Translations under genes and position numbers: made by a program
Part shown: positions 1-64,000 of the stretch, piece after piece
Layout of the letters: each line of letters opens with the position of its first letter
Position numbering within the stretch: position 1 is the stretch's first letter
The notes under the pieces: generated by a model
Database searches by the model: none
What the model saw: the letters and a program-made list of their open reading frames with translations, nothing else
Told to the model about the DNA's origin: nothing
NCBI GenBank assembly: GCA_947500055.1
Contig: CANMQO010000002.1
Coordinates: 248,001 to 312,000, forward strand
Reading direction: 5' to 3'
Source: an uncultured Paracoccaceae bacterium
Lineage (GTDB): Bacteria > Pseudomonadota > Alphaproteobacteria > Rhodobacterales > Rhodobacteraceae
Length of the DNA stretch: 64,000 nt

Positions 1-927
1 ATGCATGGTGTTCGCGATCATATCGCAGCGGCCACAGGTCACCGATGCAAGATGGCGCATATGTTCGATGGGTACCGGGTTGCGCTTTTGCGGCATGATG
101 GAACTGACCTGCACAAGCGCGTTGGGGACGTATAGCTGCCCCACTTCGAAACTGGACCAAAAGGCGAGATCCTGGATCACGCGGCCCAGATGCAAGAACA
201 CGAGTTTGATCGCTGAATAGAGCCCCGTGACATAATCCACGGACGCAATGCAACCATAGGAATTTACAAGCGGACCGGCAAACCCAAGAAGATCCGCCAT
301 GCGACCACGGTCAATGGGAAAGCCGGATGTGGTGATCGCAGCAGCGCCCATGGGGCAATGGTCAAGGTTATCAATCGCCGCCTCCAGCCGGGTTGCATCG
401 CGGCCCAACACCTCAATCATGGCCCCGAGGTAGTGCCCAAAACTCGTGGGCTGTGCGGGTTGGCCGTGGGTATAGGCAACGATCAGTGTGCTGGCTTCTG
501 CCTGGGCCTTTTGGATAAGGGCATCTGTCAGGTTCACGATCTGCGTCAGCATACCCTCAGCGCGGCTGCGCAAGGCCATCTTGAACAAGGTGTGATCCAT
601 GTCATTGCGTGACCGCGCAGTATGCAGCGCGCCGCCAAGGTCACCCAGACGGCGGCGCAATTCCGCCTCGACGTAAAAGAAGTAATCTTCGTATTCACCG
701 GTATATTGCAGGGCCGAAATGTCGGTCTCCGCTTCGATCTCGGACAATGCTGCCGCGATCTTCCGACCATTCCTTGCAGACAGTATCCCTGTCTCAACCA
801 GCATCACCAGATGCGCCTGATTGATTGCTGCCATATGTGCAGCGTAATGGGCTTTGACGCCCTCGAACAGCGGCGCAAGGACTGTGTCCTTATAGGTCTG
901 ATCAGGAAAGATGCTGTTATCGGTCAT
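1..927 (-). CDS. Argininosuccinate lyase-like enzyme (fumarase/aspartase superfamily), C-terminus cut by window edge
   Basis: The reading frame is open on the minus strand from an ATG at 927 to the window edge, so only the N-terminal 309 residues are present. The superfamily signature is plain: residues reading SSIMPQKRNP lie near 270, and the substrate-binding segment ARSRNDMDHT lies near 105. Family members eliminate fumarate or a related acid from an N- or O-linked substrate. The start overlaps the stop of the upstream ABC permease in an ATGA, so the enzyme is co-transcribed with a sugar importer and not with arginine genes. This suggests a catabolic paralogue acting on an imported substrate, although housekeeping argH cannot be excluded. 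Substrate unknown. Confidence 0.85.
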   Translation of the reverse strand, partial: MTDNSIFPDQTYKDTVLAPLFEGVKAHYAAHMAAINQAHLVMLVETGILSARNGRKIAAALSEIEAETDISALQYTGEYEDYFFYVEAELRRRLGDLGGALHTARSRNDMDHTLFKMALRSRAEGMLTQIVNLTDALIQKAQAEASTLIVAYTHGQPAQPTSFGHYLGAMIEVLGRDATRLEAAIDNLDHCPMGAAAITTSGFPIDRGRMADLLGFAGPLVNSYGCIASVDYVTGLYSAIKLVFLHLGRVIQDLAFWSSFEVGQLYVPNALVQVSSIMPQKRNPVPIEHMRHLASVTCGRCDMIANTMH

Positions 928-1793
928 CCCTTCAGCCCCGCCATGACCACACCGCGGATAATGAAGCGCTGAAAGATCAGGAAAACGATCAGGGTCGGGA
1001 TGGTGCTGATCGCCGCCCCGGTCATGATCAGTTCCCAGGCAACGTCCGCCTCATCCCCAAAGCCAGACAGGCCAACGGGAATGGTGTACATATCAACGGA
1101 GTTGGTGACGATGAGTGGCCATAGAAAGGCGGTCCAGTTGCCAAGGAATACGAATATGGCCAATGCGGCCAATGCAGGTTTGACCAAGGGCATCGCGACG
1201 GTCCACCAGATCTGAAGCTCGTTCAAACCATCAATGCGCGCGGCCTCGATGAAGTCGTCGGGGACACTTTCGAAAAACTGCTTCATCAGGAACGTCCCGA
1301 AAGCGGTCATCAGCCCCGGAAACATGATGCCCCAATAGCTATCAAGCCAGCCAAAGGATTGGCTCATCAGATACCATGGGATCACTAGCATCTCGGTTGG
1401 GATCATCAGGGTAGACAGGATCGCGATAAAGACAATCTGGCGGCCCGGAAAGCGGAACTTGCACAGAGTGTAGCCGACAAGACTGTCAAACAGCAGGTTA
1501 CAGATGGTTGTAATCGTGGCGATGATAATCGAATTGACAAACCACCAGTAGAACCGACCGTCTTCGAGCACATAGGTGTAATTCTCAATCGTCGGCTCTT
1601 TGGGGATCAGGTTGACGTTATAGACCTCATGCGGCCATTTCAACGAAGTTGAGATCATGTAGGCGATCGGCATCACCATCGCAACGCCGCCGATGAACAA
1701 CAAGAGCCATCGGATAATCTGGCCCAAATTGCGGGACCGGGGTGCTGGCTTTGCTATCAAAAGCGTATCGGCAGAAGGGGCGATATCGGTCAT
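924..1793 (-). CDS. Carbohydrate ABC transporter permease (MalG/UgpE type)
   Basis: This 289-residue inner-membrane protein has about six hydrophobic segments. It carries the EAA loop of binding-protein-dependent permeases near residue 185 (EAARIDGLNELQIWWTVAMP), where the ATPase docks. The N-terminal cytoplasmic tail before the first membrane segment (about residue 27) is typical of the MalG branch. It overlaps the preceding permease by 4 bases and the following lyase by 4 bases, so the three are translationally coupled. No ATP-binding subunit is encoded nearby. A shared MsmK/UgpC-type ATPase elsewhere, or one beyond the window edge, is likely. Confidence 0.93.
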   Translation of the reverse strand: MTDIAPSADTLLIAKPAPRSRNLGQIIRWLLLFIGGVAMVMPIAYMISTSLKWPHEVYNVNLIPKEPTIENYTYVLEDGRFYWWFVNSIIIATITTICNLLFDSLVGYTLCKFRFPGRQIVFIAILSTLMIPTEMLVIPWYLMSQSFGWLDSYWGIMFPGLMTAFGTFLMKQFFESVPDDFIEAARIDGLNELQIWWTVAMPLVKPALAALAIFVFLGNWTAFLWPLIVTNSVDMYTIPVGLSGFGDEADVAWELIMTGAAISTIPTLIVFLIFQRFIIRGVVMAGLKG

Positions 1794-2680
1794 TCGGTGC
1801 TCCGCAACAGGCGCAATTGGATCAGCGACACGATCAATAGGATGGTGAACAGAACGACGGTCTGTGCCGCTGCATATCCCATGTCAAAGCCGTTGAATGC
1901 AGTGTCATAGATCATCAGAACCAGCGGCTTGGTCGCGTTCAGTGGACCACCGGGATTGTTTGTTGTCATGTTAAAGACGTGATCAAAAATCCGCAGAAAC
2001 CCGATTGATGAAAAGACCACGATGAACACGATGGTGGGCCTGAGCAGCGGAAGGGTGATCTGGGTCAACACGGTGAACCAGCCGACACCATCAATCTTGG
2101 CGGCCTCGTAATAGCTTGCCGGGATCGCCCGCAATCCGGCCATGAAGATGATCACCTGAAATCCAAGTCCGGCCCAGACAGCCGGGGCAAGAACCGCAGG
2201 CAGCGCGTTTGTCGTGGACTGCAGGAACTTGATCTGCGGGATACCGAAACTGGCAAGGATGTTGTTGAACAGGCCAATCGGCACATCCTGATAGAACCAG
2301 CGCCAGACCCATGCCATCGCCACAGCAGAGGTCATGAATGGCAGGAAGTAAAGCACGCGCAGGAAACCATGCATGAACCGTAGCTTGTCCAGGTGGTAGG
2401 CGATGATGAAGGACAGAACGAGGCTGATTGGCGTCCCCAGCAACAGGTAGACAAAAGTATTCTTGAAAACCCTCCAGAATACGGGGTCGTTCCACAGTTT
2501 TGCGTAGTTTTCTAACCCCGCCCAGGTACGATCCCCCAGCAGGTTCCAGTTCTGGAAAGAGATCAGGATCGCGTTCCCGGTCGGGTAAAAACGAATCACA
2601 GCGTAAAAGATCACCGGCACCGCCAGAAAGGCCCATGCCCAGACAATCTGTTTCTGGCGGATGGTCAGGTTGCGGTACAT
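1790..2680 (-). CDS. Carbohydrate ABC transporter permease (MalF/UgpA type)
   Basis: This 296-residue protein has six predicted membrane helices and the EAA loop EAAKIDGVGWFTVLTQITLP near residue 193. It forms the heteromeric channel with the permease that follows. The start at 2680 lies 64 bases after the stop of the binding-protein gene, and the end overlaps the next permease in an ATGA. Length and helix arrangement are normal for the family. The substrate class (oligosaccharide, glycerol-phosphate-like or amino-sugar derivative) is not readable from the permease itself. Confidence 0.93.
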   Translation of the reverse strand: MYRNLTIRQKQIVWAWAFLAVPVIFYAVIRFYPTGNAILISFQNWNLLGDRTWAGLENYAKLWNDPVFWRVFKNTFVYLLLGTPISLVLSFIIAYHLDKLRFMHGFLRVLYFLPFMTSAVAMAWVWRWFYQDVPIGLFNNILASFGIPQIKFLQSTTNALPAVLAPAVWAGLGFQVIIFMAGLRAIPASYYEAAKIDGVGWFTVLTQITLPLLRPTIVFIVVFSSIGFLRIFDHVFNMTTNNPGGPLNATKPLVLMIYDTAFNGFDMGYAAAQTVVLFTILLIVSLIQLRLLRSTE

Positions 2681-2743
2681 TTGCGCGGCCCCAGGAGTAA
2701 AAGGGCCGCCCCAGCGGAAGAGAACCGGGGCGGCGGGTCGTTT

Positions 2744-4009
2744 CTATTCGGCGTAATATTCGTCCAGCAGCGCCTGCTCTGCCTCGGCAGCGATAGCAAG
2801 GCTTTCAGCAGGGTCCATACCTTCCAGTTGAATACGTTCGACCATCTCGACCATGAGCTGGCGCTGACCGGATTCATTGGCGAACTTGGTGGTGTTTGCG
2901 TAGGCCAAACCACGAATGAACGGACCGAAGATCTCATCATTGGCGTTCGCATCCGTCATGCCAACCGAGGGTTTTGCGGGCAATTCGCCGACAGTATCCA
3001 GCCAGATCTGCATCGCCTCATCAGAGGTGATGTATTCCATGAACTTGACAGCTGCGTCGTATTTTTCACCCTCTGCCTTGGTGGTGATCGCATTCACCCA
3101 GTAAGAGGAATAGTTCGACCTGTTGCCATCTGCATTGGCGGGCAATTCGGTTACGCCCCATTTCAACCCGCGCGTGCCGTTCAGGGATCCGATACGGAAT
3201 GACCCGTCAATATGCATACCCGCGCGTCCCGCTTTGAAAGCGGCCTGCGGTTCATCCATGAAGCCGATAGCGCTCACCGGGGAATCGCCAAGGAACATAT
3301 CTGTGTAAAAGCCCAAAGCCGCGATACCGGCGTCAGAATTGTAATTCACAGTCTTGTAGTCATCGACGTAAGGCTCTCCACCGAACTGGCGTACCAGCCC
3401 TTCGCGCCACCAATGATGGTCTTGCGCCGTCATACCTGCTGTGATGCCAACCTGGGTGATATTGCCTGCCGCATCGGTTTTCGTCAGCGCCGCAGCTGTC
3501 TCCATCAATTCATCAAGCGTCGCGGGCGGACCGTCGATGCCTGCTTCCTCGAACAGGCGTTCATTGTAGAACAGCGCCAGCGAACGCACGGCAGTCGGCA
3601 GCGCCCAATAATTCTCGCCGTCCTTCATAGCCTGCACCATCGGGAAGAACTCCGCGTCGATCTGTGCGGCGGGGAAGGTATCGGATGGCAGCGGCTGAAT
3701 CAGCTCTGCTTCCACATAATCGTTGAGCCAACCGTAAAAGAGTTGAACCACATCGGGGCCTTCGCCCGCCGGGATCGCAGCGGCAACTTTGGTGCGATAG
3801 TCGGCATAGGGGAAATGCGTCATCGTGACTGTGATGTCAGGATTCGCAGCCTCAAAATTGGCGATCAGGGTCTCCATCGCCTCCACGCGCGCGTCAAAGA
3901 AATACTGCCAATATTCGATCTCGACAGCGCTTGCAGCACTGGCAAGCAGTGCGGTCGAGGATGTCAGCCCGGCAAGAACCAGACCTTTCAAATACGCTTT
4001 CATCTTCAA
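2744..4009 (-). CDS. Extracellular solute-binding protein of sugar ABC importer (family 1)
   Basis: This 421-residue protein has a clear Sec signal peptide: a basic start, a hydrophobic core at about 8-22 and a probable cleavage after ASA near residue 28. A mature chain starting VEIEYWQYF follows, typical of sugar-binding proteins of the MalE/UgpB cluster. It captures the substrate in the periplasm and delivers it to the two permeases downstream in the same operon. It is the first gene of the operon and is read divergently from the ROK regulator, with 95 bases between the two starts. Control by that regulator is likely. Substrate not determined. Confidence 0.93.
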   Translation of the reverse strand: MKMKAYLKGLVLAGLTSSTALLASAASAVEIEYWQYFFDARVEAMETLIANFEAANPDITVTMTHFPYADYRTKVAAAIPAGEGPDVVQLFYGWLNDYVEAELIQPLPSDTFPAAQIDAEFFPMVQAMKDGENYWALPTAVRSLALFYNERLFEEAGIDGPPATLDELMETAAALTKTDAAGNITQVGITAGMTAQDHHWWREGLVRQFGGEPYVDDYKTVNYNSDAGIAALGFYTDMFLGDSPVSAIGFMDEPQAAFKAGRAGMHIDGSFRIGSLNGTRGLKWGVTELPANADGNRSNYSSYWVNAITTKAEGEKYDAAVKFMEYITSDEAMQIWLDTVGELPAKPSVGMTDANANDEIFGPFIRGLAYANTTKFANESGQRQLMVEMVERIQLEGMDPAESLAIAAEAEQALLDEYYAE

Positions 4010-4074
4010 TCTCCCATAGTTGGTGGCGGTCCGTTTTCGGACTTGTGGCTAATGGTTAACGCAACCTGATTGAT

Positions 4075-4088
4075 AATTCAAATGAATT
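4075..4088. promoter_or_regulatory. Candidate operator: perfect inverted repeat between importer and ROK genes
   Basis: The arms AATTCA and TGAATT flank a 2-base centre (AATTCAAATGAATT) in the 95-base gap between the divergent starts at 4009 and 4105. It is AT-rich and centrally placed, as expected for an operator controlling both directions. No binding has been shown; the assignment to the adjacent ROK protein is inference. Confidence 0.4.
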
Positions 4089-4104
4089 GAGTTAATCCAG
4101 CAGT

Positions 4105-5271
4105 ATGGTTCTACTTCCCCTTCAACAAGGCAGCAATGCAGAGCGGTCGCGACATCGCAACCGGCAGGCCGTATTGGGGCAGGTTCATAACGCTGGCGCC
4201 ATCGGCCGCGCCGAAATCGCGCGGGCGCTGTCGCTGACAACGCAGACGGTCAGCAATATCATCGCAGAGCTGTCGCAGGACGGAATGTTACTGGAAAAGG
4301 GGCGGCTAAGCGTTGGCCGCGGTCAACCGGCGATCCAATACGCACTCAACCCCGAAGGTGGATACGCGCTCGGGATCGAGGTGCGACCAGATGCAGTCTT
4401 TGGCGCATTGCTCGATCTTGTGGGTCGTCCAGTAACGACAGAGCGGGTCACCTTGCCACAAACCGATCCCGAAATCGTACTTGGTCACATCGCCGATATC
4501 TATGCCCGGGCGTTAAAAGCGGCCCCCATGGCACGCGGTCGGATGCTCGGTGCTGGCGTTGTGATGCCCGGACCATTCGGATTGACGGGTATTGCCGGAA
4601 TGGGATCGGACCTGATCGGCTGGCAGGAAGTCGACGCAGAGGCCCTCTTTGCGGAAGCCATCGAGATGCCGGTGGTGCTGAGCAACGACGCCAACGCCGC
4701 CGCCATGGCAGAACGTATCAACGGCGCAGCGCAGGACATGACATCCTACGCATATCTATACTTCGGCGCAGGGCTCGGCCTGGGGCTGGTGCACGGAGGG
4801 CAACTGGTCCGTGGCGCTTACGGAAATGCGGGCGAAATCGGGCATATTCCGATCCCCGGTGCCCATGGCAAACTGGAAGACGCAGTCAGCCGCTTGTCGG
4901 TGCAACGGCATATGCACGCCGCAGGTAAAGACATCCGTGACATCAACGCGCTTGACGCATTTTTTGACCGCCGCGATCCCGACCTGATGGCATGGCTGGA
5001 CACCGCATCCGACGCTTTGGGGCAAGCTGTTTCGATCGTCGAAAACCTGTTTGATCCACAGGCTGTCATCCTCGGCGGCGCTATGCCGGATGCGGTGCTG
5101 GATCATTTCGTTACACATACCACCTTGCCCAGCCTGTCCGTTTCAAATCGGCCCAACGCGCCGCACCCGCGCCTGATCCGTGGCGCGTCAGGCCGCATGA
5201 CAGCGACACTTGGCGCGGCGGCCCTGATCCTGAATCGTGCGCTCAGCCTGCCGGTTTCCCACGCTCACTAA
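4105..5271 (+). CDS. ROK-family transcriptional regulator
   Basis: This 388-residue protein has an N-terminal winged helix-turn-helix (about residues 20-65; core RAEIARALSLTTQTVSNIIAEL) joined to a ROK sugar-kinase-like domain. ROK repressors such as NagC, Mlc and XylR bind a sugar or sugar phosphate and release DNA. In this protein the segment after GEIGHIPIPG, where typical members carry the CxCGxxGCxE zinc site, reads AHGKLEDAVS. The zinc cysteines are therefore absent. It is divergent from the ABC importer and lies 12 bases before the deacetylase gene, so it probably controls both. It is more likely a regulator than a kinase because of the HTH. Confidence 0.93.
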   Translation: MVLLPLQQGSNAERSRHRNRQAVLGQVHNAGAIGRAEIARALSLTTQTVSNIIAELSQDGMLLEKGRLSVGRGQPAIQYALNPEGGYALGIEVRPDAVFGALLDLVGRPVTTERVTLPQTDPEIVLGHIADIYARALKAAPMARGRMLGAGVVMPGPFGLTGIAGMGSDLIGWQEVDAEALFAEAIEMPVVLSNDANAAAMAERINGAAQDMTSYAYLYFGAGLGLGLVHGGQLVRGAYGNAGEIGHIPIPGAHGKLEDAVSRLSVQRHMHAAGKDIRDINALDAFFDRRDPDLMAWLDTASDALGQAVSIVENLFDPQAVILGGAMPDAVLDHFVTHTTLPSLSVSNRPNAPHPRLIRGASGRMTATLGAAALILNRALSLPVSHAH

Positions 5272-5283
5272 AGGACGAAACCC

Positions 5284-7623
5284 ATGCCATTGTCAGATCA
5301 ATCCCGGATTGCCGCGGAACGTGACCAACCGCGTATTGTTGCCCTTTGGCAGGCACTGACCGCCTTGAAATCCACAGTATCCTTCATGAACACTGGCGCC
5401 CATCCTGATGATGAAACCTCCGCGATGTTGGCAGCAATGCGGTTTCGTGATGGCATCGACATCTCCTATGCCTGCTCTACCCGCGGCGAAGGCGGGCAGA
5501 ACGACCTTGGCACCGAACGCGCCGCTGCGCTTGGGGTCTTGCGCACGGCAGAAATGGAGGCCGCCTGCGACCGGCTTGACCTGCGGATGTATTGGCTGTC
5601 GGAAAGTCCGGATGACACGATCTTTGACTTTGGGTTCTCCAAATCCGGAGAAGATACGCTGGGAAAGTGGGGCCGCACGCGAACGCTCGCACGTTTCGTT
5701 GACATTATCCGCACCGAACGGCCCGACATCATTTGTCCCACATTTCTGGATGTGCCCGGCCAACATGGCCACCACCGGGCGATGACCGAAGCAGCGCATT
5801 TGGTGATGGATTTGGCTGCTGATCCAGAATTTGATGGCAGCAATTTGCCCGTCTGGCAGGTCAAGAAGATGTATCTGCCCGCATGGTCGGGTGCCGGGCA
5901 GGCCTATGACGATGATTTGCCGCCGCCCAAGGCAACGCTGACCGTGCCCGGCAAGGGCCGCGATCCGATAACCGGCTGGAGCTATGAGCGGATTGGGCAA
6001 CAAAGCCGGGTGATGCATGCCACGCAGGCGATGGGTCGTTGGACGCGTCCGGGAGAAGAGCGGGATTTTCCATTGCATCTGGCACAATCACATGTGGCAG
6101 AACCGGATAACGCGCTCGTAACAGGATTGGCCCAAACCCTCCGCGATCTCGACGTTGCGGGCGCTGATGCGGCGCAAGATGCGTGTGATGCCGCTTTGGC
6201 GGCGTTCCCAAACACACAGGATGTCCTGAAGCATGGCTGCGGCGCGTTGCAAACCCTACGAAAGGCTGTTGCCGGTTGCCCGCCAGAGGTTCTGGCCGAC
6301 ATCGGACACAAGCTTGCCCGCAAGGATCAGCAGCTATCCCGCGTGATTCACCTTGCCGCAGGCGTTGACGCGCGAGCGGGGCTAGAGCAGGACGCCTTGC
6401 ATCCGGGCGATCGCACGCGCTGGACGCATGATATCACGACGGAAGCAGGGGAGGTTGCGCTGTCACCAAGGTTCCCGCCCGGTTGGGCGGTTGACGGTGC
6501 TGATGTTGCATTGTCGCCAGAGGCAGAAACAAGCGATCCCTACCCGGCAGTCTACCTGCCAGGTCACCCCACTGCCCCTTGCGTCGATGTGGCGCTATCT
6601 GTACAGGGGGTGACTGCTACTCTCAGCATGCCATTCGAAGTATCTCCTGTTGTCAGCCCGCGACGGTCCGCATCACTGTCGCCGATGGCCGAGGTGGTCA
6701 ATCTTGCCAGCAATCGCCGCAGCGTGACAATCACAGCCAAAGCAATTTCACCAGACGGCGCGCAGGCGGTGCTGCAGGTGCCCGATGGTTGGTCGGTACA
6801 GGAAGTGGCTGAGCAATTCATCGTCACTGTGCCCGAAAACGCCGCTACGGGGCTGTACGATTTGACACTCACGCTCGATGGGCAGCCTGCCAGCACCGTC
6901 CAGCACATCACGCGGGATCACATTGCGCCCCGTGCGCTTGCGATACCGGCCGTGGCCCAAATCCGCGTGATCGAGGCGAGGCTGCCGGATGTGCATATAG
7001 GTTACATTGGTGGCGGCAACGATCGGGTCGGCGATTGGTTGGCACGCATGGGCGCACCTGTCTTTGATCTGTCCGATGTGGCATTGACGGATGCGACCCT
7101 TGCCACCTGCGACACACTTGTCATTGGCATTTTCGCGATGAAGTTCCGGCCCGGATTGACCGAAGCCATGCCGCGAATCCACGCATGGATCCGCGCAGGC
7201 GGGACACTCGTGACCCTTTATCACCGCCCCTGGGACAATTGGGATCCGGAAAAAACACCCCCCTTCCCGCTTGAGATCGGTCAGCCGTCACTACGCTGGC
7301 GCGTCACGGATGAAAAATGCGAAGTGACATACCTGACACCTGACCACCCGCTGCTGAACCAGCCCAACCGGATTACCCCCGCTGATTGGGACAACTGGCA
7401 TAAAGAGCGGGGACTCTATTTCGCCAGGGATTGGGACGCGGCTTACACCCCGCATCTTGCAATGAACGACCCGGGCGAGGCGCCGCTGCAAGGGGCTTTG
7501 CTGTCAGCCGACGTTGGGCATGGGCGGCATGTGCATACATCGCTGATCCTGCATCACCAGATGGAAAAGCTGACCCCCGGCGCATTCCGGCTTATGGCGA
7601 ACCTGCTTGCCAAACGCAGCTGA
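5284..7623 (+). CDS. Large PIG-L/LmbE-family deacetylase with C-terminal extension
   Basis: This is a 779-residue protein. The N-terminal ~250 residues are a PIG-L (LmbE) domain with the metal/catalytic motif AHPDDE at 39-44, TRGEGGQND near 67 and HGHHRAM near 161-167. Such enzymes hydrolyse N-acetyl groups from GlcNAc conjugates in a zinc-dependent reaction. Residues ~370-560 look like beta-rich sandwich repeats. The last ~220 residues (from about IRVIEARLPDVHIGYIGGG) resemble a class I glutamine-amidotransferase/ThuA-like fold. No signal peptide is evident. It starts 12 bases after the ROK gene. With the importer, this points to deacetylation of an imported N-acetylated sugar derivative (inference). 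Confidence 0.88.
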   Translation: MPLSDQSRIAAERDQPRIVALWQALTALKSTVSFMNTGAHPDDETSAMLAAMRFRDGIDISYACSTRGEGGQNDLGTERAAALGVLRTAEMEAACDRLDLRMYWLSESPDDTIFDFGFSKSGEDTLGKWGRTRTLARFVDIIRTERPDIICPTFLDVPGQHGHHRAMTEAAHLVMDLAADPEFDGSNLPVWQVKKMYLPAWSGAGQAYDDDLPPPKATLTVPGKGRDPITGWSYERIGQQSRVMHATQAMGRWTRPGEERDFPLHLAQSHVAEPDNALVTGLAQTLRDLDVAGADAAQDACDAALAAFPNTQDVLKHGCGALQTLRKAVAGCPPEVLADIGHKLARKDQQLSRVIHLAAGVDARAGLEQDALHPGDRTRWTHDITTEAGEVALSPRFPPGWAVDGADVALSPEAETSDPYPAVYLPGHPTAPCVDVALSVQGVTATLSMPFEVSPVVSPRRSASLSPMAEVVNLASNRRSVTITAKAISPDGAQAVLQVPDGWSVQEVAEQFIVTVPENAATGLYDLTLTLDGQPASTVQHITRDHIAPRALAIPAVAQIRVIEARLPDVHIGYIGGGNDRVGDWLARMGAPVFDLSDVALTDATLATCDTLVIGIFAMKFRPGLTEAMPRIHAWIRAGGTLVTLYHRPWDNWDPEKTPPFPLEIGQPSLRWRVTDEKCEVTYLTPDHPLLNQPNRITPADWDNWHKERGLYFARDWDAAYTPHLAMNDPGEAPLQGALLSADVGHGRHVHTSLILHHQMEKLTPGAFRLMANLLAKRS

Positions 7624-8470
7624 TCCGCCCCGCAATGGGCTTGCGGCGGGATGGCTGCTGGCCGATATGGCGCTAAACATCTGGGCATTGTCCATCGTTA
7701 AGGCGCTAGGGTTTGGATACCCGGCATTTCAATTGGTTTTCCTGCGTGCTGGCGTCGGCTTGGTCCTCATGCTGCCGTGGATATGGCGGTATCATCGGGC
7801 CTTTCGGGGACTGAATGATTTACGGCTTCACGCGCTGCGCGTCGGATTTTCGGCGGTTGCGTTGACCGCAAGCTTTTTTGCTATTGCCCGTCTGCCGCTG
7901 GCACTGTTCACAGCCGTCAGTTTCACCCGCCCGATCCTGACCATGATCGCCGCTGCATGGCTTTTACGAGAGGTCATTGGCCGTGATCGCTGGATGGCGG
8001 CGGGTGTCGGGTTGATTGGCGTCATTATCGCTGTGGACCCAGGCGGTTCCGAAAATAACTGGGGCTTGGCCGCACAGGTCCTTGTTGTCATTGCAGCGAC
8101 AGGTGCTGTGATCACCACTCGTCGGTTGGTGTCCGCACCGACAGTGGTGATGATGACGTTCTATACTGCCGGGCTTACGGTCATCATGGCACCTTTCGCA
8201 TTCTTGAACTGGACACCTGTGCCGCATGATGAATGGCCGATTCTGCTGGCAATTGGTGTTTTCGCGCAATCCGCGCAATTCTGCTTCCTGCGTGCGCACC
8301 GCTATGGGCAGGCCGGGTATCTGTCCGTCCTGGCTTATGCCAGCCTCGTCTTCTCCACAGGTGTTGGCTACGTCGTGTTTGACGAACTGCCCAAACCCGG
8401 CTTCTGGGCGGGGGCTGTGTTAATCATTGCAGCGTCGCTATGGGTCACTCTGCGGCGAACAAGCGCTTAG
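7607..8470 (+). CDS. EamA/DMT-family transporter
   Basis: About ten hydrophobic segments are arranged as two EamA repeats over 287 residues, for example the first helix around WLLADMALNIWALSIVKALG and a closing helix at the C-terminus. These proteins export or exchange small metabolites across the inner membrane. The start is a TTG overlapping the end of the deacetylase gene by 17 bases. An ATG at 7667 would remove part of the first helix, so the TTG (or another upstream non-ATG codon) is preferred. The overlap suggests co-expression with the sugar locus. Confidence 0.85.
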   Translation: MPNAADPPRNGLAAGWLLADMALNIWALSIVKALGFGYPAFQLVFLRAGVGLVLMLPWIWRYHRAFRGLNDLRLHALRVGFSAVALTASFFAIARLPLALFTAVSFTRPILTMIAAAWLLREVIGRDRWMAAGVGLIGVIIAVDPGGSENNWGLAAQVLVVIAATGAVITTRRLVSAPTVVMMTFYTAGLTVIMAPFAFLNWTPVPHDEWPILLAIGVFAQSAQFCFLRAHRYGQAGYLSVLAYASLVFSTGVGYVVFDELPKPGFWAGAVLIIAASLWVTLRRTSA

Positions 8471-8539
8471 ACTCGCACATTGACCGCAGGCGATCCAGTC
8501 ATCCGACCCAAATGAATGTTGGCCGGCATGGGCAAGGTT

Positions 8540-9364
8540 CTATTGCCCGATGCTATTGACCAGCTTTTCCGCCAAACCGGCCGCAAAGACAGATTTTCGA
8601 TGTGAAATACCAACCCTTCGGGTTCCTGCCTTCGCGTCCAGTAGCGGAAGCCAGACAATATCATTGCGGTTTTCGCAATGCGATCGCGGCACGAATGCTA
8701 TGCCAAGTCCTGCCGCAACCAAATCAAGTAGTTGTGGATCGTTCGTCGCACGCGCCACCGCAGAAGTATGAACTAGGCCCAAATCAACGCGATCCGCATT
8801 CGGGCAATAGGGGCGATGAATGAGAGGCTGATCACGCATATCTGTCAGGCAAAGACCAGGCAGCGCGGCGAAAGGATGCAAATGCCAAAGCGCGACACCA
8901 AACGGCTCCTCTTCCAATAGCATGAAATCATGCATATCCGGGACGCATGTGTCGGTGAGATACGCGATGTCGCATCCAAGTGGATCGTCGGTAAAGCTGA
9001 AGACCAGGTTTGCTGTCAATCGCCGCAGACTATTTAGCCCCGGCGTGATCTTGTGAAGCAGCATATCAGCAGCGCAATGGACCCTGACCACCTGCTGCGG
9101 CTTGTCTTGCAGCCGCTCTTCCAAAGTCGCCAGATGGGCAACGCTTTTCAGTGAATCATGATAGAGCCTTATCGCAAGTGGCGTCGGCGCGAGGCCGGAT
9201 TTTGAGCGTTGAAACAACGCCGCGCCCAAACGGTCCTCCAATCTTTGAATCGCAGCTGACACCGTTGGCTGGCTGACGCCATTTTCGCGCGCAGCCTGAC
9301 TGAAAGTCCTGGTTTCAAATGCGCTGATAAAGTAGCGCAGCGGGTTTAACTCTATCATAGCCAT
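8540..9364 (-). CDS. LysR-family transcriptional regulator
   Basis: This 274-residue protein has an N-terminal winged HTH (about 5-65; FSQAARENGVSQPTVSAAIQRLEDRLG) and a LysR substrate-binding domain from about 90. The start is ATG at 9364; a second ATG two codons later (9358) gives the more usual MIELNPLRYF opening. An imperfect inverted repeat, ATAG-N7-CTAT (9357-9371), overlaps the start codon and could serve autoregulation. The gene is divergent from the small NTF2-like gene at 9457, its probable target. Effector unknown. Confidence 0.92.
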   Translation of the reverse strand: MAMIELNPLRYFISAFETRTFSQAARENGVSQPTVSAAIQRLEDRLGAALFQRSKSGLAPTPLAIRLYHDSLKSVAHLATLEERLQDKPQQVVRVHCAADMLLHKITPGLNSLRRLTANLVFSFTDDPLGCDIAYLTDTCVPDMHDFMLLEEEPFGVALWHLHPFAALPGLCLTDMRDQPLIHRPYCPNADRVDLGLVHTSAVARATNDPQLLDLVAAGLGIAFVPRSHCENRNDIVWLPLLDAKAGTRRVGISHRKSVFAAGLAEKLVNSIGQ

Positions 9365-9456
9365 TAGCTATACCAAACATATACGACATAGCAATTACCT
9401 TTGATGCGCTACGGTGACATGTTGCAGGTGCAAGCACATGAAAGGACCCCAAGATC

Positions 9457-9864
9457 ATGAACATACCCGACATCAATGCTGAAAATAGCGTCATCGGACA
9501 AGTCATTGCCAAATTCGTCGCCGGCGACCCTACGATGTTCGCGCTGATCGCAGAAGACATCGACTTTCGGATCGACCATTTCCGCGACGAAACTGATATC
9601 AACTGGCAGCAGGCAAAAGGCCGGGAAGCTCTTGTCACACTTGTCGGGCGTTTGGGCAAAGAGGTATTCCCAAAGGGAACCCGCGCGCTTTCCGTCAGCG
9701 GCACTGAACTGGGCGATGGCTGGTATCTGACGTCGTTTCACCAGCAGTTCTTCTATGGTGTCCGACAAGAGGAAGTTAAAAGCCAGACCTACATCCTATC
9801 TCACGAGGCAGATGGCCTGCTGGACTATTTTCGGGAAACCGTAACAAACGTCGTCGAAACATAG
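9457..9864 (+). CDS. NTF2/SnoaL-like small protein
   Basis: This 135-residue soluble protein has no signal peptide. The pattern of an N-terminal helix, then IDFRIDHFRDE and an antiparallel strand series ending in SHEADGLLDYFRETV, suggests a SnoaL/NTF2-like alpha+beta cone fold. That fold is used by isomerases, hydrolases and ketosteroid-binding proteins. The recognition is by fold pattern only; no catalytic residues can be assigned. A ribosome-binding site (AAAGGA) lies 9 bases upstream. It is divergently arranged with the LysR gene, which probably regulates it. Confidence 0.7.
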   Translation: MNIPDINAENSVIGQVIAKFVAGDPTMFALIAEDIDFRIDHFRDETDINWQQAKGREALVTLVGRLGKEVFPKGTRALSVSGTELGDGWYLTSFHQQFFYGVRQEEVKSQTYILSHEADGLLDYFRETVTNVVET

Positions 9865-9922
9865 GAACTGGGGCGAAGTGGGTACAGGGCGCAGCAATCC
9901 TGTGGTTCGCAATCCATCACCG

Positions 9923-11794
9923 TCACTTCGCCCCCAACGCGTCCTTCATGTTTGCTTTCAATTCAGCTTCCCATGCTTCCATATTCTCACGCACAAGACG
10001 GGCATATTCGCTCATCTCTGAGTTTGGATCGTGAATGTTGTAGGCCTCTGCCATCTCCAGCATTGTGGAGCGGTCGAAGGCTTCGAACACACCAATCAAA
10101 CTCTCTGCCTTCTCGCGCGAATGGCCCAGCGCCTCGAATGTCGATCGCGCCGCGCGAATCGAACTGTCATAGGTTTCGCGGATGATGTCCCGGCAACCTA
10201 CGGCCCAAAGATCATAGACATGCCAACGGTCCACCGCACGGGCTACAACATGCACATGTGGATGGTGTTCCCGGACATGGCGGGCCAACTCGGTAATGGC
10301 TTCCTTGTTGTCAATGGCAATGACGAGGATCTTGGCCTCTTCGATGCCTGCTGCGTGTAACAGATCGGGCCGCGTGGCATCACCGAAATAGACACTAAGG
10401 CCGAAGGTTCGCAGCATCTTAAGTTGTTCATTGCTGTAGTCGATAACCGTTGTCTCGTAGTCAGCGGCTTGAAGCGCCCTGTTCACAATACCGCCGAAAC
10501 GACCATGCCCCGCGATGATGATCCTTGCGTTTGACGTAATCTCATCAGCGTCCTGCGCCTGTTGGCGAGAATAGCGCGGGGCGATGAGCTTGTCGTAGCA
10601 GATGAACAACGCAGGCGTGAGCAACATCGAAAGCGCAACAACCAGCAACAAGATGTCGGCAACCGGTGCAGGCACAACGGCATTGGCCACCGTGAAGGAC
10701 ACCAATACAAAGCCGAACTCACCGGCCTGAGCCAGACCAAGGGCAAAGAGCCACTTGTCACCGCCTTTCAGCTTGAAGACATGGCCAAGCGCAAACGTAA
10801 CCGCGGCCTTCAACGCGATCAAACCAAGGGTCAGACCAATGATAAGTGCCAGATTTTCGCCAAGCAGCGCAAAATCTATGCTGGCCCCGACGGTGATAAA
10901 GAACACCCCCAGAAAGATGCCCTTGAAGGGTGCAATATCGCTTTCAAGTTCGTGGCGGTATTCACTGTTTGCCATCACGACACCGGCCAGAAACGTCCCA
11001 AGCGCCGGGGACAGCCCCACCATCGTCATCAGGAGCGCGATGCCGACCACCAACATCAACGCCGTGCTGACAAAAAGTTCGCGCAGGCGCGCGCCCGCAA
11101 CATAGCGAAACACTGGTCCCGTCAGATAGCGCCCGGCGAAAATGACAAGCCCCACAGCTGCCAGTGTGACCAAGGCAGTTTGCCAGCCGGACAGGCCCTC
11201 GACGAGGCTCAGGTTCAACCCCGCGTCGCCGTGTCCGCCACCATGATCATCACCATGGTGCAGTGCCTCCGTCAGTTCCGGCAATGCCAAAAGCGGGATC
11301 AGGGCCAGCATTGGGATCACGGCAATGTCCTGAAACAGCAAAACCGAAAAACTGGCCTGCCCGCCATCGCTGCGCATCAACCCCTTCTCGTTTAACGTCT
11401 GGGTTACAATCGCGGTTGAAGAGAGCGCAAAGATCAGGCCAATCGCCAAGGCGACGGTCCACTGCTGCCCGAACAACATTGCCGCTGCCATGACGCCAAC
11501 GGTAGTCAGGCCAACCTGCAATCCGCCCATCAAAAAGATCCGGGCCCGCATCGCCCACAGAACCTTTGGCTGCATTTCCAACCCGATGAGGAACAGCATC
11601 ATCACAACGCCAAATTCCGTGAAATGCTGCAACGCTACGACATCGACGCCAGCCCAATGCAGCACTGGCCCGATCACAATGCCTGCGATCAAGTACCCCA
11701 ACACGGACCCAAGTCCAAAACGGGACGCAAAAGGGACGGCAATCATTCCGGCAAGAAACAGCGTGAATGTGATGAACATAAATTCTGCGGTCAT
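9923..11794 (-). CDS. CPA2 monovalent cation:proton antiporter with TrkA-N domain (KefB/KefC type)
   Basis: This 623-residue protein has about 12 membrane segments forming a Na+/H+-exchanger fold over residues 1-390. A cytoplasmic RCK/TrkA-N Rossmann domain with the nucleotide loop AGHGRFGG follows near 428. KefB/KefC proteins exchange K+ for H+ and are gated by glutathione adducts; no separate KefF/KefG ancillary gene is seen here. A His-rich loop (HHGDDHGGGHGDAG, about 195) between membrane segments is unusual and could bind metal. It is transcribed divergently from a CPA1 antiporter across a 526-base gap. Confidence 0.93.
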   Translation of the reverse strand: MTAEFMFITFTLFLAGMIAVPFASRFGLGSVLGYLIAGIVIGPVLHWAGVDVVALQHFTEFGVVMMLFLIGLEMQPKVLWAMRARIFLMGGLQVGLTTVGVMAAAMLFGQQWTVALAIGLIFALSSTAIVTQTLNEKGLMRSDGGQASFSVLLFQDIAVIPMLALIPLLALPELTEALHHGDDHGGGHGDAGLNLSLVEGLSGWQTALVTLAAVGLVIFAGRYLTGPVFRYVAGARLRELFVSTALMLVVGIALLMTMVGLSPALGTFLAGVVMANSEYRHELESDIAPFKGIFLGVFFITVGASIDFALLGENLALIIGLTLGLIALKAAVTFALGHVFKLKGGDKWLFALGLAQAGEFGFVLVSFTVANAVVPAPVADILLLVVALSMLLTPALFICYDKLIAPRYSRQQAQDADEITSNARIIIAGHGRFGGIVNRALQAADYETTVIDYSNEQLKMLRTFGLSVYFGDATRPDLLHAAGIEEAKILVIAIDNKEAITELARHVREHHPHVHVVARAVDRWHVYDLWAVGCRDIIRETYDSSIRAARSTFEALGHSREKAESLIGVFEAFDRSTMLEMAEAYNIHDPNSEMSEYARLVRENMEAWEAELKANMKDALGAK

Positions 11795-12320
11795 GGATTG
11801 ATCCTTATGCGAGGGGAGATCATCGGCCTATCATGCCCGTGCGAGGTGATGTCTGGACGGACAAGTCACGGCTGATAAGCAACGTTCCAACCTTCACAAC
11901 GGGGCCACATTGCGCATCTATCCGAACATCGTTCCGCCAAGTCTTACACCCGCTCACACGTCATAACGAACTCCCTGACCACTATCCCTAGCAATAGCAA
12001 CGCGAACAATCACGCCAAAACCGATCATTTGGGGAAACGGGAGGCCGCACTTGTCGCGGTTCGCACTGGTTTCTGCGCGGCCATAGGACGGATTGCAGGA
12101 GACGTCCGCATAAGCGACCCATCGGTGGCACCCTACAAAAGTCGCTGATCAAACTGGCATCTGGTGTCTTGGGTCCTCGATTGCATCGCACCAGTTTCAC
12201 TGCATGTGATCGGCCCGAAAATTAACTTTGGGACCTTAGGCGGATATGGTGCATCCTGTAACGCAATTGGGACGGCTCGATGTGGGCTAAGCGACTTGTG
12301 GGCCCTGACCGCTCGACGAC
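11795..12320. other. Long intergenic region between divergent antiporter genes
   Basis: This 526-base region separates the starts of two divergent antiporter genes and should hold both promoters. No convincing coding frame, RNA gene or strong palindrome was recognised. Short frames in it have no ribosome-binding site and no family resemblance. Confidence 0.5.
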
Positions 12321-13610
12321 GTGACAGGGGCAAGGCCAGATCGGAAAAGAGGCGAGAAGATTTCAGTCGGATTGTTCATCGTAGGTTTGACCACGGCCAT
12401 TTTTTGCCTCCTCGGGCGCAGGCTATCTGCCTCATTGCTGACGGCGCCAATGGTGTTTATCGGACTTGGTGCGGCACTTTCGGTATCGGGTTTCTTCGCT
12501 GCTGGTCAGAGCGAGGTACTGCTTCATCCGGTCGCCGAATTCACCCTGGTCGTGTTGCTTTTTCTGGATGCCGCACAAATTGATCTGCTCGCGCTGCGTC
12601 AACGTCATGTTTGGCCGGTGCGGATGCTTCTTTTCGCCCTGCCAGCCGTCATCCTCTTTGGAACCGGCATCGGAACGCTCTTGTTTCCAGAGCAACCCCT
12701 TGTCGCGATGGCCCTGATTGCTGCAATTCTGGCACCGACAGATGCCGCTTTGGGTCAGGCGGTCATATCAAACCCCGCGATACCAGCCAGGCCACGCCGC
12801 GCTTTGACTGTCGAAAGCGGGCTCAACGACGGATTGGCATTACCTGCTGTGCTGCTCTTTGCCAGCATGACGGCACATGTCGAAACGCAAAACGAGGTGG
12901 ATTGGCTTTTCTTCGGCCTGACGCAGATCATACTTGGTCCGATTGCCGGCATCGCCGTCGGGTTTGTTGGTGGCAAGGCTCTGCTCGCAGCGAAATCGCG
13001 AAAATTGACCGCTGAACCGTTCGAAGGGATTGGAGCGCTTGCAATGGCCGCGACGGCTTATCTCGCCGCCAGTCTGATCGGTGGGAATGGGTTTATCGCA
13101 GCTTTTTTTGCTGGCTTGTCATTTGGTCATGTCGTGCAGGGGCGGTGCAAGTTCGTCTATGAATTCGGCGAAAGCGAGGGCCAACTGTTGTCATGGGCTG
13201 CTTTCTTTCTTCTTGGTGCAGCATTGGTACCTGAAGCCATCCAACACCTCAGCTGGCCCATGCTGGTATTGATACTGCTCAGCTTGTTTGTGCTCCGACC
13301 CCTTGCAATATGGCTTTCACTGACCGGCACTGATGCGGCACCCTTGACGCGTTTGTTTTTTGGTTGGTTCGGCCCTCGCGGTCTTGCCACTGCGTTATTT
13401 GCGCTGATCGCGGTTGATCATTTGGGACATGAACTGGCCGATTTCGTGCTCTTTACGGCCATCAACGCGGTCTGGATCAGCGCATTGTTACATGGCGTGA
13501 CTGCCGCCCCCGGGGCGGCGTGGTATGCACGCAAAGTGGCCGCAATGGCCCCCTGCGCCGAAACCACGCCCGTGGAAATGTCTGCCAAGCCCCTTGTCGA
13601 GCCAAAGTAA
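12321..13610 (+). CDS. CPA1-type Na+(K+)/H+ antiporter
   Basis: This 429-residue protein has about 12 membrane segments. It has the CPA1 ion-site region LAPTDAALGQAVI near residue 136, the segment ESGLNDGLALPAVL near 166 and FGPRGLATALFALI near 360, as in NhaP-like proteins. It exchanges cytoplasmic Na+ or K+ for protons and contributes to pH and salt tolerance. The N-terminus is uncertain: ATG at 12321 adds about 15 polar residues before the first helix, and a TTG start inside the IVGLTTAIF segment is possible. A Rieske-FMN gene follows after 27 bases. Confidence 0.9.
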   Translation: MTGARPDRKRGEKISVGLFIVGLTTAIFCLLGRRLSASLLTAPMVFIGLGAALSVSGFFAAGQSEVLLHPVAEFTLVVLLFLDAAQIDLLALRQRHVWPVRMLLFALPAVILFGTGIGTLLFPEQPLVAMALIAAILAPTDAALGQAVISNPAIPARPRRALTVESGLNDGLALPAVLLFASMTAHVETQNEVDWLFFGLTQIILGPIAGIAVGFVGGKALLAAKSRKLTAEPFEGIGALAMAATAYLAASLIGGNGFIAAFFAGLSFGHVVQGRCKFVYEFGESEGQLLSWAAFFLLGAALVPEAIQHLSWPMLVLILLSLFVLRPLAIWLSLTGTDAAPLTRLFFGWFGPRGLATALFALIAVDHLGHELADFVLFTAINAVWISALLHGVTAAPGAAWYARKVAAMAPCAETTPVEMSAKPLVEPK

Positions 13611-13637
13611 TGCAGCTGCAACAGGAGAAACGACCGT

Positions 13638-15248
13638 ATGAAAAAGACAGAGATCGCTAAATTTGAAGATCTGAAGGATCGCAAACCGGCCTACGCGCTT
13701 GTGGGCGAGGTCGATCTTGTCGTCGTGCGCATTGACGATGAGGTTTCGGTGTTCTACGGGCGCTGTCTCCATCGTGGGGCATTGATGGCCGACGGGTTCG
13801 TCAGCGGCAAGAACCTGATCTGCGGCGTGCATTATTGGGACTACCGGCTCGACAGTGGCGTGTCCGAATACGCCAACAATGAAGTATTACCAAAGTATCA
13901 AAGCTGGGTCGAAGGCGGGGCGGTGCTGGTCGACGCCGATGAAATCAACGCCTGGGCGCTCGACAACCCGCAGCCCTTCAAGCGTGATCAATATCTTGGG
14001 CTCTATGCCGACACCTCGCATGGGACCGAGGAGGAGCCATATAACGGGCTGATCCAACGCTATGCCAAACAGGGGCTGAGCAAGACCGGGCATCATGGGG
14101 CGGTCGACTCTATGGGGGTTCCACGCAACCAGCTTCCCGATTGGGATGACATTCAGATCTTGACCGCGCAATTGGCTACGCCCCCGCTCTTGGATGATGA
14201 TCCAGTAGGTACAGAGGTTGTAATCGGGCCAAACGCACCGAAACCGCTGAAACTCAAAATCCCGCTCTTTGTATCTGACATGAGCTTTGGCGCACTCTCG
14301 GAGCCAGCCAAGGTGGCGCTCGCAACAGGGGCCGAGATGGCGGGTACCGGCATCTGTTCAGGCGAAGGCGGCATGCTGCCCGAAGAACAAGAAGCCAATA
14401 GCCGGTATTTTTATGAGCTTGCCTCTGGCCGGTTCGGATTCTCCTGGGACAAGCTGGAAAAGGTACAGGCGTTTCATTTCAAAGGCGGCCAGGGCGCCAA
14501 GACCGGCACCGGCGGTCACCTGCCCGGCAAGAAAGTGCAGGGCAAGATCGCCAAGGTACGCGGGCTGGAGCCCGGCACCAGTGCAATTTCACCACCGCGG
14601 TTCCCCGATTGGACAGAAACCAGCCAGATCAAGGCATTCGCTGACAAGGTTCGCGACCGTACCGGGGGCATTCCCATCGGGTACAAACTCTCTGCGCAAC
14701 ATATCGAACAGGATATTGATGCGGCACTTGCAGTTGGCGTGGACTACATCATCCTTGATGGACGTGGCGGTGGCACCGGTGCCGCCCCGGTCATTTTCCG
14801 TGATAACATCTCTGTGCCGACGATACCGGCGCTGGCACGGGCACGCGCGCATCTCGACCGATTGGGGCGCGGCGATATTTCCTTGGTGATCACCGGTGGT
14901 TTGCGCAAACCTGCCGACTTCATAAAGGCGCTTGCGATGGGTGCAGATGCCGTCGCTGTATCAAACGCGGCAATGCAGGCCATCGGCTGCCTTGCTATGC
15001 GGGCCTGCCACACGAACAATTGCCCGGTCGGCATCGCCACCCAAAAACCGGGGTTGGTACGGCGGCTTCAGGTCGATAAATCCGCGCAACAACTCGCCAA
15101 TTTCTTTGAGGCCAGCGTAGAGCTGATGCAGGTTATGGCGCGTGCCTGTGGCCACGACCACTTGTCCAAATTCAACGCCCAGGACTTGACCACCTGGAAG
15201 AAAGAAATGTCCGAACTGTCTGGCGTAGCATTTGGCGGCGTGGCCTGA
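13638..15248 (+). CDS. Rieske [2Fe-2S]-glutamate synthase-like FMN protein fusion
   Basis: This 536-residue two-domain protein combines two redox modules. Residues ~1-115 are a Rieske domain with ligands C43/H45 and C62/H65 (CLHRG...CGVHYWDY). Residues ~150-525 match the FMN-binding central domain of glutamate synthase large subunits, with SDMSFGALSEPAKVAL, KGGQGAKTGTGGHLPG and the 3Fe-4S motif C-x5-C-x4-C in CLAMRACHTNNCPVGIATQ near 450. The amidotransferase domain of GltB is absent, so it cannot make ammonia from glutamine itself. It probably transfers electrons from the Rieske cluster through the 3Fe-4S/FMN centre. Physiological substrate unknown. A ribosome-binding site (AGGAGAAA) precedes the start. 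Confidence 0.9.
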   Translation: MKKTEIAKFEDLKDRKPAYALVGEVDLVVVRIDDEVSVFYGRCLHRGALMADGFVSGKNLICGVHYWDYRLDSGVSEYANNEVLPKYQSWVEGGAVLVDADEINAWALDNPQPFKRDQYLGLYADTSHGTEEEPYNGLIQRYAKQGLSKTGHHGAVDSMGVPRNQLPDWDDIQILTAQLATPPLLDDDPVGTEVVIGPNAPKPLKLKIPLFVSDMSFGALSEPAKVALATGAEMAGTGICSGEGGMLPEEQEANSRYFYELASGRFGFSWDKLEKVQAFHFKGGQGAKTGTGGHLPGKKVQGKIAKVRGLEPGTSAISPPRFPDWTETSQIKAFADKVRDRTGGIPIGYKLSAQHIEQDIDAALAVGVDYIILDGRGGGTGAAPVIFRDNISVPTIPALARARAHLDRLGRGDISLVITGGLRKPADFIKALAMGADAVAVSNAAMQAIGCLAMRACHTNNCPVGIATQKPGLVRRLQVDKSAQQLANFFEASVELMQVMARACGHDHLSKFNAQDLTTWKKEMSELSGVAFGGVA

Positions 15249-15659
15249 GGCAGAGAAAGCGTAAGCGCCAAAAACCGCGACTGGATATCTGTTGGGCACA
15301 TAGACGGCCCGCCCGAAGGCAGGGCCAAAACCGTAACCGCAAGGACGACCAGGAGGCAGGACCCCGATTGCCAGTTGGTTCATGAATGAAGCCGATCTGG
15401 TCACCCCATCCTTCGCCGCTTTCGCCCGTCTTTGTGGGGTCATGGCGTCAAAGTCATCGTTACAAATCAAGTTGCTGCGGCCATCGACGATGCACTGACG
15501 GTCATCCGCACCAGTCGGCACAACCCGGTCCGGTGACCCGAACGATCCCATCGGCGCCGCAGCTATTCCATTTTCCCGAACCTTCTTTCCCGGCTCATCC
15601 GTCGAACGGGGAAGCGCGTACCCGGATGGTCGCGCCGGGAAAGCCCCTTAGTCCTCGGG
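15249..15659. other. Intergenic region, no gene recognised
   Basis: This 411-base gap lies between the convergent ends of the Rieske-FMN gene and the glycan locus. Several short frames cross it, but none has a ribosome-binding site or recognisable similarity. It may contain the decayed remains of a gene; no clear terminator hairpin was found. Confidence 0.45.
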
Positions 15660-16448
15660 TCACATCTTTGCGCGTATCTCGGTAGCAATCGCGCGAGTAA
15701 TACGCACCAACTCTGCTTGATTGGCAGCAAAATCCATCGGCTCAGTCAAAAATCCACGCAGTTTCGTCACTTCGGCGGCAAATGTCGCCTGATCCGGTAT
15801 CTGCCGAAAATCGCGCGAAAGAATTGTCTGTGTGGATCCAAGGCGCAGGTGTTCTGACAGAACCAACTCCGCGGGCAAGCGGCCATGCCCCAGCCGCGCA
15901 ATTCCACCAAAACCAAATGGTACAGCATGATCGCGCAAAACACGCGCCGCATATTCAATCACGCCATCCGCAACCAGCTCGAACATGAAATCTAGTCCGA
16001 GCCCCAGATGCAGATCATTCAAACCCAGCAAAATATCGTCAACACCGTCAACTTCGGCAATCGCCGGCAGTCGCGCCAATGCGGCTGGTGTTTCCATCAA
16101 ATAGGTGACTTTTGCCCGACCATCCACGATATCGCGAAACATCCGCACGTCATCTGGATGGTTGAACATCGGAAGCATCAACCGGTCGGCGCCACGGGCG
16201 ATAACTGCATCGACCTCTGCTTTGGTACCACCAAAAAGCGGGTTCACACGAACCATCAATTCGGCAGCGGACAACGCCCCGCGAACGGCCACCACGTCAT
16301 CCAGACTGTGCTTTGAAATTACCGTATTCTTGTTCGGCTGGCGGACCTCCTTACCGTTGATTTCAAGATCAACCATAATGCAATCAACACCCGCCGCCTG
16401 AGCAGCGACTGCCAGTTCCGGGTCCGCTTCGATATAAATAAACTTCAT
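15660..16448 (-). CDS. HpcH/HpaI-family aldolase (citrate-lyase beta-like)
   Basis: The 262-residue TIM-barrel protein starts at the ATG at 16448 (MKFIYIEADPELA); a start 11 codons upstream would overlap the decarboxylase gene further. Metal-dependent aldolase features are present: an Arg in LMVRVNPL, the metal-binding Glu in YLMETPAAL and the Asp in LLGLNDLHLGLG. Relatives make or break a C-C bond next to pyruvate or a keto-acid. It is the last gene of the overlapping glycan operon, one base after the PLP decarboxylase. A biosynthetic aldol step making an unusual acid is plausible; the substrate is unknown. Confidence 0.85.
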   Translation of the reverse strand: MKFIYIEADPELAVAAQAAGVDCIMVDLEINGKEVRQPNKNTVISKHSLDDVVAVRGALSAAELMVRVNPLFGGTKAEVDAVIARGADRLMLPMFNHPDDVRMFRDIVDGRAKVTYLMETPAALARLPAIAEVDGVDDILLGLNDLHLGLGLDFMFELVADGVIEYAARVLRDHAVPFGFGGIARLGHGRLPAELVLSEHLRLGSTQTILSRDFRQIPDQATFAAEVTKLRGFLTEPMDFAANQAELVRITRAIATEIRAKM

Positions 16449-16449
16449 G

Positions 16450-17673
16450 TCATGCGAACCTGAAATTCTGAAAAACCTCATCCGTGGTTTGGCGCTCTTT
16501 GATCAACCGCAAGTCCTGACCGTCCTTCATCAAGATCGGATTAGCCGGCAGAATGAAGGGTGGACGCATCACCACCGAATAAGAGCCCACATTGTCGTAA
16601 CAAACAAAGTCATCGACGACCAACGGGGCACGCAGGCTCTCTGACAGGATGTCCTTCTCAATGCAGGTATACCCCACGATATCAAAGGTTTTCCCGTCAT
16701 CAGAACGCGGCTTTTGCAATATCGGTGTTACCGGCAGATTACGGGATCTGGCCGTTGGGCTGATATCGAAACTACTCCCGGCCACTGTCGCGAAGTTGTG
16801 GCCACGTATGGATTTGGTCGACACCACTTGCGTATAAAATTGCTGTGTATCAGCCACCAGCGCGGTGCCCGGCTCCAGAAACAGTGCAGGCAATTTACCC
16901 CGCCCTGCCAACCCCTTGGTCAACCGTGCCCCAACCAAGGCACCATAATCGGCAAAGCTGGCAGGAGGTGCCGCAAATGACTGGCGCAAGCTATCGGGCA
17001 TATTGCTGAAATACCCACCGCCAATGTTCAGTATTTCGGGCAAGGTATCCGGAAAAAGCCGGTTCACCAACGCCACCAATCGATCGGCCCTGCGACCAAA
17101 GCTGGCCAGATCACGGTCCGGGAAATGACAATGCAGCCCCTTCAGGACAACGGCAGGAAGCTGCGCGATGCCGTCAAGCATCGCCGCAAATTCCAGGCCT
17201 TCCACATCGAGCCCAAAGCGCGACACATCGTCGTCATTCAACGCAAAATTGCAGCGCAAGACCACGTTGATCGATCCGGCGGCATCTGGCGCGATCTCAC
17301 GCAACATGGTCAAATCACGCGCGCTATCAAGGTTCAGCGTTGCACCGGAAAGCGCGGCCTCCTTGAATGCCGCAGCACCCTTGTAAGGGCCGTTAAAAAT
17401 GATCCGCTCGCCGGACACGCCAATCCGTCGCGCCAGTTCGTATTCCATGGATGACACGATTTCTGCAAATCCACCTAGCTCGTTCACAATCCGGCAAAGC
17501 TGCGGCGTGTAGTTTGTCTTGTAGGAATAGCCGATGTTGACGTCCGGATAGTGGGCCTCGAACGCCTCTCGCAGCGCCGCGAAGTTATGACGGAAACGCC
17601 CGGCATCCAGCAGGAAAAACGACCGTCCATGTTCTGACGCCAATGCTTGCGCCGTCGCCCAGTCCAGTGTCAT
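16450..17673 (-). CDS. PLP-dependent decarboxylase, Orn/Lys/DAP group IV
   Basis: This 407-residue alanine-racemase-fold decarboxylase resembles LysA/NspC. The PLP lysine lies in GYSYKTNY near residue 52, the phosphate loop in NIGGGYFS near 219, the LEPGTALV segment near 265, and the C-terminal CYDNVGSYSV near 365 closes the site. Such enzymes decarboxylate diaminopimelate, ornithine or related D-configured amino acids. The gene overlaps the sugar-transferase gene upstream by 4 bases (ATGA). Its place among glycan genes argues for making an amine or amino-acid decoration and against housekeeping lysine synthesis. Exact substrate unknown. Confidence 0.88.
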   Translation of the reverse strand: MTLDWATAQALASEHGRSFFLLDAGRFRHNFAALREAFEAHYPDVNIGYSYKTNYTPQLCRIVNELGGFAEIVSSMEYELARRIGVSGERIIFNGPYKGAAAFKEAALSGATLNLDSARDLTMLREIAPDAAGSINVVLRCNFALNDDDVSRFGLDVEGLEFAAMLDGIAQLPAVVLKGLHCHFPDRDLASFGRRADRLVALVNRLFPDTLPEILNIGGGYFSNMPDSLRQSFAAPPASFADYGALVGARLTKGLAGRGKLPALFLEPGTALVADTQQFYTQVVSTKSIRGHNFATVAGSSFDISPTARSRNLPVTPILQKPRSDDGKTFDIVGYTCIEKDILSESLRAPLVVDDFVCYDNVGSYSVVMRPPFILPANPILMKDGQDLRLIKERQTTDEVFQNFRFA

Positions 17674-18272
17674 GATTGCTCCTGCTTGCGCTTTTCGATT
17701 GTGCTTTTGCGGCTCAGAACCACCCAGATCGTCTGCAGGACGATGCGCAGATCAATCAGCACGCCCCAGCGGGCGAACAAATCGATATATCGGTTGTCAA
17801 AAACGATCTTTTGCGGCCAATCCAACTCGTTGCGGCCTGACACCTGCGCCAGGCCGGTCACCCCCGGTTTCATACGAAACCGACGCTTCATCTCGGGCGA
17901 GAATTCCGCGATATCACCTAATTCATAAGTGACCGGCGGGCGCGGACCGACCAATGCCATGGAGCCGTTCAGGATATTGAAAAATTGCGGTAACTCATCA
18001 AGGCTCGTTTTCCGCAGAAAATGTCCGACACGCGTGATCCTGTCATCATCATCATAGCTGAACAGCCCGGTTCCCATCTGCTCGGCATTGGCAACCATCG
18101 TGCGGAATTTATACATCTTGTAAGGTACAATGTCGCGGCCCAGCCGTTCCTGTACAAAGAACACTCCGCCCTTGCTGTCACGCTTGATCCAAAGGGCAAT
18201 CAGGATCATCGGCAGACCAAAGATGGCCAGCCCAATAACGGCCGCGGTGATATCCATTAAGCGTTTGATCAT
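17670..18272 (-). CDS. Initiating sugar transferase (polyprenyl-phosphate phosphoglycosyl transferase, PglC/WcaJ C-domain type)
   Basis: This 200-residue small monotopic phosphoglycosyl transferase has one N-terminal re-entrant hydrophobic segment (about 8-30). It then carries the family blocks [23 protein letters not shown] and [25 protein letters not shown], where the Asp-Glu pair acts in catalysis. It moves a sugar-1-phosphate from a UDP-sugar to undecaprenyl phosphate at the inner membrane, the first committed step of glycan assembly. The compact form without the WcaJ membrane bundle matches PglC. It is coupled by ATGA overlaps on both sides. Confidence 0.94.
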
Positions 18273-19204
18273 GCGTCATCTTCCGGCAGCCAAACGCCTG
18301 TGCGCCATGTCGGATGGGCCGGGTTCGTCCCATCCGCAATATCCAGATAAGCACCCAGCAGATCACGGGTCAGCGGCCCAATATTCCCGTCCCCCACGGT
18401 AAACCGATCAATCCGCGTGATCGGGGTCAGTTCAGCGGCGCTGCCGCACAGAAAAATTTCATCCGCGAGATAAAGTTCGCTTCGGTCCACGATGCGGACC
18501 TGGGTGGGCAAACCGGTCGCTTCAGCCAATTGCAACAACGTATCCCGGGTTATGCTTTCCAGAATGGAACCACTGGTCGGCGGCGTGACCAACACCCCAT
18601 TGCGCAACAGCATCACGCAAGAGCCTGCACCCTCACTCACCTTACCCGCCCGATCCAAAAGGATGGGCAGATCATAGCCTGCTGCCTTTGCCTCCAAATG
18701 CGCATAACGCCCATTGATATAGTTTGCCCCCGCCTTGACGCGCGGCGGCATGCTCAGGTCATCAATGCGCTGCCAGGTGGACACACAGGCCCGCGCACCC
18801 TCCTCATCACCGACATTTCGGCGCGGTTTGGAAATTGGCGCGACAAACATCTCAACCGGGTTGCTGCTGTGCCACGTGCCCTCGCCGTCCACAAACAGTG
18901 TCGCCCGGACGGCCACATCAGTGCGATATTGGTTTGCCTGAATGACTTGAGTGATCGCCTGCTTGATCTGGTCCGGCGTATAGGGGCAATCCAACCCGAT
19001 CAGACGACAAGAGGCAAAGAGTCGATCCAGATGATCATCGAGACGAAAAAGAAAGATATCCCCGTGATCAGCATTCCAATACCCGCGAATGCCTTCGAAC
19101 ACATTCAGGCCGAACTGTGCTGTCGGTGAAAGAACACTTATCTGCGCAGCATCCGCTTGCACGATCTGTTCTTTGAACCAAATTTTCCGATCTTGTGGCA
19201 TCAC
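18269..19204 (-). CDS. Class IV aminotransferase (branched-chain aminotransferase-like)
   Basis: This 311-residue fold-type IV PLP enzyme has the lysine in MPPRVKAGANYINGR near 150 and the downstream KVSEGAGSCVMLLRNGVLVTPP block (about 185-205) with the conserved Glu. It resembles IlvE and D-amino-acid aminotransferases, which transfer amino groups to keto-acids. It lies between an FAD protein and the sugar transferase with 4-base overlaps, so it belongs to the glycan operon. It may aminate the keto-acid made by the aldolase at the operon end, giving the substrate of the decarboxylase (inference). Confidence 0.88.
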   Translation of the reverse strand: MMPQDRKIWFKEQIVQADAAQISVLSPTAQFGLNVFEGIRGYWNADHGDIFLFRLDDHLDRLFASCRLIGLDCPYTPDQIKQAITQVIQANQYRTDVAVRATLFVDGEGTWHSSNPVEMFVAPISKPRRNVGDEEGARACVSTWQRIDDLSMPPRVKAGANYINGRYAHLEAKAAGYDLPILLDRAGKVSEGAGSCVMLLRNGVLVTPPTSGSILESITRDTLLQLAEATGLPTQVRIVDRSELYLADEIFLCGSAAELTPITRIDRFTVGDGNIGPLTRDLLGAYLDIADGTNPAHPTWRTGVWLPEDDA

Positions 19205-20316
19205 GCCTCTTTCGCATCAATATCATGTTTCTCCGACTGCCACGCAGCAAGCCCCGCAGCCAGATTACCCGAAGAATGAAGCGCCCACAGCCCGGGGGCA
19301 AGCGACCCCGAAGGCAGAAGATCAACATATTGGGTAAATTCGCAACTTACCGCCCCGACAAGATGAAACGCCGCGCCCGGTTTTAGGATGCCCGCCTTCG
19401 TCAGACGGCTTTCAATTAGTGGCAAGAGCTCATCTTCGCTGGCGGACGGTGCGTTGTGAAACTCAACCAGAAACCGATCGGACGATGGATCGGCATCCGG
19501 CATATCCACCCGTGAAATACGGGCGACCTGCGGATCGCGCCAAAAGGCGACATAGGTATGGCTCGTGACGATATCAGATTTATCAACCTGCGCGACCGCC
19601 GCGTATCTTTGCGCAAATTGCGGCGGGTTGGCCTGATACTTGACATCCGATACCGGACGCAGGTTAGTCGCCGTCGTCAGGAAAACCCGTTGCGCGGAAC
19701 GAACTGCCCCATCCGCCCCAGTGAGCGTCCATCCGTCAGCTTCGCGGGTGAGAGAGGTGACATCCATCACGACAAATTCTACCCCGGCATGTCGGCATGC
19801 CTCCGTCAGTTTTTCCAGAAAGTCAGCATAGCCATCACGCGGGCCGCGCACCTTCTGCGATGCAAAGAATGACCCCAGCTGGTGCCTGGCATAGCTGCGC
19901 AGCTTGGTTTGAAAGTTGATCAGCTGATTGCGATCCCGTGCCCTCCTGATCAGCACATCAAACCGGGCTTTGCCATAACCCACAAACAGCCGCAGCCCTG
20001 ACGCAACCATTAACAGTCGGTTGAAATATGGGATCTTGAAACCAGACCGATGTACGCGAATTGGCTGTGCATCCAAAACGGGAAAGGGTACGCCAGCAAC
20101 CTTTTCCAGCAGGTCATAGATGCCAGGAAACACCTCGATCACGTGACAGGCGATTTCAACACTGTCGCCGGTGTCCAGATGGGCCAACTGCCAGGTACCA
20201 CCCCAGTTATCGGTCCGGTCGACGACGCAAACGCGATGGCCTTTTTTCGCGCGATCCAGCGCATGAACAAGCATTAGCGGGCTGGACCCGACGATGACCT
20301 CCTCAGCCCGCGTCAT
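19201..20316 (-). CDS. FAD/NAD(P)-binding oxidoreductase (amine-oxidase/UGM-like)
   Basis: This ~371-residue protein begins with a Rossmann nucleotide-binding unit: EEVIVGSSPLMLVHALDRAKKG, then an acidic strand end VVDRTDNWGGTW. The usual GxGxxG loop reads GSSPLM, which is atypical. The rest resembles flavoproteins of the protoporphyrinogen oxidase/UDP-galactopyranose mutase group. The start is chosen as ATG at 20316; upstream codons would increase the overlap with the methyltransferase gene. It overlaps the aminotransferase by 4 bases. Its role in the glycan locus is unknown; oxidation or rearrangement of a sugar or amino-acid precursor is possible. Confidence 0.72.
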   Translation of the reverse strand: MTRAEEVIVGSSPLMLVHALDRAKKGHRVCVVDRTDNWGGTWQLAHLDTGDSVEIACHVIEVFPGIYDLLEKVAGVPFPVLDAQPIRVHRSGFKIPYFNRLLMVASGLRLFVGYGKARFDVLIRRARDRNQLINFQTKLRSYARHQLGSFFASQKVRGPRDGYADFLEKLTEACRHAGVEFVVMDVTSLTREADGWTLTGADGAVRSAQRVFLTTATNLRPVSDVKYQANPPQFAQRYAAVAQVDKSDIVTSHTYVAFWRDPQVARISRVDMPDADPSSDRFLVEFHNAPSASEDELLPLIESRLTKAGILKPGAAFHLVGAVSCEFTQYVDLLPSGSLAPGLWALHSSGNLAAGLAAWQSEKHDIDAKEA

Positions 20317-21013
20317 GCCCGACTGATCCATCAATGCTTGAGGTCGCGACAAGCCATGTATCGGCATTATAGCGCCCCCTTCGGGACGTCTTTATCTGGT
20401 ATCCGAACTCACCCAGCACGTCTTTTTCGGCAGGGTCAACATAGATCAGCACATGCGGGATCGGTCGCAGCACCTCCAGCACCGTGCGCAATGTTTCGCC
20501 CTGAAATGAGTTATAAAGATAGATGATCGCGCAATCCGAGTTCAGATAGGATTTCAGGTTGGTGGCACTATCCGCGACAATCCGGATGGCATCGCCCAGT
20601 CCCATCTTGGAAAGATTGGCATTGGCCAAATCGGCAAGGCCCGCATCGTATTCGATGCCGATGGCGGGATACAGATATTTTCCGCTATAGGTCTGCGCAT
20701 AGACGAAGAGTGCCTTGCCCTTGCCGCAACCAAGATCAAAGAACTGCGCCGTGCGGAATCGCTCCGCCCCAAGCAGATCGCGCGCAATCTGGGTTGTGTC
20801 ACGCGTAACCGAGGTGAAAGACGCGACATAAAGAAGTCCGTCATCTTGCTCGACCTTGCCAGATGAAATCTGCTGTTCGTTCTTTGGGACCCGGCTACTG
20901 GTCTGGGTGCCATTCCTGATATCAAACAAGACGCTTTCTTTGAAATAGATCCAGAAAAACGTCAGGCCCCTTTGGCGCATGACCTGCAGGATATAGCTAA
21001 GCTTGCGATGCAT
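20303..21013 (-). CDS. SAM-dependent methyltransferase (class I)
   Basis: This is a ~236-residue protein. The SAM-binding motif I reads FFDLGCGKGKALF near residue 90, followed by the acidic strand end IGIEYDAGLADLA and the motif IV-like CAIIYLYNSFQG. An N-terminal ~60-residue helical part is unrelated to the catalytic core. The start at 21013 (MHRKLSYILQVM) overlaps the glycosyltransferase end by 17 bases. It probably methylates a sugar or lipid-linked intermediate in the glycan pathway; the acceptor is unknown. Confidence 0.85.
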   Translation of the reverse strand: MHRKLSYILQVMRQRGLTFFWIYFKESVLFDIRNGTQTSSRVPKNEQQISSGKVEQDDGLLYVASFTSVTRDTTQIARDLLGAERFRTAQFFDLGCGKGKALFVYAQTYSGKYLYPAIGIEYDAGLADLANANLSKMGLGDAIRIVADSATNLKSYLNSDCAIIYLYNSFQGETLRTVLEVLRPIPHVLIYVDPAEKDVLGEFGYQIKTSRRGRYNADTWLVATSSIDGSVGHDAG

Positions 21014-22295
21014 GCGGCCCCCCATTTTCTTTCAAAGCGGCGTGCGCCAACGCCTCCAGATGATCTGACATTTTAGGGTAGATCATCGCGGCATCGAACC
21101 GATCCTTGTGCAATTGGACGGCGGCGTGTTTCATTTTGGCCAAGGCTTCTGGTTTCTCGATCAAGTCACAAATGTTCGCCGCCAATGCGCCCGCATCGTG
21201 CGGCGGATAAATAAAACCACTGCCCGTCTTTGTGGTCAGCTGCCCCATCTCGCCCTGCAATCCACAGGCAATCGCCAGCCCGCCGGCCAGATACTCCGAG
21301 AACTTGTTGGGGATGTTGCGCAAGTAATTGGGCACCGGGTTATAGGCCACAAGACCAAAGGTTGAGATCGCGAGCAACCCGTGGATCTCATCACCCTGCA
21401 ACCAACCAGGGAAAACGACGTTAGCGCTTTGCGCGGCGATTTTCTTCAGCTCGGCTTCGCGCGGTCCACTGCCAGCAATCACACATTTGAACTGGGGGTG
21501 TTTCTTGGCGATCTGTTCGGTCGCTTCGATCAACGTGTCAAAATCAGACTGGTATCCTATATTTCCCACGTAGACGGCCAGAATATCGTCCTCGCCCACC
21601 CCAAGCTTCCCGCGCAGTTCAGCGAGGTTGTCCTGGGCTGGTGGAGTGCCTTTTGCCGGATATGACATAGGAAAAACAGCGTCATGTTGATGTTGGATCC
21701 GACTCGCCCTTTCCAGCCCCCAATCCAGATAGGATTTGGTCAACCCGCTGATCGCCGTGGCATTGCGAAACGCCCAGTTCAACCGAAACGAGGTCAGATG
21801 TAACAGGCGTAAAACCGGACCGCGCATGAAGCCTAGCGCTGCAGGCAAAAAATCCACGTAAATATCTGGCCACAGATCACGCACATCGACGACAACCGGA
21901 ATATTCCGCGCCTTGGCGTATCTGACCGCTGCATAGCAAAGGGCAATGGGCACGTTTCCCACGTGGATAAGGTCCGGCTTTATGGTCGCCCGCTCTGCAA
22001 CTTTCGAAAAGTTCGCACCAAGCTTCATGTGATTGCGAATACGCGCCGGGCCGATATGACGCCTGTAATCCGGGCTTTCGATGAACTGATGAAAGTAGTT
22101 GTCGATAGGTTCCTTCACGGAACCATTGCTTAACTGTCGCTTGGCCTGATGACTGAAAGAGGATCGCCACCTGACAACGTCGTGGCCCCGATCAGCCAGG
22201 TGTTCACATAAGGTGTTAGACCGCCATTCCCGGCGGTTCTGCTGGGCACGTGGGGCCGCGGGATTTTCTTGCGCATGGATAACCCAGAAATTCAT
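20997..22295 (-). CDS. Glycosyltransferase family 4 (GT-B fold)
   Basis: This ~432-residue protein has an N-terminal GT-B domain (NFWVIHAQENPAAPRAQQNR) and a C-terminal donor-binding domain with VYVGNIGYQSDFDTLIEA near 238 and KFSEYLAGGLAIACG near 330. WbuB-like members add a sugar to a polyprenyl-linked acceptor at the cytoplasmic face. The start at ATG 22295 is preferred over one five codons upstream because the protein then opens directly with the first strand. It lies 65 bases after the flippase gene and overlaps the methyltransferase gene. Confidence 0.92.
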   Translation of the reverse strand: MNFWVIHAQENPAAPRAQQNRREWRSNTLCEHLADRGHDVVRWRSSFSHQAKRQLSNGSVKEPIDNYFHQFIESPDYRRHIGPARIRNHMKLGANFSKVAERATIKPDLIHVGNVPIALCYAAVRYAKARNIPVVVDVRDLWPDIYVDFLPAALGFMRGPVLRLLHLTSFRLNWAFRNATAISGLTKSYLDWGLERASRIQHQHDAVFPMSYPAKGTPPAQDNLAELRGKLGVGEDDILAVYVGNIGYQSDFDTLIEATEQIAKKHPQFKCVIAGSGPREAELKKIAAQSANVVFPGWLQGDEIHGLLAISTFGLVAYNPVPNYLRNIPNKFSEYLAGGLAIACGLQGEMGQLTTKTGSGFIYPPHDAGALAANICDLIEKPEALAKMKHAAVQLHKDRFDAAMIYPKMSDHLEALAHAALKENGGPHASQA

Positions 22296-22360
22296 GGCGT
22301 CGGTCAGCATATCCCAAGTGATGGACCCTCATTACGCTAACATCCCAATGACTTAAACCG

Positions 22361-23686
22361 CTATCTAACTTTGGCTGGGTCGGTGACCAATAGCCCTTCC
22401 TTTCTGGCCAGCAGCAAAGTGCCACCAAACACAACGACTACGCTGATCAGCAGAAACGCCAGACCCGCCCGAAGCTCATCAAACGCCGCAGGCGCAAGCA
22501 GCGGCGTGGCAATGGTGCAAACCGCAGCCAGCAGGGTGATTTTCCAAACCATTTCGCGTTCCTGTGCCCGGAAATAATATGACACGGCAAAGTAGAACTG
22601 GTTCAGTACAATGGCGCAGGCGTAAAATATCATGACGGTCGGCGCCGATGCCCGGCTTGGAATGTCCGAACCGATCTGCTCCAGCACAAAGAACCCCAAC
22701 AAGACGGCAAACGCCCCGAGAAAAGTCAAACCAGCCGTCAGAAAGCAGACCCGCCAGAAGTCTTTCCTGAGTGCGTCAAATGCACGCGATACGGCCAACT
22801 GTGTCCAGGGCCGGACCTTATAGGTCAAAAAGATATTCGCACTGCTGTTGATGGCCAGAAATATCTGCACACACATGCCGAACCGGCCCGCAACTTCCGC
22901 GCCCTGCAGCCAGAAGAGTATGGGAATAGGGGCCTGAAAAAATATGTAGGCCGACAGCCACGTCACGGCAACACCGCGCTGGAATGGCCAGATATCCCGT
23001 TGCCAATTGAGGTTGGAAGGCACAAGCCAGATCGCGGCAGAGAATGTCAACCGCACCTCCGGGACGGTCCCGTAAGCGATTAGAATTGCGAGGATCAAAG
23101 TCAGGCAAAGTGCAATTGGCAGAGCCGCCAGGTCAAGACCACCGAGTGCCAAAACGTAGATCAGGAAAACGTTTGATGTGCTGACAAACAGCCGCAAATA
23201 GGCTGCCACCTGCACATGCCCCAGCCCGTCCAGAATACGCAAATAGATATTAAAGATCATCAAGATGCATGAACACCCACAGTAGGCGAGCCAGATCGTC
23301 GTTAAACCGGGAATATCGAAGCCATTTTTGGCGAAGATTACGAAACCGACGGATCCGATAACCGCAAGCATCGCAACCCCGGCGATGGCCGACCAGATAC
23401 ATGCAAAGCGCAATATACCGCCAAGCGCCAGGACAGTGTCATTCTGGTTTTGCAGTTCAGCATCTGCCACGCGGCGCCCCGCCAGGTTGCCCAGCATGAA
23501 GCCAACACCAAGGTCAAAGAAGTAATGCGCGGTCACGAGGCTGAGGAATGTGTAGAAAACCCCCTGCTCCACGGGCGAATACAGGGTCGAAACAACAAGG
23601 ATCAGGCAGAACCCGACAAAAAGGTTCCCCACCCGCGCCGCGGCAACCGGAACGATCCCACGGTACTCTCTCAACAAGCCATTCAT
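22361..23686 (-). CDS. Polysaccharide/lipid-linked oligosaccharide flippase-like membrane protein
   Basis: This 441-residue protein has about 12 hydrophobic segments across the whole length and a short basic N-terminus (MNGLLREYRGIVPVAA), as in Wzx/MOP-superfamily transporters. It would move the undecaprenyl-linked glycan to the periplasm. The start at 23686 is preferred; the frame continues 22 codons further upstream without a ribosome-binding site. Sequence conservation in this family is poor, so the assignment rests on topology and on the flanking glycosyltransferase and dehydratase genes. Confidence 0.78.
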   Translation of the reverse strand: MNGLLREYRGIVPVAAARVGNLFVGFCLILVVSTLYSPVEQGVFYTFLSLVTAHYFFDLGVGFMLGNLAGRRVADAELQNQNDTVLALGGILRFACIWSAIAGVAMLAVIGSVGFVIFAKNGFDIPGLTTIWLAYCGCSCILMIFNIYLRILDGLGHVQVAAYLRLFVSTSNVFLIYVLALGGLDLAALPIALCLTLILAILIAYGTVPEVRLTFSAAIWLVPSNLNWQRDIWPFQRGVAVTWLSAYIFFQAPIPILFWLQGAEVAGRFGMCVQIFLAINSSANIFLTYKVRPWTQLAVSRAFDALRKDFWRVCFLTAGLTFLGAFAVLLGFFVLEQIGSDIPSRASAPTVMIFYACAIVLNQFYFAVSYYFRAQEREMVWKITLLAAVCTIATPLLAPAAFDELRAGLAFLLISVVVVFGGTLLLARKEGLLVTDPAKVR

Positions 23687-24009
23687 GAAGGGACAGGTAA
23701 TGCAGGAAAAGAACAGGATCGCCAAGCACCGAGATGCGGTTTCGCAAAACATTCTGCAGGGAAGGATGCAATGAACTTGATCTTATTCATGGCGTCAAAG
23801 CATGGCCCTTTTATTGGCGCCCCAATTTGAGCGTGATGGCAGAAAACTGGGAACCGCCGATTCTGATGGCTTCCGATCCAGATATGTCAGGCAGATCACC
23901 CAACACTCTCGCGTTACCATGTGACCGCGGTCCATCGTCGTCCAGCAGAAAAGGAAACTGGTTCAATAAGCTGGGGTTCTGGGCGGTTTCGCACTGCAAT
24001 TTGTTGTCG
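23687..24009. other. Intergenic region, no gene recognised
   Basis: This 323-base gap lies between the dehydratase end and the flippase start on the same strand. It has no convincing coding frame. It probably holds the promoter of the flippase-to-aldolase operon. Confidence 0.4.
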
Positions 24010-25881
24010 TCACGCAAGTGCTTCAGGCGTGGCCTGGGCCTCATCACTGCCCGTTTGATACCCTTCTACAAATGTCAGCAAAGTGCCGCGCAGGGCTGCC
24101 GCATCATTGTTTTCAACTGCGGTATCCAGTTCCCGCAACATGCTCGCCACTTCGATCTCGCTCAGCTTCTTCTCTGATGCGCGCATGATTTTCTCATGCG
24201 GCGTTTCAACAAGGTTCTTGCCGTCGATCAATAATTCCTCATAGAGCTTCTCACCCTTACGCAGCCCCACGATCTCAATCTCGATCCCATTGGGGTTTTC
24301 TGGGCTCATGATCTTGGCCCCGGCCATTTTGATCATGCGATGCGCAATGTCGATGATCTTAACCGGTTTTCCCATATCCAGAACAAACACATCGCCACCC
24401 TCGGCAAAGGCACCCGCGACCAGAACAAGGCGGGCAGCCTCAGGAATCGTCATGAAGTACCGGGTCACTTCGGGATGGGTCACCGTGACCGGCCCGCCTG
24501 CCCGGATCTGTGCCTGAAACAACGGCAAAACAGACCCTGACGAACCCAGAACATTGCCAAATCGCACCATGGAAAATCGCGTGACTTCAGTGCGCGTTTG
24601 CAGATCCTGAATAACCAGTTCAGCCAAACGTTTTGTTGCACCCATCACATTGGTCGGGCGCACGGCCTTGTCCGTCGAAACCAGAATGAACCGTTCAACA
24701 CGAGCCTCCCTTGCCGCCATGGCGACAACCTGGGTGCCGACCACATTGTTGCGGACACCTTCGATCTCGTTTTCTTCAACGATCGGAACGTGTTTGTACG
24801 CAGCGGCGTGCAAAACAATCTCTGCACCCGTTTCTTTCAAGACGTTGGCTACCCGGGCCCGATCGGTGACAGAACCAAGACGCGAAGTGACCTGAATACC
24901 TTGCTTCTGCGCCTTCATGCGCATTTCACGATCAATCTCGTACATCGCGAATTCGTTCTGTTCGAACAGAACAATATGCGATGGTCGGCAGTTCAGGACC
25001 TGTCTGGCAAGCTCCGATCCAATCGAACCACCGGCACCCGTGATAAAGACGACCCGCCCGGCATAGGCTTTCGCAATCTCGGGGATATCAAGATCGACCT
25101 TGTCCCGGCTCAACAACTCATCGGGTGATATGGTCCGCAGTTCGGTGTTACTTTTCTCGATCAATTCAACGTAAGAAGGCAATACACGTACTTCGAGCGG
25201 CAGAGCCTCAAAGCTCCTCAGCATGTCCTCGCGCTCTGTTTCGGTCAATGAAGGGATGGCAAGCAGAACCTGCTTGATCTCTCCGCGTGCGGCCAGTTGC
25301 GCAAGCTTTTCGCGTGGCGCAACCCGCAAATCAGAGATCAGCAAACCATGCAGGTTCGGGTTGTCATCCGTAAAGATGACCGGCCGGAATTCCGGGCTTT
25401 GCCGCAATGCAGAGGCAAGCTGAATCCCCGCAGCACCGGCCCCGTGGATCGCAACAGGAATGCCTTCAGCCGCCTCCCATGGCTTATTCAATAAGAACAA
25501 ACCCAAGGTACGCCCCATGACCGACAACACAAAAAAGACGATCCCGAAAATGATCGGTATGGATCGGGGCGTCCACACGCCCATGATGTAACTCAGCACA
25601 ATCGCGACCACGCCCAATGCCGCCGCAGTCATGCTAACGCGGGCGGTTCCGCGCATGTCCAATGCAGAAAGCTTGATTTTTGGCAGACCCGCCAGCAGGA
25701 TCACAATAGGGGCCGCAAGTGACACCGCAATGATCAACGGCAACGCGTCTTTGACATATTGGATTGGGGTAAGCGTGCTGAACCTCAGACAATAGGCCAG
25801 ATAAAACGCAACCGGCGCCATGATTGCGTCAAACGAAAGATAGACGGCTTGCTTTCTTGATCTGGGCAGATTTTCTAACAC
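24010..25881 (-). CDS. Membrane-bound nucleotide-sugar 4,6-dehydratase (CapD/WbpM/PglF family)
   Basis: This 623-residue protein has four N-terminal membrane helices (about 12-120), a CoA-binding-like Rossmann domain (about 140-260), then an SDR dehydratase domain. The SDR domain has the nucleotide loop VFITGAGGSIGSELARQVL near 285 and the STDKAVRPTNVMGATKR block near 395. Relatives convert UDP-GlcNAc into a 4-keto-6-deoxy intermediate, the first step to di-N-acetylbacillosamine or QuiNAc/FucNAc-type sugars. With the PglC-like transferase this suggests a deoxy-amino sugar at the reducing end of the glycan. Confidence 0.94.
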   Translation of the reverse strand: MLENLPRSRKQAVYLSFDAIMAPVAFYLAYCLRFSTLTPIQYVKDALPLIIAVSLAAPIVILLAGLPKIKLSALDMRGTARVSMTAAALGVVAIVLSYIMGVWTPRSIPIIFGIVFFVLSVMGRTLGLFLLNKPWEAAEGIPVAIHGAGAAGIQLASALRQSPEFRPVIFTDDNPNLHGLLISDLRVAPREKLAQLAARGEIKQVLLAIPSLTETEREDMLRSFEALPLEVRVLPSYVELIEKSNTELRTISPDELLSRDKVDLDIPEIAKAYAGRVVFITGAGGSIGSELARQVLNCRPSHIVLFEQNEFAMYEIDREMRMKAQKQGIQVTSRLGSVTDRARVANVLKETGAEIVLHAAAYKHVPIVEENEIEGVRNNVVGTQVVAMAAREARVERFILVSTDKAVRPTNVMGATKRLAELVIQDLQTRTEVTRFSMVRFGNVLGSSGSVLPLFQAQIRAGGPVTVTHPEVTRYFMTIPEAARLVLVAGAFAEGGDVFVLDMGKPVKIIDIAHRMIKMAGAKIMSPENPNGIEIEIVGLRKGEKLYEELLIDGKNLVETPHEKIMRASEKKLSEIEVASMLRELDTAVENNDAAALRGTLLTFVEGYQTGSDEAQATPEALA

Positions 25882-26151
25882 GATAATTTTGTAGTCCCAC
25901 TCAATGCATGGCGCCCAGCCCGATCGTCATAAGCGACGTCAGCCTGCCAAACTCAACTGTTGTGGCATACGTTGCCATAGAAACCGCACCTGCACATCCA
26001 AAACGTTTCATACCCGTTGTATTAACTTGGTTAGCACGCCTCCGATCACAGGGATACGCTCATCTAAATACGGTCCCGGCACCCTAAACCGCGCCGAGCA
26101 AGCGGGTTTGGGGGTGTAGCGAGATTGCGCAGGGAATTGCGAAAAGAACAA
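25882..26151. other. Intergenic region between dehydratase gene and S10-region terminator
   Basis: These 270 bases separate the dehydratase start from the terminator after rplP. The region probably contains the dehydratase promoter. No gene or RNA was recognised. Confidence 0.4.
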
Positions 26152-26179
26152 AACCCCCACTGATTTCTCAGTGGGGGTT
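26152..26179 (-). terminator. Intrinsic terminator after rplP
   Basis: A perfect 12-bp stem (AACCCCCACTGA with TCAGTGGGGGTT) has a 4-base loop. It is followed on the minus strand by TTTTGTTCTTTTC. It ends the rplB-rplP unit about 80 bases past the rplP stop. Confidence 0.92.
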
Positions 26180-26259
26180 CATATTGCCGACTGGATCAGG
26201 CCGCACCTGGCGATACCAGGCGCTTACCCTCAACCGTCAAATCCTGCGGATTTAACGGG

Positions 26260-26673
26260 TTACCAGTCTTCCCTGACGACTGTCCGTGTTTTCACCGGCA
26301 GCTTCATCGCAGCAAGGCGCAGGGCCTCACGCGCGACGCCTTCTGACACGCCGTCGATTTCGAACATCACGCGACCGGGCTTGACCTTGCAGGCCCAGAA
26401 ATCGACCGAACCCTTACCTTTACCCATACGGACTTCGATAGGCTTCGACGTCACAGGCAGGTCGGGGAAGATCCGGATCCAGACCCGGCCCTGACGCTTC
26501 ATGTGGCGCGTCATGGCACGACGGGCGGCCTCGATCTGGCGGGCGGTGACGCGCTCTGGCTCGGTTGCTTTCAGACCGTAAGTGCCGAAGTTCAGATCAG
26601 AGCCGCCTTTGGCTTCGCCCTTGATCCTGCCTTTGTGCATCTTGCGGAATTTTGTACGCTTTGGCTGAAGCAT
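26260..26673 (-). CDS. rplP: 50S ribosomal protein L16
   Basis: The 137 residues carry the L16 signature [15 protein letters not shown] at the N-terminus and [17 protein letters not shown] in the centre. L16 helps form the A-site tRNA pocket of the large subunit. Length is normal. It is the last gene of its unit; in most bacteria rpmC and rpsQ follow directly, but here a terminator and then the glycan locus follow. Confidence 0.98.
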
Positions 26674-26686
26674 TGTTCAGGTCTCC

Positions 26687-27388
26687 TTAGCGACGTGGGC
26701 CGCGAGGGACAGCGCCCTCTTGCAGCTCAGCATGTTTGCGGTCATGCGCAGAGGGGTCGTGCTCCATGATGTCACCTTTATAGATGAACACCTTGATGCC
26801 GATGATCCCGTAAGGTGTCATCGCCTCATAATGCGCATAGTCGATATCGGCACGCAGGGTGTGCAGCGGCACGCGGCCTTCGCGGTACCATTCGGTACGA
26901 GCAATCTCTGCGCCGCCCAGACGACCGGCAAGGTTCACCCGGATGCCCAAGGCGCCCATGCGCATGGCGTTCTGAACAGAACGCTTCATCGCACGGCGGA
27001 AGGACACACGGCGTTCCAGCTGCTGACCGATGGATTCAGCAACCAGGGCTGCGTCCAACTCAGGCTTGCGAACCTCAACAATGTTGAGATGCAGTTCTGA
27101 GTCTGTCAGATTTGCCAGCTTCTTGCGCAGACCTTCGATGTCTGCACCTTTCTTGCCGATGATCACACCCGGACGGGCTGCATGGATCGTGACGCGGCAC
27201 TTTTTGTGCGGACGTTCAATGATCACGCGGCTGATGCCGGACTGCTTGCATTCTTCCTTGATGAAGTCCTTGATCTTGAGGTCTTCCAGAAGCATGTCGC
27301 CATAGTCTTTGGTATCGGCATACCAGCGGCTGTCCCAGGTGCGGTTGACCTGAAGACGCATGCCGATGGGGTTTACTTTGTTACCCAT
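26687..27388 (-). CDS. rpsC: 30S ribosomal protein S3
   Basis: The 233 residues include an N-terminal KH type II domain (GxxG in [13 protein letters not shown], about 70) and the C-terminal S3 domain. S3 lines the mRNA entry channel. The start codon overlaps the rplV stop (TAATG), and the gene lies 13 bases before rplP. Standard order and length. Confidence 0.98.
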
Positions 27389-27768
27389 TATGATTGCTCC
27401 TCAACTTGGCGAACCACGATTGTGATTTCCGAAAACGGCTTGATGATCTTGCCGAAACGACCACGGGCACGCGGGCGACCGCGCTTCATGATCAGGTTCT
27501 TACCGCAATAGGCTTCTGCGACAACCAGTTCATCAACATCCAGGTTGTGATTGTTTTCTGCGTTGGCGATGGCAGACTGAAGGCATTTCTTCACGTCACC
27601 GGCGATCCGCTTCTTTGAGAAAGTCAGATCGTTCAGCGCAGCTTCAACCTTTTTGCCACGGATCAGACCAGCGACAAGGTTCAGCTTTTGCGGGGATGTC
27701 CGAAGCATGCGCAGTTTTGCCATCGCTTCGTTATCTGCCACGCGGCGGGGGTTCTTTTCCTGGCCCAT
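27388..27768 (-). CDS. rplV: 50S ribosomal protein L22
   Basis: The 126 residues include a globular core ([18 protein letters not shown]) and the extended beta-hairpin region ending with the [14 protein letters not shown] motif, which reaches into the peptide exit tunnel. It lies 3 bases after rpsS and overlaps rpsC. Length is slightly above the E. coli protein owing to an N-terminal extension ([13 protein letters not shown]). Confidence 0.98.
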
Positions 27769-27771
27769 GAC

Positions 27772-28050
27772 TTATTTCCGCTTCGCTTTTTTGTCAGCGG
27801 CGTGACCGTAATAGGTGCGGGTTGGCGAATATTCACCGAACTTCTGACCAATCATGTCTTCCGTGACGTTGACGGGGATATGCTTCTTGCCGTTGTAGAC
27901 CCCAAAGGTCAGGCCAACGAACTGAGGCAGGATGGTAGAACGACGTGACCAGATCTTGATCACTTCGTTGCGGCCGCTTTCGCGCGATGCTTCTGCCTTT
28001 TTCAAGACATAGGCGTCGACAAACGGGCCTTTCCAGACGGAACGAGTCAT
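27772..28050 (-). CDS. rpsS: 30S ribosomal protein S19
   Basis: The 92 residues include the S19 signatures SVWKGPFVD and [23 protein letters not shown] (shown across two motifs). S19 binds 16S rRNA in the head with S13. It lies 2 bases downstream of rplB and 3 bases upstream of rplV. Ordinary length and order. Confidence 0.98.
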
Positions 28051-28052
28051 AA

Positions 28053-28895
28053 TTAACGACCCTTCTTCTTGGCGTGACGCGAACGAACGATAAGCCGCTG
28101 CGACGCTTTGTTTTTGTTACGGGTACGCTTGCCCTTGGTGTCTTTACCCCAAGGAGTAACCGGCGTACGACCACCAGACGTGCGGCCTTCACCACCACCA
28201 TGCGGGTGATCGATCGGGTTCATGGCAACACCACGCACAGATGGGCGGATGCCCTTGTGACGGTTGCGACCAGCTTTACCGAAGTTCTGGTTTGAGTTGT
28301 CCGGGTTGGACACAGCACCCACAGTGGCCATGCATTCCTGACGGATCAGGCGCAATTCACCGGAAGACAGACGGACCTGCGCGTAGCCACCATCACGACC
28401 CACAAACTGGGCGTAGGTGCCGGCTGCACGGGCGATCTGGCCGCCTTTGCCTGGCTTCATTTCGATGTTGTGAACGATTGTCCCGATGGGCATGCCAGAG
28501 AAGGGCATCGCGTTGCCGGGCTTAATGTCAGCCTTGGCAGATGCGATCACCTTGTCACCAACAGCCAGACGCTGCGGGGCAAGGATATAGGTCTGGGTGC
28601 CATCTTCGTATTGAATAAGGGCGATAAACGCGGTCCGGTTCGGGTCATATTCGATCCGTGCGACAACAGCGGACATATCCAGCTTATTACGCTTGAAATC
28701 GACGATGCGGTAAAGACGCTTTGCGCCCCCACCAATGCGACGCATGGTGATCCGTCCGGTGTTGTTCCGGCCGCCCGATTTGGTCAAACCCTGAGTAAGG
28801 GATTTGACAGGACGTCCTTTCCAAAGCTCCGAACGGTCGATCAGCACCAGCCCACGCTGGCCCGGCGTCGTCGGTTTGTACGACTTGAGTGCCAT
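28053..28895 (-). CDS. rplB: 50S ribosomal protein L2
   Basis: The 280 residues contain the L2 signature [14 protein letters not shown] near 225, with the conserved His close to the peptidyl transferase centre. It is the first gene of the downstream S10 segment. It is separated from rplW by 1.67 kb, where neighbours normally abut. A small GC hairpin (GGCCCC with GGGGCC, 28920-28935) sits in its leader. A terminator at 29015-29036 isolates it from upstream transcripts, so a promoter within the preceding ~120 bases is expected although none is clear by eye. Confidence 0.98.
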
Positions 28896-28976
28896 GTTAG
28901 CTTCTTCCGTTTGCTTGGCGGCCCCGTGTGGGGCCTATGTGGTTAAGGCCCCCGTAGGTGCCCGGTTAGTCGTGGC

Positions 28977-28996
28977 GTAGGGTGGGTGAAACCCAC
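28977..28996. repeat. Hairpin repeat (left copy) at edge of the rplW/rplB insertion
   Basis: The tail GTAGG runs into the stem GTGGGT-gaa-ACCCAC. The 11 bases GTAGGGTGGGT at 28977-28987 are the exact reverse complement of ACCCACCCTAC at 30504-30514, so the two copies bracket the inserted gene with their tails pointing outward. It is a member of a dispersed family in this window. Confidence 0.7.
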
Positions 28997-29014
28997 GCGT
29001 CGGCCAAATCAAAA

Positions 29015-29036
29015 CACCCCGAACGAATCGGGGGTG
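29015..29036 (-). terminator. Intrinsic terminator after the inserted membrane-protein gene
   Basis: The stem CACCCCGA pairs with TCGGGGGTG (one bulged G). On the minus strand it is followed by TTTTGATTT. It lies between the inserted gene (stop at 29189) and rplB and should block read-through into rplB. Confidence 0.75.
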
Positions 29037-29188
29037 AAGCGATTGGCGGGATGTAGCAGGGGATGGGTGGGGTGGCAAGGGCTTCTAGTTACAATCTGCG
29101 AAGGTATGGTTTGGCTTGGACTGACCAGTTCGTCCTAGATGGGTTGCTACCATTTGTTTACTTCAAGGTCACGAATGCGCAATCGCTG

Positions 29189-30196
29189 TTATTGGCCTCG
29201 AATTTCGTCAAGTATTGGAAGAACAAGCGGATTGTGGACTTCAGCGCGTAGCACTCCCCTCGAAAAAACAGCGTGTGCTCCAAGCCCATGCTCCTTTTTG
29301 AGGTTGTCAACAAGCAGCTTGGCGCGATGAACTTGCGCGGAGGTGAACTCGCACCCTGTTTCAGGCTCTATTTCAAAATCAGTCCAGACATCGCATGCCA
29401 AAGCAACAGCAATTGCTCCTTCGTTGGAGCCAAGAGCAAATGCGGGGGTTTCGTCAATTGACCGGCCAGTCTGAACATTTCCTTCCCGATCTACGAAGTA
29501 ATGCATACCCACGTCTCGCCATCCGAGACTCAAATGGTAGCTCCTTATAGTCGCCAGAGGTAGATTCGCTTCTGCGCCGAGTATTATCTTCTCAATAGTC
29601 CTGTTGGTCGTAACTCTTGGCAAAACAGGAATTCCGATTTGATCGGGATCTTGCCCGGCTTCAATTATTGTCGCTTCAGCCATTCTTGAAAGCTCGTCTG
29701 TATTGAGTTCAGTCAGAACTCCAGCCCGCGCGAGAAATAGTAGGGTGCGAGCGCGATCGACCTCAAGCAAGTCGGTCTCAAGAAGTAGTTGCTCCACAAT
29801 TTTGTATTGAAATTGGCGTTCTTCGGCTCTTGCAGACCTCTCTGCTTCGCTTTCAGCGGAGCGCTCATCCAATTGCTGTTTAAGCCTAGCCTCGCTAGCC
29901 TCGAGTTCAGTCTTTACCTCTTGGATTGTAATCGTGTTCGTCGTCTCTTCTACACCTCGCAACCGGTCAAAGACGAAAGTGGCGCTCAATGTTAGCAATC
30001 CTGCCAGCGCCGCAACAAGGGGTGTACTCCAAATAAATCTTCGCGCCTCCGACTTGATTTTCTTAAGCTGAAGTTCTTGGTCAAGTTTGCGATCCTCTGC
30101 CGTAAACATCCGATCTGCAATGACGGATCTGACGGACTCGGGAATTTCACGATTTTCCAACAATTTTAGGTCAATAACCGACAATAAGAACCCCAA
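29189..30196 (-). CDS. Membrane-anchored protein with degenerate amidase_2/PGRP-like domain, inserted between rplW and rplB
   Basis: This is a 335-residue protein. A charged N-terminal part (1-55) precedes one membrane helix at about 56-76. A coiled-coil, Glu/Arg-rich stretch (about 90-130) and a helical linker follow. Residues ~195-330 resemble an N-acetylmuramoyl-L-alanine amidase type 2/peptidoglycan-recognition fold (YHLSLGWRDVGMHYFVDREG and VQTGR, about 220-245). The zinc-ligand positions appear lost: the usual HHTA reads GAEA near 207-210, and the usual GH and DPG near the C-terminus read FS and NPL. It would therefore bind, not cleave, if the fold is right. Base composition is visibly AT-richer than the flanking ribosomal genes. 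Function unknown; an accessory or defence role is possible. Confidence 0.75.
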   Translation of the reverse strand: MGFLLSVIDLKLLENREIPESVRSVIADRMFTAEDRKLDQELQLKKIKSEARRFIWSTPLVAALAGLLTLSATFVFDRLRGVEETTNTITIQEVKTELEASEARLKQQLDERSAESEAERSARAEERQFQYKIVEQLLLETDLLEVDRARTLLFLARAGVLTELNTDELSRMAEATIIEAGQDPDQIGIPVLPRVTTNRTIEKIILGAEANLPLATIRSYHLSLGWRDVGMHYFVDREGNVQTGRSIDETPAFALGSNEGAIAVALACDVWTDFEIEPETGCEFTSAQVHRAKLLVDNLKKEHGLGAHAVFSRGVLRAEVHNPLVLPILDEIRGQ

Positions 30197-30493
30197 AAGC
30201 CGATAATTAATAGCCCTATACTACCAAAGGTTGCTATTCTTGGCAAATCAAGATCTGGCTATGTTCCGGCCTCCCGAAACGGCAAGCAAAGATGGCTTGT
30301 ACCGCACACCTACATCGTGAGTCAGCTCAAGAACGATACAGTGGATCATTTTCCAGTTCGCGCGGGCTGGCCCTTTGGTGGCGTCACGCGCATCGCATCG
30401 TCGGCGTATGTGTGGCGCCATAAAGTCCAGGCGTGAGGGCAGTTCCTCCATCCCACGGGCAGGCGCGCGCCCGGCTTACGCCAATGTCGGGAT
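30197..30493. other. Region between inserted gene and right repeat, no gene recognised
   Basis: These 297 bases lie upstream of the inserted gene. The first ~60 are AT-rich like the insert and likely hold its promoter. The remainder returns to GC-rich sequence with short unsupported frames, possibly a decayed coding fragment. Confidence 0.4.
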
Positions 30494-30514
30494 GGTGGGT
30501 TGTACCCACCCTAC
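30494..30514. repeat. Hairpin repeat (right copy) at edge of the rplW/rplB insertion
   Basis: The stem GGTGGGT-tgt-ACCCACC is followed by the tail CTAC. Its last 11 bases mirror 28977-28987. It directly adjoins the rplW terminator. Confidence 0.7.
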
Positions 30515-30517
30515 AAC

Positions 30518-30551
30518 GAAAAAGCCCCCGGCGCTTGCCGAGGGCTTTTTC
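30518..30551 (-). terminator. Intrinsic terminator after rplW
   Basis: The 10-bp arms GAAAAAGCCC and GGGCTTTTTC have an inner GGC/GCC pairing. It starts about 18 bases past the rplW stop on the minus strand. It ends the rpsJ-rplC-rplD-rplW unit before the inserted gene. Confidence 0.9.
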
Positions 30552-30568
30552 ATTCATATCAGACCGGA

Positions 30569-30865
30569 TCAAAGACCTGTGCTCACGTCGATGGTGTTAC
30601 CCTCTTCGAGCGTGACATAGGCTTTCTTGACGTCTTTGCGGGTACCCAATGCACCACGGAAACGCTTTACCTTGCCTTTGGTGATCGATGTGTTCACCGC
30701 TTTGACCTTCACACCAAACAGCGCCTCAACAGCCTGCTTGATCATTGGTTTGTTCGCGTCGATCGCCACTTCGAAGACAACGGCATTCTGCTCGGACGCC
30801 ATGGTTGCTTTTTCAGTGATGATCGGCTTGCGGATCACGTCGTAATGTTCTGCTTTCGCGCTCAT
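30569..30865 (-). CDS. rplW: 50S ribosomal protein L23
   Basis: The 98 residues carry the L23 signature [11 protein letters not shown] near 13 and the exposed loop that serves as docking site for trigger factor and SRP at the tunnel exit. The start overlaps the rplD stop by 4 bases (ATGA). In the usual S10 operon rplB follows within a few bases; here a terminator and an inserted gene intervene. Confidence 0.98.
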
Positions 30866-31482
30866 GACAAACGAGCCTCCAGTGCTGCGACGCCCGCTTT
30901 GGTCAGCACAAGCGTGTCAGACCGCAGGATGTCGTAGACGTTGGCACCCTGTGAAGGGAGAACGTCCAGGGTTGTGATGTTGGCAGCTGCCTTTTTGAAG
31001 TCTGCATTGACCTCTGCACCATCGATGATCAGGGCACGCTTCCAACCCAATGCGCCGACCATCTTGGCCAGTGCGCCGGTTTTGGCGTCTTTTACTTCGA
31101 TTGTGTCAACGATCACCAGCTCGCCTGCGGCCACTTTCGCGGACAAAGCATGCTTCAGACCCAGCTTGCGGAACTTCTTGGGCAGGTCATGAGCATGGCT
31201 GCGAGGCGTTGGGCCCTTATAGACACCACCCGACCGGAAGATCGGCGCGCCGCGCGACCCGTGACGTGCGCCACCGGTGCCCTTTTGGCGATAGATCTTC
31301 TTGGTCGAGTAAGACACTTCAGACCGGCCCAGCACATCATGTGTGCCTGCCATGGCCTTGTTACGCTGCCAACGAACGACACGGTGCAGGATGTCCTTGC
31401 GGGGCTCCAGACCGAAAATCTCGTCATTCAGCTCAACAGATCCGGCTTTCTTGCCGTCCAGTTTGATTGCATCAGCCTTCAT
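30862..31482 (-). CDS. rplD: 50S ribosomal protein L4
   Basis: The 206 residues start at [14 protein letters not shown] (31482), overlapping the end of rplC by 11 bases. The tunnel-lining loop is recognisable in [25 protein letters not shown] (spread over about 70-95). In enterobacteria L4 also represses the S10 operon through the leader and terminator. Length is normal. Confidence 0.98.
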
Positions 31483-32305
31483 TGTTTTCGCCTCCCTCAG
31501 CTGGGGCATCGGTTTCAGCAGCCTCCAATGCGGCCTGTTCTGCTTCGGCTGCGGCCTTTGCGGCAGCTTCCTCTTCAGCGGCGGCAGCGGCGGCGGCTTC
31601 TTCGGCCAGACGCTCGGCTTCTTCGGCCATGGATTTCAGACCAGCAGGGTAGATCACGTTTTCAGGGGTCGGCTTCTTGACCGCATCCTTCAACGTCACC
31701 CAACCACCTTTGGAGCCGGGAACGGCACCTTTGACCATGATCAGGCCACGGTCGGCATCTGTCTTAACGACTTGCAGGTTCTGGGTGGTGACTTTCGCCG
31801 CACCCATGTGACCGGCCATTTTCTTGCCTTTGAAAACCTTGCCCGGATCCTGACACTGACCTGTTGAACCGTGCGAACGGTGCGAGATCGAAACACCATG
31901 TGTCGCGCGCAGACCGCCGAAGTTGTGACGCTTCATCGCACCAGCAAAACCTTTACCGATGGATGTGCCACACACATCAACATACTGACCTTCGAAGTAA
32001 TGGTTCGCCGTCAGCGTTTCGCCCACATTGATCATGTTCTCTGGGGCGACGCGGAATTCGGCAACCTTGCGCTTAGGTTCCACTTTTGCAGCGGCAAAGT
32101 GACCGCGCATCGCTTTGGATGTGCGCTTTGCCTTGGCATTGCCTGCACCCAGCTGAACAGCGGTGTAGCCGTTAGCCTCGGCAGTACGCTGAGCCACAAC
32201 CTGCAGGTTTTCGAGCGAAAGAACGGTCACAGGGATCTGCTTGCCGTCTTCCATGAAAAGCCGGGTCATGCCGACTTTCTTTGCGATAAGTCCTGTACGG
32301 AGCAT
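31472..32305 (-). CDS. rplC: 50S ribosomal protein L3 with Ala/Glu-rich C-terminal tail
   Basis: The 277 residues include an N-terminal core that is standard L3 ([12 protein letters not shown], and [19 protein letters not shown] near 130-150). The last ~55 residues form a low-complexity Ala/Glu helix ([20 protein letters not shown]...) absent from E. coli L3 (209 residues). The extension probably lies on the ribosome surface. It overlaps rplD by 11 bases and lies 12 bases after rpsJ. Confidence 0.97.
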
Positions 32306-32317
32306 GCTTGACCCTCC

Positions 32318-32632
32318 TTAAACAGAAATCTGAACGTCAACACCGGCCGCCAGGTCGAGCTTCATCAGCGCGTCAACGGTCTGTGGTGTCGGGTCAACGA
32401 TGTCGAGCAGACGCTTATGCGTGCGGATCTCGAACTGATCGCGGGATTTCTTGTCAACGTGGGGGCCACGCAGAACGGTGAATTTTTCGATCTTGTTAGG
32501 AAGTGGGATCGGACCACGAACAGAGGCGCCTGTGCGCTTGGCTGTGCTGACGATTTCCTGTGTGCTTGCATCAAGCACCCGGTAATCAAACGCCTTAAGG
32601 CGGATACGGATGTTTTGGCTCTGAGCGGCCAT
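32318..32632 (-). CDS. rpsJ: 30S ribosomal protein S10 / NusE
   Basis: The 104 residues carry the signature [23 protein letters not shown] (over about 38-60). S10 is a head protein and, as NusE, a partner of NusB and NusG in antitermination. The start is placed at ATG 32632 ([13 protein letters not shown]), preceded by AAGGGTG with good spacing; an ATG 3 codons upstream is less likely. It is first gene of its own transcription unit. Confidence 0.98.
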
Positions 32633-32757
32633 GAGCATCACCCTTTCGATAGGGCCTAGATCGGATTGGACGAGGCCGGCTCATCCGACCCCCTCATCGC
32701 GTCTTTTGGTCCAACGTATAAAGGGCGCGGCAATGCGCACCCTTGTTGGATAGCGGG

Positions 32758-32786
32758 CGTATAGGGGGAGTCGGGAGAGGTGTAAA
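32758..32786 (-). promoter_or_regulatory. Promoter of rpsJ-rplC-rplD-rplW unit
   Basis: On the minus strand it reads TTTACA, a 17-base spacer, then TATACG. The segment CCGACTCCCCCTATACG is identical to that in the rpsL promoter at 38632-38660. It lies between the Shedu gene end (32807) and rpsJ, giving a leader of roughly 120 bases. Confidence 0.8.
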
Positions 32787-32806
32787 GGGGTTTTGAACTC
32801 GACAGC

Positions 32807-33958
32807 CTACCTTTCAACAATGAAGCGCGCGCGTTCGTAGAGCTCATCAAAGGTTAGAATATCAATGCTTGCCTGCTCTCTCCGGAAGAGCTCAAAAGTG
32901 TCCAATGCAACGCTCCTATCTCGTGGGTTCTGAATCGCGTCAAATTCCTGGCGTGATCCAAAGATCAGTACCGTTTTAGTGTTGCGAGTTCGCGCCACTA
33001 GTCTTTCCGAACCTTCTTTGTTGTAGTGCTCTCCGGACTGCGCGAACGAAAGCCACTCAGCTTTTTGCTCAAGTATCTGAGAAATAGCCGCGATGAATTC
33101 ATTCGAGAACAACTTCGTTCCAGCTCGCCCGCCTTGGCTCTTGAATATCTTGAGGTCCGGCCGCTTTATTTCGACTAGCACCGTGTAGTCCGTAAATGTT
33201 CTCAAGAAGTCTACAACCGGTTTGTTGCGATTATCGGAACCACCCGGACCTACGGTCATTTCGCGATCAAAAGGCAGGGTGATGCGGTAATCAAGTCCGT
33301 AACCAAATACCCAGTCTTCGGTTTCCAGAAACTCTTGCCAGTCTTTCTCAAGCCATGAGCGGTCATTTAAACGCCTGTCGAATTCCCTTAGCCCTGCTCG
33401 TCGGCCTAGGAGGATGTTGACGTCCTCCTTTGTCAGTTCGTCTCGCAGATTTGCTAGCAGTCTAACTCTATTGTCTGCAGAGACTGACTGAAATGCTTCA
33501 ATGACGTTCCGATGCTCCGCATCGACAACTACCTTTGGACCAGAGCCTTGGGAGATATCCTCGATCTGAAACTTCGCTTCATCCTCGAAGTTTATGAAGT
33601 TGATTTGCCGCAAAAACCGAACCAGACGTTCAAATTCATCACTACGAAAGCTGAATGCCTCCTTCTCTTGCGCCCAAACCGCCTCGCCGCCAAAATCCTT
33701 GAAGGTTTCCAAAGTGACTCGGCGCACGCTAGACCCATCTTGCGTCACCAATGCTGTGATCTGCGTTCGTCTTTTGTTTCCGCTTAGCCGCAAGCAAAGG
33801 GCACCTTCAATTTCGCCAAGGTGCAAAACGTCACTGCCATCAATGACCATAGAGACATTCCGTTTGCCGACGGTGTCTGTCTCGTTCCAAGTGAACAGCT
33901 TTGAGATGTATGTCTTCGCTTCTTTTCGAAGTTTAAAGAACTCGTAGTCATCACTCAT
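32807..33958 (-). CDS. Shedu-type anti-phage nuclease (SduA, DUF4263 domain)
   Basis: The 383-residue protein starts at ATG 33958 (MSDDYEFFKLRKEAKTYIS). The C-terminal ~180 residues match the DUF4263/Shedu nuclease core of the PD-(D/E)xK type: WQEFLETEDWVFGYG (207-221), NKPVVDF with D250, LVEIKRPD with E263 and K265, a Gln-bearing helix (AAISQILEQ, 290-298), VLIFGSRQEF and the closing ILTFDELYERAR. Shedu proteins are single-gene defence systems that nick DNA of phages or plasmids. Its N-terminal ~200 residues are a variable region, probably the sensor. It lies between the tuf terminator and the rpsJ promoter. Composition is AT-richer than its neighbours, suggesting transfer. Confidence 0.88.
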   Translation of the reverse strand: MSDDYEFFKLRKEAKTYISKLFTWNETDTVGKRNVSMVIDGSDVLHLGEIEGALCLRLSGNKRRTQITALVTQDGSSVRRVTLETFKDFGGEAVWAQEKEAFSFRSDEFERLVRFLRQINFINFEDEAKFQIEDISQGSGPKVVVDAEHRNVIEAFQSVSADNRVRLLANLRDELTKEDVNILLGRRAGLREFDRRLNDRSWLEKDWQEFLETEDWVFGYGLDYRITLPFDREMTVGPGGSDNRNKPVVDFLRTFTDYTVLVEIKRPDLKIFKSQGGRAGTKLFSNEFIAAISQILEQKAEWLSFAQSGEHYNKEGSERLVARTRNTKTVLIFGSRQEFDAIQNPRDRSVALDTFELFRREQASIDILTFDELYERARFIVER

Positions 33959-34013
33959 TTGCAACACCTGAAACCATCTCAAGTTGTATCATCGCACGCG
34001 AGCGGGAAAATCA

Positions 34014-34040
34014 AAAGGCCGCCCCAATGGAGCGGCCTTT
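34014..34040 (-). terminator. Intrinsic terminator after tuf
   Basis: The 9-bp arms AAAGGCCGC and GCGGCCTTT are followed on the minus strand by TTTTGATTTTC. It ends the rpsL-rpsG-fusA-tuf unit just before the Shedu gene. Confidence 0.9.
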
Positions 34041-34058
34041 GTTTTGTCTTTGTGGTCC

Positions 34059-34081
34059 GGTGGGGTGGAACCCCACCCTAC
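34059..34081. repeat. Hairpin repeat between tuf and the Shedu gene
   Basis: The stem GGTGGGG-tggaa-CCCCACC is followed by CTAC. It belongs to the same family as 28977, 30494 and 61795, with compensating changes in both arms. Confidence 0.65.
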
Positions 34082-34084
34082 GGC

Positions 34085-35260
<1,176 letters not shown>

Positions 35261-35285
35261 GATGGCCTCCTTGTTTTGTCTTGTC

Positions 35286-35342
35286 GGTGCGCATGAACGC
35301 GCACCCTACGGGTGGTTGTAGGGTGCGCGGTTTCCGCGCACC
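35286..35342. repeat. Paired inverted hairpin repeats between fusA and tuf
   Basis: Two hairpin units (GGTGCGC with GCGCACC, and GGTGCGCGG with CCGCGCACC) face tail to tail: GCGCACCCTAC at 35299-35309 and GTAGGGTGCGC at 35318-35328. The shared CCCTAC/GTAGGG tails tie this to the other repeats in the window. No T-run follows, so it is not a typical terminator. Confidence 0.65.
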
Positions 35343-35345
35343 GAT

Positions 35346-37463
35346 TTATGCGTATTTGGCTTGAATCTCTTCCGAGATATTGCTTGGCACCGGATCATAA
35401 TGGTCAAACTGCATCGTAAACTGCGCACGGCCCGAAGACATAGAGCGCAGCGTGTTGATGTAGCCGAACATGTTCGCCAGTGGCACCATCGCGTCGATTG
35501 CGATGGCGTTACCGCGCGTGTCCTGACCAGAGACCTGACCCCGACGTGATGTCAGGTCACCGATGATCCCACCAGTATATTCTTCAGGTGTGATCACCTC
35601 GACCTTCATGATCGGCTCAAGCAGTTTGGCCCCCGCTTTGCGCATCCCTTCACGCATGCACATCCGCGCTGCGATTTCGAACGCCAGAACGCTGGAGTCC
35701 ACATCGTGGAACTTACCGTCGATCAGAGCGACCTTGAAGTCGATCACTGGGAAGCCTGCAAGGGGGCCGCTATCCATGACAGAGTTGATGCCTTTTTCGA
35801 CGCCCGGGATGTACTCCTTCGGCACCGCACCACCGACGATCCGGGATTCGAAGGAATAACCTTCTCCTGGTTCTGTCGGCGAAATGATCATCTTCACTTC
35901 AGCGAACTGACCTGACCCACCAGACTGTTTCTTGTGCGTATAGGTATGCTCAACCTCGTGGCCGATAGTTTCACGATAGGCCACCTGTGGGGCACCGATA
36001 TTGGCCTCAACCTTGAACTCGCGCTTCATGCGATCGACGAGGATGTCGAGGTGCAATTCACCCATGCCTTTCATGATGGTCTGGCCTGATTCCAGGTCAG
36101 TCTCCACACGGAAGGATGGATCTTCGGCGGACAGGCGTTGCAGGGCGATACCCATCTTTTCCTGGTCGCCCTTCGTCTTGGGCTCAACCGCAATCTCGAT
36201 CACAGGATCGGGGAAGGTCATCGTTTCCAGAACAACAGGGTCGTTTTGCGCGCAAAGCGTATCACCGGTTGTGGTGTCTTTCAGACCACCCAACGCGATG
36301 ATGTCGCCGGCAAATGCCTCGTCGATCTCTTCGCGGTTGTTGGAGTGCATCATCATCATGCGGCCCACACGCTCTTTCTTCCCCTTGGTGGAGTTGAGCA
36401 TCGTGTCGCCCTTGTTCAGCACGCCGGAATAGATCCGTGTGAAGGTCAGGGAGCCGACGAACGGGTCGTTCATGATTTTGAAGGCGAGGCCAGAGAAGGC
36501 CATGTCATCATCCGCACGGCGGGCGATGTTACGTACTTCGTCCTCGTCACCAGGCTTAAAGCCCATGTAATCAACAACGTCGAGCGGGCTTGGCAGATAG
36601 TCCACAACGGCGTTGAGCAGCGGCTGAACACCTTTGTTCTTGAACGCAGAACCGCCCAGAACCGGAACGAAAGACAATGACAGGCAAGCCTTACGGATCA
36701 GGCTGCGCAGCGTCTTCGCGTCAGGCTCATTGCCCTCCAGATATGCTTCCATCGCGTCGTCGTCCTGCTCAACCGCAGCTTCGACCAGCTTTTCGCGCCA
36801 TTCGGCGGCCATATCGCTCAGGCTGTCGCGGATCGGTGCTTTGATCCAGGAAGCACCCAGATCTTCACCTTGCCACAGCCATTCTTCCATGGTCACCAGA
36901 TCGACCAGACCTTCAAGCTCTGTCTCTGCGCCGATTGGGATGCCCACAGGAATAGCACGTGCGCCGGTGCGATCTTCGATCATGCGCACGCAGTTAAAGA
37001 AGTCAGCGCCGATCTTGTCCATCTTGTTGACGAACACCATGCGCGGCACCTTGTAGCGGTCAGCCTGACGCCACACGGTTTCTGTCTGCGGCTCAACACC
37101 AGCGTTGGCGTCCAGAACACAAACGGCACCGTCGAGCACGGCCAGCGAACGTTCAACTTCGATGGTGAAGTCAACGTGACCGGGCGTGTCGATGATGTTC
37201 ATCCGGTGCTTGGGTGAATCGGCTTCTGTGCCGTTTTCTGTGCGTTCCCAGAACGTGGTGGTTGCAGCGGAGGTAATTGTAATTCCCCGTTCCTGCTCTT
37301 GCTCCATCCAGTCCATGGTGGCGGCACCATCATGCACTTCGCCGATGTTGTGGGATTTGCCTGTGTAATACAGGATGCGTTCGGAACAGGTGGTCTTACC
37401 GGCGTCGATATGCGCGATAATGCCAAAGTTGCGATAAAGTTCGAGGGGATAGTCGCGTGCCAT
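35346..37463 (-). CDS. fusA: Elongation factor G
   Basis: The 705 residues show the translocase architecture: GTPase domain (AHIDAGKTT near 17-25, DTPGHVDF near 92, NKMDK near 146), then domains II-V ending in [24 protein letters not shown]. It drives ribosomal translocation. It lies 15 bases after rpsG and before a repeat and tuf. Normal length. Confidence 0.99.
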
Positions 37464-37478
37464 GTCAGGTACTTCCTG

Positions 37479-37949
37479 TTACCAGCGGTAGTGGCTGAAC
37501 GCTTTGTTCGCGTCGGCCATTTTATGGGTGTCTTCGCGCTTTTTCACAGCGGTGCCGCGGTTGTTGACCGCATCGACAAGCTCGCCTGCAAGACGCTCTT
37601 CCATGGTGTTTTCGTTGCGCTTCTTCGCAGCAGCAATCAGCCAGCGGATCGCCAGCGCTTCGCGACGTTCGGGGCGCACATCGACAGGCACCTGATAGGT
37701 GGCACCACCAACCCGGCGAGATCGGACTTCAACCGACGGCTTGATGTTTTCCAGCGCTTCGTGGAAGACCTCAACAGGGGCCTTCTTCAGCTTGCCTTCA
37801 ACGCGATCAAAGGCGTTATAGACGATGCGTTCAGCGACGGCTTTCTTGCCATCAATCATAAGGTTGTTCATGAACTTTGTCAGAACAACATCACCAAACT
37901 TTGCGTCTGGCAGAACTTCGCGTTTTTCAGCGGCGTGACGACGTGACAT
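37479..37949 (-). CDS. rpsG: 30S ribosomal protein S7
   Basis: The 156 residues begin [15 protein letters not shown] and carry the S7 signature [18 protein letters not shown]7 nucleates 30S head assembly. It is 101 bases after rpsL; that gap contains two hairpins. Normal length. Confidence 0.98.
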
Positions 37950-37980
37950 ATGTCGGTCTCTCTCTTGTTTCTCGGTCGCG

Positions 37981-38037
37981 CCCCGGACCTGATCCGGGGC
38001 CTCGTTGGGCCAGGAGATCCCGGATCAAGTCCGGGAT
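37981..38037. repeat. Double hairpin repeat between rpsL and rpsG
   Basis: Two palindromes lie side by side: CCCCGGA-cctga-TCCGGGG (37981-37999) and ATCCCGGA-tcaag-TCCGGGAT (38017-38037). The CCCGGA/TCCGGG core is shared, and the layout resembles a mobile palindromic repeat unit common in alphaproteobacterial intergenic DNA. No T-tract follows. Confidence 0.65.
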
Positions 38038-38050
38038 GATCCCGACAGGA

Positions 38051-38422
38051 TCACTTGGGACGCTTTGCGCCGTATTTCGAACGGCGTTGCTTACGGTCTT
38101 TGACACCTTGGGTATCAAGCACACCGCGCAGAATGTGGTAACGCACACCGGGCAAATCCTTTACACGGCCGCCACGGATCAGAACCACAGAGTGCTCCTG
38201 AAGGTTGTGGCTTTCACCGGGGATGTAGGAGATGACCTCAAAACCATTGGTCAGGCGCACTTTGGCAACTTTCCGCATGGCCGAGTTCGGCTTCTTTGGT
38301 GTGGTGGTGTAAACGCGTGTGCAAACGCCACGCTTCTGGGGGCAGGATTCCAAGTGCATCGACTTGGATTTATTGACTTTCGGCTGGCGCGGCTTGCGGA
38401 TCAGCTGCTGAATCGTTGGCAT
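38051..38422 (-). CDS. rpsL: 30S ribosomal protein S12
   Basis: The 123 residues start at [15 protein letters not shown] (38422). The decoding-centre segment [17 protein letters not shown] near 39-55 includes the lysine linked to streptomycin response. The first gene of the str unit has a leader of about 200 bases after a strong promoter. Confidence 0.98.
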
Positions 38423-38631
38423 CGTGTGATGTTCCCATCTATTCACATTATGCGTCCGGCAACGCTCGGTTTCAAAATGTGCCTCGAAAAGCACAAAAAT
38501 TCCGCAGTCGAACCCTTACCGGAGGTTCGGTGCGGTGGTATTCAGAGGAACAAGGCGATAGTGGCCCGGTTCTTGACTACGACAACATTGATATCGGGAC
38601 ATGCGAGGGTCACCCCAGCCCGGATGAGCGG

Positions 38632-38660
38632 CGTATAGGGGGAGTCGGATTTGCTGTCAA
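38632..38660 (-). promoter_or_regulatory. Promoter of rpsL-rpsG-fusA-tuf unit
   Basis: On the minus strand it reads TTGACA, 17 bases, TATACG. It shares the spacer-to-minus-10 segment CCGACTCCCCCTATACG with the rpsJ promoter. The gap 38423-38821 also holds the promoter of the divergent lipoprotein gene; no other element was seen. Confidence 0.85.
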
Positions 38661-38821
38661 CAGCCGCCACGCTGCCAGCGGAAAAGCTGCAAAGATCGGG
38701 CGCGCTATCGCATGTAACCTGCACCGTTATTGCATAGCAAGGCCATCACGACCGATGTTTGCCATGGGCGTCCAACCCAAACCCTTTTCAAACAAAAACC
38801 GGGGCTTTCAGGAGAAAGCAA

Positions 38822-39391
38822 ATGAAACACCTATCCGGCGCCTGTACCCTTATGGTTCTGCTGGCGGCCTGCACGTCCAAAGAACCGCCAACCGTCACCC
38901 GGACAGATATCGAACGCGCCTTTGACGCAGCCGAGGATGCGGCGGCCCTGCCCGTCACACCGGTATCGCGCATCCCCACGGGCTTTGTCACCTATGACGG
39001 GAAAATAGGGGCTGATGTAACAGGTGATTCACTGGGCAGCGTGCTGGCGGACATGACAATGCGTGTCGATTTTCAGGATAACCGGATCGGCGGCCGCGTG
39101 GACAACATCAACCTGATCGATCAGAACGGGGAACCCGATCAGCGTCTGCTCGGCAGTCTGGAAATTGCCGGGTTCGAAAACAACGGCAACCTTGATGCTG
39201 GCGCCAGCGGACAGGTCACGGCGGTTGGGACAAACAACAATCAGTTGGATGCCCAAATGAACCTGGATCTGGACGGCACCGTGCGCTCCGACCGCAGCCA
39301 TGGGGACACGGTTTATGGCGGCGTCACCGGCGACGCGCGCGGCGATTTCAACCTTGATGTCGACGGCGTGTTCTACGGCGAGCGGCGCTAG
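38822..39391 (+). CDS. Lipoprotein, transferrin-binding-protein-like barrel pattern
   Basis: The 189-residue protein starts at ATG 38822 after AGGAGAAAGC. It has a lipoprotein signal with lipobox LLAAC (Cys18). The rest is beta-rich with repeating G-D-N-N patterns, ending in GDARGDFNLDVDGVFYGER, resembling the small barrel of transferrin-binding-protein B-like and slam-dependent surface lipoproteins. No specific ligand can be assigned. It is convergent with the following transporter gene, whose stop is 2 bases away. Confidence 0.78.
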   Translation: MKHLSGACTLMVLLAACTSKEPPTVTRTDIERAFDAAEDAAALPVTPVSRIPTGFVTYDGKIGADVTGDSLGSVLADMTMRVDFQDNRIGGRVDNINLIDQNGEPDQRLLGSLEIAGFENNGNLDAGASGQVTAVGTNNNQLDAQMNLDLDGTVRSDRSHGDTVYGGVTGDARGDFNLDVDGVFYGERR

Positions 39392-39393
39392 GC

Positions 39394-40299
39394 TCAGCTC
39401 AGGCGGCCCAGCACCATCCTGTGCCGGGCCCGCCGCATCAACGTTTCGCGGTAAAGGGTGAAAATCCCGGTCGCCACAACGATCGCGGCGCCAAGGAAGG
39501 TCCAACCGTTGGGCCATTCGCCAAAGACCACAACACCAAGGATCAGCGCCGCAACCAGACTGGCATAGCGAAACGGTGCGACAAACCCTATCTCGCCCTT
39601 GCGCATGGCGGTGACCGAAAACACATACCCGAACGCAAGGCTGCATGTGGCCCCGAGAATATAAAGGGCAGGCCACGTGCCGACAGGCCGCATCTCAATG
39701 AACAACGACCCCACCGCGCCCAGCGCCGTCACACCTACGGCAGCGGCGAGGGCGACCAGCACGGCGGGAACATCGGAAGACATGCGGCGGACGACCAGAT
39801 CACGCAGCGTGACACAGGCCACCGTTATCAGCGCATAAAGACTGAAAAATGAAAAATCGGAACCGCCGGGCTGGATGATCAGCATCACACCGGCAAAGCC
39901 GATCAGGATCGCCGTCAAGCGGCGCCAACCCAAAGGCTCGCGCAGGAAAACAGCGGCGGCCAGCGACACCGTCAATGGCAGCGCCTGCATCACAGCGGTG
40001 ACATTTGCGATCGGCATATGCCACAGGGCAGTCAGAAAGAAATAGGTGCCCGCCACTTCGCCAGCGGTGCGCAGCGCGATCAGCCACCATTCCGCGCGGG
40101 GCAAATCAAATCGCAACTGACCCAGCCAGTGACACAGGACCAGCAGGAACAAGACCGCACCAATCCCCCGCAAAAGGATCGCCTGAAACAAGGGGATATC
40201 AGCCAGCGCAAGTTTGACGAACACATCATTTAGCGTATAGGCGGTCATCGCGCCCATCATCAAAAGCGCGCCGCGCATATTGTCATTCAGGATAGCCAT
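39394..40299 (-). CDS. EamA/DMT-family transporter
   Basis: The 301 residues form ten predicted membrane helices in two EamA halves (MMGAMTAYTLNDVFVKLAL ... and the C-terminal YASLVAALILGVVVFGEWP). Relatives export metabolites such as riboflavin precursors or amino acids. Substrate unknown. It overlaps no neighbour and is convergent with the lipoprotein gene. Confidence 0.88.
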   Translation of the reverse strand: MAILNDNMRGALLMMGAMTAYTLNDVFVKLALADIPLFQAILLRGIGAVLFLLVLCHWLGQLRFDLPRAEWWLIALRTAGEVAGTYFFLTALWHMPIANVTAVMQALPLTVSLAAAVFLREPLGWRRLTAILIGFAGVMLIIQPGGSDFSFFSLYALITVACVTLRDLVVRRMSSDVPAVLVALAAAVGVTALGAVGSLFIEMRPVGTWPALYILGATCSLAFGYVFSVTAMRKGEIGFVAPFRYASLVAALILGVVVFGEWPNGWTFLGAAIVVATGIFTLYRETLMRRARHRMVLGRLS

Positions 40300-40348
40300 T
40301 CACGATGCCTAGCAGTGACATCGCGCAGTGCCCATAGTCTTTCGACAG

Positions 40349-40756
40349 TTACCGCAAAACATGCACCGCACATTTGGCGTGGCGAACAACCTTGGCGGCT
40401 GTTGATCCGATCAGATAATCCTGCATGCCCGGTCGATGGCTGGCAATGATGATCAGATCAGCGCCATCCCTTTTCGCGGTGTCCAGAATTGTGAGGGCTG
40501 AATGTCCGGTGACAACCTCGATTGTCGCGTTGGGGACGCCTTCAACCAGATTTTTCAGGCTCTCGACGATATCCTTTTGGGCGGATTTGATATGCTCATC
40601 GGACAGGTATTGCGTGGCGTAGCTTGGCAGTTGCTCAAGCACATGCAGGCAGATGATTGTCCCGCTATCGGCACATAATGTCTGGGCAATCTCCATCGCC
40701 CCTTCGGCATTCCGATCTGCATCAAATGAGACAGGAACAAGGATTTTGTTATACAT
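40349..40756 (-). CDS. Universal stress protein (UspA family)
   Basis: The 135-residue protein starts at ATG 40756 (MYNKILVPVSFDADR), preceded by AAGGGAAG. It has the Rossmann-like UspA fold with the ATP-binding GSTAAKVVRHAKCAVHVL motif at the C-terminus (GxxxK-type G-rich loop near 115-130) and SHRPG. It is cytoplasmic and usually induced by energy or oxygen stress. A partial FNR-like site TTGATCTGGGTCAG (40809-40822) lies upstream. Confidence 0.93.
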   Translation of the reverse strand: MYNKILVPVSFDADRNAEGAMEIAQTLCADSGTIICLHVLEQLPSYATQYLSDEHIKSAQKDIVESLKNLVEGVPNATIEVVTGHSALTILDTAKRDGADLIIIASHRPGMQDYLIGSTAAKVVRHAKCAVHVLR

Positions 40757-40921
40757 GGCAAGCTTCCCTTTTTCTTTGGCCATTTTAACATCCCTGCAGA
40801 TCAGGGCCTTGATCTGGGTCAGCACAGGCCGGTTCCCGTTCATTTGGTCATATCGTCAAGTTTCAATAGTGCCCGCAGGTGCTCTGGTGTTACCAAGAGG
40901 CATCGGAACTGGGGGGGCGAC

Positions 40922-41725
40922 ATGCCGCAAGTTGAACTGAACGGCGCGCAAATTCACTTTACGGATACGGGCGGCGACAATGACGCAATCGTATTTTCGC
41001 ATGGGCTGCTGTTCAGCGAGGCAATGTTCGCAGGACAGGTCGCGTATTTTCAGGACAAATACCGGTGCATCACATTCGACCATCGCGGACAAGGGAAAAG
41101 CGGTATCACCCAAGACGGGTACGATATGGAAACACTGACTGCTGATGCTGCCGCCCTGATCCGGCATCTGGATATCGGGCCATGTCATTTTGTCGGGCTA
41201 AGCATGGGTGGTTTTGTCGGCATGCGTTTGGCGGCACACAGGCCGGACCTGCTCAAATCCCTCACCCTGCTTAATACCTCTGCTGATCCCGAACCTGCAG
41301 AAAATGGACCCAAATACCGCCTGCTCAACTTCATTGCCCGCTGGTTCGGGCTGAAACTTGTCATCGGTCGGGTGATGCCTATCCTGTTCGGGCAGACATT
41401 CCTGAATGACAGCGCCCGCGCCCCGGAAAAGAAACAATGGGCCCGTGCGATTGTTGGAAATCATCGTATCGGTATCACGCGGGCCGTCACCGGCGTGATT
41501 GAACGCGCAGGCTGCTATGATCTTCTGGAAAAAATCAACATCCCCGTCAGCATTGGCGCGGGTGAGGAAGACGTGGCAACGATCCCGACCAAGTCCGAGC
41601 GTATGGCTGCCGCAATCAATGGATCCGCGTTAGTGGTTTTCAAGAACGCGGGCCATTCCTCTGCGATCGAGGCGCCCGCACAGGTGAACGACCTGATCAA
41701 ACAGACAATCAACCGGGCGTCATAA
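40922..41725 (+). CDS. Alpha/beta hydrolase
   Basis: The 267 residues start at ATG 40922 after a G-rich ribosome-binding site (GGGGGG). The nucleophile elbow GLSMGG lies near 95, the oxyanion HG near 31 (FSHGLL), and the catalytic His probably in KNAGHSSAIEAP near 246. 3-oxoadipate enol-lactonase/haloperoxidase-like members of this fold share this layout. Substrate unknown. The gene is divergent from the stress-protein gene. Confidence 0.9.
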   Translation: MPQVELNGAQIHFTDTGGDNDAIVFSHGLLFSEAMFAGQVAYFQDKYRCITFDHRGQGKSGITQDGYDMETLTADAAALIRHLDIGPCHFVGLSMGGFVGMRLAAHRPDLLKSLTLLNTSADPEPAENGPKYRLLNFIARWFGLKLVIGRVMPILFGQTFLNDSARAPEKKQWARAIVGNHRIGITRAVTGVIERAGCYDLLEKINIPVSIGAGEEDVATIPTKSERMAAAINGSALVVFKNAGHSSAIEAPAQVNDLIKQTINRAS

Positions 41726-41824
41726 CCGACAGAATACGATTTGCCATCGCCAGATGCGCGCTATGTGATCATGCGGAGCGGCTGATCTTGGTTTGACGCA
41801 CGGTTGCAAAAAATTGATACACCA

Positions 41825-41838
41825 TTGATTTGCATCAA
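41825..41838. promoter_or_regulatory. FNR/FnrL-type binding site upstream of TRAP transporter
   Basis: TTGAT-TTGC-ATCAA is a perfect match to the FNR consensus. It lies 222 bases before the TRAP small-permease gene and about 100 bases after the hydrolase. The rest of the gap 41726-42059 shows no recognised gene; a short frame through it lacks support. Confidence 0.5.
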
Positions 41839-42059
41839 GGACACCGTTACGCAAGTAGGGACGAAACATCGTTTTGGGGGAGAATCACGATCGTCGTTGC
41901 GCCCATCATGCCCAAAGAACCAGGCACAGCCGGCATTTTCCGGCAGGTTGTGAACGACCCGTTTTCGGGCATGACAATCCGTGACTTGCGCGGAAATCGT
42001 GATCCAGGGACTGCAGAAATGCAAAGCAATCTGCGGAAGCTGATGTGGGGGGACACAAC

Positions 42060-42653
42060 ATGCAGATACTCCTGACGCTGACGGCAATTCTGCAACGCAT
42101 AAATGATGCGATACTGGCAATCGGTCGCTGGATCGGTGTCGCGGCGCTGGCCATCATGGTCTGCCTGATCCTTGGGCAGGTGTTCTTTCGCTATGTCCTG
42201 AATGACGCACCCAACTGGACAGAAGAGGGCGCGCGGTTCTGCATGCTCTGGATGACCGGGCTTCTTGCGCCCATGGCGATGCGCATCGGTGGTTTTGTGT
42301 CAATTGATATGCTGGAACGGGCGCTGCCACGGGTCATTTCAGCCATCCTGACACTGACCTTGCTGGGGATCGCCCTCTGGGTGCTGGTGATCATGTGGGA
42401 CAAGGGGCTCAACAACCACGTCGACAGCCTGTCCGGGCGGGGCAAATCCGCCTCCCTGCGGCTACCGCTTGACTGGTTCGGGGGCGAACGGGTGAAGTTC
42501 CGCAATTCATGGATGTTCGCATCCCTATTTGTCGGGGTAAACCTGCTGATCCTCGTCACGGTTGAATTAATCTTGCGGCAGGTGATCACCGTTGCGGGGT
42601 TCGGCGACCGGCTGAAACCCATCGGCAATGGGCAAGCGGTGAGGGCTGACTGA
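42060..42653 (+). CDS. TRAP transporter small permease (DctQ type)
   Basis: The 197 residues form four membrane helices, with a large loop after helix III. The DctQ pattern ALAIMVCLILGQVFFRYVLN and WTEEGARFCMLWMTGL is recognisable in the first half. ATG 42060 is chosen; an upstream start five codons earlier lacks a ribosome-binding site. The stop overlaps the large-permease start by one base. It forms the membrane complex with DctM. Confidence 0.92.
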   Translation: MQILLTLTAILQRINDAILAIGRWIGVAALAIMVCLILGQVFFRYVLNDAPNWTEEGARFCMLWMTGLLAPMAMRIGGFVSIDMLERALPRVISAILTLTLLGIALWVLVIMWDKGLNNHVDSLSGRGKSASLRLPLDWFGGERVKFRNSWMFASLFVGVNLLILVTVELILRQVITVAGFGDRLKPIGNGQAVRAD

Positions 42654-44176
42654 TGCTATTATGGTTCCTCCCCGTCTTTCTTGTTCTGATCATGATCGGG
42701 CTGCCGATTGTCTTTGCCCTGCTGGCCGCCCCCGGCGCCCTGCTGATCCTGAACGGACAGGAACGCGATCTCAGCGTGCTTTACCGCAACCTGTATAACG
42801 GGATGGACAGCTTTCCCCTGATGGCGCTGCCGTTCTTCATGCTGGCGGGCGAGATCATGAACCGGGGCGGGATCACCATGCGTCTGGTTGAATTCTCGCA
42901 GGCGTTCATGGGGCATCTGCGCGGCGGCCTGGCGCATGTGAACATCCTGTCATCGATCCTGTTTGCGGGGCTGTCAGGCTCTGCCGTGGCGGACACATCG
43001 GCATTGGGGTCCACCCTGATTCCAGCGATGGAAAAGAACGGGTATACCCGGAAATTTGCAGCTGCGATCACGGCGGCATCATCTGTCATCGGGCCAATCA
43101 TCCCACCGTCAGGGATCATGATCATCTACGCCTATGTCATGGGCGAAAGCGTAGCCGCGCTGTTTCTGGCCGGTATCGTACCGGGGGTTCTGGTCGGGGT
43201 CGGGCTGATGGCCGTGGTCCGTCTGCTGGCAGACCGGTACGAACTGCCCAAGGCTGAACGGATCGTCAACAAGAACCAGACAATCACCCCGCTCGAAAGC
43301 TGGGTCAGCTGGGCGTTGCTGCGGATCAATATCGCCGGGCTGCTTTATGCGCTGTCAGGCATCGTGACGATGATCACCGGGCCGGTGAATGGCTGGCTGA
43401 TCTTTCTGATCGCCCTGCCCATCGCCCATATCATCACCCAGGCAATCAAGGCGCGGGTCAGCAATGATTTCCGGCTGGTCTGCAAAAAGGCGGTCGCGCC
43501 CCTGCAAACGCCAATCATCATTCTGGGCGGCATCCTGATCGGGGTGTTCACCCCGACCGAGGCCTCAGCCGTCGCCGTCGCCTATGCGCTGATCGTCTCG
43601 TTCTTCGTGCTGCGCTCCATGAAAGCGGGCGACCTGATCGACGTGTTGGGTAAATCCGCGCTTTCAACATCTGCCGTGCTGTTGCTGGTCGGGGCTGCGG
43701 TGGCGTTCAAAACCGTGGTCAGCCTGTCCTATGCGCCGCAGATCCTGTCTGACTATATCCTGTCGCTCTCTGAAAATCCGCTGATCCTGCTGTTCCTGAT
43801 CAATCTGCTGCTGTTTGTCGTCGGCATGTTCCTTGATGCAGGGCCCGCTATCATCATTCTGGGGCCGATCCTTGGACCGATCTTTGTCGATCTGGGCGTG
43901 CACCCCGTGCATTTCGCGATCATCATGTCGGTGAACCTGACAGTGGGGTTGGCAACGCCACCCATGGGGCTTGTCCTGTTTGTGGCCTCTACGGTGTCCG
44001 GCGAACGGGTTGAAACAATCGCCCGCGCGATCCTGCCATTCCTCGCGGTTGAGATCCTCGTGATATTCCTGATTACCTATGTCCCCGCCATTTCCATGAC
44101 GGTGCCATATCTGACCGGTTTCCTGGGCTGCGCCCCTGATATCGGCTTCTCGGCTTGCATAAGCCCCACACCATAG
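42653..44176 (+). CDS. TRAP transporter large permease (DctM type)
   Basis: The 507 residues form about 12-13 membrane segments. Family motifs include LMALPFFMLAGEIMNRGGI near 48, GLSGSAVADTSALGS near 110 and the IIPPSGIMIIYA block near 145. It uses the Na+ or proton gradient to import a carboxylate or sugar acid delivered by the binding protein. The C-terminal end runs about 40-60 residues beyond the usual length. It belongs to a three-gene operon. Confidence 0.95.
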   Translation: MLLWFLPVFLVLIMIGLPIVFALLAAPGALLILNGQERDLSVLYRNLYNGMDSFPLMALPFFMLAGEIMNRGGITMRLVEFSQAFMGHLRGGLAHVNILSSILFAGLSGSAVADTSALGSTLIPAMEKNGYTRKFAAAITAASSVIGPIIPPSGIMIIYAYVMGESVAALFLAGIVPGVLVGVGLMAVVRLLADRYELPKAERIVNKNQTITPLESWVSWALLRINIAGLLYALSGIVTMITGPVNGWLIFLIALPIAHIITQAIKARVSNDFRLVCKKAVAPLQTPIIILGGILIGVFTPTEASAVAVAYALIVSFFVLRSMKAGDLIDVLGKSALSTSAVLLLVGAAVAFKTVVSLSYAPQILSDYILSLSENPLILLFLINLLLFVVGMFLDAGPAIIILGPILGPIFVDLGVHPVHFAIIMSVNLTVGLATPPMGLVLFVASTVSGERVETIARAILPFLAVEILVIFLITYVPAISMTVPYLTGFLGCAPDIGFSACISPTP

Positions 44177-44218
44177 ACGGGCAAACCCCGTCAGACAGCA
44201 TCCAATAGGGAGGAAACA

Positions 44219-45283
44219 ATGCTGAAGACTTTAACCAAAATGGCCGCCGCGGCAGCCTTTCTGACGGCGCCAATTGCCGCTTGGGCCGATGGCCATCAGG
44301 AATTCACCATTCGCGCCACGGCCAACTCAAACGAAAACGACGAAGACTATGATGGTCTGGTCGTGTTCAAGAACTATGTCGAAGCAGCCTCTAACGGGCG
44401 GGTCGGGGTTGAGATTTTCATGGGTACCCAGCTTTGCGCAAACGGGGCGGAATGCCTTGAAGGCGTGGCGGAAGGGTCAATCGACGTCTATATCTCAACC
44501 TCAGGCGGCGCCGCTGGCATCTTCCCCTATGTGCAGGTGCTGGATTTGCCCTACCTGATGGCAAATGACCGCGTGGCCGAGGCGGTGCTGACAGGCGACT
44601 TCACCCGCAAAATGCGTGATATGGCCCTGGAGACATCCGACGGCGCGATCCGCCTGATGACGATCGGCAACACCGGTGGCTGGCGCAACTTTGCCAATAC
44701 CAAGCGCCGGGTGCAGGGGCCTGCCGACATGGAGGGCCTGAAAATCCGGACCGTTGTGGCCGACCTGCCGCAGGAACTGGTCCGCGCATTGGGGGCCTCC
44801 CCGACACCGATCCCATGGCCGGAACTGTTCACATCGTTCCAGACAGGCGTTGTGGAAGGGTCCAAGAACGGGATTACCGACATCATGGGCATGAAATTCC
44901 CGGATGCGGGCCTGCAATATGTGACCTTGGATGGGCACGCCTATATGGGTGCGCTCTGGTGGATGAGCAACGAAAACTTCATGGCCATGCCAGAGGACCT
45001 GCGCCGCGTCGTCGTGGATGGTTTCAGCCAGTTGCAGCAAGCCACATTTGCATCCCCCAAACGTAAGTCAATCGACGCCTACGCTGCCTTCGTTGCGGGC
45101 GGTGGCGATCTCTATGTGCCAACACCAGAGGAAAAAGCCGCATTTGCAACAGCCGCAGCCCCGGTTCAGGACTGGTTCCGTGCCAATGTCGATGGCGGGG
45201 ATGAAATCCTCGATGCGCTGATCGCAGCAGTGGACGAGGCCGAAGCCGAACTGAATGCCGGATACGAAAGCGACCTGAACTAA
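44219..45283 (+). CDS. TRAP transporter solute-binding protein (DctP type)
   Basis: The 354 residues start with a Sec signal peptide (MLKTLTKMAAAAAFLTAPIAAWA). Two alpha/beta lobes follow, with the DctP signature GWRNFANTKRRVQGPADMEGLKIR around 145-165, where an Arg salt-bridges the substrate carboxylate. It is periplasmic, and lies 42 bases after the large permease with an AGGAGGAAAC ribosome-binding site. Ligand: a carboxylate by family knowledge, exact one unknown. Confidence 0.95.
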   Translation: MLKTLTKMAAAAAFLTAPIAAWADGHQEFTIRATANSNENDEDYDGLVVFKNYVEAASNGRVGVEIFMGTQLCANGAECLEGVAEGSIDVYISTSGGAAGIFPYVQVLDLPYLMANDRVAEAVLTGDFTRKMRDMALETSDGAIRLMTIGNTGGWRNFANTKRRVQGPADMEGLKIRTVVADLPQELVRALGASPTPIPWPELFTSFQTGVVEGSKNGITDIMGMKFPDAGLQYVTLDGHAYMGALWWMSNENFMAMPEDLRRVVVDGFSQLQQATFASPKRKSIDAYAAFVAGGGDLYVPTPEEKAAFATAAAPVQDWFRANVDGGDEILDALIAAVDEAEAELNAGYESDLN

Positions 45284-45302
45284 GGCCACTCCCAAAAGTT
45301 GA

Positions 45303-45330
45303 AAGGGCCATTCTATCTTGGGTGGCCCTT
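45303..45330 (+). terminator. Terminator after TRAP operon
   Basis: The arms AAGGGCCA and TGGCCCTT are joined by a 12-base loop, followed by CTTCTT. It ends the TRAP operon and faces the convergent Sel1-like gene. Confidence 0.7.
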
Positions 45331-45347
45331 CTTCATACTGTCAGAGC

Positions 45348-45818
45348 TCAGCGAAACGGATACATCCACGCCCGGTAATCATCGATCATCAGATCGGCCT
45401 GGGCGCGTTGTTCCTGCGTCAACTTCGGTGCCAGTTCCGCCAGACTATCGGGCGCATCGACATCGCCGCCAATGGACGACAATGTGTACCAAAGATAGGC
45501 TCTGACCAGATCAGGGGCGGGAATGCCCCGCCCGACCTCATAATACCAGGCAAGACCGGATTGCGCACCAGGATGACCCTTCAACGACGATCTCAGATAC
45601 CAGTCAAAGGCGCGGGCGTCGTCCTTTTCAACCCCAAGACCAAGGGCATACATCACGCCGATCAGCTCCTCCGCATCGGCATTACCGGATCGGGCATAAA
45701 CCTCAAACAACGCGCGCGCCTCTTCAAACGCGCCTGCCTCCATCAGATCGCGAGCCTCTTCCATATCGGCAAAGGCAGGCAGGGGCAGCAGGATCAGCGC
45801 AAGAATAAACTGTTTCAT
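45348..45818 (-). CDS. Sel1-like repeat protein, secreted
   Basis: The 156 residues start at ATG 45818 with a signal peptide MKQFILALILLPLPAFA. Sel1/TPR-like repeats follow: AFEEARALFEVYARSGNADAEELIGVMYALGLG and AFDWYLRSSLKGHPGAQSGLAWYYEVGRG. Such solenoids bind peptides or proteins in the periplasm. It is divergent from and almost touching the peroxidase gene, with start regions overlapping within a few bases. Confidence 0.85.
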   Translation of the reverse strand: MKQFILALILLPLPAFADMEEARDLMEAGAFEEARALFEVYARSGNADAEELIGVMYALGLGVEKDDARAFDWYLRSSLKGHPGAQSGLAWYYEVGRGIPAPDLVRAYLWYTLSSIGGDVDAPDSLAELAPKLTQEQRAQADLMIDDYRAWMYPFR

Positions 45819-47129
45819 CTGGGGGCAATTATCCTTGGGCTTTGGCCGACCGGTGGCGCGGCTGATCCGCTCACTCTCGCCGATTTCCCACCTGTCGATC
45901 AAGATCAGGCAGCACTGGGGCAGCTGCTTTTTTATGATAAGATCCTGTCAGGCAATCGCAATATCAGCTGCGGCACCTGCCATCATCCATCCTTTGGCGG
46001 CAGCGACGGTCTGGCCCTTGGCGTTGGCGAAGGCGGCGCCGGATTGGGCACCGAACGCACGACCGGGGCCGGTCCACATCAGATCACGCGGCGGCTGCCC
46101 CGGAACGCCCCTGCCCTCTGGAACCTCGGGGCGCGGTCCGTCAAAACCCTGATGCATGACGGGCGCATCAGCACATCTGACATTTATGGCAATGGCTTCA
46201 ACACCCCGGCCGAGGAATGGTTGCCGCAAGGGCTGAACAGCCTGCTTGCCGCGCAAGCGCTTTTCCCCCTGACATCCGAAGTTGAAATGGCCGGCGATGT
46301 TGAAGAAAACGAAGTGGCCGGTGCCGTCAATCAGCGCATCGCCTATGGCTGGCCAATCATCGCAAAACGGGTGCGCACGATCCCTGCATATGGGGAACAA
46401 TTCGTAACCGCCTTTGACCACATCACGCGGCCCGAAGACGTCACAATCGTTGACATCGCCAATGCGATAGCAGCCTTTATCACCGTTGAATTCCGTTCCA
46501 TCGACAGCCCCTATGACCGCGCGCTCGCGGGCGACATGACGGCGATGAACGCGGTTGAACAGCGCGGGCGGGATCTGTTTTTTGGCAAGGCGCGATGCGC
46601 CTCCTGCCATAACGGGCCGCTTTTCACTGACCAGTCCTTTCATGCGCTGGGCGTGCCCCCCATTGGCCCCGGACGCACGCGCAAGTTTGACCTGATCGCC
46701 CGCGACGTTGGGCGGATGGGCAAAAGCAACCTGCTGGAAGATGCCTATCGGTTCCGGACGCCCAGCCTGCGCAATGTGGCGATCACCGCACCCTATGGGC
46801 ACAACGGGGTTTACCCGACATTGCGGGCAATGATCACGCATCACAACAATCCCCGCCTCGGCTTTATGCAATTCGCCCCTGAAAATGTGGTCCTGCCAAC
46901 AGCAACCGGCTTGTACGAAGACGACCTCGCGATTTGGCAGAACAGCCGGGAAATCGAAAACCAGCGGGCGGCCATCCTGCCGATGGAACTCGGGCTGACC
47001 GAAACCGAAATTTCGGAACTTGAGGCATTTCTGGGGGCTCTGACCGGTGACAGCGTCAACAACTTGCCTTTCGGTGTGCCCTCCTCAGTGCCCAGCGGCC
47101 TGCCTGTGGATACCGGCCGAGCGCGGTAA
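45819..47129 (+). CDS. Di-haem cytochrome c peroxidase (MauG/CcpA-type), start codon unresolved
   Basis: About 430 residues carry two CxxCH haem sites (SCGTCHH near 52; CASCHN near 261) and a signal-like N-terminus (HLGAIILGLWPTGGAADP). Bacterial peroxidases of this kind reduce hydrogen peroxide in the periplasm with electrons from cytochrome c; MauG-like relatives oxidise protein residues. There is no ATG, GTG or TTG in frame between the signal-like segment and far upstream, so the true start is a rare codon (CTG at 45819, ATT at 45828 or ATC at 45831) or there is a sequence error. The start given is the most upstream plausible choice. Confidence 0.8.
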   Translation: MGAIILGLWPTGGAADPLTLADFPPVDQDQAALGQLLFYDKILSGNRNISCGTCHHPSFGGSDGLALGVGEGGAGLGTERTTGAGPHQITRRLPRNAPALWNLGARSVKTLMHDGRISTSDIYGNGFNTPAEEWLPQGLNSLLAAQALFPLTSEVEMAGDVEENEVAGAVNQRIAYGWPIIAKRVRTIPAYGEQFVTAFDHITRPEDVTIVDIANAIAAFITVEFRSIDSPYDRALAGDMTAMNAVEQRGRDLFFGKARCASCHNGPLFTDQSFHALGVPPIGPGRTRKFDLIARDVGRMGKSNLLEDAYRFRTPSLRNVAITAPYGHNGVYPTLRAMITHHNNPRLGFMQFAPENVVLPTATGLYEDDLAIWQNSREIENQRAAILPMELGLTETEISELEAFLGALTGDSVNNLPFGVPSSVPSGLPVDTGRAR

Positions 47130-47148
47130 ACTTTGGTAATCCAAAAGA

Positions 47149-47176
47149 AAAGGCCCCTGCATCTGCAAGGGCCTTT
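47149..47176. terminator. Bidirectional terminator between peroxidase gene and rpoC
   Basis: The 8-bp arms AAAGGCCC and GGGCCTTT have a further TGCA/TGCA pairing inside. It is A-rich upstream on the plus strand and lies between two convergent ends, so it serves rpoC (minus) and the peroxidase gene (plus). Confidence 0.85.
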
Positions 47177-47200
47177 CCCAAATCATCGCATCAAAGACGC

Positions 47201-50200
47201 TTAGCTTTCGCCACCTTCCGGTGTGTCGACAACCAGATCATCGGCAAAGACACTATCGCCAGACACTTCATTGGCCATCTCCATCGGGGCGGCCAAGCGG
47301 GCTGCCTCTTCGGCCTCTTCACGGCGGGCTTCGATGACAACATTGTCGCGGTCCGCAGCAACACGGCGCATCTGTTGTGTCGCCCCACCTGTACCAGCCG
47401 GGATCAACCGACCAACGATCACGTTCTCTTTCAGGCCGATCAGCTTGTCGCGCTTACCCTGCACCGACGCTTCGGTCAGAACCCGCGTTGTTTCCTGGAA
47501 GGACGCGGCAGAGATGAAGGAACGGGTCTGCAAGGACGCCTTGGTGATCCCAAGCAGGATCGGCTCACCCTGTGCAGGGCGGTCGCCCCGTGCAAGCGCC
47601 TTTGCGTTGGCCTCATCAAACTCGGCCTTATCGACGTTTTCGCCTTTCAGCAGAACGGTGTCACCACTGTCCTGAATCTCCCATTTCTGGAGCATCTGAC
47701 GCACGATCACTTCGATATGCTTGTCGTTGATCTTCACACCCTGCAGGCGATAGACGTCCTGAACCTCGTCGATCATGTAATCCGCCAGGGCCTCAACACC
47801 CATAACCGCAAGGATGTCATGCGGGGCGGGGTTACCATCCATGATGTAATCACCCTTCTGGACAAAATCACCTTCCGCAACCGGGATGTGCTTGCCCTTG
47901 GGCACCATGTATTCGACCTTGATATCCGCATCATCTGCAGACTCAATCGCGATGCGGCGCTTGTTCTTGTAGTCCTTGCCAAAGCGCACGTAACCATCGA
48001 TTTCGGCGATGATCGCGTGATCCTTTGGACGGCGGGCTTCGAACAGTTCGGCCACACGTGGCAGACCACCGGTGATGTCCTTTGTCTTGGCACCCTCACG
48101 CGGGATACGGGCAACAACGTCACCGGCTTTGATCTCCTGACCATCCTCGACAGACAGAACAGCATCCACAGACATCGGATAGGCGACAGGGTTGCCGTCA
48201 TCCTTGACCGCTGGTTCGCCATCAGCACCCACAACAATGATCTTGGGAGCAAGTTCATTGCCTTTGGGGGCAGCACGCCAGTCAGCCACGATACGCTGGG
48301 TCATACCCGTTGCATCATCGGTTTCCTCACGCACAGCGATCCCGTTGACCAGATCGACATAACGGGCGGTACCCGACTTTTCGGCAATGATCGGCAGGGT
48401 GTATGGATCCCATTCGAACAGCTTGTCACCGCGCAGAACGTCCGCGCCTTCCTTGACAAAGACCTTGGAACCATAGCCGACCTTGTGGCTGGCTAGCTCC
48501 GTGCCTTCCTTATCCGTGATCGACAAGGTCATGTTGCGGCCCATGACAACCGTGTCACCATTGGCATTTTCCAGCAGGCTGGCATTGTCGAACCGGATCA
48601 GACCCGGCTGGGATGCTTCAAGGAACGACTGCTGACCACCCTGGGCAACGCCGCCGATGTGGAATGTCCGCATCGTCAGCTGTGTACCAGGTTCACCGAT
48701 GGACTGGGCAGCAATGATGCCGACGGCTTCACCGATATTGACCCGCGTACCGCGTGCAAGGTCACGACCATAGCACATCGCACAAACGCCATCCTCGGAT
48801 TCACAGGTCAGCGGCGACCGGATGCGCATCTTGGTGATGCCAGCGACATCGACCATATCCGCCTTGCGTTCGTCGATCAGTTCACCTGCTTCAACGATCA
48901 CCTCATCCGTGCCCGGCTTGATCACATCATCGGCCGAGACACGACCAAGGACGCGTTCTGCCAGCGACGATACCACCTCACCATCATTCACCGCAGCTTC
49001 TGCCGTGATCGCACGCTCGGTGCCGCAATCGACCTCGCGGACGATGCAATCCTGTGCGACGTCAACCAGACGACGGGTCAGATAACCGGAGTTCGCAGTC
49101 TTCAACGCCGTATCCGACAGACCCTTACGGGCACCGTGGGTCGAGTTGAAGTATTCAAGAACGGTCAGACCTTCCTTAAAGTTCGAGATGATCGGCGTTT
49201 CGATGATCTCGCCATTCGGCTTGGCCATCAGACCGCGCATCCCGCCCAGCTGCTTCATCTGGGTCACCGAACCACGGGCACCGGAGTGGGCCATCATGTA
49301 AACCGAGTTTGGTTCACCCTCTGATCCATCTTCCAGAATTGGCGTCGTACCAATTGTCGCCATCATCGCGTCAGTGACCTTGTCGTTGGCCTTTGACCAC
49401 GCATCGACAACTTTGTTGTACTTTTCGCCTTGGGTGATCAGGCCGTCCATATACTGCTGTTCAAAGTCCTTCACCTGATCGCGGGTCTCATCAACCAGCT
49501 CCCATTTGGTGTCAGGCACAACCATGTCGTCCTTACCGAAGGAGATACCGGCTTTGAACGCCTCGCGGAAACCCATGGTCATGATCTGATCACAGAAGAT
49601 GACGGATTCTTTCTGACCACAGTAACGGTAAACGGTGTCGATGACCTGCTGCACTTCTTTCTTGCGCAACAAACGGTTGACCAAAGCGAAAGGTGCCTTC
49701 GCGTTCAGCGGCAACAGGGCGCCCAGACGCAAACGGCCCGGTGTGGTTTCAAAGCGCATCAGCACTTCGTTGCCTTCATCATCGATCTGCGGCATCCGCG
49801 CGGTGATCTTGGCGTGCAGATGCACTTCACCGGCATTCAGCGCGTGCTCAACTTCCTCGATATCCGAGAATTCCATGCCCTCACCGACCATGCCATCACG
49901 CATGATGGTGGTGTAGTAAAGACCAAGGATCATATCCTGCGAAGGCACGATGATCGGCGCACCGTTGGATGGTGACAGCACGTTGTTGGTGGACATCATC
50001 AGCACACGGGCTTCCAACTGGGCCTCAAGGCTCAGCGGCACGTGCACGGCCATCTGGTCACCGTCGAAGTCGGCGTTAAAGGCCGAACAGACCAGCGGGT
50101 GCAACTGAATGGCCTTGCCTTCGATCAGCACGGGTTCAAACGCCTGGATACCCAAACGGTGCAGCGTCGGCGCACGGTTCAGCATGACAGGGTGTTCGCG

Positions 50201-51457
50201 GATCACCTCATCGAGGATATCCCAAACCTCGGGACGTTCCTTTTCAACCAGCTTTTTGGCCTGCTTGACAGTGCTGGACAGGCCTTTGGCTTCCAGACGT
50301 GAATAGATGAACGGCTTGAACAGTTCGAGCGCCATCTTCTTGGGCAGACCGCATTGATGCAGCTTCAATTCCGGGCCGGTCACAATGACCGAACGGCCCG
50401 AGAAGTCGACGCGTTTGCCCAAAAGGTTCTGACGGAAACGACCCTGCTTGCCTTTCAGCATGTCGGAAAGCGATTTCAGCGGGCGCTTGTTGGCACCCGT
50501 GATCACGCGGCCACGACGACCGTTGTCGAACAGCGCATCGACAGATTCCTGCAACATCCGCTTTTCGTTGCGGACGATGATATCGGGCGCGCGCAATTCG
50601 ATCAGACGCTTCAGACGGTTGTTCCGGTTGATCACACGACGGTAGAGATCGTTCAGGTCCGAGGTGGCAAACCGGCCACCGTCCAGCGGGACCAGCGGGC
50701 GCAGTTCCGGCGGGATCACGGGGATCACGGTCAGAACCATCCATTCCGGGCGGTTGCCGGATTCAAGGAAGTTTTCAACGATCTTCAAACGCTTGATGAT
50801 CTTTTTGGGCTTCAATTCGCCGGTGGCTTCTTTCAGGTCCGCACGCAGCTGCTCGGCTTCAGACTCCAGATCAATCTGGGACAGCATTTCGCGAATCGCC
50901 TCGGCACCGATATTGGCCTGGAAAGCGTCCATGCCGTAAAGGTCCTGGGCGTCGTTGAACTCTTCCTCGGTCATCAACTGGCCATAGGTCAGGTCGGTCA
51001 GGCCGGGTTCGATCACCACATAGTTTTCGAAATAGAGAATCCGCTCCAGATCGCGCAGCGTCATGTCCAGCATCAACCCGATGCGGGATGGCAGCGATTT
51101 CAGGAACCAGATGTGCGCGACAGGGGCGGCCAGTTCGATATGGCCCATCCGCTCGCGGCGGACCTTTTGCAGGGTGACTTCCACACCGCATTTTTCGCAG
51201 ACAACGCCGCGATATTTCATGCGCTTGTATTTACCACACAAGCATTCGTAATCCTTGATCGGGCCAAAGATACGCGCGCAGAACAGACCGTCACGCTCAG
51301 GCTTGAACGTCCGGTAGTTGATGGTTTCCGGCTTCTTGATCTCACCAAAGGACCACGACAGGATCCGTTCGGGGGATGCCAAGGACACCTTGATTTCGTC
51401 AAATGTTTTCGCCGGGGTGAGCGGGTTAAACGGGTTGTTTGTCAGTTCCTGGTTCAT
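47201..51457 (-). CDS. rpoC: RNA polymerase subunit beta'
   Basis: The 1418 residues start at ATG 51457 ([12 protein letters not shown]), since AAGGA stands 7 bases upstream. The catalytic NADFDGD motif (Mg-binding Asp residues) lies near 460, and the zinc site [22 protein letters not shown] near 70. Normal length for alphaproteobacteria. It follows rpoB with a short gap of tandem palindromes and ends at a terminator. Confidence 0.99.
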
Positions 51458-51495
51458 CTTCAATTCCTTGAATTGGGGTGCGTCAGATGGGATGC

Positions 51496-51552
51496 GAAAA
51501 GTCTTCGTGACGAAGACTTTTCAGCGCGTAAGAGTTTTCGTGACGAAAACTC

Positions 51553-51554
<2 letters not shown>
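51496..51554. repeat. Two tandem perfect palindromes between rpoB and rpoC
   Basis: The first palindrome, 51496-51522, has two 13-base arms around a single G. The second, 51530-51554, has two 12-base arms around a single G and overlaps the rpoB stop. Both share the core TTCGTGACGAA, but the outer arms differ by matched changes (GAAAAGTC versus AAGAGTTT). This indicates selection for structure or palindrome symmetry. Neither is followed by a T-run on the minus strand. Confidence 0.75.
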
Positions 51555-55692
<4,138 letters not shown>

Positions 55693-56246
55693 AAGAGCCG
55701 GGTCTCCATAATGTCGTAAACGCGCGCTCTGGTCGGGCCACCAAAACGCACGTCCGATTGAGATAAGGACCGTTCCAATACCTGAGGTGCAACCCAAACA
55801 CCTCTCCCGAAACGATCAACTTACCTATCAAAGCGCGCAAGCGAAGGCGCTTTGAAAGATAAGTTTCAAATGAACCAGATTTTCTATTGTCCGAATTTGT
55901 TGGGTCTGAGCGGGTCAAGTAAGAGAGATTCGGCCAAAGTTCAAGGGCAATCCCAGAAATCAATAATTTTTTCTTGACAACGCGGACAGAGTGAGAACGC
56001 AAAAGATCGGCAATGATGCCGGGCCAACCTGCAAACGCTTGCAGAAAATGCCGCAGATGCTGGCGCAACGAACACCCCTTAACCAATTATTAACCACTTT
56101 TGAACAGGCTGAGCGCGTGACTTGGGTGGGGTCGCGCAAAAGGATCAAATTTTACGAAAACCCGATCTGACGAAATGGACAGATTAGGGTCGGATTAATG
56201 CTGTCGGTTTAGCTGTGGTTCCGTTTTGAACAGACGGAGAAACCCA
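55693..56246. other. Long divergent region upstream of rpoB, with leader hairpin
   Basis: This 554-base region lies between divergent rpoB and the glutathione-transferase gene. It must contain the rpoB promoter; none is obvious by eye. An imperfect hairpin at 55818-55865 (AACTTA with TAAGTT, TCAAAGCGC with GCGCTTTGA) sits about 125 bases upstream of the rpoB start and could be a leader structure. No gene recognised. Confidence 0.5.
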
Positions 56247-56879
56247 GTGAACATACTCTATGCATGCCTCGGCTCGGGCAATTGTTTCAAGCCATGGCTC
56301 ACGATGAAGCAGCTACAGATGGATTGCACTTTGAAACTGGTGGACGTGCTCTCTGGCGAACAGCAATCGCAGGAATATCTCGCGATTAATCCGCTGGGTG
56401 TCGTGCCCTATCTGCAAACCGACGGGGATACCGGCATCGGGGAAAGCAACGCCATGATCTGGTATTTGGCGGAAGGGACACCATTGATGCCCCAAACTGC
56501 GGTGGAACGGGCCGAAGCGTTGCAATGGATGTTCTTTGAACAATCCAAGCTGGAACCCTTTATCTCGCCCGCCCGGTTCTTCACGACAATCCTGCCGGAC
56601 CAGCAGACGACGCGGGCCGATGACATCGCACAATGGCAGATGCGGGCGATGCCGGGGCTGGCGCGGCTGGATGATCACCTTGCCGAACGGCAATTCATAC
56701 TGCGATCGGGCTACTCCATCGCCGATATCGCCGTGTTTGGCTATGTCCACGTACTGGAAGAGGCGGGGCTGTCGAAATCCGACTATCCCTCAATTGCCCG
56801 ATGGATCGCAGATGTGTCCCAGACACCTCTGTTCAGGCCACTTTCCGAACTTGGACAAACGGCCAAGGCAGCCGCATAG
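56247..56879 (+). CDS. Glutathione S-transferase-like protein
   Basis: The 210 residues start at GTG 56247 (VNILYACLGSGNCFKPW), 7 bases after GGAG. A thioredoxin-like N-domain (residues 1-80) has a Cys/Ser in the GSGNCFKP position and the TDGDTGIGESNAMIWYLA loop where glutathione's gamma-Glu is bound. An alpha-helical C-domain follows. It conjugates or reduces with glutathione. It lies on the opposite strand to the rpo genes. The exact class is not clear. Confidence 0.85.
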   Translation: MNILYACLGSGNCFKPWLTMKQLQMDCTLKLVDVLSGEQQSQEYLAINPLGVVPYLQTDGDTGIGESNAMIWYLAEGTPLMPQTAVERAEALQWMFFEQSKLEPFISPARFFTTILPDQQTTRADDIAQWQMRAMPGLARLDDHLAERQFILRSGYSIADIAVFGYVHVLEEAGLSKSDYPSIARWIADVSQTPLFRPLSELGQTAKAAA

Positions 56880-56903
56880 CAAAATGGCATTGGGTCCCCC
56901 AGA

Positions 56904-58958
56904 ATGAAGACCGGCGCAATCGATATCGCGAACGCTTCAGCCTTGCCGGAATGTCCCGGAACCAATGTGGCCGCAACTGACGATGCGTTTGCCATCGTCA
57001 GGCGGCTGCGGGCGCCGGTCTGGATTTTTGACATTGATCACTCTCGGATCGTCTTTGCCAATGATGCCGCGTGTACGCTGTGGCAGGCCAAGGACGAGGC
57101 AGAGCTGCGCGCGCGTGATTTCAAGCAAGACATGTCTGCAATGGTCCTCAAACGGCTGAAGCAATATCAGTTTGATTTCATTGAGGGCGACGCGTCATTC
57201 ACCGAATACTGGACGATATATCCCAACGGGATCCCGGTCAGCGTGATGGTTGTCTATACAGGCATCTACCTCGCCGATGGCCGGATGGGTATGCATTGCG
57301 AGGTCGTCGACAGCAAAGACGACACACCCGAAAACCTGCGCAGCGCAGAGGCGCTTTTGCACACGGACGTCATGATCACCCTTTACAGTATCATGGGCGG
57401 CCCGCTTTATATGAACCCCGCCGCGCGAAACGCGGCGATCAGTTCTCAACACCAGTTTTCGGACATCTTCCTCAATGATCAGGATCATCTGGAAATCATG
57501 CAAGCGCTGCTGGAACACGGCGAACACCGGCTGGTGGCCAAAGTCAGCACCGGGGCAGGCGCGCGGTGGCATGATATCTCTGCAAAACGGTGCAACGATG
57601 CCGCCACCGGAAAACCTGCTGCATTGGTAACGGCGATCGACGTCACTGAACTCAAGGTGGCGCGCGACAAGGCCCGCTATCTGGCCGACAGGGATCAGCT
57701 GACCGGATGCTATAACCGCGCCTACCTGCAGCAACACATCGAAGCTTTGCCCAAAGACCAAGTTGGCTTATGCGCCCTGCTCTATTTTGATGTTGATCGG
57801 TTCAAACAGATCAATGACGGGTTTGGCCATGAGATGGGTGATGTTGTTCTCCGGCAACTGGCGACACGGGCACGATTGATGATCCGCAGTGACGACATCA
57901 TCGCCAGGTTGGGTGGCGATGAATTCGTCCTGCTGCTGCATGGCGTCACTCAGCACGAGCAACTCGAACAAAGGGTGACCCAGCTCAGGCAGGCATTCTC
58001 GGAACCGATTCATCACACGGCAACTCACGTCAACGTCACGGTAAGTGTCGGCGTATCGGTGTTTCATCCGAAAGACGCGGACTTCAATGCAGTCCTCAGC
58101 AATGCAGATATTGCGCTCTACATCTCCAAGCAGCAGGGTCGCAACAAGGTTACCTATTTCGATGATGAGATTGGCGACACCGTAAGAGAACGGCGGCAGA
58201 TTGAAGCCGATATCAAGCATGGGCTGCAAAAGGGTGAATTCATCATTCATTATCAGCCGCGCGTCGAAATACAGACAAAAAAAATCGTCTCGGCCGAGGC
58301 GCTCGTGCGCTGGAACCATCCGAAGCGCGGGTTGATCATGCCCGAAACCTTTATCCCGATCTGCGAAGAGACGGGGATGATCGAAGCACTCGGCCAATGG
58401 GTGCTGGAGGTTGGATGCAATCAGGCCATCGAATGGGCGCAACAGGGGGTGGACATAGAGGTGTCGATCAACATCTCGCCACGACAATTCCAGAATGAGG
58501 AACTGCTGGGAACCTTGCGCCGATACGCGCAAACCCCTGGCTTCCCGCAACAAAAGATCGAGTTGGAAATCACCGAAAATGTGCTGATCGGCGATGACGA
58601 ACAGATTGCCCGCAAGCTGCATGAAATTGTCGAACTCGGCTATCGGATCGCAATTGACGACTTTGGCACAGGATATTCAAACCTCTCCTACATCTCGCGC
58701 TTCCCGCTCAACTGTATCAAGATCGACAAATCATTCATCAGCGGCCTGCCGGAAACCGGCCCGATCATCCGGCTGATCCTGACGCTGGCCAAACAGATTG
58801 GCGTTGTGGTCGTGGCCGAGGGCGTAGAAACCAAGGCGGATTACGACTGGTTGCTGGAAGGTGGCTGCGACCAGATCCAGGGTTACTACCTGTCAGAACC
58901 TGTCCCGGTCGAGGCCTTCCTGGAATCCGTCCCAACTCTGGATCAGTCCAAGACTTGA
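56904..58958 (+). CDS. PAS-GGDEF-EAL cyclic di-GMP regulator
   Basis: The 684 residues comprise a PAS-like N-terminus (about 25-140), a second PAS-like part (about 150-250), GGDEF (about 265-420, with intact RLGGDEFVLLL near 333-345) and EAL (about 435-680). The EAL domain has intact EALVRW near 463, ELEITEN near 553 and DDFGTGYSN near 583. Both active-site motifs are complete, so it may make and break c-di-GMP. No membrane helix is seen. It starts 24 bases after the glutathione-transferase gene. Confidence 0.95.
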   Translation: MKTGAIDIANASALPECPGTNVAATDDAFAIVRRLRAPVWIFDIDHSRIVFANDAACTLWQAKDEAELRARDFKQDMSAMVLKRLKQYQFDFIEGDASFTEYWTIYPNGIPVSVMVVYTGIYLADGRMGMHCEVVDSKDDTPENLRSAEALLHTDVMITLYSIMGGPLYMNPAARNAAISSQHQFSDIFLNDQDHLEIMQALLEHGEHRLVAKVSTGAGARWHDISAKRCNDAATGKPAALVTAIDVTELKVARDKARYLADRDQLTGCYNRAYLQQHIEALPKDQVGLCALLYFDVDRFKQINDGFGHEMGDVVLRQLATRARLMIRSDDIIARLGGDEFVLLLHGVTQHEQLEQRVTQLRQAFSEPIHHTATHVNVTVSVGVSVFHPKDADFNAVLSNADIALYISKQQGRNKVTYFDDEIGDTVRERRQIEADIKHGLQKGEFIIHYQPRVEIQTKKIVSAEALVRWNHPKRGLIMPETFIPICEETGMIEALGQWVLEVGCNQAIEWAQQGVDIEVSINISPRQFQNEELLGTLRRYAQTPGFPQQKIELEITENVLIGDDEQIARKLHEIVELGYRIAIDDFGTGYSNLSYISRFPLNCIKIDKSFISGLPETGPIIRLILTLAKQIGVVVVAEGVETKADYDWLLEGGCDQIQGYYLSEPVPVEAFLESVPTLDQSKT

Positions 58959-59315
58959 CCGGCTGGTCTCGGCGCGACGGGCCCAATGCCTGACGCAGGC
59001 CGTTTCCATTTTGCATTACGACATCCCGCATCGCTTTTTGCATTCGTGCAAAGCGAAAGACAGCGCATAGGCGATCCAATGTTAAGCGGAATCGCCAAAG
59101 GTTAATTTCGCTTTCACAATTGTGGCGCGCGTTACCTTAACCAGGGGAGCAAGCGGCCAGGGGTCCGACGTTTTGCCGACGCATCGCCGACGCTTTGCCG
59201 ACAGTGTTTTTTGGACGAAATCGCAGTATTCACGTTTGATTCGCCGCCACCGTTCGATCAGGGGGCAGGCAACGGCACCGACCGTTGCGGATACCTTTCG
59301 TCAGGCACAAAAAAA
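58959..59315. other. Intergenic region with helically phased repeat
   Basis: 357 bases separate the convergent ends of the GGDEF-EAL gene and rplL. It contains (T/G)CCGAC at 59164, 59175, 59186 and 59197, spaced exactly 11 bases apart. No gene recognised. Confidence 0.5.
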
Positions 59316-59340
59316 CCGGGCCACGCAAAGCGTAACCCGG
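59316..59340 (-). terminator. Intrinsic terminator after rplL
   Basis: The stem CCGGG(C)CACGC pairs with GCG(T)AACCCGG around a 3-base loop. On the minus strand it is followed by a run of seven T. It ends the rplJ-rplL unit about 25 bases past the stop. Confidence 0.9.
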
Positions 59341-59364
59341 CTTCTTTGATCAAGTCGGTTCGGC

Positions 59365-59739
59365 TTAGGCCAGTTCGACTTCGGCGCCAGCTGCTTCCAG
59401 CTTGCCTTTGATCTCTTCGGCTTCGTCCTTGGACGCGCCTTCTTTGATCTTGCCGCCGGCTTCGACCAGATCCTTGGCTTCTTTCAGGCCAAGACCAGTG
59501 ATGCCGCGGACTTCTTTGATGACGTTGATTTTGGACGCACCAGCGTTCTTAAGAACGACGTCAAATTCAGTCTTTTCTTCAGCAGCAGCACCCGCATCGC
59601 CAGCAGGGCCAGCCATCATGACAGCGCCACCTGCAGCAGGCTCGATGCCATACTCGTCTTTCAGGATTGTTTTCAGTTCTTGTGCTTCGAGAAGGGTCAG
59701 ACCAACGATCTCTTCAGCCAGTTTTTTCAGATCAGCCAT
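59365..59739 (-). CDS. rplL: 50S ribosomal protein L7/L12
   Basis: The 124 residues start at ATG 59739 ([14 protein letters not shown]). An N-terminal dimerisation helix, an Ala/Gly-rich hinge (about 35-50) and the C-terminal domain ([24 protein letters not shown]) that contacts elongation factors are present. It is the stalk protein. In most bacteria rpoB follows directly; here the unit ends at a terminator. Confidence 0.98.
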
Positions 59740-59804
59740 TTTATGCTTTCCGTTTCCGTTATGTGTGTTCCAACGTGGGATAAATCCCAAGTCAATTCAG
59801 TGCT

Positions 59805-60317
59805 TTATGCAGCTTTCTCTTCGATGGTCGAAAGAATGCTCGCGATATTCGAAGCAGGCGCGCCAATGGCCCCGGCGATGTTGCTTGCAGGTGCCCCGAT
59901 GCAGCCCACGATAGAAGCAATAAGCTCCTCGCGCGATGGCATCCCGGCAACGGCTTTCACACCAGCCACGTCCAGTGCGTTATCACCCATAGCACCACCA
60001 AGAACGACAAGTTTGTCGTTCGTTTTGGCGTATGTATCCACGACCTTCGCAGCAGCGACAGGGTCTTCGGAATAGGCGAGAACGGTCATGCCTTCGAGGT
60101 AAGTAGCAATGCTTTCACATGGCTTTCCCTCAAGGGCGATTTTGGCGAGCTTGTTCTTGGCAACGCGCACGGACCCACCCGCATCACGCATTTGCGCGCG
60201 CAGGTCCTGCATTTCAGCAACTGTCATGCCTTCGTAGTGGGCAACCACTACAACGCCAGAGCTTTCAAAGATCTGGCCGAGATCTTCGACCAGCTGTTCT
60301 TTTTGTGCTCTATCCAC
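59805..60317 (-). CDS. rplJ: 50S ribosomal protein L10
   Basis: The 170 residues start at GTG 60317 ([17 protein letters not shown]), with a GGAG ribosome-binding site just upstream. The family block [26 protein letters not shown] follows. It is the stalk base. The 5' region 60318-60598 is a long leader where L10 is known in other bacteria to bind its own mRNA; no proof of that here. It lies 65 bases before rplL. Confidence 0.97.
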
Positions 60318-60598
60318 AGTTTCACTCCAAGTTTGGGGGTTTCCCCCCGGCTCAATTTTGTTAAACGGCCCAGCCGCCCAACAGTCTACAGTCCATGCAA
60401 ACGGGGCGCGCCAGACAAGTCTCAAAAGAGCCTTGGAAGATCTGGTCAATCCCGTCTCAGGCAGGAATTAAAGGCATTTGGCCAACCCACCGTCTCGGAC
60501 GAATTGGGCTGCACGAATCAATCCGGCAACCCAGAACCACTCCTTATGACGAGATCGGTTTGGTTTCAATCCACAACGCCCGGCGGCTCAAAAGAAAA

Positions 60599-60625
60599 AG
60601 GCGGGCCCCGCAACGGGACCCGCCT
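60599..60625 (-). terminator. Intrinsic terminator after rplA
   Basis: AGGCGGG pairs with CCCGCCT, with inner CCG/CGG pairing. On the minus strand TTTTTCTTTTGAG follows. It separates the rplK-rplA unit from rplJ-rplL. Confidence 0.85.
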
Positions 60626-60648
60626 CTACTTGGGAATGATCAGACAGA

Positions 60649-61350
60649 TCAGGCGTTGCCTGTTGCCGATGCCACGTCAACCGATACGCCCGGACCCATG
60701 GTCGAGCTGACGGCGATCTTTTTCATATAGGTGCCTTTGGCGCCCGATGGCTTCGCCTTGCCGACGGCATCAACGAAAGCCAGCATGTTTTCTTCCAGTT
60801 GCTTGGCTGTGAAAGAGGCTTTGCCAATGCCAGCATGCACAACACCGGCTTTTTCAGCCTTGAACTGCACCTGGCCGCCCTTGGCTGCTTCGACGGCTTC
60901 TTTGACATCCATGGTCACTGTACCAACACGCGGGTTTGGCATCAGGTTACGTGGGCCCAGAACCTTACCCAGACGGCCAACAACGGCCATCATGTCAGGG
61001 GTCGCGATGCAACGGTCAAAATCGATTGTGCCGCCCTGAACGGTTTCCATCAGATCTTCTGCACCAACGATATCTGCACCGGCTGCCTTGGCTTCGTCAG
61101 CCTTTTCACCACGGGCGAAAACAGCGACGCGAACGGTCTTGCCCGTGCCGTTAGGCAGGCTGACCGTACCACGAACCATCTGATCGGCGTGACGTGGATC
61201 GACACCCAGCGTCATTGCGATTTCGATCGTTTCGTCAAATTTCGCGGTGGCGTTGTCTTTGACCAATGCGGCGGCTTCGGCCACGGACAGGTTTTCCTTG
61301 CCAGCAAATGCTTCACGCGCTGCTGTTGTGCGCTTACCAAATTTTGCCAT
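60649..61350 (-). CDS. rplA: 50S ribosomal protein L1
   Basis: The 233 residues begin [15 protein letters not shown]. The RNA-binding L1 features are present in [20 protein letters not shown] near 128-148. L1 forms the stalk that moves deacylated tRNA. It also represses its own unit in enterobacteria. The start codon shares one base with the rplK stop. Confidence 0.98.
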
Positions 61351-61775
61351 TACTTCACCTCGATGCCCATAGAACGGGCAGAACCCATGATGATCTGCAT
61401 TGCGCCTTCGATGGACGTCGCGTTGAGGTCCTTCATCTTGGCTTCGGCAATTTCGCGCACCTGCTTACCAGTGATCGAACCGGCAACCGCTTTACCAGGT
61501 GTCTTGGAACCGGATTTCAGCTTGGCCGCTTTCTTGATGTAATAAGACGCAGGCGGCGTCTTGATTTCCATCGAGAACGACTTGTCCTGATAATAGGTGA
61601 TCACGGTTGGGCATGGTGCGCCGGGCTCCAGATCGCCGGACTTGGCGTTGAATGCCTTGCAGAATTCCATGATGTTGATGCCGCGCTGACCCAGCGCAGG
61701 ACCCACGGGTGGGGACGGGTTTGCTTGACCTGCAGGAACCTGCAGTTTCAGCGTGCCCACGATTTTCTTGGCCAT
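61350..61775 (-). CDS. rplK: 50S ribosomal protein L11
   Basis: The 141 residues carry [29 protein letters not shown] at the N-terminus (thiostrepton-site Pro residues) and the C-terminal RNA-binding ISGSAR-type end ([15 protein letters not shown]). It lies 103 bases after nusG, with a hairpin repeat in between. Normal length. Confidence 0.98.
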
Positions 61776-61794
61776 TGGCCTTCTCCTTTTCAGC

Positions 61795-61815
61795 GGTGGG
61801 TTGCACCCACCCTAC
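61795..61815. repeat. Hairpin repeat between nusG and rplK
   Basis: The stem GGTGGGT-tgc-ACCCACC is followed by CTAC. Apart from one loop base (C versus T at 61804) it is identical to the copy at 30494-30514 beside the inserted gene. Confidence 0.7.
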
Positions 61816-61878
61816 AAAGCCCCAAAGGGGCGGTTTTGCCGTGGTTAGCGTTGCCGCTCCCACGTCTGAACACACAGG

Positions 61879-62409
61879 TTACTGTTTAGAAACCTGCGTG
61901 AATTCCAGTTCGACCGGGGTGGCCCGGCCAAAGATCGAAACCGTAACCTTCAGGCGCTGGTTTTCGTCATCCACTTCTTCGACCATGCCGTCGAAGTCCT
62001 CGAACGGACCGTCGTTGACCTTGACCTTCTCGCCAATCTCGAAGTGGATAAGCGTGCGCGGGGCGTCTTCGCCTTCCTGCACGCGGCCCAGAATGGCCTG
62101 CACTTCGGCATCACGCATTGGCATCGGGCGGCCTTGCGGGCCAAGGAAACCAGTGACGCGGTTGATCGAGTTGATCAGATGATAACCCTCATCGGACATT
62201 TCCATATGCACAAGAACGTAACCGGGCATAAAGCGGCGCTCGGCGGTGACTTTCTTGTTGCGGCGGATTTCAATGACTTCCTCGGTGGGCACCAGCACTT
62301 CGTCGATCTGCTCGCTCAGGCCCTGCTCTTCCGCCTTGGTGCGGATTGCTTCAGCGATCTTCTTTTCGAAGTTCGAAAGAACGCTCACCGAATACCAACG
62401 TTTAGCCAT
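61879..62409 (-). CDS. nusG: Transcription termination/antitermination factor NusG
   Basis: The 176 residues have an NGN domain (about 1-115; [13 protein letters not shown] near 58) and a C-terminal KOW domain ([19 protein letters not shown] near 130-148). It links RNA polymerase to Rho or to S10/NusE. Start [17 protein letters not shown]. It lies 200 bases after secE. Confidence 0.98.
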
Positions 62410-62610
62410 CTGTGTTCAGCACCTTGTCGTCGTGAGGCCAGCGCGACCTCGTGTTTTCATTATTCTGGCAGTATCGCCAGCCCCAAAAATAAAATCGGCG
62501 TGCAACTCGATTCGCCGCACGCCATTTTCGGAAAGTTGCAGGCTCTTACCGCCGTAGGCCCGCGTTTTCAAGAGGGGCAAGGCAGAATCTGGCCAGCCCG
62601 CGCCCCGCGA

Positions 62611-62811
62611 TCAACCGCCAAAATATGACAGGACACCAGCAAGGCCGGTGCGGATCAGCAGATCAACCAGTGAAAAGAAGATCGCGGTCACGGCTGCCAT
62701 GATAAACACCATGATCGTTGTCATGATAACTTCGCGGCGGGTTGGCCAAACAACCTTTGAGATTTCCGCGCGAACCTCTTGGATAAACTTAGCGGGATTG
62801 GCGATGGCCAT
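62611..62811 (-). CDS. secE: Preprotein translocase subunit SecE
   Basis: The 66-residue short form carries the conserved amphipathic segment PAKFIQEVRAEISKVVWPTRREV and a single membrane helix (TIMVFIMAAVTAIFFSLVDLLI). It stabilises the SecYEG channel. The single-helix form is normal for alphaproteobacteria. The gap to nusG (about 200 bases) has no recognised gene. Confidence 0.97.
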   Translation of the reverse strand: MAIANPAKFIQEVRAEISKVVWPTRREVIMTTIMVFIMAAVTAIFFSLVDLLIRTGLAGVLSYFGG

Positions 62812-62891
62812 GGGGCACGATCCTTTGTAAAATCATGTGGCGACATACGGATTCTGCCACCCGATTTCAAGGGCGGTTTGCCCGTGTGGCA

Positions 62892-63779
62892 CTAGGGCCG
62901 CAAAAACGTCACCCCAGCCAGGCCTTCGATCGCCTTGGCCTGTGCCGCATAGGCCCGCGCGGCGACCGCATGCTGATCTGCATCAAACCCATCAAAGGCG
63001 GGCGCCTCGGCGCTGACGGGAAAGTGCTTTCGGGCCAGATTGGCGACCCTTTCCACGGCCGTTTCATCAGACTTCTGAAGCACTTCGGCAACTGCCCGGC
63101 TGGAAAGACCGACATGGATGCGACGCGGCAGTGGCCGCACAAGCCTGCTTTCATCCTCTCCCACCAGACCCGCACAAATCTGCGGGAAAAGCGGCTGGTA
63201 ATCCTCGTACCGCCAAACGGTCAACCGGTTGACCCCGCGGGCGCGGCGCAAGCGCCTGACCAATGAAAACCAGTTTACGCTGTCCAGCGGATTGACCGTC
63301 AGATACTGCGCCATGGTGATGATCCGGCCGCCCAGCAATTGCTGGCAATAGGCGGATGTCAGAAAGGTTGCGGGGTTGCGAATGCTCAGAAAAATGTCCA
63401 GCCCTCCAGCATCCAGCGCATCGGCCAGCGCCGTGACCCTGCGGGCAGCATAGGGGTAACGCATACGCACTTCACGGCGGCGCGGGCTGTTGAGAACGCC
63501 GACATAGTTCTCCTCGCTCATCACCAAACGATGCCCACCCTTGCGCAGCAGGGTTAGCTGATCCTGTGGTGTCCGGCGTGGTTCCAGCCCCGGCTTTTCA
63601 AGAGTACCAAACAAGCGCTGGATCGAGCGGCCCGGTAACCTGAAATGGGCGGGGCCGTAAAACCGCACACCTGCATCAGCCAAAGCCTCGGTCGCCTCGC
63701 GCAGTGACCTTTGCAGATGCGATGTGGCTGTCTTATGCGCCCCGATATGAAAGGCGATGCTGAAGTCCGGTGATGTCAT
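62892..63779 (-). CDS. Sulfotransferase-like protein inserted between tRNA-Trp and secE
   Basis: The 295 residues include an N-terminal loop IAFHIGAHKTATSHLQRSL (about 9-27) that resembles the 5'-phosphosulfate-binding loop of PAPS-dependent sulfotransferases. LSIRNPATFLTSAY (about 129-142) resembles the 3'-phosphate site, and WRYEDY near 189 fits the family. Possible acceptors are glycans or lipids; none can be named. Codon use looks like the host. It is on the same strand as secE, beginning 39 bases from the tRNA end. Confidence 0.75.
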   Translation of the reverse strand: MTSPDFSIAFHIGAHKTATSHLQRSLREATEALADAGVRFYGPAHFRLPGRSIQRLFGTLEKPGLEPRRTPQDQLTLLRKGGHRLVMSEENYVGVLNSPRRREVRMRYPYAARRVTALADALDAGGLDIFLSIRNPATFLTSAYCQQLLGGRIITMAQYLTVNPLDSVNWFSLVRRLRRARGVNRLTVWRYEDYQPLFPQICAGLVGEDESRLVRPLPRRIHVGLSSRAVAEVLQKSDETAVERVANLARKHFPVSAEAPAFDGFDADQHAVAARAYAAQAKAIEGLAGVTFLRP

Positions 63780-63817
63780 GAGGTGTATCCGATCCTCCGA
63801 CGGGCGGTGATCTGGTC

Positions 63818-63893
<76 letters not shown>

Positions 63894-64000
63894 ATGACCA
63901 GATGTCGGGTTAGTCCGAAACCTCTGCCGGATCAAGAGGGAACCGGCCATGGACTTGTCATCCCGGCAATAAATGTTGAAACAATGCGCGAACGATCAAC

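Follow-up and report, generated by a model that had tools for sequence, protein, structure and literature searches.

The window analysed here, a 64,000-nt stretch of DNA from an uncultured Paracoccaceae bacterium, contains a ribosomal-protein super-operon in which rplW and rplB are separated by 1673 bp. The minus-strand gene at 29189-30196 is the sole ORF of at least 70 aa called within this insert, which agrees with the earlier note that the conserved junction is split by about 1.67 kb carrying one gene. The 335-aa frame has no ATG ahead of residue 30 and lies in an open frame spanning 343 aa (Table 1). The GC content of the insert is 0.52, and the third-position GC of its gene is 0.46, versus 0.62-0.69 in rplB, fusA, rpoC and capD and 0.54 in the nearby Shedu gene; the previous description of an AT-rich, foreign-looking cassette inside the super-operon is thus supported. 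The promoter-like site ahead of the gene comes from a consensus scan that found 3 sites, compared with 1.3 expected. At the other end of the ribosomal-protein block, the super-operon of the window seems to end at rplP, since a CapD/WbpM-like epimerase gene (24010-25881, Polysacc_synt_2 E 3.8e-118) is next, with no same-strand ORF of at least 60 aa between.

Table 1. Features of the rplW-rplB insert, its flanks and the second variable junction (positions of the window)
Feature	Position	Strand	Basis
rplB, right hotspot flank	28053..28895	-	
L2 (rplB) ribosomal-protein leader, L2-Alphaproteobacteria, Rfam RF03142	28898..28963	-	54.9 bits, E 1.7e-11
REP-like inverted repeat, arm 2	28977..28996	.	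20 nt, brackets insert
GATTCGT hairpin upstream of rplB	29017..29033	-	terminator scan
Pseudo-PGRP gene, membrane-anchored (predicted)	29189..30196	-	335 aa from TTG; start tentative
PGRP/Amidase_2-fold domain, residues 203-311, at least 2 zinc ligands lost	29264..29590	-	sequence searches, alignment, model
GAEA, residues 207-210, replaces first ligand motif; common to G317	29567..29578	-	alignment
Long helix, probable coiled coil, residues 85-140	29777..29944	-	predicted structure
Transmembrane helix, predicted, residues 58-76	29969..30025	-	mean hydropathy 1.86 over 19 residues; model helix 59-78
Promoter-like site TTGCCA-17-TAGTAT, TG preceding second hexamer	30218..30246	-	consensus scan alone
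Left-border element, common to other genomes' junctions	30319..30484	-	sequence comparison, model search
REP-like inverted repeat, arm 1	30495..30514	.	20 nt, brackets insert
Terminator hairpin directly after rplW	30515..30554	-	hairpin search
rplW, left hotspot flank	30569..30865	-	
Shedu SduA, cargo of tuf-rpsJ (second variable junction)	32807..33982	-	PADLOC E 2.6e-121; Pfam SduA_C E 2.6e-27

The site of the insert looks like a transcription boundary, with a terminator after rplW and the L2 leader before rplB, the leader suggesting that rplB begins its own regulatory unit. Of the two hairpins reported previously, the one placed at 30518-30551 was found again as a slightly longer element directly after rplW, which the simple terminator scan did not list, probably because its T run pairs inside the stem; the one placed at 29015-29036 corresponds to a GATTCGT hairpin listed by that scan, which gave 4 terminator-like sites versus 2.1 expected. 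Across the junctions compared, 53 of 62 occupied ones (>300 bp) and 13 of 26 narrow ones have a terminator no more than 110 nt past the end of rplW, and the GATTCGT motif precedes rplB in 53/62 and 5/26, respectively. A Thr_leader candidate at 30515-30594 was rejected (score 30.2, gathering threshold 55; it overlaps the rplW terminator).

The segment originally delimited as 28977-30514 has exactly the outer limits of the 20-nt REP-like inverted repeat, a palindrome with 30 genomic matches at one mismatch or less (reversed control, 0). REP-like palindromes of various kinds were also seen by eye near the insert ends of L067, L069, L101, L223, L237 and others. The left-border element was modelled from seven junctions, and a search of 1.33 Mb of ribosomal-protein regions placed it at 21 distinct sites (two duplicates removed by hand), 17 in rplW-rplB, one in tuf-rpsJ and three about 2 kb or less upstream of rplB where rplW was unplaced. 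The element is not strictly hotspot-specific: it has 29 match pieces in 16/55 genomes, of which, sorted by hand, 16 (from 14 genomes) are next to rplB and 13 are at other places; the genome of the window has one copy. Copies 6.5-8 kb downstream of rplB (G050:C16:13770, G049:C2:276140 and 277132) perhaps mark a further insertion site in this region.

Ribosomal-protein operons are considered some of the most stable regions in bacterial genomes. We found rplB in 48/55 genomes of the genus (taken as Yoonia from the assignment of G008), took in the surrounding region for 45 of the 47 genomes besides that of the window (all but G038 and G032) and measured 46 loci including the window, with rplW placed in 35; the remaining loci met a contig edge, had rplW further away, or gave no match (L086). 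The rplW-rplB interval ranged from 324 to 5347 bp (median 1846) and exceeded 300 bp in all 35 loci, mostly with different cargo. The tuf-rpsJ interval measured 441-2617 bp in 19 loci, and the other seven junctions from rpsJ to rplP measured -143 to 27 bp. For other genera, with rplB in 105 of 120 genomes including that of the window and 60 of the 104 further genomes used, rplW-rplB spanned 24-5517 bp (>300 bp in 27 of the 53 measured loci) and tuf-rpsJ 50-1597 bp (>300 bp in 9/41), while rpsJ-rplC, rplC-rplD and rplD-rplW never exceeded 149 bp, other-genus loci included. These measurements demonstrate a slot of variable content, and we consider it very probable that the rplW-rplB junction is an exchangeable hotspot.

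The super-operon seems to be split at rplW-rplB in several genomes. In seven other-genus loci rplW was not within 11 kb of rplB. Six genus loci were viewed further upstream: in G043, rplW lies about 17 kb off, the interval holding, by eye, a 2862-aa adhesin-like protein and type-I-secretion-like genes, and in the other five a complete rplW was not found within about 18 kb upstream. The loci with rplB and no complete rplW within 11-18 kb upstream are L107-L110, L112, L194, L195, L209, L215, L216, L221 and L225; L109 contains a fragment resembling the last 18 residues of rplW (1827-1880). Separately, rplB of G033 (C2:2971548-2972389) reads as two pieces, one of which contains a stop, perhaps a sequencing error.

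The flanks of the insert are mosaic. The ribosomal-protein coding blocks of the window are nearest to L062-L064 (0.94-0.96). For the flank after rplW the nearest sequences are instead L076 (92% identity, 215 nt) and L075 (87%, 220 nt), whose ribosomal-protein genes are more distant from the window than those of L062-L064, and for the flank before rplB they are L091 (95% identity, 154 nt) and L065 (93%, 179 nt). The similarity switches at the rplW stop and just ahead of the rplB leader. In 18 of 34 genomes the nearest neighbours of the left and right flanks differ, near ties and one undefined case (L101) included. This pattern is consistent with slot replacement via homologous recombination in the conserved ribosomal-protein genes; a gene-transfer-agent route for the exchange is only a thought.

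The junction carries known defence genes. Cargo ORFs were called mechanically, so that some are spurious, and some cargo families recur in two to four genomes while most do not. We scanned with PADLOC 32 cargo proteins (2 from the window, 20 picked by eye and 10 drawn at random from the 45 not yet scanned), and 13 of the 32 matched at E<=1e-5, 22 of the 32 being given or chosen by eye. The 13 matches fall in seven rplW-rplB and four tuf-rpsJ junctions and include AbiP2 (3.7e-188), Shedu (2.6e-121), SoFic (2.1e-62), PDC-M55C (2.2e-57; GmrSD_N by Pfam), an OLD-like gene (6.2e-37, two frames counted), PDC-M04A (7.7e-24), PDC-S32 (4.9e-21), SIR2/ThsA (4.9e-17) with an adjoining ParA-like ATPase (1.6e-6), AbiTii (2.4e-8), PDC-S60 and PDC-S08 (5'-nucleotidase by Pfam). 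The OLD-like gene, in two overlapping frames at L070:6866-8765, is probably broken or affected by a sequence error. Pfam additionally detected HEPN, SocA-Panacea and PIN domains. Cargo of other kinds comprises PAP2, CsgG-like and 5'-nucleotidase proteins and chemoreceptors (by eye), and the other-genus cargo is mostly non-defence as judged by eye. Ten control proteins were drawn at random from a pool of 78 whose genes lie upstream of rplB in five genomes that have no rplW close by; in this small test PADLOC matched 1/10 random cargo proteins (E 7.6e-114) and 1/10 controls (best E 7.3e-7), so enrichment in defence genes is not shown.

The earlier note had suggested that the gene of the insert is a companion of the Shedu gene, and this found no support: Shedu occupies the other variable junction, tuf-rpsJ, and was not noticed beside the relatives described below, within 1.5 kb in G317, within 6 kb in G684/L039, or within 10 kb on the G008 plasmid as judged by product names only. 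No other defence genes were noticed beside the G317 and G684 relatives. The two genes of the window are more aptly seen as cargo carried by a pair of adjacent hotspots than as partners.

The encoded protein was previously described as having a membrane helix, a coiled coil and an amidase_2/PGRP-like domain, and all three were recovered, the first two as a predicted helix and a long model helix. The Pfam Amidase_2 (PF01510) match is weak (E 6.4e-4, 20.5 bits, curated cut-off 26). A phmmer search of PDB sequences with the single window sequence detected T7 lysozyme (E 1.1e-7) plus several PGRPs. The AlphaFold2 model, built with 28 sequences, has mean pLDDT 73 and pTM 0.45; by residue block, pLDDT is 84-94 over 201-300, except 251-260 (77) and 271-280 (55), and below 50 in the tail 311-335. 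Foldseek with this model gave T7 lysozyme as the best match (E 2.1e-6); 42 PDB entries matched at E<=1e-3, every one of them an amidase or a PGRP and none an unrelated domain. The input alignment of the model included 26 viral amidase domains, which biases it toward an amidase fold, but the single-sequence phmmer search agrees. The domain shares with Amidase_2, PGRPs and T7 lysozyme the fold and the core motifs (YH..GW..G.H, G.V..GR, N).

The zinc site of this domain has lost at least two of its three ligands. In an alignment with 31 other domains (L001, the same as the window gene, and L022 were left out), G207 is opposite the first zinc ligand, and M231 takes the place of the GYH tyrosine, Phe in L004. 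By eye, the H, H and C ligands are all kept in 27 of the 31; L004 also is without ligands, L012 and L020 are truncated or garbled over this region, and L035 is degenerate. The third ligand, the cysteine, is L326 in the window protein. The proposed GAEA replacement of the first ligand motif was therefore borne out, together with the additional loss of the cysteine. The other proposed replacement, FS for GH at the middle ligand, was reproduced in one alignment (F311/S312), but two others place H321 or H308 there. An intact zinc site at shifted positions was rejected in spite of these histidines, because the first and third ligands are missing whichever alignment is used. We discarded Phe in place of the GAH histidine as evidence of inactivity, as intact amidases vary there too (Q, V). 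C268 and C282 of the window protein lie in a loop resembling the two-cysteine loop of L004. Altogether, this is very probably a catalytically dead PGRP-fold domain, and it differs from Amidase_2 proteins and T7 lysozyme in the Gly, Leu and Met substitutions and in the membrane anchor and long helix added in front.

The one close full-domain relative found, L004 of G317, a genome from a different genus, shows 36% identity across 124 residues. It has GAEA at the same position, lacks the cysteine ligand and carries a comparable loop containing two cysteines; with a single such relative, the sampling of constraint at the dead site is poor. The N-terminal module (helix, coil, R.R..LLF..RAG) is common to the window protein, L002 and L023, whose C-terminal domains differ. 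L002 of G008 (61/176 identical to the window protein) is identical over 391 residues to WP_342075060.1, encoded on a plasmid of Yoonia sp. SS1-5 with a DNA cytosine methyltransferase gene 0.5 kb off, an AbiEii-type gene 8 kb off and IS elements; its C-terminal domain has a weak DegS-like (trypsin-like) match (E 0.027) with GVAGAL opposite GNSGGAL. L023 of G684, found as the same protein in a Dongia MAG (L039), ends in a DUF2272 domain (domain E 1.1e-5; 25.8 bits, under the cut-off of 27) in which, beside two DUF2272 proteins, [RP]WSAAF is changed to PWNATF and the HCD site is lost.

The G317 protein has an N-terminal part of a second kind, weakly common to L049 and P0004; homology between the two kinds of module is conjecture. 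L049 (G1181) is a Peptidase_S11 protein (E 1.5e-40) with KTG changed to VTS and SxxK and SxN kept. P0004 (Rhizobium) has a phage-lysozyme-like domain (E 8e-5, under the cut-off) that by eye seems to keep its catalytic glutamate, so not every protein with such a module is dead. From their sequences, the loss of the active site appears clear in two amidase domains, probable in two others, partial in one and absent in one. On Rhizobium pRLgr12_3 (L060), two phage-lysozyme-like proteins are encoded side by side, one on a second-kind membrane module. Five of six family proteins have a K/R excess on the N side of the helix (equal in one), and an N-in topology of the window protein is predicted by this charge count alone.

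Both the gene and its module are rare. The whole gene was detected in one of 56 genus genomes, its own, and the content of the junction varies; fixation at the rplW-rplB junction was thus rejected. At E<=1e-3, matches were found in 3/56 genus genomes (its own, G008 through the N-terminal part, and G030), in 18/295 genomes of the family sample (its own, G317 and the remainder through the amidase domain) and in 15/385 of the class sample (its own, G684 through the N-terminal part, the rest through the amidase domain); these samples overlap. The G030 match (E 9.2e-4) sits in an unrelated large gene and was not accepted as a relative. The N-terminal module was found in 1/398 genomes of the phylum sample, its own, and in one locus of further genome contigs, identical in sequence to G684. 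A scan of viral sequences with the whole protein, sensitive to close relatives only, detected none, and PADLOC gave nothing at E<=1 for the window gene.

We suggest that the window protein would be single-gene cargo of the exchangeable rplW-rplB slot, an inner-membrane protein with a cytoplasmic N terminus and a predicted coil that presents the PGRP-fold domain to the periplasm. With catalysis lost, the domain would bind rather than cut; candidate ligands are muropeptides, peptidoglycan that is under strain or has been cleaved, and wall enzymes of phage or host. The protein may thereby sense peptidoglycan or a signal, as the earlier note inferred. Since the cassette has no partner gene, the output is most likely the protein's own and could act through assembly of the coil and membrane helix, by membrane disturbance or enzyme blocking. 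A protective, phage-related role is judged the most likely because defence genes also use the slot. A dead periplasmic PGRP-fold binder of this kind, carried as single-gene cargo with a protective phage-related role, is our best explanation overall, a tentative one that falls somewhat short of an even chance; the functional part, a periplasmic sensor or decoy with a protective role, we hold to be possible at slightly lower confidence still.

EnvC and NlpD have degenerate LytM domains and activate or restrain the cell's own amidases. The window protein would share with them a membrane anchor, a long helix and a dead peptidoglycan-hydrolase domain, and it may in the same manner control its host's own amidases as a strain-specific envelope housekeeping or stress regulator with no part in defence. 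The relatives of its module, mostly with wall-hydrolase-like domains and one protease-like, fit such a regulator; yet its fold is PGRP and not LytM, presence in one of 56 genus genomes is odd for a division or wall regulator, and defence genes use the same slot, so that we regard this as rather unlikely, at about one chance in a few. Drosophila PGRP-LC and PGRP-LF, membrane-anchored non-catalytic PGRPs, are among the PDB matches of the window protein, which also include amidases and other PGRPs; they and the window protein would be alike in having a non-catalytic PGRP domain outside the membrane (predicted here) on a single helix, while the window protein is bacterial and has no recognised cytoplasmic signalling domain.

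Phage amidases, T7 lysozyme first, are among the closest matches, the predicted placement is periplasmic and one gene would be enough for another candidate role, an anti-lysis decoy whose dead domain occupies peptidoglycan or pairs with phage endolysins and delays lysis by an infecting phage. The GYH tyrosine, however, is Met in the window protein and Phe in L004, so substrate binding may be altered, and we consider such a decoy improbable. We give equally little weight to a neutral passenger, a transient insertion without benefit in a boundary slot that tolerates anything: the cargo is very diverse and much of it not defence-like, and the random PADLOC test gave no enrichment, but the reading frame is unbroken, and a 36%-identical domain of another genus retains GAEA and the loop. 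Compared with these alternatives, cargo encoding a dead periplasmic binder with a protective role remains our preferred reading.

In a report on Pseudomonas aeruginosa (PMC10250203), the core defence hotspots cDHS1 and cDHS2 have fixed core flanks around very variable contents that include defence systems; their exchange is proposed to occur through homologous recombination in the conserved flanks, and cDHS1 is near pheST and rplT. On that account, rplW-rplB is alike in its fixed core flanks, variable cargo and known defence genes. It differs in that it and tuf-rpsJ are small slots within the S10 super-operon, present across many genera of a single family, with a terminator/L2-leader boundary at rplW-rplB; here ten random cargo and ten control proteins gave one PADLOC match each. 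At the level of titles and the beginnings of abstracts, with larger result sets partly covered, we found no report of an S10-operon insertion or defence hotspot, and a term search of the text of PMC10121019 gave no match.

Taken together, a slot with different genes in nearly every species of the genus is located at a regulatory boundary, and by means of its two conserved flanks, unknown genes, of which several probably act against phages, can easily be gathered across many genomes. It is conceivable, though improbable at present, that the module-bearing proteins form a class of membrane receptors in which a shared helix-and-coil module bears a dead wall hydrolase (amidase, DUF2272 or DD-carboxypeptidase) or a dead trypsin-like domain. 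Such receptors would watch the periplasm for phage entry or lysis, as a bacterial counterpart of membrane PGRPs, and would spread between species as cassettes of one gene through recombination within the ribosomal super-operon. Such a dead-hydrolase membrane family would be one of the unknown gene classes that the slot may yield.
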